Position numbers and translations under genes: made by a program. DNA of 31,873 nt from positions 10,998 to 42,870 of the IMG/VR virus record IMGVR_UViG_3300002242_000340. One strand, given 5' to 3'. Below are positions 1-31,873 of this stretch, piece after piece. The notes beneath the pieces are model-generated. The model did not search any database, was not told where the DNA came from, and was given only the letters and a program-made list of their open reading frames with translations. How positions within the stretch are numbered: the first letter of the stretch is position 1; the number at the start of each line of letters is the position of its first letter. This DNA comes from a virus.

Positions 1-90
1 AAAGGAGTGTGGTCTGAAAGGACTGGACCGCTTATAGATGTGTTAAATAAATTAGGTAAAAAGTGGGATATTAAAAAGCTTTCATTTTAA
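1..90 (+). CDS. C-terminal end of an unknown plus-strand gene
   Basis: An open frame enters from the left edge and runs 29 codons to TAA at 88-90, ending in WDIKKLSF. Its codons look coding-like (KGVWSERTGPLIDVLNKLGK), but the frame is too short to assign to a family. It overlaps the stop of the minus-strand gene at 87-392 by about 4 bases, so this would be a convergent junction between the late operon and a gene block of opposite polarity, with no room for a separate terminator. A 29-codon open frame in AT-rich DNA could also arise by chance; it is listed mainly because a polarity switch at the end of a late module is common in phage genomes. Confidence 0.45.
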   Translation, partial: KGVWSERTGPLIDVLNKLGKKWDIKKLSF

Positions 91-392
91 AGCTCACGAA
101 ATTTAGGCATGCCGTCTTTATAAGTAACGAAAGGTTTTGATAAACTATAGTAAGAATTAATATCCTTATGTTCTTTTAATTCACCACACTTTTCATAATC
201 TTCAAGCTCAATAAAGTATTCAATCAATACATCAAACACATCGTCATTCATTGTTACAACAGGCTTAGTGGGATTAAAAATAAAAGCTGGGGGGTTCTCT
301 TCATCTTCTATTAATTGTTCGTAAGAAGCTTTCCCAGTTAGTAATTTATAACTGTTCATCATACATGTGTGTTCATCAAAGTATTTCATCAT
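87..392 (-). CDS. hypothetical 101-aa phage protein
   Basis: A 101-aa acidic soluble protein that I do not recognise. It has no signal peptide, membrane segment or known motif. The middle is rich in Asp/Glu (DVFDVLIEYFIELEDYEKC), probably helical, and the C-terminus is KPFVTYKDGMPKFREL. It begins MM; the first ATG overlaps the stop of the giant ejection protein gene by the ATGA arrangement at 389-392, which supports this start and implies translational coupling. It is the last gene of the minus-strand late module, and its TAA overlaps the end of a convergent plus-strand frame. Position suggests a virion-assembly or ejection accessory, but that is a guess from neighbours only. Confidence 0.75.
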   Translation of the reverse strand: MMKYFDEHTCMMNSYKLLTGKASYEQLIEDEENPPAFIFNPTKPVVTMNDDVFDVLIEYFIELEDYEKCGELKEHKDINSYYSLSKPFVTYKDGMPKFREL

Positions 393-3300
393 CTGTTTAC
401 TCTTACTCTTTTAGGCCTTCTGTTTCTTGTCTTTCTTCTGTCACCACTTCTTTCTCTTTGTGGTCTTCTTTTATTTTTTTGTTCTTCTAATTGTTTAATA
501 CGTTTCTTTTGTTCAGGTGTAAGTTTAGTTTCAGGAGGGAACATATCTTTAACTATAACTCTTCTAACGTCTTTGTAAAACGGAACCAATCCTAAATTAC
601 CTAATACCTCTATCAATAATCTATTTTCTATTTCATCCATAGCTTTCTGTCTTGTCTCAGGTTTCTTTCCTGTCTGACTGCTTACACCAACTTTTAATAA
701 ACGAGACAAAGTATTTATCATAGGTCCATAAGGTCCAGCAAAAGAATCAACAAAGATTTCTTCTAAGCTTTTCTTTTTTAAATCTTCTATACCTATCTGG
801 CTAAACACTATTGAGTGTTTATACTTGTCATACTCCTCACCATTTCTTAAATCATCTAATAGATTTCTGTTTACTGATTCTTCTAAGTAAAAGTTAATTG
901 GTAGCATCGGTACATTTCCTAACGACTGTCTTGCAAGAAGAGATATCACTGCGCCAACAATTTGTCTTGCCATTACATCTTCTATATCTTCGTCCTTATC
1001 ATCCTCCACACCAAACAATTCTTCGTCTAACACGCTTTGTAGCATACCGTAAACTGTCATGTATGCAGACATTCTGAATGTAACACCAGCAAGTAATCCT
1101 GCCGCTTCTGCTTTTGATAAATCACCTTTATTAAATAAAGAAAAAATTGCATTACGAGCAGTACCAAATTCAAACAAACTAAATCGTGCCATAAAAGAGT
1201 TTGCCATTCTATACACTCCCATCTGCATACTATCATCTGTTCTTCTCATGTTTTTTATAATAGCATCAGCAGCGTTATTCGAAGTAGCAACAGTTATTAC
1301 ATCGTTGTCTGCTAAAGCTGTAGCATTATCACGAGCTTCTTTAAACTCAGGTGATAAATATCTTGATGTTCCATCTGCAATTTCTTGAAAATCTTTCTTG
1401 GTAATCTTAACATCTTCACCAGTTAATTCTTTTACCTGAGCTTCAAAATTCTGTGCCCAGTTTCCAAACCATAAAGGACGAGACATTGCTTTATCAGGAA
1501 ATGTTATTATGTTTGATGCTATTGTATTTACTATTCTACCTGTTAGTTTTAATCCTGTATACTTTAATATCTCTCCAAAGACATTGTTTAAACGACTTGT
1601 TGCTGCACCTGCTTTTGAATCTAAACCACCGTAGTCTGACATCTGAGTATGCTTTGATTCCATTACATCAGGATTGTATAGTTTGCTGGTTTGAGATGAC
1701 CTTAGATTTGTCATTGCATCAAATCCAGCTGTAACATTTTTAGGGTTAGCAACCCAAGCTCCAAAGTTTTTAAAAGCTCTTAGGGCCATAGCAGGATTCT
1801 TAGCCATGATACCAAAGTTTGCAACAATCTCTGCTCCCATTCTGTATACAGAACCAAGAGTTGCTTGATAACCAAGACGCATTAAGTTCATTGAACTTAA
1901 GTTTCCACTTGGTGTATCAGTATATGTTCCTTTTAATATAACATCTACTAACTCAGTCTTAGCTTTTTGAATAGCATTGATGGCTTTCTTTGCATCTTTA
2001 TTACCAGTCTTCGCTTCTTCTTTTACTTTGTTTAAAGTCTGGTCAACCTCTCTCAAAGTCTGTGTCATTTCATAATCCATTATAGTTTCTTGAGAACCAC
2101 GCATAGCTGAATAACCTGGGTCGAAACTAATAGCCTTAGCACCATTAGTTCTTTCAACTAATGTATTTGATTTAGCACTGTTCACATTGTTGTTTACTTT
2201 GTCAACTAATTTTTGTACACTCTGGTCTTTTGTTTTAGGGTCTAAAACCACACGGTGACTATAATTATTATACAACTCTACAGGAACACCATGTAGATTA
2301 GCAGCAATATATTCTGCGTCTGAAGCTAAAGAATTATTTACATCATCATAAAGAGCTAAAGCTTTCTTTTCTTTAGCCGTTAAAGAGTTTTCTATTTTAG
2401 TTAAACTAATTTCTCCATCTACTTCAAACTCAGTTTTTAATTCATTTAATATTTTTGCATCTTGTTCGTTTAAGATACCATCGTTTTCTATTGCTTCTAA
2501 AGTTTTATTTACAAAGTCTATAGCTGATGGAGTCTTAGCGTTCGGTTTGCCGTCAACAAAATTAGACTCATGCTCTCTTTGCAACTGAAGCATCCTTAGT
2601 TTATATTTCTTTTTAACTAACGCGTTTCTTGTTATACCTAACCTATTACCGTCGGTGTTTAACAATTTAGCAGCAGCATCTATTTTTGTTTGTAATCTTT
2701 TTATTCTTGACTTAACCGTTTCTAAAGACCTTGCTAATTTTCCAAATGTATTGTTATAAATAAGTTTACTATTTCTGTTTCCAAAAACATCATCTATAAA
2801 AAATGTAGAGAGACTACGAATTCTTTCTGTTAAAAATCCTCTTTTAGTTTTTAAACCTTTCAGCTTACTATACATATTAGTAACAGCATCCACATACTTA
2901 TTCATTCTAAACTTTTGTATCAGTGGATTTACTTTGTTAAAACTATCAAGTGCATTTAATTTGGTAGCTATGTCTGTAACTGCTTTACCTGCAAAACCAT
3001 TCTTTATGTTTTCTATAATTTGTTCTAATACTTTTAAGTCCGAATTATCCAGTTGCTTCATTTGTTCTGGAGTCATCTTAAGTATTTGACGAGCATCTTC
3101 CTTAGCTCTTTTATCTGGTATATTGTTTAGGTCTGCCTCAGTAACTTCCTTTTGTTTTTCAGAAATATTTTGTATAGCAGTGTCGGCATCAAAATCATCA
3201 GGTACAGGTTCTGCTTTTATACTATTAATATCTTCATTAATATTCTCTTGTACTGCATTCAATATATCTAATGCTTTAGGTAAAGTCTCTTGAGCTTTCT

Positions 3301-6300
3301 TAAATGAAGGAACTTTTTTACCAGAACCATACTCTTTTGCTAACTCGATAAAAGAATCTAACTGAGCTTCTGGTATTAAAGAAGGGTTAATACTGAATAA
3401 AGTTTTTAACGCGGCTTTTAAATCAGCTGGCAGTACACCAGTCTTTGCTCCGCCTACTTGTCTTCTTAGCTTTTTTAGATTGACTCTTGGCAGTGTTTAA
3501 ACGCTGCACATAATCTTGTTTAGTAAATACATTATCAACAAATGTAAGGAAGCTATCTACTGATTTTTTATTATTAAGATTTACATTTGCAAATCTTTTT
3601 GTAATTGCTTTTACTTTAGACTGTGAAAATCTTACCAAGGTTTTTTCCAAAGCTACTTATTAAACCAGCTATGTTTTTCATAGACTTTTTATAAGCAGCT
3701 GCTGATTCTCTTGCAGCTTTAGCTTGTCTTCTTATCTGGTCTTTTAGTGCAGTTCTTTCATTAACAACAACCTTTTTGTCTTTAGGTTTCCCAAGTATCT
3801 TTTTAACACTTGGAGCTTTCTTAATTTTAATACCAAGTTTTTCATTTAGTTCTCTAACTAATTGATTTCTTTCTGTATCATTAAGTTGTTGATAAAGTTT
3901 TGAGTTCTGTAAATACTTTAAAGTATTGTCAAGTATTTTTTTAGGGCTTGTGCTTTCACCTACCTTTCTACCTTTGGTTTTTTTAATTATATCATTGATG
4001 ATATTCTGTACCCTGTTAGGGTCAGCTTTAACTTCAGGTGTTTTTGGTGCACCTATATATTCGTTGGAAGATATTCCTTGCTTCTGAGCGTCACGATTTA
4101 TCGCTGAGATGACTTTCTGATAAAGGCTTGACCCTTCTTGCCCTTGCTGAATGGAGCTTTGTCTACCATCTGAAAGAATCTGTTGCCTGCTCTTCTTGTC
4201 AATAAATCTTGAGTTGATTGCTTTTTTGTCTGAGACTTCATAAGTAATATTTTTTTCGTCTAATATATCTAACAGCTTTGCCAGCTTTGCATCCTTATCT
4301 GCATCGCTAAAATCAAAGATGTCCAGCAAAGATAGTAAATTATTTGTTTCCGACAAAGTATACTCATCAATACCAGCTTCTTTTAGAGCTTGAAATGTAC
4401 CTTCACTATCTGAAACTTTAATTGTAATCTCATTACCGTTATGATTTTCTGTACCTTCTGTCGTGTATTCTGCAGCAATAGAAGACTCTTGTACTTCGGG
4501 TGCTAACGCAGCAGTTATTGCAGCATATTGTGAAGCTTGGTCCAATGTTGCGTTTTTTAATTTTACAACGTTACTTACTTCTCTAACCTTTGTGCCTGCA
4601 TCATTTACATAACCACCAACTGATTCTTCAACCTCTACTTCGAGACCCATGTCGTTGGCTATCTCTGTAAGTTTTGTTTTATATTCTTGGTATTGTGGGG
4701 ACTTTCTTAAACCACCTGCCTCAGATGTAGACTCTATAGAAGTCTCAAAGAATGGTGCAACATTAACACTTATTTCCTCTTGCGTTTGCGTCTCGACAGG
4801 CTTGTCAACAGTTTGGTTCTGGGTTTCGCCCTCTTGGGTAACGACCCCAGCGGCGTCTCCTTCTCCCACTTCTGGGCTATCTGTGGTAGATTCTTGTACA
4901 TCCACCTGCGTTGCGCTTGACTCTTGAATGGCATTGGCTCTTTCGTTTATTTGTTGGTCAGTTGGTTCAAGTATACCTTCAGATATTAGCTGGTCTTTAG
5001 CTTCTTCTTCATCTAAATCTTTTACATTCTTAAACCTATCTACTTCAGCTGCAGTTTTCTTAGCTGCTTCTATTGCTAATTTAAGTAATTCTTTTTGTTT
5101 GTTTTTAACCTGTTCATCGGAAGGTTTTTCTACACCCTCTTCTTGTAATGCTTGTATAGCTTCTAACTGTGTTACAGAAAAATATTTTTCCAAACCATCA
5201 GGTAATTTTACAGTTTCTCCTACATCTGACTCTGCTTCCTTTACAATATTATCAAGCTCTTCATTTATTTGTTTTAATCGTTCTTTGTTTTCTGGAGAAT
5301 CTGGATTCTCCATATTATCTCTTTCTTGAAGTAGCTCAATATATTTACTTCTTCTTTCTCCTTTTAAGTTATCAGGCGTCTGCTGATTTAAGTTTGCTTC
5401 TTGTCTTCTATTAGTATATTTTTCTTGAAGAGTTGTATCATTTTCAATAACAAATTGTGAATCTATTATTTCTTGGTCTGTCATGGTATCAATAGCAGCT
5501 TCAACATCTTGCTTATTCATTAACATTTTAGTACCTTTCTTTGTTAGGTACCCATAGCTTGGTGGTTTAAAAAAGTTTTTACCTTTACCCACCATGTTAT
5601 TACCTATGTCTGTTAAGCTCATACCACTTACTGCAGCGGGTACTGATAATACAGAAGAAGCTTGTCCTGTTATACCTTCAAATCCAATCTCAGCTACATC
5701 CATTTCTTGCCCCGTCACAGCTCTTGCGGTAGCTTCACCACCTGCTCCACCAACCGCCTCAATACCTGCAGCTTTTAAAGCAGCTCTGGCTTTCATTCCT
5801 TTTGTTATAGCTTTATCTGCAGCCTTTGCCGCCTTTATAGTACTACCCCCTATCTTACTTGCAGCACCTCTTGAAAACGCATCTATAGTACCTATAACAA
5901 GACCTCTTGCCATAGCTTTGTTTCTTATAGATTGCATGGCAGTAGGGTTGTTTAATATTTTTCTTACACCATCTTTGTCAAATTTAAATCCCGCTTGGTC
6001 CACTTCTTCTTTCATAAACTCTGTAAAAGCTAAACCTGTTTCAAGTGTAGCACTTGCTCCTAAGATGGCACCGTTTATACCACCTCCCACTGCACCAACA
6101 CTACCTGCTATAGCACTACCTATGGGTCCTCCTATTGCTCCAGCTACTGCACCTGTTCCAGCTCCAACACCAGCTCCTATTGCTCCACCAGTAACAGCAC
6201 CTCCAATCACATCAGCATTGACCATTGATGCAACTGACGATACAAATAACTGACCAATAACGGTAGGGTTTTTAGCTACACCAAACATGAAACCTAAGAC

Positions 6301-6963
6301 TCCTCCACCTTCGTTTTCATATATTCTATTGAAGTCTTTCATTTCATCAGACATACCATAGTTGTCCATGTTCTTAACTGCAGCTATATATTTTTCTACA
6401 TCTCCTTCTGAGGTTTCACTACCTGAAACAAATAATCTACGAGCATCATCAATCGTAGCCCCTTGACCCATACCTTGAGCTCCTGCTCTGTACATATCTC
6501 CAAAAAAATCAGTGACTTCGTTTTTACCCAGCATTTCTTCAAGCCAAGTATTTTTCTCGCCAACATCTACGTTAGCACCAAACTTTGTACCCACAGGGTT
6601 AGCGGGTAAAGGTTGTTGGACAAGTGATTGATTAAGGGAAGCAGGGTTTAAACGGTCTACACTTCTATCGGGTGTACCCAAAGAACCAGCTGCTTGCGGC
6701 GAAGGAGTCTCTTCTGCAGGAGTTTGTGTACCCGAATCCGCAGGCTGTTGAGGACCATCTCCAGAAAAATCTTTTTTTTTTAAGGGTGTTAGAAACTCCC
6801 CAAACTGTTCTTCGCTTTCAAATACACCTTCTGGTAGCATCTGAAACAAATCTTCAGTCCCCTCATCTTCTATAAATTCTTGGAGTTCCTCCACATCTCT
6901 AAAGGTTCCTTCAGGAACCATAGCAAATAAGTCTTCTAATATTTTTAATTGAATCTCATTCAT
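389..6963 (-). CDS. giant internal virion / DNA ejection protein (about 2190 aa, two apparent frameshifts)
   Basis: Three frames (6963-3616, 3650-3423 and one open from about 3470 to 389) join into one protein of about 2190 aa if a surplus base is removed from the A6 runs at 3641-3646 and 3471-3476. The pieces at 3650 and 3262 begin only with TTG and are open upstream, so they are not separate genes. The N-terminus has two copies of an MxPEGxF motif (residues about 11-31 and 38-57), then a Pro/Thr-rich linker, a glycine-zipper segment at about 250-305 (GGAIGAGVGAGTGAVAGAIG) that could insert in membrane, and long Lys/Glu coiled coil. The last 1000 residues contain hydrophobic stretches (about 1650-2000) and a very basic tail ending in KRVRVNR. 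Size, position after two other internal-type proteins, and these features fit a T7 gp16-like ejection protein; the C-terminal half is reminiscent of large polyvalent proteins (LPD38-type), which I cannot confirm. No lytic transglycosylase motif was seen. Confidence 0.72.
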
Positions 6964-6966
6964 ATC

Positions 6967-9114
6967 TTATAATCCCATTTCAGATTTGTAATCAGCATAA
7001 GTCTTATTAGGGTTTTGCTTTTTCCATTCAGGATAAGTGGTCATAAAAGTTTGACCTCCTTTCTTTCTATTTTTATTAGCTTCCTTGTTAACTTTATTCA
7101 TAGCATCAGCAACCGAATCAGCCAACTGTTCCATAGTTGTACCTGCGCGTGCTCCACCAACATCAAATTCTACTACTTTTAATTTTTCTCGTTCGAGTTC
7201 AATTGCCCTGTCGGTAGGACTTTCAATACCTCTATCTTTTAAAACTTTTATAACTTCTTCATCAGACACTGGTCTGTTATATATTACAGTAATTCTATTG
7301 TTTTTACGGCTACCTGATACGTCAATTTTTAAACCAGTAAAGCCTGCGTCTGCAAATGCTTGTTTGTCAGAAGCAGACAAGAACCTATTAATGGTTTGAT
7401 TTAATACTCTTTGTATTTCATTATTAGAATTTAATCTTGTAGTATCATCCATACCACCTTTATTCTTTAAGTACGCAGCAATCGTTTCATCTGTGCCATC
7501 TATATCATAAACTTTTGACGAAGTATTATCTTCAGAAGCTCCTTCAGCTACCTCTTCAAATCCTATTTTTCTATCCTTACCTCTATCACCTAATGTTATA
7601 TTCTCGTTTACTCTTGTTATTACTTCTTCTCCAGACAAGTCATAACCTTCTTTATCTCCGAATGGACTTAACACATCATAAAGAGCACCTATATCTTCTT
7701 GTAATGAAGTTTGGTTATCTATTTCATCATTCTCATCATACGCAGTTCTTACTATTCTAATTGGCTCTCTACCGTCAAACTCTACTAATATGACATCATC
7801 TGTAATATCAACGTTAGTAATAACAGGATTACCATTCTTAATATTTTGCTCGTTTCTTTGTTGTATCAACTTGTTTAAACGACCTTCAGAAGATTTTAAA
7901 TCTGGGTCAGTAAGCACAACATTTAAATCTCCAAGGTATCCGTTGATATTATCATCAAGAGTATCTTTATTTATAGTAGCTGTTGTGTCTTGTTGTTTTT
8001 GTTGACCACCAAGACCTGCGTTATTTTTAACTACCATATCTAACTGAGAATTGATTTGATTCTTAGCTAATCTTATGGCTTCTTCTTTTTGTTTATCGCT
8101 TAACTGTATAGTAGGTGGTTCTCCTTCTCCAGTAATTGCTAATATTTTTTTAGGGTTAGCTGCCGCTATCTTTGGGTCATCAGTTAAACTAAAACCTAAC
8201 CCAGCGTTTATTAAGTATTCTGCAGCTGCGTTAGCATCTCCTGCCACACCTTGTGCTTGACCAGTTAACCACTCATCAAAACTCATTTTACTACCATCTG
8301 TATTTTCAAAACCTTCACCCTCTACATCATCAAACAATTGTCTAAAGTCTTCAATACTTTTTACATCTTTACCACCAGATAAAACAGAGTATGAACTAAG
8401 AGTTGAACTAACTACTTCAGCTAAATTTTTTGTAACTAAGTTAGCTACATCTTCGTTTAAGTCTCTGGAATTTTCTTGGAAGTTAATTAAATTTAACATA
8501 GTGGCAGGTGATTTGTATGCCTCAGGATTATCAGTACGACTTGGTAATTTAAATTTACCTGGGTTATCAGGGTCTGGTTGCATTTCCACTAATAATAACT
8601 GCCCAGTAGCTGGGTCAGTCCAAAGCTTTTTATTTTTAACATTACCAAAACTAAAACCTGTTCCTCTAAAAAACTCTTCAAGGTTAGATGCTTCTCCCAA
8701 TTTTATTCTTTCTATACCTTCTTTATATTTCGCATCGTAGTTTTTAGCATAGTTACTTAATCTTGAGTAACCATCTTTTTGTTGTTGCATGATAAGCATA
8801 TAGTCTTTAGGGCTTAATAAACCACGCCTAACTAAATCCATGTTTGCTTGTAAAGTATTTTTTGAAAAGTCTGAGCCGTCTATTAAAAGACTATTCATAG
8901 AAGGAGCTTGAACGTCAGCTATTTCGCTGAGCTTGTTCATAGCTTCATTGGTATCGTCAACTATTTTTTGTTTGGCAGCCGCTCGTTCATCACGAATACC
9001 TTCTAATCCTTTGGTCAAATCTACCGCAACCTGTCCCCAATTTACCGCTTCCTCTCTTCCTGCGTATAAAGAGTACTTATTAGAAGCTGTAGGTTTATTT
9101 TTGTTCTCAGCCAT
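6967..9114 (-). CDS. internal virion / ejection-type protein, 715 aa
   Basis: A 715-aa hydrophilic protein without frameshifts. It starts MAENKNKPTASNKYSLYAGR and is rich in Asp, Asn and Lys, with helical N-terminal third (LTKGLEGIRDERAAAKQK), an acidic central part, and a basic, aromatic C-terminus (FMTTYPEWKKQNPNKTYADY) that resembles the short tail motif seen at the ends of phage ejection proteins. There is no signal peptide, membrane span or catalytic motif. It ends 3 bases before the start of the giant ejection protein and follows the 283-aa protein, giving the small-medium-large order of T7-type internal core proteins (gp14, gp15, gp16). Role as an ejected core protein is inferred from order and composition. 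Confidence 0.65.
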   Translation of the reverse strand: MAENKNKPTASNKYSLYAGREEAVNWGQVAVDLTKGLEGIRDERAAAKQKIVDDTNEAMNKLSEIADVQAPSMNSLLIDGSDFSKNTLQANMDLVRRGLLSPKDYMLIMQQQKDGYSRLSNYAKNYDAKYKEGIERIKLGEASNLEEFFRGTGFSFGNVKNKKLWTDPATGQLLLVEMQPDPDNPGKFKLPSRTDNPEAYKSPATMLNLINFQENSRDLNEDVANLVTKNLAEVVSSTLSSYSVLSGGKDVKSIEDFRQLFDDVEGEGFENTDGSKMSFDEWLTGQAQGVAGDANAAAEYLINAGLGFSLTDDPKIAAANPKKILAITGEGEPPTIQLSDKQKEEAIRLAKNQINSQLDMVVKNNAGLGGQQKQQDTTATINKDTLDDNINGYLGDLNVVLTDPDLKSSEGRLNKLIQQRNEQNIKNGNPVITNVDITDDVILVEFDGREPIRIVRTAYDENDEIDNQTSLQEDIGALYDVLSPFGDKEGYDLSGEEVITRVNENITLGDRGKDRKIGFEEVAEGASEDNTSSKVYDIDGTDETIAAYLKNKGGMDDTTRLNSNNEIQRVLNQTINRFLSASDKQAFADAGFTGLKIDVSGSRKNNRITVIYNRPVSDEEVIKVLKDRGIESPTDRAIELEREKLKVVEFDVGGARAGTTMEQLADSVADAMNKVNKEANKNRKKGGQTFMTTYPEWKKQNPNKTYADYKSEMGL

Positions 9115-9118
9115 ATCT

Positions 9119-9970
9119 CTAATATCCGTATAGTAATTTTTGTAATGAAGCTAAATCTGTAACCGCACCAATATTATCTTCCCCTTGTAAATTTTTAAAT
9201 CTTGGGTCATCCCCAGTAAAAAACTCTTTAGCTTTTGTTATATCAATATTACCTTTAGTATTTAATTGCCTTACCTCTGCTGGAGTCAAGTCAAGTTTTC
9301 TTAATTTTTCTGCTCTTTGAGCTCGTGTTAATCCTGTTCCTCCCTCTTCTACTGTCTTACCTAAATCCTCACTTGTACCTAAACCTGATTCTAATTTAGT
9401 ACCAGCTCTATCAGCTTTAGATGTACCAAACAATGGAACTAATGCAGAAGCTGAAGACGCTGCTTGTGCAGCACCTTGTATACCACCTGCTATTTGTTGT
9501 GAATAATCACTTCCATAATCTCTTGCTATTTGTGCTTGGTCTGCAGCAGCTCCTACTTCCATATCAATAAGTTGTTGGTTTAACTTATCTTTTGCTTCTA
9601 CTTTCATCTTTTGATTTTGATACAACGCATCTTGCATGCCTGTACGAACCACTTCATTAGCTTGTGCGGAAGCTTGTTGTAATCCTCCTACACCTGCTGC
9701 TAAATTTCTTGCATCTCCCTGCTGTAATGCAGATAATGCTTGAGCTGCAACTTGCTGATTCTGTTTAAACTGATTATCAAAAGCATCAATAGGAACATTT
9801 AATGTTTCATAAAAATTCTTTTCTGCTCTTTGTTTGGCTTTTTGCATAAGAGCTTTCTGTTCTCTTTGTGCTTTCTTTTGGTCACGCTTAGCTTTTGCTG
9901 CATTAGCAAAACTAACACCCGAGCCTACTGCAGACAAACCAATTCCTATTGCTGCTATTATTCCTGACAT
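9119..9970 (-). CDS. small internal virion / ejection-type protein, 283 aa
   Basis: A 283-aa protein with an N-terminal hydrophobic Gly/Ala segment (MSGIIAAIGIGLSAVGSGVS) followed by a strongly basic coiled coil (AKAKRDQKKAQREQKALMQK) and a long Ala/Gln-rich helical region to about residue 180, with a second Ala/Ser-rich hydrophobic stretch at about 160-180. This layout is typical of small podovirus internal core proteins (T7 gp14-like) that form a channel in the host envelope. It overlaps the end of the upstream cupin-like gene by 13 bases and lies 4 bases before the 715-aa gene, so the three ejection-type genes appear co-transcribed and co-translated. Confidence 0.7.
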   Translation of the reverse strand: MSGIIAAIGIGLSAVGSGVSFANAAKAKRDQKKAQREQKALMQKAKQRAEKNFYETLNVPIDAFDNQFKQNQQVAAQALSALQQGDARNLAAGVGGLQQASAQANEVVRTGMQDALYQNQKMKVEAKDKLNQQLIDMEVGAAADQAQIARDYGSDYSQQIAGGIQGAAQAASSASALVPLFGTSKADRAGTKLESGLGTSEDLGKTVEEGGTGLTRAQRAEKLRKLDLTPAEVRQLNTKGNIDITKAKEFFTGDDPRFKNLQGEDNIGAVTDLASLQKLLYGY

Positions 9971-10491
9971 AGTTTTAAAACTTTATTTATTACTTTTTTA
10001 GGCAGCTCTTTATAGCTTACCGCATATATTTCTTTTTCTGCTTCCTCTACTGTTTTTGCTTTAGTATTATATACACAAGCCCACTTAGTGTCTTTGTGAA
10101 TATAAAATATTCTTTGCGTTCCTACAACAGTTTGCACAGTATAAGGTGCTTCTATTGTCACAATACTTCCTTCATCATTTAAAAATGAAACTTTGCCTTC
10201 GAGTAAAAAAGATGGATGGTCTTGTTTATGTATAAACGAAACACACACATGTCCCTGCGGCATAAAAATTTCTCTGGTATATAAACCACCAGCAAAATGA
10301 TGTTTCAAAGGATATCTTTCTTTCATTAAATCCTCTTGGGGTTTCCCAAGGTCATGAGTAGCCGCTTCATCTAAAACAGATATTTGTTCACGAAAGGCAG
10401 CTATCTTATCCCACAAAATACCTTTGTTATAGTGAACAGCATTTAATATATCTTCTGGTTTATACTCTTGTGTTACCAAAGATTCTTGCAT
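9958..10491 (-). CDS. cupin-like protein, 177 aa
   Basis: A 177-aa protein whose middle (residues about 68-140) looks like a single-domain cupin beta-barrel. HVCVSFIHKQDHPSFLLEGK gives spaced histidines followed by Leu-Leu-Glu-Gly, and the second strand set ends in APYTVQTVVGTQRIFYIHKD, resembling cupin motifs 1 and 2. The first 50 residues and last 30 are helical. Metal binding is possible but the canonical HxH pair is not complete, so enzymatic activity should not be assumed. Similar small cupin-fold proteins recur in phage structural clusters with unknown roles. It begins a transcription unit: a TATCTTTG site lies about 20 bases upstream of its ATG, after the 35-base gap that follows the 263-aa tail protein. 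Confidence 0.65.
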   Translation of the reverse strand: MQESLVTQEYKPEDILNAVHYNKGILWDKIAAFREQISVLDEAATHDLGKPQEDLMKERYPLKHHFAGGLYTREIFMPQGHVCVSFIHKQDHPSFLLEGKVSFLNDEGSIVTIEAPYTVQTVVGTQRIFYIHKDTKWACVYNTKAKTVEEAEKEIYAVSYKELPKKVINKVLKLCQE

Positions 10492-10510
10492 GTTGTTATA
10501 CTATTTGTCA

Positions 10511-10518
10511 CAAAGATA
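10511..10518 (-). promoter_or_regulatory. candidate Bacteroidetes-type promoter (-7 box TATCTTTG)
   Basis: On the minus strand TATCTTTG matches the -7 consensus TAnnTTTG of Bacteroidetes sigma factors exactly. It lies in a 35-base intergenic gap about 20 bases before the ATG of the cupin-like gene, a suitable place to drive the ejection-protein genes. No clear -33 TTG is visible at the expected spacing, so strength is uncertain. Confidence 0.5.
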
Positions 10519-10526
10519 ATAAATTT

Positions 10527-11318
10527 CTATGGAAAACTTTTCATCACACTACTACCTACCGAGAACAACTCAACTTCGGTAACATCATTGTTCGATAAAG
10601 TAAACTCCATATAATATCCTCTCATACCATACGATTCCGCTACAGTGTTATTGGTGAATAAAATAAAATCTCCAAGAACAGGACCAACTGGAGCTGGTGG
10701 CCCCACAGGTATTGTTTCGTTTACCGTAATTGTATTATTATTTCTGTCTATTCCCGTTATTGTTCCCGATACTACTGGTGTACCTCCTTGTACTAAAGTA
10801 TATATTACAGCTCCTATACTAACAATGTTTCCAATAGGTTGTGCTAATGTTACAACTCTTGCGGTTACTGGACCTGTAGGAGCAATACTAACTGCACCTA
10901 ATCCGTTTGCATAACGTAAAGTGAAATCCGTCACACCTTCAAGATGTCTAACATAAGCAAACCATTCTCCTTCTTTTTGTTCAAAATGTATTTCATCTAC
11001 ATCACCCTGACTTAAATCAGTTAATAAGTTAGTGCAATCCCATGCTGCATTACTTTCAAATGAAAGAGTTTTAAATAACTTAATTGATAAAGTAGGCTCT
11101 GGATTAAATACACTGGTTATAGTAGAAGGAGCAGTCGTTCCTGATACATTATAATATTCATTACGATTAGTATTAGTGTTATGTCTGTATAGGTTTCCTT
11201 TTTTAAACGTATACAAATAAGCATTCATACCTATTATAAATTCAGGTAAGAAAGAATAGAACGAAGGCCAACCGTCATTCTCTGGTTTATATGTTAAAGT
11301 ATATTGTTGTAAAGCCAT
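10527..11318 (-). CDS. tail/virion structural protein, 263 aa
   Basis: A 263-aa beta-rich protein with an N-terminal segment I regard as typical of flavobacterial podovirus tail genes (MALQQYTLTYKPENDGWPSF, then an aromatic-rich stretch containing NAYLYTFKKGNLYRHN). The centre, residues about 150-215, is Pro/Gly/Val-rich (GPVTARVVTLAQPIGNIVS) and looks like an inserted small beta domain; the end returns to beta strands (YGMRGYYMEFTLSNNDVTEV). There is no enzyme motif or membrane segment. It lies 12 bases after the repeat-containing tail protein and precedes the promoter of the cupin/ejection unit, so it closes the tail-gene block. Exact location in the virion is unknown. Confidence 0.65.
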   Translation of the reverse strand: MALQQYTLTYKPENDGWPSFYSFLPEFIIGMNAYLYTFKKGNLYRHNTNTNRNEYYNVSGTTAPSTITSVFNPEPTLSIKLFKTLSFESNAAWDCTNLLTDLSQGDVDEIHFEQKEGEWFAYVRHLEGVTDFTLRYANGLGAVSIAPTGPVTARVVTLAQPIGNIVSIGAVIYTLVQGGTPVVSGTITGIDRNNNTITVNETIPVGPPAPVGPVLGDFILFTNNTVAESYGMRGYYMEFTLSNNDVTEVELFSVGSSVMKSFP

Positions 11319-11330
11319 ATTGTTTTAATG

Positions 11331-12884
11331 TTATACTGATATACATGTTTGGTTATTACATTCTGCTCGTGATGTTATATTGTTCTGAGTACCCACTTGC
11401 ATAATTCTAAATGTTCCTGTTTGTGTATTAGTGCTTGTTGCTGCATAAGCATACCAACCAGCTGTTAAACTACTTCCTGAAATTACATCACCTATTTGTA
11501 CACCTGCATAAGCGTTATTACTGTTAACTCCTCTTTCGCTTCCAATTAAGTAATTATTATTACAGAATACATTACATGCGTTTCCAAGTGCACTTATAAA
11601 GAAAGTGACTGATGGTGGTGTACATGTACCTAATAATACTGCACCGTTTAAACCGATTGTCATATAGGTGTTAGTTCCACCATTTGTACTTACGTAATAA
11701 ATACCAGCTGGTAAAAGTGAATTACCAGCAGCATCAAGATAAACTATATCTCCGTTTGCAGGAGCAGCACCTGAGCCATTATGATAATATGTTTGTCCCG
11801 TTGCAGGAGCAGGGCCTCCATCACATATTGGACTTATAGAACTTTGAAGAGTAGAAGCATTGAATGATGTGAAACCTCCTGTGTTTGTACAAGTACCTGA
11901 AGTAACAACTACTCCGTTTCTAACGCCAATTGCAGTAGTACTATTTATTATAATATATCTTAATGCAGATGTATCGTTAACATAAGTAGCTCCATTTGCA
12001 TCAGTAAAAACAAAATTACCCACTTCTGGTAGTGAATTACTATCTTGTGTAAAAGGACTTGTATTACCTGTAGCATTTCGTGCATAAAAATATTGTGTAG
12101 TATTTGTTGTACAATCGGTTGTGTTTTGTAATGCAGAGCCATTAAATGCTGGTAGTTCTACAGGACATAAAAGTTCCCAGTCAAAAACAGTACCACCTAA
12201 AGGAGCAAAAACTTCTACTTCTATTGTAGTAACAGTAGGGTCCGTCTTTGGAACTATCATAGTAAATACAGGTGAAGGGTCTGTAGATGTGTCAGTTGCA
12301 CAACCAACTTGATTAGTTGTTATTGTTACTTGTCGAGTGCCGCCTGAAAGCACATAAGAATTGTTTACTAAATTATATTCATCTATATTATTATATGTAC
12401 CACATGTACTAAAATTATCATTCCCTACATACGTTGGTGTATGAGCTTGAGCAGGTTGTTGGTTAACACCTGCATAATCTACTGCATTAGAATTACAATC
12501 TACTAATACAACACCATTGTGATTATTTTTAGCGGTCATTCGATTAACAGGTACATTGTTATATGTGGCCACCATACCATCAGGTATAGCTGCGTTCATT
12601 TTAGAATATATATATACAGCCCCTGTGTTTGAACCTACATCTATTACTGCATTAAAATATCCTGCTTGGTTAAAATTAGCTTGGACTCCTGAACCACAAG
12701 GTACGGCACAAGAGTTACAAGATTGTGCATTCAAAAGAACACCATTAACTTGCTGTCTTACTATTCCATTTTGAGAATAGTATCCATCAGCAGACAATGT
12801 AGTTAGAGCTACATCATCATATATAGAAGTTGCATTCGCAAAATTTAAACCATCAAAATAATATACATTATAACTTGCAGCCAT
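11331..12884 (-). CDS. repeat-containing tail/fibre protein, 517 aa
   Basis: A 517-aa Asn/Thr/Gly/Cys-rich beta protein made largely of a repeated module of about 80 residues. Copies lie at about 247-332, 340-421 and 428-509, with a shortened copy at 1-56. Each has the pattern FNAS/FNGS-xLQ, a Cys, a GD/GN-[ILV][VF][YF]xD segment, L-x-AGxYY or equivalent, and ends with a hydrophobic strand, Gly-x-Val and a terminal Cys. The same module ends the preceding nozzle-like protein. There is also a CxxCxVPC motif at about 56-63 like the CCDCTVPC of that neighbour. The start ATG lies one base after the neighbour's TAA. Likely role: surface-exposed tail fibre or appendage attached to the nozzle; this is inferred from order and repeats, not from a recognised receptor-binding domain. 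Confidence 0.68.
   Translation of the reverse strand: MAASYNVYYFDGLNFANATSIYDDVALTTLSADGYYSQNGIVRQQVNGVLLNAQSCNSCAVPCGSGVQANFNQAGYFNAVIDVGSNTGAVYIYSKMNAAIPDGMVATYNNVPVNRMTAKNNHNGVVLVDCNSNAVDYAGVNQQPAQAHTPTYVGNDNFSTCGTYNNIDEYNLVNNSYVLSGGTRQVTITTNQVGCATDTSTDPSPVFTMIVPKTDPTVTTIEVEVFAPLGGTVFDWELLCPVELPAFNGSALQNTTDCTTNTTQYFYARNATGNTSPFTQDSNSLPEVGNFVFTDANGATYVNDTSALRYIIINSTTAIGVRNGVVVTSGTCTNTGGFTSFNASTLQSSISPICDGGPAPATGQTYYHNGSGAAPANGDIVYLDAAGNSLLPAGIYYVSTNGGTNTYMTIGLNGAVLLGTCTPPSVTFFISALGNACNVFCNNNYLIGSERGVNSNNAYAGVQIGDVISGSSLTAGWYAYAATSTNTQTGTFRIMQVGTQNNITSRAECNNQTCISV
11358..12146 (-). repeat. three tandem ~80-aa protein modules in the tail protein
   Basis: Three consecutive copies of the FNAS...Cys module (about 12146-11889, 11867-11622 and 11603-11358). 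They are diverged at amino-acid level and not obvious nucleotide repeats. Shared elements are the opening FNxSxLQ or FxISAL, a central GD[IV]-hydrophobic-Asp strand, AG-[IW]-Y-Y/A, and a closing Gly-containing strand with Cys. Two further copies lie nearby: one at the N-terminus of this protein and one at 12889-13134 in the nozzle-like gene. Confidence 0.55.
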
Positions 12885-12885
12885 A

Positions 12886-15800
12886 TTAACAACTTGTTTT
12901 TTCTATTACCATTCCTAAATTATTGACCCTAATATACTCATTTCCTGTTATTTTATAATAACCAGCTGGTAGATTATTAATACCATTACCTGGTGCATTA
13001 CCTGCACATTGTGCATCTTCATAAACCAAATCATATAATTGTAATCCTGAAGCAGGTGTTCCAGAACTATAAAATTCTTGAGTCAACGGTTGTTGACAAG
13101 CAATAGCTGCTGAGGTTTGTCTTGTACTTGCATTGAATTTGAAACACGGTACAGTGCAATCACAACAAGCTTCAGTTGCTGACACATTAGAATAACATAA
13201 ACTTTGTGCAGCTGTAAAATCTAAAAGTCATATACTAAGTATAAATACTGATTACCCGTTGGCAACGAAAATAGTTGGTGAGGTAACAGTCGCTTCTTGT
13301 ATAGTTGTATTAGCAGGATTTGATACTTGTCCATTTGGTATTGTAGTGGCTTGACTCAATATAGATGACACGCCAGATAAGTCGTTTGCATATAATGTAT
13401 TGCTTGATAAATATTTGAAATTATCATTTGGATATTTCCAATCATAATCATCCGTTGACATTTTGTGAACGCGCATGTTTAAACTTGCCCCATTATATGG
13501 ATATACTCCTACAGAGCGCACACCTGTTTGACTTTGAAAAGAGCTAAATAAATTTGGATTAGAACCCATAGTTATTTGGTCGGTATCTATTGGACTTATC
13601 GTTTGTGAATCAGTCCATCCGTATTCTACATGAATTAATGAACCGCTATCAATACTTGAATTTATTACACATTTAAACACTGTTATAGTTAATGGAGTAA
13701 CACAATTAGGTGATACTGTAAAACTTGCAGTTTGATTATTCTGAGGCGTAACAGTTACAGTGGCAGTAGTAGGTGTGTTTAAAGTTTTAGATACAGTCAA
13801 AGAACCTCCTGAAGATACAGACCCTGAACTTGTAACTACACCATTCCAATTTACATCGACCACTACAGTTCCTGAGCTTACCCCATAAACAACTGTAAAG
13901 TCACCTATAACAGTTCCAAAATACTATGGTGTAGGTTACCGCTGCTGAAGCATTAGTAGTATTAAATTGTGAACCACATTCATAAATTACTTCAGGCTGA
14001 GGTACCTTTTTATCATTTGTAGATAATACATACTCGTCCATATATGGGTCATATCCTCCTAATTTTTGAGTTCCTAAAGCTTGTTGGAATGTATCTCTAA
14101 ACCATGAGCGCATACCTTTATCAGATATAACTTCTAACTGGTCGCTTGTAGAATTACCTACTAATCTTATAACACCTACTCTTTTAGTGTCAGTAAAATA
14201 ATAACTATCTCCATACACAGCAAAACTTTCTGGGTTAAAACTAATACCGTATTCTTCTGTTCTGGCAATTTGAGTTCCTAATATTGTAGGTGAACTAACA
14301 ATAGCACCTCCACCTGTTGAGTCGCTTATTAAATTTTTTGATGCAAGTACATAACTAATTTTATCTTCTTGTAGTGTTAGTATATCTGTTTCTCTTGCAT
14401 ATAATTTTTGTATTGGACCGAAGCTGGTTTCTAACTCTTTAAAGTTTGCAAGACCTAAGTTAAATTCGTTTAGATTATTAACTCCTGCATTACTACTAAA
14501 CACTCCACTATAAGTTAAATCTGCAAACCTATGAGCTTCTTTAAAATCTTGTTCAGATACAGCTAATACTCTTTGCCCCATTGTTAAAGCTCTACCAGCT
14601 AAATCATCTTTAATTTTAAAACTTTCTACACCATTAGCAAACGTATAACAATCTATAAATGGTAAGGTTACTATAGCTGGCTGTGATGTTGTTTGGTCTT
14701 GGTCATTAGTGTCTCCCCCTGACATGTGTAAGTAATTACCAGTGGCATCTCTTACAACTGGATAAGATTCTGAAGCGTCATAAAAAATATCTGGATTTGC
14801 ATCTACTGGTTCTGTTTCAAACACAATCATAGTATTTGCTCTTGTAACAATTATTTCACAACTTACAGATACATTTCTTCTTCTTGATACAGGCCATACA
14901 CCAGCACATCCTTGTTTTTTAGTTTTAAATGCAAGACCTAATTTAGAATTTACATCACCAGGTGTGTCTTGAAGAAACTGAAAAAATACAGAGTCATCCC
15001 CCATAGCTGCGCCGCTGTTGTCGGTACATGTCACAAAATTAATTCCGCTTGAATAACTTCCGTATGCAGTTTTATAAATAGCTTCTATGTTTCCATCTGC
15101 TTGTATTTTTCCTGGAGAAGCATTAGCTGGGTTTATTTGGTCACCAACCCACCAACTTCTAAAGTCTGGATAATCGCTGGTAGAAAATAAAGTTTGCTCC
15201 CACTTCCATTCAAAACCTTCACACGCTGAACCTCTTGCGTCTCTTTTAACTCTCATCTTCACTTCAATAGTTGAGCCTGCAGGAATATCATAATTAGTTG
15301 TTACATTACTAGCTGAGTCTGTTGTAAACAAAGGATATATTACACCATGTTTACATGTCCCGTCATTACCTGTACCTGTTACTTTTTTTGTACCATTGTC
15401 TATTACTGCATCATCTGGAATATTAACATTAAAACCAGAAGGTTTTATTTCCATATACAAACCAGGTAATTGATTTGTACCTGTCCCCATACCTTGTGCA
15501 TTAGCTAAAAAGTCTCTTGCTTGTGCTTCTACATTTAAAACTTTGGCTTTTACCACCTCTGTTATAGGACCACCAACATCAGTTTTTACTATTAAAGTAT
15601 CACCTGTTTTAACTTTGTTTTGGTTATCACCTTCAAGTTTAAAATATGTAACTTGTGAAGTTTGAACAGTATAATAGAAATTAGAAAATATAGTTTCATA
15701 ATTACCCTTACTTGGCTTTACTACAAACTTATATCTTTGCGCCCAAGATGGAGCATAGTTTTCTACGGTAGCTTTAATGCTATTAAGAGTTATACTGTTT

Positions 15801-17704
15801 GCAGTTGGAATACTAATAGTGTTAAAGTTAGAAGTTAAAACTGTAGAAGCTCTACCATACTCATCTAAGTAAACAATACCCGTAGCATAATCTCTATTAC
15901 TGTGTAATGAACCTGCGTCTGCCACAGATGTAAATACTACATCAGCAGAGCTAACTCTAAAGTATTCATATAAATCTGTCTGATTTACAACTGGTGGGCC
16001 AGCTGACCCCGCACTTACATATTTCATTGCATTTACCTGTAGACCTATTATACTACTACCTGGTGTAGTAGATATAGGCCAACCTTGTAGTGCGGTTGAA
16101 CTTGTCACCCCGCTTAATTGTTTTGTAAAAGTACATATCTGAGAAGGGACTTGTAGGTCAGTGTTAAACCTATCAGTTAAAGAACCTCCTTGAGATGAAG
16201 TTGCTAATGGTTGAAAGTTTACACCCTCTTGTGTTCCTATTGCATTTTGAAAATCAGGACCAATAGCAAAATCATAAACATTAGCATAATCTTGAGTCAA
16301 AATAATTTGTAGTTCAAATGTAACAGTTCCGTTAGAAAATAAATTGTTATCTAAAAAACATTGTTCTGCTGTTGTTCCACCTATTGATGAATGTTCTATT
16401 TGTATACTAAAGTTAACAGATGAGCCTTGTTTCAGCTGTGATGCAATTGAAGATAAATCTATATTTACTTTTGCATTAGTGGCTGTAACTGTATTGTTGG
16501 GGTCAATTGTATAGTTTACTCCATTAACAATATTAACAGAATCAATAGAGGTAAAATCAACATTTTCAGTAAACAACTCAGTGCTATAATTCATTGCAAT
16601 CTTTTGGTCATTTTCATTGGTAATGTTATAACCATCTGTGTAGTTTCCATAGATAAGTCTATTACCCATTATAGTCAGAGCTTGTGCTTTTCTCGGAACA
16701 TTATCATATAACCTTCCTAACTCATCAGTTCCTAATACAGAGTATATTTTACTATTGTTAAATTGAAAAGTGTGAATAGAATTATCAGCCCAGCCATTTT
16801 CTAACTTGTTAAATCTTTCTATTACATATACATTATTACCATTGGTATCCTTAAATAGTAAATCAACTTCTTTAACTCTTTCGCTACCAGTACTAAAAGA
16901 AACATTAACAGCGTTAAATCTGTTACTCATTCCTTCGTTATTGTAATTTTTTACGCTAAATTTAAAAGGACCAGTTGCAAAAGCTGGATTACTAAAAAGA
17001 GATATTGCACTATACTCGTTGTTAGAATATCTATATCTATATGCAAAACAAAGAAATCTATCATCAATATAATTTTCTGAACCAGGTAGTGTCAACCCTA
17101 CAAAAGTAGGAGCTGGTAAAGGAATGTCAGCTGTAGGTGTTGTTCCAGGTATGAACTCATAGCCAGGTGGTTTTACTATAACAAGTATATCTTCTTCTAC
17201 TATTTGGTCTACACCAGCTACTGGAAAATCATACGAATGAGTTACATTTATTTTTCTGGGTTCATTTTTATTGTCAGTAAAAAACAATAAGTCTTCTATT
17301 TTCTGCACACCTGTTATTAAAAACTCTGGGTCAAAAGCTAATACGTTAAATGTAATTACATGATATCTTAATGTATCATCATTAGTATTGTAAGATGCTA
17401 TTAAATCAAGATTTGTTCCATTACCTGAATAGTTATTATCATGAACAAACCAGTATAGAGTTTCATTAGCACTATCTTCATAGGCACCTATACATACTGC
17501 GGTGGAAGAAAGTGGTACACCGTTAAAACCTAACGTTGTAAGCTGTGTGTTTCCTCTACTGTTTTCTACTGCACCAATTTCTGTGGTTTCTGTAGAACCG
17601 AGTCTTACGTTCATTGCATCAACGTATTCTCCTGGTGGAAGAAGTCTCTCATCCACGGACTTATTCATTCGTCCTTTAATAAAATTCGTGGTTACTATTG
17701 GCAT
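12886..17704 (-). CDS. giant tail nozzle / stabilisation-like protein (about 1604 aa, several apparent frameshifts)
   Basis: The frame 17704-13901 (1267 aa) and the pieces 13863-13252 and 13185-12886 join into one protein of about 1604 aa if surplus bases are removed from four short runs: 13918-13921, 13255-13257, 13223-13226 and 13216-13219. The joined text is continuous, for example IVFGTVIGDFTVVYGV at the first join and LVYDFRFTAAQSLC at the last. The N-terminus (FIKGRMNKSVDERLLPPGEY, then DAMNVRLGSTET) resembles the start of podovirus tail nozzle/stabilisation proteins (T7 gp12, P22 gp10 type), followed by a long beta-propeller-like region. After residue 1270 come Ig-like beta domains and a Cys-rich C-terminal module shared with the next gene. 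It follows the ring-like gene by one base. A nozzle role fits its size and order; the C-terminal extension suggests a fibre attachment site. Confidence 0.72.
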
Positions 17705-17705
17705 A

Positions 17706-18618
17706 CTACTTTATCCATTTATCCTGACCTCTTAAGTTCATTAAGAGACGACCAGGATGTATATTACTTAATCTTATTTTTGCATTTCTTAATAGAGAAG
17801 ATTTATCTTTTCTTGCTCTATTAACAATGAATTCTTGTACTCCTAATCTGCTATTTAAAATGGCGTATTTAATATATGCGTAGATATATTCTTCAAATAA
17901 TTTATTTACACTAACTCGCGCATCATTTCCACCTTCCATTCCATCAGATACATATTCTAATACAACAGATGCGTCACCACCTAACGAGCTAAAATTAATT
18001 ACCCCTCCTCTTTTATCTATAGTAAATGTAGGATTTACATTAGCAGTTTCAGTGTTTAAACCAAACCTTGCACCAACAGAATAATCAAAATACCAGCAAC
18101 CATCAACACATGTTCCTTCACAATTATGAAACATACTATTACTGTTTAAATAAATACCCACTCTACCTCTGCTTAAATCTACTTGTGAATCCTGTGGGCT
18201 TAAAGCATTACCGTCTTGGTCAAACAATATTCGGTCTTGATTATCTTGAAGATATGCTGAACTCCAATTAGTTTGTATATTTTCGCTCATTGGATACAAT
18301 ACTCCATTTCTAAATTGAGATATTCTTACCCAGTTAACATAATCAGATGGTAAAATAAATCTTGAGTTATTACCTACATCTAATTGTAATATTTTATTCT
18401 TTCATTGCATCGTAATTCAATTCTTGAATACCACGCTTAGCATGAAATAATATTTGAAACCTGTTAATATTGTTAATCAATTCATGATTACCTTGATACA
18501 TCAACATAAAATTATTTACTATATCCTGTAAAGAAATATATTGATATGACCCCCAGTTAGCATCTTCAGGAGAGTTACCGTTGTTAGTGTAATATTGATA
18601 TTGATTTATGTATGTCAT
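17706..18618 (-). CDS. tail ring / adaptor-like protein (about 303 aa, one apparent frameshift)
   Basis: A 74-codon frame (18618-18394) ends at TAA in the AT run 18391-18400, and the other frame is open immediately after (ILQLDVGNNSRFILPSDYVN, then WVRISQFRNGVLYPMSEN) down to 17706. Together they give about 303 aa. The N-terminal helices (VNNFMLMYQGNHELINNINR), the middle beta region with LPSDYVNWVRIS, and the C-terminal helical part (VNKLFEEYIYAYIKYAILNS) match the pattern I know for the protein between connector and nozzle in flavobacterial podoviruses, comparable in position to T7 gp11. The ATG at 18618 is one base from the stop of the 320-aa neck gene. Precise fold is not certain. The repair here is the least clean of all: a surplus T or a two-base loss both work. 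Confidence 0.65.
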
Positions 18619-18619
18619 C

Positions 18620-19582
18620 TTAGCTTGTTTCTTGTGTATCTGTTAATTCTTCTGTTTGTCCAAACTTATATACCGCATCTTCTCTGATTTCAATACCTAT
18701 GTATTGACAAATCTTTGCCACTAAATTTGGCTCATCTGATGCAGGTAACTCGAAACTTTGATAATCTGCTGCAGCTGGATTAAATATAGGGTCTTGTCCA
18801 GATGTAGTTAAATAAGTCCAGTTAGGAGCTACAGGATATCTAATATACTGAGCTTGTATTGCCCCTCCTTGTATTATGGTATTAGGATATACTGATATAT
18901 TATTACCTAAAACACCAGGAGTTACGTTAGAGCTTGCCCCACCTAAAACATACGCAGGGTATTGTGTAGTTGGGTAAGTTAAATTAGAACTTGTTAAATA
19001 AAATAATTTATTTTGATTAACTCTTTCAACTTCAGTTATATTGTATTGGTCATAAACACTGTATGTTTCACCTTGAATAAATATGTTTGCACTAATAACT
19101 AAAGTTGTATCATTAGTTATTGCTGTTATATAAGCAAATGTATTATCAGTAGTATTAGTTATTACATCACCTACTACAACAGAAGAAGTAAAAGTTTGGT
19201 TTGCATCTATAAGTTGGTTTACACCAGCACCAGTTGTTGTACCTGCTACCTTTAAAGTAGGGTAATAAAATATTTTATTTACTAAATAATAATCAGCTGG
19301 TAAATTGTAGAGGTTGTTTAAACCAGGGTTAGGTTGAGCTAAATATGCTGTTGCTGAAAAAGTATCTATAACTTCTTCTAAGTTTTTTATTACATCTGCA
19401 TAACCCGTTCCTGAACTTCTTGCATTCTCTCTATTAATCCAGTTATTATATTGATAAAAGTAATCTTCAAATATATCCATTTGAGCTTGTAAACAATACA
19501 AGTTAAAATCTTGTGGAGAGATATAACCATAATTATTTTTATTAGCTATAGCCAAAACTGTATTTCGTACGGAGTTAATCAT
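18620..19582 (-). CDS. neck/head-tail connector-like protein, 320 aa
   Basis: A 320-aa intact protein. The first 75 residues are helical and aromatic (YISPQDFNLYCLQAQMDIFE, then DYFYQYNNWINR). The centre contains an inserted Thr/Val-rich beta domain at about 120-165 (TTTGAGVNQLIDANQTFTSS). The C-terminal part has the strand motif IQAQYIRYPVAPNW and the conserved-looking FELPASDEPNLVAKICQYIG helix. Helical head plus a terminal helix binding the next ring is usual for adaptor or neck proteins, and it is the first gene of the tail unit, directly after a terminator-promoter pair. I infer a head-tail connector; no signature motif proves this. Confidence 0.6.
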   Translation of the reverse strand: MINSVRNTVLAIANKNNYGYISPQDFNLYCLQAQMDIFEDYFYQYNNWINRENARSSGTGYADVIKNLEEVIDTFSATAYLAQPNPGLNNLYNLPADYYLVNKIFYYPTLKVAGTTTGAGVNQLIDANQTFTSSVVVGDVITNTTDNTFAYITAITNDTTLVISANIFIQGETYSVYDQYNITEVERVNQNKLFYLTSSNLTYPTTQYPAYVLGGASSNVTPGVLGNNISVYPNTIIQGGAIQAQYIRYPVAPNWTYLTTSGQDPIFNPAAADYQSFELPASDEPNLVAKICQYIGIEIREDAVYKFGQTEELTDTQETS

Positions 19583-19597
19583 AAGATAATCTTTCTA

Positions 19598-19605
19598 CAA
19601 ATATA
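19598..19605 (-). promoter_or_regulatory. candidate promoter for the tail operon (TATATTTG)
   Basis: TATATTTG on the minus strand matches the Bacteroidetes -7 consensus TAnnTTTG. It sits 3 bases after the T-run of the preceding terminator and about 16 bases before the ATG of the 320-aa neck gene. The same TATATTTGT word occurs before the 109-aa gene and before the 86-aa gene. Any -33 element would fall within the terminator, which may limit or couple the two signals. Confidence 0.55.
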
Positions 19606-19608
19606 AGT

Positions 19609-19640
19609 AAAAAAAAAAGAGGCTTAAATGTTTAAGCCCC
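19609..19640 (-). terminator. intrinsic terminator after the 109-aa head gene
   Basis: On the minus strand a perfect 8-bp stem (GGCTTAAA / TTTAAGCC, loop CA, at 19621-19638) is followed by CTCTTTTTTTTTT. It lies 28 bases after the stop of the 109-aa gene and ends the head-gene unit. Confidence 0.85.
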
Positions 19641-19665
19641 TTTCATAACTGATAGTTAGTGATTA

Positions 19666-19995
19666 CTATGCAGACCACTCTTCTTCTATTTGAGCAATAG
19701 CTGTAACAGCATACTTAGGCTCAAGTACATAGAAAGGTCGTGTCCACGCAGTAGATAGTGCATCTTCCATAGCATCAACGATACTATTTAATTGCTCTTT
19801 AGTTTTAGCTGTATCAGTTGCTGTAGTAGCAGTGAGTTTTACACCTAACACCTCAGAAGCTCCAGAAGCACCATGGCCTTTTACATTGTAAAGAATTTTT
19901 ACTTCTGTATCAGCCCCAATTTCAACTCCTAATATACTTTGTACAGGAATTAAATGGCTTGCATCACTTAAACTAATTTTGAAATACTTCAACAT
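19666..19995 (-). CDS. small capsid-associated protein, 109 aa
   Basis: A 109-aa protein (LKYFKISLSDASHLIPVQSI..., ending AIAQIEEEWSA) with beta strands, a Gly/Ser/Ala-rich loop (KGHGASGASEVLGVKLTATT) and a helix with TKEQLNSIVDAMEDALSTAW. No known motif was recognised. It has its own candidate promoter (TATATTTG at 20027-20034) and its own strong terminator, so it is probably transcribed monocistronically at high level. Short size, own transcription unit and position two genes after the capsid gene fit a head decoration or other abundant capsid-associated protein. This is inference from context. Confidence 0.6.
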   Translation of the reverse strand: MLKYFKISLSDASHLIPVQSILGVEIGADTEVKILYNVKGHGASGASEVLGVKLTATTATDTAKTKEQLNSIVDAMEDALSTAWTRPFYVLEPKYAVTAIAQIEEEWSA

Positions 19996-20026
19996 AGTTA
20001 AAAAATTTAAGGGTTAAACAATACCA

Positions 20027-20034
20027 CAAATATA
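20027..20034 (-). promoter_or_regulatory. candidate promoter for the 109-aa head gene (TATATTTG)
   Basis: TATATTTG on the minus strand, followed 7 bases later by GTTTAAC and an AT-rich leader to the ATG at 19995. The same order (TATATTTG, 6-7 bases, GTTTAAC, AT-rich leader) occurs before the 86-aa gene at 30633. No Shine-Dalgarno sequence is present, as usual in Bacteroidetes. Confidence 0.55.
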
Positions 20035-20041
20035 CAAAACC

Positions 20042-20800
20042 TTATTTATCTTTTTTAAGTCTTTTAGATAACAACTTATATGTCTCTACACCATCATCAC
20101 TTTGAAAATATGATGCTACAATATAGTAATGGTCTTCACCAAAAGGTACAGATAATAATTTGTTTTTGTTTTTAGGAAGATTAAAAAACACATCTTTACC
20201 ATTGTTCTTTAAAATCAACCAAGTGTTATTAAAAAACTGTACTACATCACCATATAAATTTAACATAGGGTCATTTACAGTCTCTAAGAAATCTTCAGGA
20301 TTACCTTTTGCATATAACAGTACGTCCCTTTTTAATTCAGAAGTTGTCAGTCTATCTGCTGCTCCTCCCATTAAAACTCTACTTACTGTAATTAACTCGT
20401 CTCCACTAAGACCTTTTGCAAGTATTTGTGCATCTAATCCCATTTCAACAAAAGCTAATTGTTGTGCAGCGTCCTTCTCATTATTTATTTCTTCAAACAC
20501 TTTTCCATTTGATGGATGGTGATATAAAAACTTTTGAAGAGTTTGATTAGTTCTTGGTACAGACAACATGCCATCCTCAAACATTATTGGTTCTAATACT
20601 GCATTTCCATCTTGTTCGTCTTCAAACGGAGACTTTTGATTTCTTGCATAACGAAGAGGTCTATTGACTCCTTTCTCTTCATCAAACCATAATAGTGGGG
20701 ACCTGTTAGTGTGTCTTGAAGCTAACATATAAGTTAGCGGTATTTGCCTCATTAATAATCTATAGGCTTTATCGGAATATTTATCTTTTACTTTTTTCAT
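20042..20800 (-). CDS. hypothetical head-region protein, 252 aa
   Basis: A 252-aa basic, mixed alpha/beta soluble protein of unknown function. It begins MKKVKDKYSDKAYRLLMRQI and has a central segment (KGLSGDELITVSRVLMGGAA), a repeated Phe/Asn-rich C-terminal half (VVQFFNNTWLILKNNGKDVF) and a basic end (SKRLKKDK). A stretch GNAVLEPIMFEDGMLSVPRT followed by NQTLQKFLYHHPSNGK looks like a folded beta-hairpin domain. No catalytic motif or membrane segment was seen. It lies just after the capsid terminator with a leader AAATTAAATTTAAATACA before its ATG. By position it is a head or head-assembly protein; I do not recognise the family with confidence. Confidence 0.6.
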   Translation of the reverse strand: MKKVKDKYSDKAYRLLMRQIPLTYMLASRHTNRSPLLWFDEEKGVNRPLRYARNQKSPFEDEQDGNAVLEPIMFEDGMLSVPRTNQTLQKFLYHHPSNGKVFEEINNEKDAAQQLAFVEMGLDAQILAKGLSGDELITVSRVLMGGAADRLTTSELKRDVLLYAKGNPEDFLETVNDPMLNLYGDVVQFFNNTWLILKNNGKDVFFNLPKNKNKLLSVPFGEDHYYIVASYFQSDDGVETYKLLSKRLKKDK

Positions 20801-20821
20801 TGTATTTAAATTTAATTTGAT

Positions 20822-20856
20822 TAATAAAAATATAAGGGGAGGAGTAACCCTCCCCT
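20822..20856 (-). terminator. intrinsic terminator after the major capsid gene
   Basis: On the minus strand an 8-bp GC-rich stem (AGGGGAGG / CCTCCCCT, 6-base loop GTTACT, 20835-20856) is followed by TTATATTTTTATT. It lies about 20 bases after the capsid stop. The GC-rich stem stands out in this AT-rich sequence. TATATTTT just after the stem is one base off the -7 consensus and might start the next gene. Confidence 0.85.
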
Positions 20857-20875
20857 AATATTGGTTTACTTCTTA

Positions 20876-22348
20876 TTAGTTTTGGAATAAGAAGAAGTTG
20901 TTTGCACCTAATACACAAACTGCTCTTTCAGATAAGAAATTAACTTCCATTGCATCTAAAGAAGAAGTTCTCGCACCACCAGCAGAACCAGTAATCCAAG
21001 TTTTATATCTTCTGTCTTCAGCTTCTGAAGCTCTATATCTTACATGTAAGAATGGTCTCTTAGCGTTTTTACCAAGTATTTGGTCATAAACTGAAGTAGA
21101 ACCAGCTGGAACTAATAGTCCATTGATACCACCTGCTACTAATCCACCTCTCATAGTTGGGTCATTTAGGTATTTCCAGTCAGACTTATAAAAGTCATAA
21201 CCTCTTCTAAATCCAGAGAATCCTAAGTTAAGTGCCATCTCTTCATCATTGTCAAATAGACCGTAAGACGTACCACCTGCTCCATAAGAGTTTTGTACAG
21301 CTAACATGTCATCAATGTCAAATGAAAAGTTTCTATTTACGAAAAGAACGTTCTCTTCGATTGCACCTTGCTTGTCTAATCTTTGAATGATAGAGTCAAA
21401 GTCCGCTAATGATGTTGGGTTACCACCACCATAAACGTTTCCTCTTGCTCCTACTTCAAAGAATACACCTTTAGAACCACTTAATCCAGCAACAGAGTTA
21501 CCAGCACCAGATGCTTGTAGGTAATCACCTGCACCAGAAGCTGCTTCTGCTGGAACTGCTTCAACTAAAGCTGTTTCCATGTAGTCTTCAAATCTTAGTC
21601 TTGTGTCGTGCTCAGACTTTAGATACCATAAGTATCCGCTTACTCCGTCTTCTCCACTTACTTCAACCCAACCAATTTGAGCCATATCAGAACCTGATAC
21701 AGAATACTTATCCTTAAGGATAATTGGTTTGTTGTCGAAGAAGAAATCGTCAGCTTCTAATGAGCCTTCCATTCCTGCAGTTCCTTTTGCAAATTCAGAA
21801 CCATAAATGAAAACATCACATGCTACTGCATTCGCCATTGCTTGTCCAGCTGCTTCATAATAAGCTACTGTAAAAGTATTTGGGTTTGCATTAGTTGGTC
21901 CAGCTGTTACAATCGCTTTGTTTTGTAACGATGAACCTGGAGTGTTGTCTGAAATCATTACAGTTTGACCTACTCTAATAACGTTCTTAGCATCTCTCGC
22001 TGTGTTAGGGTTAGCTAACGCTGGATTGAAGTTAGTAATGTTATTTGGAATTGTCCAAACTGCACCTGCGTCTGTACCTGCAGCTGCTGCTGAAGTACAT
22101 CCTTTGTATTTAATGTGTAGCCTTCCTTGCTCCGCCCATTTAATAAGGTCAGAGTTAGATGGCATCTCTGCTCCTACCATTCGTAGGAACGAGCTAATGC
22201 TTCTATTACCATATCTTTCAAATTCTTTCTCGTAAGTATCTGGTAGATACTGATTCAAGAAATCAAAATCTTTGATATAATTCGTTTCAACAGGCACCTG
22301 TTGAGCCGATGGTTGTAAGTCGAAGCCTGGGCTTGGGTTTACTGGCAT
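20876..22348 (-). CDS. major capsid protein, 490 aa
   Basis: A 490-aa intact protein placed after portal and scaffold-like genes and before a strong terminator, the standard place for the major capsid protein. The N-terminus (PVNPSPGFDLQPSAQQVPVE, then TNYIKDFDFLNQYLPDTYEK) is an extended arm and helix. The rest is alternating beta strands and Gly/Ala-rich loops, with RISSF-like FERYGNRSISSFLRMVGAEM near residue 45. An Ala-rich loop lies at about 85-95 and a Gly-rich C-terminal part includes MRGGLVAGGINGLLVPAGST. Length fits an HK97-fold capsid protein with an inserted domain. The gene has an AT-rich leader (GTTTAACAAATTAAAATTAT) overlapping the end of the scaffold gene. Fold is inferred, not demonstrated. 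Confidence 0.82.
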   Translation of the reverse strand: MPVNPSPGFDLQPSAQQVPVETNYIKDFDFLNQYLPDTYEKEFERYGNRSISSFLRMVGAEMPSNSDLIKWAEQGRLHIKYKGCTSAAAAGTDAGAVWTIPNNITNFNPALANPNTARDAKNVIRVGQTVMISDNTPGSSLQNKAIVTAGPTNANPNTFTVAYYEAAGQAMANAVACDVFIYGSEFAKGTAGMEGSLEADDFFFDNKPIILKDKYSVSGSDMAQIGWVEVSGEDGVSGYLWYLKSEHDTRLRFEDYMETALVEAVPAEAASGAGDYLQASGAGNSVAGLSGSKGVFFEVGARGNVYGGGNPTSLADFDSIIQRLDKQGAIEENVLFVNRNFSFDIDDMLAVQNSYGAGGTSYGLFDNDEEMALNLGFSGFRRGYDFYKSDWKYLNDPTMRGGLVAGGINGLLVPAGSTSVYDQILGKNAKRPFLHVRYRASEAEDRRYKTWITGSAGGARTSSLDAMEVNFLSERAVCVLGANNFFLFQN

Positions 22349-22368
22349 AATCGTATAATTTTAATTTG

Positions 22369-23510
22369 TTAAACTTTTTTAATACTTCTAATTTTGAGCC
22401 CTCTACCACTTGAAGTATCGCCTACTGCTTTTATTTTCAAACTATTTTTCGTGCTAAGTTGCGGGGGCTCTACGAACATCCATATTGATATTCTTAGACT
22501 TTTTTGCTACATCATCTACTGTTGCAGCAACACCCTGCTCATAAAAGAACTGTGCAAACTTTTCTGGATTCATTGCTATTGACATAGCTTTATGGATATC
22601 CTTTGGCATCTTTCATAAGTCCATTCTCATCATTATATTTTGAGATGAAATTATTAAAATCCATTTGCTTGTTCTTCAATTCCTCAGCAGTACCTGGTTT
22701 ATAGAGAATTGATTTATCGTCACCAACGCTAAATTCAAAACCTTTGAACTCATCGCTAAACACATTATTAGTGCGTTCCTCAAAATTCTTTCTCATAAGC
22801 TGTACGCTTTCCTTCTGCGTGCTAGATTGCTCTAACATTGTCTTGTAAGCATTAAGATTGTTTTCTTGTTCATCAGATAATCCACCCCCACTTGACTCAA
22901 GAGGAACTTTATATTTATCTTTCTGTTCTTTAAAAAACTTTCTCGCTTTAGCAAGTTCTCTTTTTTTAGCTAATTTCTTTTTCTTAATATCACGCTCTTC
23001 ATCTTCTTCACTATCGTATCCGAATTTGTCGTCCATAATATCTTGAATATCTATAGCATCAAGACCTTCTTCTTGAACACTAATGTAATCAGCTAAAACA
23101 GAATCTTCGTCCATGTCATCGTAATTCTTTTGCAATTTGTAAAAGTCTTCGATACCACGGCCTGTTTCTTTCTTATAATCAAAATATAACTTAACATCTT
23201 CAGGTAAATCAGGATTTGATTCTTTCGTTTCAAATAATTCTTCAACTGAGTTGATGTCTTTATTATATCTGTCTTTAATAAAATTAAGAACATTTTCGTC
23301 ACTTAACTCTGACGAGGGAGTTTTATCTTCAATAGGTGGAGTCTCCTCTACCTTTGTTTCCTTTTCTACTGCTGATGCTTCTACCTTTTCAGGTTTCTCA
23401 TCAACTGGTTCGCTACCTTGTTGAGCATTATGCTTTTGTAACAATTGCTCTTCTATTTCGGCTTTTGATTTTTGAGTGTTGCCTTCCACTGCTTTTACTT
23501 GTATTTTCAT
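22369..23510 (-). CDS. scaffold-like head assembly protein (about 379 aa, two apparent frameshifts)
   Basis: The frame starting at 23510 stops at 22590, but another frame continues directly (HKAMSIAMNPEKFAQFFYEQ...) and after a further shift ends RGLKIRSIKKV at 22369. Removing one base from the CC at 22594-22595 and one from the C5 run at 22463-22467 gives one protein of about 379 aa. It is very acidic and charged, with a Glu/Lys/Pro-rich disordered N-terminus (EKVEASAVEKETKVEETPPI), helices with runs of Asp/Glu (YDSEEDEERDIKKKKLAKKR), and a basic C-terminal tail (KIKAVGDTSSGRGLKIRSIK). Composition, lack of Cys, the basic tail and the place just before the capsid gene are typical of scaffolding proteins. 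A TTAATTTTG-containing leader precedes it. Confidence 0.75.
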
Positions 23511-23555
23511 TAGATTAAATTTTTAACAAAATTAAACAATAATTTTAAACCTTTT

Positions 23556-24094
23556 TTAGGCGTTATTTAGGTGGTTATAAAGGTCTTGTCCCAACCTTTC
23601 ACCTATTTCTTTATCTGATTTATAATGCACTCTTGCTACTATTCTACTGTTAGAAACATGTGCTGCTACATCTGTAAATTCTTTTTTCATTTCAGGATAC
23701 ATGTCTGATAAAACCAAAGCTATCAGTTTGCTTTGAGCAGAATGTCCTGATGGAAATGCAGGTGTTTGTGCACTACTCATCTTGTGATACAATAAATCAA
23801 TACCGAATTTTTTAGCTAATTCATTTGGCCTTGGTCTATCGTGATAATTTTTTATACGCAGTATTACAGGGTTAGATTTTAGCTATTAAAGTATTTACTA
23901 AATCAGAAGGATATTTTCTTTTTCTGTTTACGAAGAGTTGTTTAAAACGCTGCTTGAATATTATCATATTTGTCAGTATAAGGAACATCCATTTTCTGAA
24001 CTTGTAATGATTTTATTTCATTTAAAGTTTTCATACTCCTTTCAGACGGGTATTTTATATGCTTGTATTTAGTGATGTTAAAGTCATCAAACAT
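23556..24094 (-). CDS. PAP2-superfamily phosphatase (about 178 aa, two apparent frameshifts)
   Basis: Three short frames join into a protein of about 178 aa when a surplus base is removed from 23944-23947 and another from 23877-23880. The join restores all three signature motifs of PAP2/class A acid phosphatases in order: KNYHDRPRP (KX6RP), PSGH, and SRIVARVHYKSD (SRX5HX3D). Family chemistry is phosphomonoester or diphosphate hydrolysis through a phosphohistidine at the SRX5H histidine. No transmembrane helix or signal peptide is visible, unlike lipid-phosphate members, so it looks like a soluble, class A acid phosphatase-type enzyme. Start at ATG 24094 lies 6 bases after the portal stop. It is embedded between portal and scaffold genes and may be virion- or assembly-associated; substrate is unknown. 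Confidence 0.85.
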
Positions 24095-24100
24095 AAAAAC

Positions 24101-26536
24101 TTATTTAGGTCCAAACTCTGCTAAATCAAAACCATCCAAAGAATCTTCGTTTGATTCAAATTTTACTGCTGGTAGATTTCTTTTTCTTTGTTCAATAAGT
24201 TTTGATTGTTGAGTGTTGGCTTGGCTAATTCTATCTGCTTTACCTTTTTCTCTTGCCTTTTCTCTGTCGTCTATTTGAGATTGCTCTATACCTTTAAGTT
24301 GCATATTGTAAGCAAACTCAGTTTCCATTAGTTGCGATTTTAACATAGCTTCATTCTTCATCTTCTCTATTTCCATTGCAATCTCAGCTTGTTTGATTTG
24401 CATTTTAGATTGAGTTTCTAATTGAATTCTTTGCTGTTCTTGTTGAGCAGCCATCATCGCTTGTTGTTGTGCCATTTCAGCCTGAGCAGCTTGCTGCATT
24501 TGCCCTTGCTGCTGTTCCATTTGAGCTTTCTTTTTACGTTTAGTTTTTAGTAATTGATTAGCTAATTTAAGATTATGTATCTCTCTAATATCTAAAGCAT
24601 CTTCTAAATTAATGTCTTGTTTAGATAAAGCCATTTGTATATTAGCTTCTAACATAGCTCTTTCTTCTTCATCAGGAGCTAACTCTAAAAATATACCAAA
24701 ACTATAAAGATATAAGTTTTTAATATCTTGAAGTAAGTTTAAATTATACTTACCTATCTGCATAGCAAACTGGTCTTTAAACTCAGAGTATTCTAAAACA
24801 TCAGCTGTTCTTAACACTATGCCTTCTGCTAATCTTCTTGTTATATATAGACTTGCGTTTAATATATGTCTTGTAGCTGTATTAGAATTTAAAGCTGCTA
24901 ATTTTTGAACACCAACTAATGCGTCTGGATTAGGAGTAGAACCATCACGAGCTTCATTTAAACCTGTTACAGTTCTTATCATATCTAAGTAATGATTGTA
25001 ATTAGCAATAAGCATTTGCATTTTTGCTCCACCACTATTAGAAGTTAATTGAGTTATAGGAACTTTAGCGTTATTGAATTCACCATCTTGAGTGAAACTT
25101 CTACCAACTACACTACCAGTTTGAAAATAAAGCCTTAGAGCATCTTCAGGACTATAAGCATTACCTGTACCCAAATCAACTTCATTAAGTCCGTCAGCAT
25201 CTATAAAAACACCATCTGGAACCATTCTGGATATTACTTGTTGTAACTTTAAATGAGTAACTTGAATTAAATCAGCAAAAGGAATCATTCTTCTAACTAA
25301 AGATTCATACATTCCTTTATATAATCTTGGAGCACAAGCTACATAATTAGGTAAAGCGTTTTGACTTGCAGCTTTTGGTCTAACCATATTTTCTGCAAGC
25401 TCCCATTTTAATAAAATGTTTGTACCCATTACCATTATTCCATCATACCATACTTCAATTTTTTTAGTAACCTTTTTAAACTTTCCTTCAGCCATCATTT
25501 CTTCAGGTGGGTTGAAACTATCATCTTTCTCAACCACTTTGAATGTACCATCAGACATTTCTTTTTTCTTATAAACAAAAGTATGAGTGGTCTTGTAGTT
25601 AAAATAAAGTAAAGTACAAGTATCTCTATAGAATAAAGAGTTCTCATAGTACTGTGCATTGTTATAATAATTATACCAAGATTGACTATATTTAGCAATC
25701 TCCTCCATATCTTCGTTAGTAATATCAGGATTTATTTTTACAAGCTCAGCCATAGGTATGGTCTTTAGCTCACCCCAATAAAAACAATCTTTAAAATAAG
25801 GGTCTTCAGTATAACTATATACTACATTAGCAGGGTCAACATAATTAAGTTCTATACCTTGTCCTGGTAAAAACTGATGTTTAGTCATACCAACACCTAT
25901 AGTCATTATATCATAATCAACTCTTTTACGAATATCTTTATAATGGTTTTGATTTAATACAGTATCAATAGCTTCTTCTGCTGCAATTTCTACAGCAGGT
26001 TTATATTTCATTTGCATGTACAATTCCAGTTCTTCATCGTTTTCTGGAAGTTCTTCTTCGTTTGTTTGAAAAACATTTAAATCAAAATCTTCTTCAATTT
26101 GTTGAAAGAGTGGTCGAGCAACCATTTCTCCTTCTATCTTTTTTTGGAATGAATCTCTTTTTTCTGCAGACATTGCGTCTTCTGCAAACGCATTAATTTT
26201 AAACAACCTATCGTTTAAACCATTTACAACTATGTCTACAAATTTAGGAATAATAGGAACAGGTGTCCAGTCTAAGTTTAAATAAGACAAATCTCCATCA
26301 ATAGCTATTTCGTTTTTATACTTCTGAACTGATTGTTCACCACGAGCATATAAACGTAATCTATTAAACTCTCCCCATTGATTTAAATATCTACAGGAAC
26401 CATTATCTTTTCTAAACCACTCGTATTGAATAGCCTGTCCTACTTGCAGTCCGTACTCTAAAGTATCCTTTTGAGCGTCAGAAGCAAACTCATCTGGAAA
26501 CGCAGCTGCTTTTAAGTTAATTTCTACTTGTTTCAT
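24101..26536 (-). CDS. portal protein, 811 aa
   Basis: An intact 811-aa protein directly after the large terminase; its ATG overlaps the TerL stop as ATGA at 26533-26536. It starts MKQVEINLKAAAFPDEFASD. The N-terminal 450 residues carry a portal-like core (helical PKFVDIVVNGLNDRLFKINA; VDPANVVYSYTEDPYFKDCF), residues about 440-640 the helical stem/crown region (LIQVTHLKLQQVISRMVPDG), and residues about 680-760 a Gln/Met/Lys-rich coiled coil (GQMQQAAQAEMAQQQAMMAA). The protein forms the dodecameric DNA entry ring and terminase docking site. About 800 aa is long for podovirus portals but usual in Bacteroidetes phages, including crAss-like ones. No frameshift in 2.4 kb. Confidence 0.85.
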   Translation of the reverse strand: MKQVEINLKAAAFPDEFASDAQKDTLEYGLQVGQAIQYEWFRKDNGSCRYLNQWGEFNRLRLYARGEQSVQKYKNEIAIDGDLSYLNLDWTPVPIIPKFVDIVVNGLNDRLFKINAFAEDAMSAEKRDSFQKKIEGEMVARPLFQQIEEDFDLNVFQTNEEELPENDEELELYMQMKYKPAVEIAAEEAIDTVLNQNHYKDIRKRVDYDIMTIGVGMTKHQFLPGQGIELNYVDPANVVYSYTEDPYFKDCFYWGELKTIPMAELVKINPDITNEDMEEIAKYSQSWYNYYNNAQYYENSLFYRDTCTLLYFNYKTTHTFVYKKKEMSDGTFKVVEKDDSFNPPEEMMAEGKFKKVTKKIEVWYDGIMVMGTNILLKWELAENMVRPKAASQNALPNYVACAPRLYKGMYESLVRRMIPFADLIQVTHLKLQQVISRMVPDGVFIDADGLNEVDLGTGNAYSPEDALRLYFQTGSVVGRSFTQDGEFNNAKVPITQLTSNSGGAKMQMLIANYNHYLDMIRTVTGLNEARDGSTPNPDALVGVQKLAALNSNTATRHILNASLYITRRLAEGIVLRTADVLEYSEFKDQFAMQIGKYNLNLLQDIKNLYLYSFGIFLELAPDEEERAMLEANIQMALSKQDINLEDALDIREIHNLKLANQLLKTKRKKKAQMEQQQGQMQQAAQAEMAQQQAMMAAQQEQQRIQLETQSKMQIKQAEIAMEIEKMKNEAMLKSQLMETEFAYNMQLKGIEQSQIDDREKAREKGKADRISQANTQQSKLIEQRKRNLPAVKFESNEDSLDGFDLAEFGPK

Positions 26537-28784
26537 TTATTAATAATTCGACTAACTTTTTCGCTGTTGTTATATCTTGCAAAGTTAATGCTAATTTTTG
26601 TTTTTTCTTTAGTCGGTGTATATAAGTGTTTTTGATTAGCCATTATAGCTAAACCAGAACTTATTGAGGCATCAAACTTAGTTCTATTACTTATATCAAA
26701 CTTAGCCCAATCCTCTAATGTTCTTTGAAAATACATGTCACCCATGTCACCCTCAATCCTATGCACGCCTTCTGAATCAATTCCTATATATTTTTCAATA
26801 TAAGATTCTATTGCAGACGCGTGTGATTGTTTAACGTCCTCTGATGTATTTGGTATACCTCCTAACTCTCTTTCTGTTTTAGAAAGTTTATTAAAAGTTT
26901 TATCAGGTCTGTTTAAACAAAACCCTCTATACCCTCTATTTTTAAAATGGTAAAGGAGTCGAGGTTTATTATTTTCACATAATATAGGCATGCCATAAAA
27001 AACACATGCCATTAATACTTCCTCAAAAAATATTTCTGCTGTTTGTGGTCGGGCTATGTATTCTAAAAGAAATGGTTACTTGGTATTTCCTCCATACTAA
27101 ATTTTGTCAAACCATGTAAAGAACCATTTGAACCTTTACCTACCACGACACCAGATATATCATAAGAGTCGCAACCAAATGTACCTAAATGTTCGTTACC
27201 AGGAAGGAATCTTCCATTCTTTCTAATAACATTATTTTGAAGTGAGCGTTTAGGTATGTAAGTTACAAAAAATCTTCCTCTTTTGTTTGGAGTCCAAACT
27301 ACCTTAGTGTCTTTTATTCCATTCTCCCAACTAAATGAACCTTGAGTTATAAAATGTTCTTTTATAATACTATCATTATAGTCTATTTGTTGATATATCT
27401 TTGTTAGATTAAATATAGATTGTTTACTTTCATCTCTAAAAGCATGTGATTCTGAACGAGGAAACTGACGGTAATATTCATTTAGAGCATCAGGGTCATG
27501 TTTTAAAGAAACAACTTCGTTTTCCCAATAGTTAACTGCTCCTTGATATATGTATTCATTATCAATACCTACCACTTCTTGCTTAGGATTTTCTAATACA
27601 GGCATTCCATATCTGTCAATAAACCCCTCCATATTCCATTCCATTGGAACAAACAAAGAATAAAGTCCACTTTTTGTTTGACCATTTGCATTTCTAACTT
27701 CGCAGTTAGAATCATTGTATAAGTTTTTAAAATTTCTACCACCTTTATCTAATGCGTTTGAAGTAGAACCCATCATACATTTACCAATAACCTTACTCCC
27801 TAATCTCAAACATGTTTTAGTGACACGCCAATTGTTTAAAATATTTTCTGGTTTCTCCCACTTACCACTTTCATCATGTATTAGTAGTTGTAGTTTTTCT
27901 CCATCATAACTATTATCAGAAGTATTTTTCCAATCTATTGTTGTATCTAATCCCTCTAATACTTCTTCTTCTACATTAAAACATTATTTTTTTTAGTAAT
28001 TCTTAGAAGCAGGAACACGATAAGCTAATTCTGTTTTTGGTTTATCCATACCATCTTGTATAGGTTTAAAAAAGAAAGGATAGTTGTTAGAAATAGGAAC
28101 TATTTTATCTGTAAACATTTTTTTCGCATCACTACCTGTTTTAGATAATATACCTATTCTGGCATTTTTAGTAATAGTACCAGTATTTACTCCTTCACAA
28201 GAACTCATAAAAGAAAAACCTGAACGCCTAATTTTTAAATAACACATTCCAAAACTTCTTTTATCTGCTTTACATGCTTCCCAGAATAAATAAAATATTC
28301 TATTAGCTTCTCTAAAATCTGGATGACCTACATCTATTTTAGTCCACTGTAAATACATATAATGAGTACCTGTGATATATGTAGACACACCATTATTCAT
28401 AAACCAAAAACCTTGTTCTCTTCTATTAAACTCTTCTTCTATATAATCTATCCATTGATTTTTAAAATTAGAAGGAGCTTCATGCCATTGAAATATAGTA
28501 GATATTCTTTTTAATACTGTAGGTATTTCTTTTACTTCCCAGTACTGTTCATCTTTTTTTTCAGAGCGTTTAAACACTGTCTTGGGTGCAGCGGGTAATG
28601 CTATTCTTAAACCAGATACATGAATGATTTCACCAATAGTTCCATCTTTTGATATAACAATTATATCATATTTTTCATTATACCCATACATCCATGTTCT
28701 TGCCTTATTTTTACGAGACAATATATTAGAAGGGACTAAACCCTTACATAAATCATAAATGTTATTTTGAGTTCCTTTCTGCAA
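26533..28784 (-). CDS. terL: terminase large subunit (about 748 aa, apparent frameshifts at two sites)
   Basis: Three frames (28784-27993, open continuation to 27063, and about 27062-26533) join into about 748 aa. Around 27975-28005, three surplus bases interrupt SKITKKNMFNVEEE; near 27065-27068 a TTTT run interrupts NHFLEYIARPQT. ATPase signals: a deviant Walker A (KIRRSGFSFMSS, about residue 205), LQLLIHDESG as Walker B with catalytic acid (about 300), and coupling motif MMGSTSN (about 340). The nuclease half has FGCDSYDISG (first metal Asp), ILCENNKPRL, and a distal acidic FDASISSGLA. The enzyme pumps DNA through the adjacent portal and cuts concatemers. The start is uncertain: only TTG at 28784 follows the previous in-frame stop, overlapping the upstream gene by 23 bases. 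Confidence 0.88.
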
Positions 28785-29037
28785 AGCCTTTAGGTAAATT
28801 ATTGGTTTTTATTTCTCTTCCATCCAGTTTATCTCTCTCTTCATCTATTCTTTTTAAAATTTCAAAAGCATCAAATATGGCAAGCTTTTTGGTAGCAGCT
28901 GCATTCTTTAATCTATCAGCTGCTAATTCATCATCGGGGTCTGGCTTAATAATCTTTTCTTTTGCCACATCTATTAATTCTTTAACTGCTTTTTCACCAG
29001 CATTTATAATTTCTAATTTAATTGCTTTTGTGTCCAT
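28762..29037 (-). CDS. candidate terminase small subunit, 91 aa
   Basis: A 91-aa, mostly helical, highly charged protein (MDTKAIKLEIINAGEKAVKE; AADRLKNAAATKKLAIFDAF). It ends KGFAERNSK. It overlaps the end of the GroES-like gene by 20 bases and the start of TerL by 23 bases. Immediate placement upstream of the large terminase, size and all-helical composition fit a TerS-type DNA-recognition protein, but no helix-turn-helix is evident, so the role is inferred only from position. An alternative is a small packaging accessory. Confidence 0.5.
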   Translation of the reverse strand: MDTKAIKLEIINAGEKAVKELIDVAKEKIIKPDPDDELAADRLKNAAATKKLAIFDAFEILKRIDEERDKLDGREIKTNNLPKGFAERNSK

Positions 29038-29597
29038 TCTTTAAAGTTATATTACTTGTATACATACGATAAAGCTTTTCATCGTCTATATTAAATTCAT
29101 ATTCACTATTAGGTTGAAATGATATTCTATCACCAGGATAAATATTTAGTTTCTCTAATTGTTTGTTGCCATATTTAAGTATACCCCACAATGGTTCTTC
29201 TTCTTCTGAAACATCTATGTATTTTTTTTCAATAGGTATAGGTTTTACAAAACAATACTTGTCATGACTATGCCACTTATTATCTTGTTTATACATATAA
29301 AATTGAAAGTCATCGACTAAAAATAAATCATCAATCAACCAACTTCTTCCACTTTTTTGCCTACCATAAATATCGTTATAATATTTAAATACATTATGAT
29401 GTACTACAAGAGTATCTCCCTTTTTAATATTTCCATTATAATTTATAGGTGTATTTATTACTGTAGCGAATCGAGTTGAAACTGTATGGTCCTCTTCTGA
29501 TGTACTGGTGAAAAACTTTTTATCACCATAATATTTTTATATTATCGTAACGCCTATCATTATAAGGTTTTACTATAAAACAAAAAGGTGATTGCAT
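29018..29597 (-). CDS. tandem GroES-like co-chaperonin (about 192 aa, one apparent frameshift)
   Basis: From ATG at 29597 the frame reads SPFCFIVKPYNDRRYDNIK and hits a stop; removing one base from the A5 run at 29534-29538 lets it continue in the frame ending at 29018. The result, about 192 aa, looks like two GroES-type beta-barrels. The first has FIVKPY near the start and IKKGDTLVVHHNVF (residues about 60-75). The second, from about 108, has CFVKPIP, WGILKYGN, IYPGDRISFQP and a DDEKLYRMYTSNITL end, closely matching the GroES C-terminal strand pattern GD-x-V-x-F...EKLYIM-x-x-SDI. The mobile loop of the second domain may be IEKKYIDVSEEEEP. The family binds GroEL to fold capsid proteins (compare T4 gp31). 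The ATG overlaps the upstream stop as TAATG. Confidence 0.65.
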
Positions 29598-29821
29598 TAA
29601 AAATGAATATTAAATTCTAAAGATATAGGTAAGGTGTTTTTAAATTCTTTCCAAAGCAAGACTTCGTCTCCTTTTATTATCCAAATTTTATAAGAATCGT
29701 GAGCGTGGTCATGTTGAATTAAATGTATTTGGTATTTACCACCTAATACATCTTGACCTGTTATATAGTGCATAGCTCCAGACTTGTAGTCTGCTCCTAT
29801 GGAAATCTTTCTTATGTCCAT
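29597..29821 (-). CDS. hypothetical 74-aa protein
   Basis: A 74-aa beta-rich protein with an unusual His/Tyr content (GGKYQIHLIQHDHAHDSYKI, then WIIKGDEVLLWKEF). It contains an HDHAHD cluster that could bind metal. No family was recognised. Its ATG at 29821 follows an AAATTAAATTAA leader and its stop overlaps the start of the GroES-like gene (TAATG), so the two are translationally coupled. Length and strand pattern (LEFNIHF end) suggest a small beta-barrel; function unknown. Confidence 0.6.
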   Translation of the reverse strand: MDIRKISIGADYKSGAMHYITGQDVLGGKYQIHLIQHDHAHDSYKIWIIKGDEVLLWKEFKNTLPISLEFNIHF

Positions 29822-29831
29822 TTAATTTAAT

Positions 29832-30389
29832 TTAAAAAGTTGGACCTACATCTAATACTCTGTATAGAATATTAAAGTATGCCGTGCCATTACCTGTAGA
29901 TACAGTTTGACCTGTTTGCGCTTCCATTACTAAACCAGCATTTTCAGGAGTATTATAAAATGTTCCCAGCCCACTACCTAAATGTAAGACAGTGTCTGTC
30001 GACATGTTGAAACCTGGATAGCTACCACCACTTGGTACTACAGTAATTCCAGTTGCAGAACCATCTATTAATATGTTGTGAGATAAATTAAAATTATAAG
30101 CTACACTCCCTGCATCCATGTAAAACATTATCTCTAATATGTTTAATACTTTACCCACTCCTGGAGCAGGCACTAAAGTTACTGGAGTTGATGGAGATGC
30201 TAATAATGAAGCTGAATTAACAACAGTGTGTTGAGTCCTAATATCTGATGTAATAATAGATTGTATTTGACTAAGCGTTGCTGTTTTAGTTTTTAACTCA
30301 TTTTCTGCATCAGTTAATACTAAATAGTCTGCTGAATCTATATTCGTTCCGATATTCGGATACGCACTGGTATTACTTATTTTCGCCAT
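29832..30389 (-). CDS. fibre/virion surface-like protein, 185 aa
   Basis: A 185-aa beta-rich protein. The N-terminal 50 residues (AKISNTSAYPNIGTNIDSAD, then YLVLTDAENELKTKTATLSQ) have the feel of a tail-fibre attachment segment common in flavobacterial phages. The rest is Gly/Ser/Thr/Val-rich beta strands without Cys (SVAYNFNLSHNILIDGSATG; GNGTAYFNILYRVLDVGPTF). No enzyme motif is visible. Its ATG overlaps the end of the 86-aa gene by 17 bases. Likely a short fibre or virion surface component; assignment depends on composition and the N-terminal resemblance. Confidence 0.55.
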   Translation of the reverse strand: MAKISNTSAYPNIGTNIDSADYLVLTDAENELKTKTATLSQIQSIITSDIRTQHTVVNSASLLASPSTPVTLVPAPGVGKVLNILEIMFYMDAGSVAYNFNLSHNILIDGSATGITVVPSGGSYPGFNMSTDTVLHLGSGLGTFYNTPENAGLVMEAQTGQTVSTGNGTAYFNILYRVLDVGPTF

Positions 30390-30633
30390 TTTCTACTGGT
30401 GTTTCTGGGTCTTTAACTTCTCCAGTTCTTAAATCAATTACAGCGTTTTCACCGTATTCTTTAATTAATTCTTTTTCTAAATCACTAAACTGTTCTTGAA
30501 TTGCATCAACTGCTGGAACAGTATTAAATAAACCTATTACGGTGTCAGCAATTTTAATTTTAGCTTGTAAAAACTTTTGATTTAATTCCTGAACTTTTTT
30601 TAATTCTTCGTCTTTTAATTTTTTGTTTGCCAT
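30373..30633 (-). CDS. hypothetical coiled-coil protein, 86 aa
   Basis: An 86-aa, highly charged, largely helical protein (ANKKLKDEELKKVQELNQKF) with a central helix containing ADTVIGLFNTVPAVDAIQEQ and a short acidic C-terminus (LRTGEVKDPETPVENGENK). There is no signal peptide or membrane span. Function unknown; heptad-like Leu/Ile spacing suggests oligomerisation. It is the first gene after a TATATTTG promoter candidate and overlaps the following fibre-like gene by 17 bases, so it leads the unit that continues through the GroES-like and terminase genes. Confidence 0.65.
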   Translation of the reverse strand: MANKKLKDEELKKVQELNQKFLQAKIKIADTVIGLFNTVPAVDAIQEQFSDLEKELIKEYGENAVIDLRTGEVKDPETPVENGENK

Positions 30634-30663
30634 TATATTAAATTTAATTTGTTAAACATTATA

Positions 30664-30671
30664 CAAATATA
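30664..30671 (-). promoter_or_regulatory. candidate promoter upstream of the 86-aa gene (TATATTTG)
   Basis: TATATTTG on the minus strand in the 54-base intergenic gap, followed 6 bases later by GTTTAAC and the AT leader AAATTAAATTTAATATA before the ATG at 30633. It shares this arrangement with the site at 20027-20034. It would drive the packaging unit from the 86-aa gene onward. Confidence 0.55.
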
Positions 30672-30687
30672 GGTATTTTATTTTTGA

Positions 30688-31422
30688 TTATGGTGGAGAA
30701 ACAGGTGTCCCAATGACAGTGCTTATATCACCACTTGCTACATCTATAACATTCTGTATATTAGTATTTACCACATCTATTACATCTTCACTATATCCAG
30801 TCTCATAAGTTATGACTAAGCGAATAGGGTAAGTGGTATTTTTCATTCTTGCACCTGAAAATCGCGTTACGCCTAATGGAGGTGTTGAGCCATTATAATC
30901 ATAAGTACTATTAATAAGAGCTACATTTAAATAACCATTAGAGTTCATATCAGTTACACCAGCATTATTAATAGTAAACTGATTAGGGGATGAGGTGCTG
31001 GTACTCCATGCAGCAATAGAACTTTGAGAATAGGCTGAAGAAAAATCTAAATCATTATAGTTAGAAGTACTCATTGTTGTTGTACTACCATTTCCTCCCC
31101 ATGCTGAAGATTTAACAATAAAAGCTCCACTTGAAGACGCTGAATAACCATATATTTGTAGTGTAGCCGCAGTTATAGTTCCTGGAACAGATGATACGTC
31201 AAAAAATAAAAATGTCCTATATATACTTCCAGAATAACCACTTCTACCAGAGGCGTAACTGGCCCTAATCGCTTGAGAGTTAGAATTTGAAGATGTAAAA
31301 GTAGTGGGTGTAGTACCAGTACTTGCGTTTCTTACATTGGTAAGCCACCCATTTAATCCAATATTAAACTGAAAGTTTCCTACCCTTCCTTGTAAACCTG
31401 CGGTGACATTTGTTGTTGGCAT
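30688..31422 (-). CDS. DNRLRE/CBM-like beta-sandwich virion protein, 244 aa
   Basis: A 244-aa Ser/Thr/Asn-rich protein with a pattern typical of DNRLRE-type carbohydrate-binding-like sandwiches: YRTFLFFDVSSVPGTITAAT followed by LQIYGYSAS, i.e. an Arg-Phe-aromatic-aromatic-Asp strand, then a TIT-x-ATL-x-[IL]-Y strand. The end of the domain is YPIRLVITYET. A C-terminal helix-like segment (YSEDVIDVVNTNIQNVIDVA) may be a trimerisation or attachment part. No Cys, no catalytic motif, no signal peptide. It ends just before a promoter candidate and starts 2 bases after the methyltransferase stop. I infer a surface-exposed adhesion or decoration protein; glycan binding is a family-based guess. Confidence 0.6.
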   Translation of the reverse strand: MPTTNVTAGLQGRVGNFQFNIGLNGWLTNVRNASTGTTPTTFTSSNSNSQAIRASYASGRSGYSGSIYRTFLFFDVSSVPGTITAATLQIYGYSASSSGAFIVKSSAWGGNGSTTTMSTSNYNDLDFSSAYSQSSIAAWSTSTSSPNQFTINNAGVTDMNSNGYLNVALINSTYDYNGSTPPLGVTRFSGARMKNTTYPIRLVITYETGYSEDVIDVVNTNIQNVIDVASGDISTVIGTPVSPP

Positions 31423-31424
31423 AA

Positions 31425-31873
31425 TTAATACTGTTTTTGTGGAAGATAATACACATTTTTAATATAATAATTATTTTCTGGTGGAGTTATATCGACATGC
31501 TCATAAACGACATCTTCGATTCCGAAACTATTTGCAGCTTCAGTTTTACCATTCCACCATGTTGCAACACCACCTTCTTTTACCAAACTTGGTAAGTGTC
31601 CTCCAAAAGACTCTACATCTACATCACCATAGGTGTCATAAAATACACCATCATATTCTGATAACTCTGAAAGCTTATCTATCCAAGAGCCTTCAATAAT
31701 TGTTACATTGCTTTTTCCTGCAGCCCATTGCTTTGCTTTTTCTATAATCTGTGGATGATTTTCAACGATAGTATGTGAAGCTGGATTGTTTTGTTGAATG
31801 TAGTTTGCACTTATACCCATACCAAAACCAATCTCTAATATATCCCCTCCATTGCTACATACATAATCTGCAT
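31425..31873 (-). CDS. GAMT/RMT2-like SAM-dependent methyltransferase, N-terminus cut off by window edge
   Basis: The frame is open from the right edge (31873) to TAA at 31425, about 148 residues, so the N-terminus is missing. An internal ATG at 31820 would give 131 aa but would remove motif I and is not the real start. Visible class I methyltransferase motifs: ILEIGFGMGISANYI (motif I), IVENHPQIIEKAKQW (acidic residue of motif II), GVFYDTYGD (post-II acidic/aromatic patch), LVKEGGVATWWNG (motif III strand). This order and the LYDTY-like segment closely resemble guanidinoacetate N-methyltransferase and the arginine delta-methyltransferase RMT2 family. Acceptor is unknown. It directly precedes the DNRLRE-like gene and may modify a virion or host product. 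Confidence 0.75.
   Translation of the reverse strand, partial: ADYVCSNGGDILEIGFGMGISANYIQQNNPASHTIVENHPQIIEKAKQWAAGKSNVTIIEGSWIDKLSELSEYDGVFYDTYGDVDVESFGGHLPSLVKEGGVATWWNGKTEAANSFGIEDVVYEHVDITPPENNYYIKNVYYLPQKQY

Follow-up and report, generated by a model that had tools for sequence, protein, structure and literature searches.

A PAP2-type phosphatase gene, predicted to encode a soluble enzyme, between the portal and scaffold-position genes of uncultured phages

Introduction

Class A acid phosphatases are secreted enzymes, and most of them work in the periplasm. Those closest to the phage protein described here, namely PhoN of Salmonella, PhoC, EB-NSAP and the P. aeruginosa acid phosphatase 7f17, share with it the same three signatures and a soluble PAP2 fold, helical throughout, that covers almost all of the predicted model. 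The membrane PAP2 phosphatases (PgpB, LpxE, and the BcrC named in the annotation of an Acinetobacter phage) have the motifs and the core helices in common with the phage protein, but they are membrane proteins whereas the phage protein is not. In the literature searched, no named report of such a phage PAP2 gene was found; an Arctic viral study mentions PAP2 without gene context (PMC9469726). PHROGs gave no convincing match for the protein and the INPHARED phages gave only weak, partial ones; the ORF of one INPHARED match (H1) was found to be a membrane-type PAP2 protein (L188). An unnamed viral protein of 176 aa in BFVD (A0A1B1IV46; 43% identity, TM 0.95) very likely belongs to the same family and has thus already been deposited without a name.

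In our study, we analysed a stretch of 31,873 nucleotides (the window), corresponding to positions 10,998 to 42,870 of the IMG/VR record IMGVR_UViG_3300002242_000340, in which a first-pass annotation had proposed a PAP2-type phosphatase inside the head-gene cluster.

Results

The PAP2 reading was found on the minus strand, from an ATG at 24094 to a stop at 23558–23556, and it passes through three successive frames (Table 1). The read-through matched Pfam PAP2 with an E value of 9.5e-10 and 38.8 bits (cut-off 27.2), and the last 78 codons (23559–23792), which are uninterrupted, passed the cut-off by themselves (E 1.7e-6); the match is therefore not due to chance and is independent of any repair. 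The contig L002 was assembled separately and, over 5.6 kb, differs from the window by one mismatch and a few gaps (99.9% identity); it contains the gene as an intact 178-aa frame, and dozens of distinct relatives are also intact. One-base length errors in the assembly of the window would be the simplest account of the broken frame, because L002 is intact and because the neighbouring terminase and scaffold-position genes are also frame-shifted here and open in the relatives (749 and 379 aa, respectively). A true pseudogene in the phage of the window is unlikely and keeps only a small residual probability, since L002 has the unbroken gene and the neighbouring genes are open in the relatives. The first-pass annotation had described the three signatures as present in order after repair of two surplus bases; two one-base length differences were confirmed, and the signatures were intact in the relatives and invariant in 16/16 aligned members.

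Table 1. Positions of the PAP2 gene and of neighbouring features in the window.
Feature	Position	Strand	Remarks
Major capsid-position gene	20876..22348	-	phrog_13704, virion structural protein
Scaffold-position gene	22590..23510	-	phrog_16786 (unknown function); 306 aa here (frame-shifted), 379 aa in relatives
TAATTTTG, -7 box (TAnnTTTG)	23527..23534	-	24 nt ahead of the ATG of the scaffold-position gene
PAP2 phosphatase gene	23556..24094	-	two one-base length differences here; 178 aa in intact relatives
Uninterrupted 3' part of the PAP2 gene	23556..23792	-	holds PSGH and SR-x5-H-x3-D; alone passes the Pfam PAP2 cut-off
Portal protein gene	24101..26536	-	phrog_6547, 4.6e-144; stop 6 nt ahead of the PAP2 start
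Terminase large subunit	26533..28784	-	three pieces here; single 749-aa frame in relatives

Scans of IMG/VR yielded 56 distinct PAP2 proteins of 172–181 aa, the 172-aa member being located at a contig end. All three motifs were present in 56/56 proteins, but the same motif pattern had been used for collecting them. The alignment of 16 sequences contained invariant K81-x6-R88-P89, P114-S-G-H117 and S149-R150-x5-H156-x3-D160 residues (numbering of the L002 protein), and all of the 16 members scanned matched Pfam PAP2 (PF01569) at E <= 0.01. The spacings between the three signatures were 24–38 and 31 residues among the 56 proteins. These proteins were devoid of membrane spans (top 19-residue Kyte-Doolittle mean 0.88), in keeping with the earlier description of the protein as soluble, and of cysteine; nor did hydropathy, used here without a dedicated predictor, reveal a signal-peptide-like segment in any of them. 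Judging from a median pairwise dN/dS of 0.10 (131 pairs, which are not mutually independent), the gene is under purifying selection and is therefore no remnant. The reading of the locus as a degraded remnant was rejected, the relatives being intact.

The AlphaFold2 model built from the 16-sequence alignment (pLDDT 94.9, pTM 0.90) contained the core helical PAP2 fold. In Foldseek and VIA-align the class A acid phosphatases ranked first, and PhoN was aligned over 170 residues with Z 17.6, rmsd 2.7 and 20% identity, as for a PhoN-like soluble catalytic domain. The VIA-align Z scores were 16–18 for PhoN/PhoC and 15–17 for other class A enzymes, whereas they were 7–15 for the membrane PAP2 enzymes and 12–14 for the haloperoxidases; the next matches after class A were PgpB of B. 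subtilis (Z 14.7) and LpxE (Z 14.4). The profile search, in which PhoN matched at E 1.5e-9 and the catalytic positions lined up, agreed with this ranking, and the acid-phosphatase type suggested at first pass was thus upheld by profile and by structure. Compared with the class A enzymes, the phage protein is shorter (178 aa), has neither the signal-peptide-like segment nor cysteine, and is only about 20% identical. The NCBIfam PhoC equivalog gave 20.6 bits against a cut-off of 430. Since the secretion signal and the PhoC family score both fail, the phage protein is likened to the class A acid phosphatases in its working but is not filed among them. The protein is very probably a PAP2-type phosphatase, its activity being predicted.

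Wherever a viral PAP2 locus had sufficiently long flanks, the genes stood in the fixed order terminase large subunit, portal, PAP2, scaffold-position gene and capsid gene. The gene thus lies between the portal and scaffold genes as first described, where the name scaffold is given by gene position only and the PHROG matched is one of unknown function. The same place had been called unusual; within the lineage it is normal, all viral PAP2 relatives with flanks having the gene in the same slot, although most portal relatives are without PAP2 and in them the scaffold-position gene usually begins about 40–65 nt past the portal stop. Just upstream of the terminase region, a small gene (29018–29338, minus strand) matched a GroES-like co-chaperonin (phrog_13932), and GroES is annotated at the corresponding place in the elemovirus and Panino records.

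The portal stop, separated from the PAP2 start by 6 nt in the window, overlaps it as TAATG in several other clades. A TAnnTTTG element, which we take to be the -7 box of Bacteroidota promoters, was found 23–34 nt before the scaffold-position gene in 45/50 distinct upstreams against 4.5 expected from shuffles, a count that shows conservation and not independent events since the 50 upstreams are related by descent. The box was kept both with and without PAP2; a clear -33 element was not seen in the upstreams of the scaffold-position gene. Because the portal stop is near to or overlaps the PAP2 start and the box precedes the scaffold-position gene, PAP2 is apparently part of the terminase-portal unit, ahead of a second, predicted promoter.

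The slot between portal and scaffold-position gene was found to hold other genes also. Lys/Arg-rich ORFs of 102–118 aa fill it in L018 (4070–4378), L021, L051 and L052, and a Lys/Arg-rich ORF of 95–109 aa precedes PAP2 in L135–L138, L141, L143 and L149. Many of these ORFs contained Gly-rich segments, and the three that were searched matched no named family. The slot is a small accessory site and, since these ORFs also occupy it, room is left for a virion-cargo reading.

By all signs, the carrier phages are an uncultured group with hosts among the Bacteroidota. Their kin by portal were the Flavobacterium elemoviruses and the Maribacter phage Panino (46–48%) and, at 67%, a Manatee Spring podovirus that is uncultured; the slot was empty in these three annotated records. 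The first 11,100 bases of the window's record (L189) contained replication genes for a BT4734-like N-terminal/PriCT primase-type protein, a Sak annealing protein, a DnaA C-terminal-like protein and a SNF2-like helicase. When mapped onto a portal tree built with FastTree, the presence of PAP2 required at least 6 gains or losses, and the starred branches force all 6; the rows of the tree were gathered partly through PAP2 searches, so that the proportion of carriers has no meaning. PAP2 and portal identities were correlated (Spearman 0.74 over pairs that are not independent of each other); L014 stood clearly apart as an outlier, its PAP2 being 54–61% identical against 91–94% for the portal, i.e., PAP2 diverges faster. 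From this correlation and its outlier, the gene appears to be inherited vertically for the most part, apart from some exchange or rapid change. A clean empty site was found in L030, which aligns closely with L173 and L177 in the portal and scaffold-position genes but lacks the entire PAP2 frame between them; loss is the likelier direction because L030 is nested among the PAP2-bearing L173, L174 and L177 on the portal tree. A recent host origin was not supported, the best cellular matches being 27–39% identical over part of the protein (one genome scan, short patterns); of the two cellular matches with a motif-bearing ORF that was read, L101 was of the membrane type and L109 was not.

Discussion

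The explanation that we favour, with middling confidence, is a soluble PAP2 enzyme that would use small phosphomonoesters as substrates and be active in the cytoplasm during late infection. The enzyme would be a small, metal-independent histidine phosphatase with a fold nearest to the catalytic core of PhoN/PhoC. By homology, His156 would attack the phosphate and form a phosphohistidine, His117 would be the general acid, and Lys81, Arg88 and Arg150 would hold the phosphate (L002 numbering); these roles are taken from what we regard as established knowledge of the PAP2 superfamily. PAP2 would be an optional cargo gene ending the terminase-portal transcription unit, before the separate scaffold promoter, and from this placement modest amounts of the enzyme are probably produced alongside the portal, in the host cytoplasm and late in infection. 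The most likely substrates would be small phosphomonoesters, for instance nucleoside monophosphates or sugar phosphates; removal of their phosphate would change the late pool of nucleotides and phosphate. The missing signal-peptide-like segment argues against extracellular phosphate scavenging, class A enzymes being secreted, unless lysis or the virion releases the enzyme. A cytosolic role is less usual, as most class A relatives are periplasmic, and this counts against the cytosolic reading.

The phosphatase could instead be a virion component, packaged into the procapsid beside the portal and either delivered along with the DNA or freed on lysis. Its fixed position in all relatives with flanking sequence is consistent with this, as are its charge (net +3 to +17, all 56 proteins being basic, whereas the portal, scaffold and capsid proteins are acidic) and the other slot occupants, which are short and very rich in Lys/Arg and might be head proteins that bind DNA. 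A gene's position is not by itself proof of packaging, however, and the basic slot neighbours match no named family; we consider packaging possible but unlikely. Quite improbable is a further reading, in which the phosphatase would be class A-like but specific to phages and would enter the capsid while portal and scaffold assemble, the slot holding several interchangeable cargo genes of which PAP2 is one.

Equally improbable is an action on the envelope, in which a lipid-phosphate or undecaprenyl-pyrophosphate phosphatase would aid lysis or superinfection exclusion. The superfamily is common to PgpB, BcrC and LpxE, and the fold matches LpxE and PgpB of B. subtilis, but 0/56 proteins had a membrane span, as the membrane PAP2 and lipid phosphate phosphatases do, and the soluble class A enzymes match better in structure and in sequence. 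The accessory and patchy presence of the gene, together with its faster divergence than the portal, as expected of conflict genes, would fit counter-defence, i.e., destruction of a phosphorylated nucleotide signal or metabolite of a host anti-phage system; however, accessory genes usually diverge fast as well, and the gene sits in the late head region and not among the early genes, which leaves this role very doubtful. A vanadium-dependent haloperoxidase-like enzyme, despite the common fold and ligand set, is extremely improbable, as those chains are about 400–640 aa in structures, and 410 aa or more among the structural matches listed, against 178–181 aa here, and the class A phosphatases score higher.

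The gene of the soluble PAP2 phosphatase, widespread and as yet without a name (56 distinct IMG/VR proteins), extends the gene inventory of uncultured phages whose relatives infect Flavobacteriia, and its locus marks out a small cargo slot where two expression units of the head operon meet. With nucleotides or phosphosugars as substrates, the enzyme would serve phosphorus handling in late infection, and if it is packaged, it would be a rare case of a virion phosphatase.
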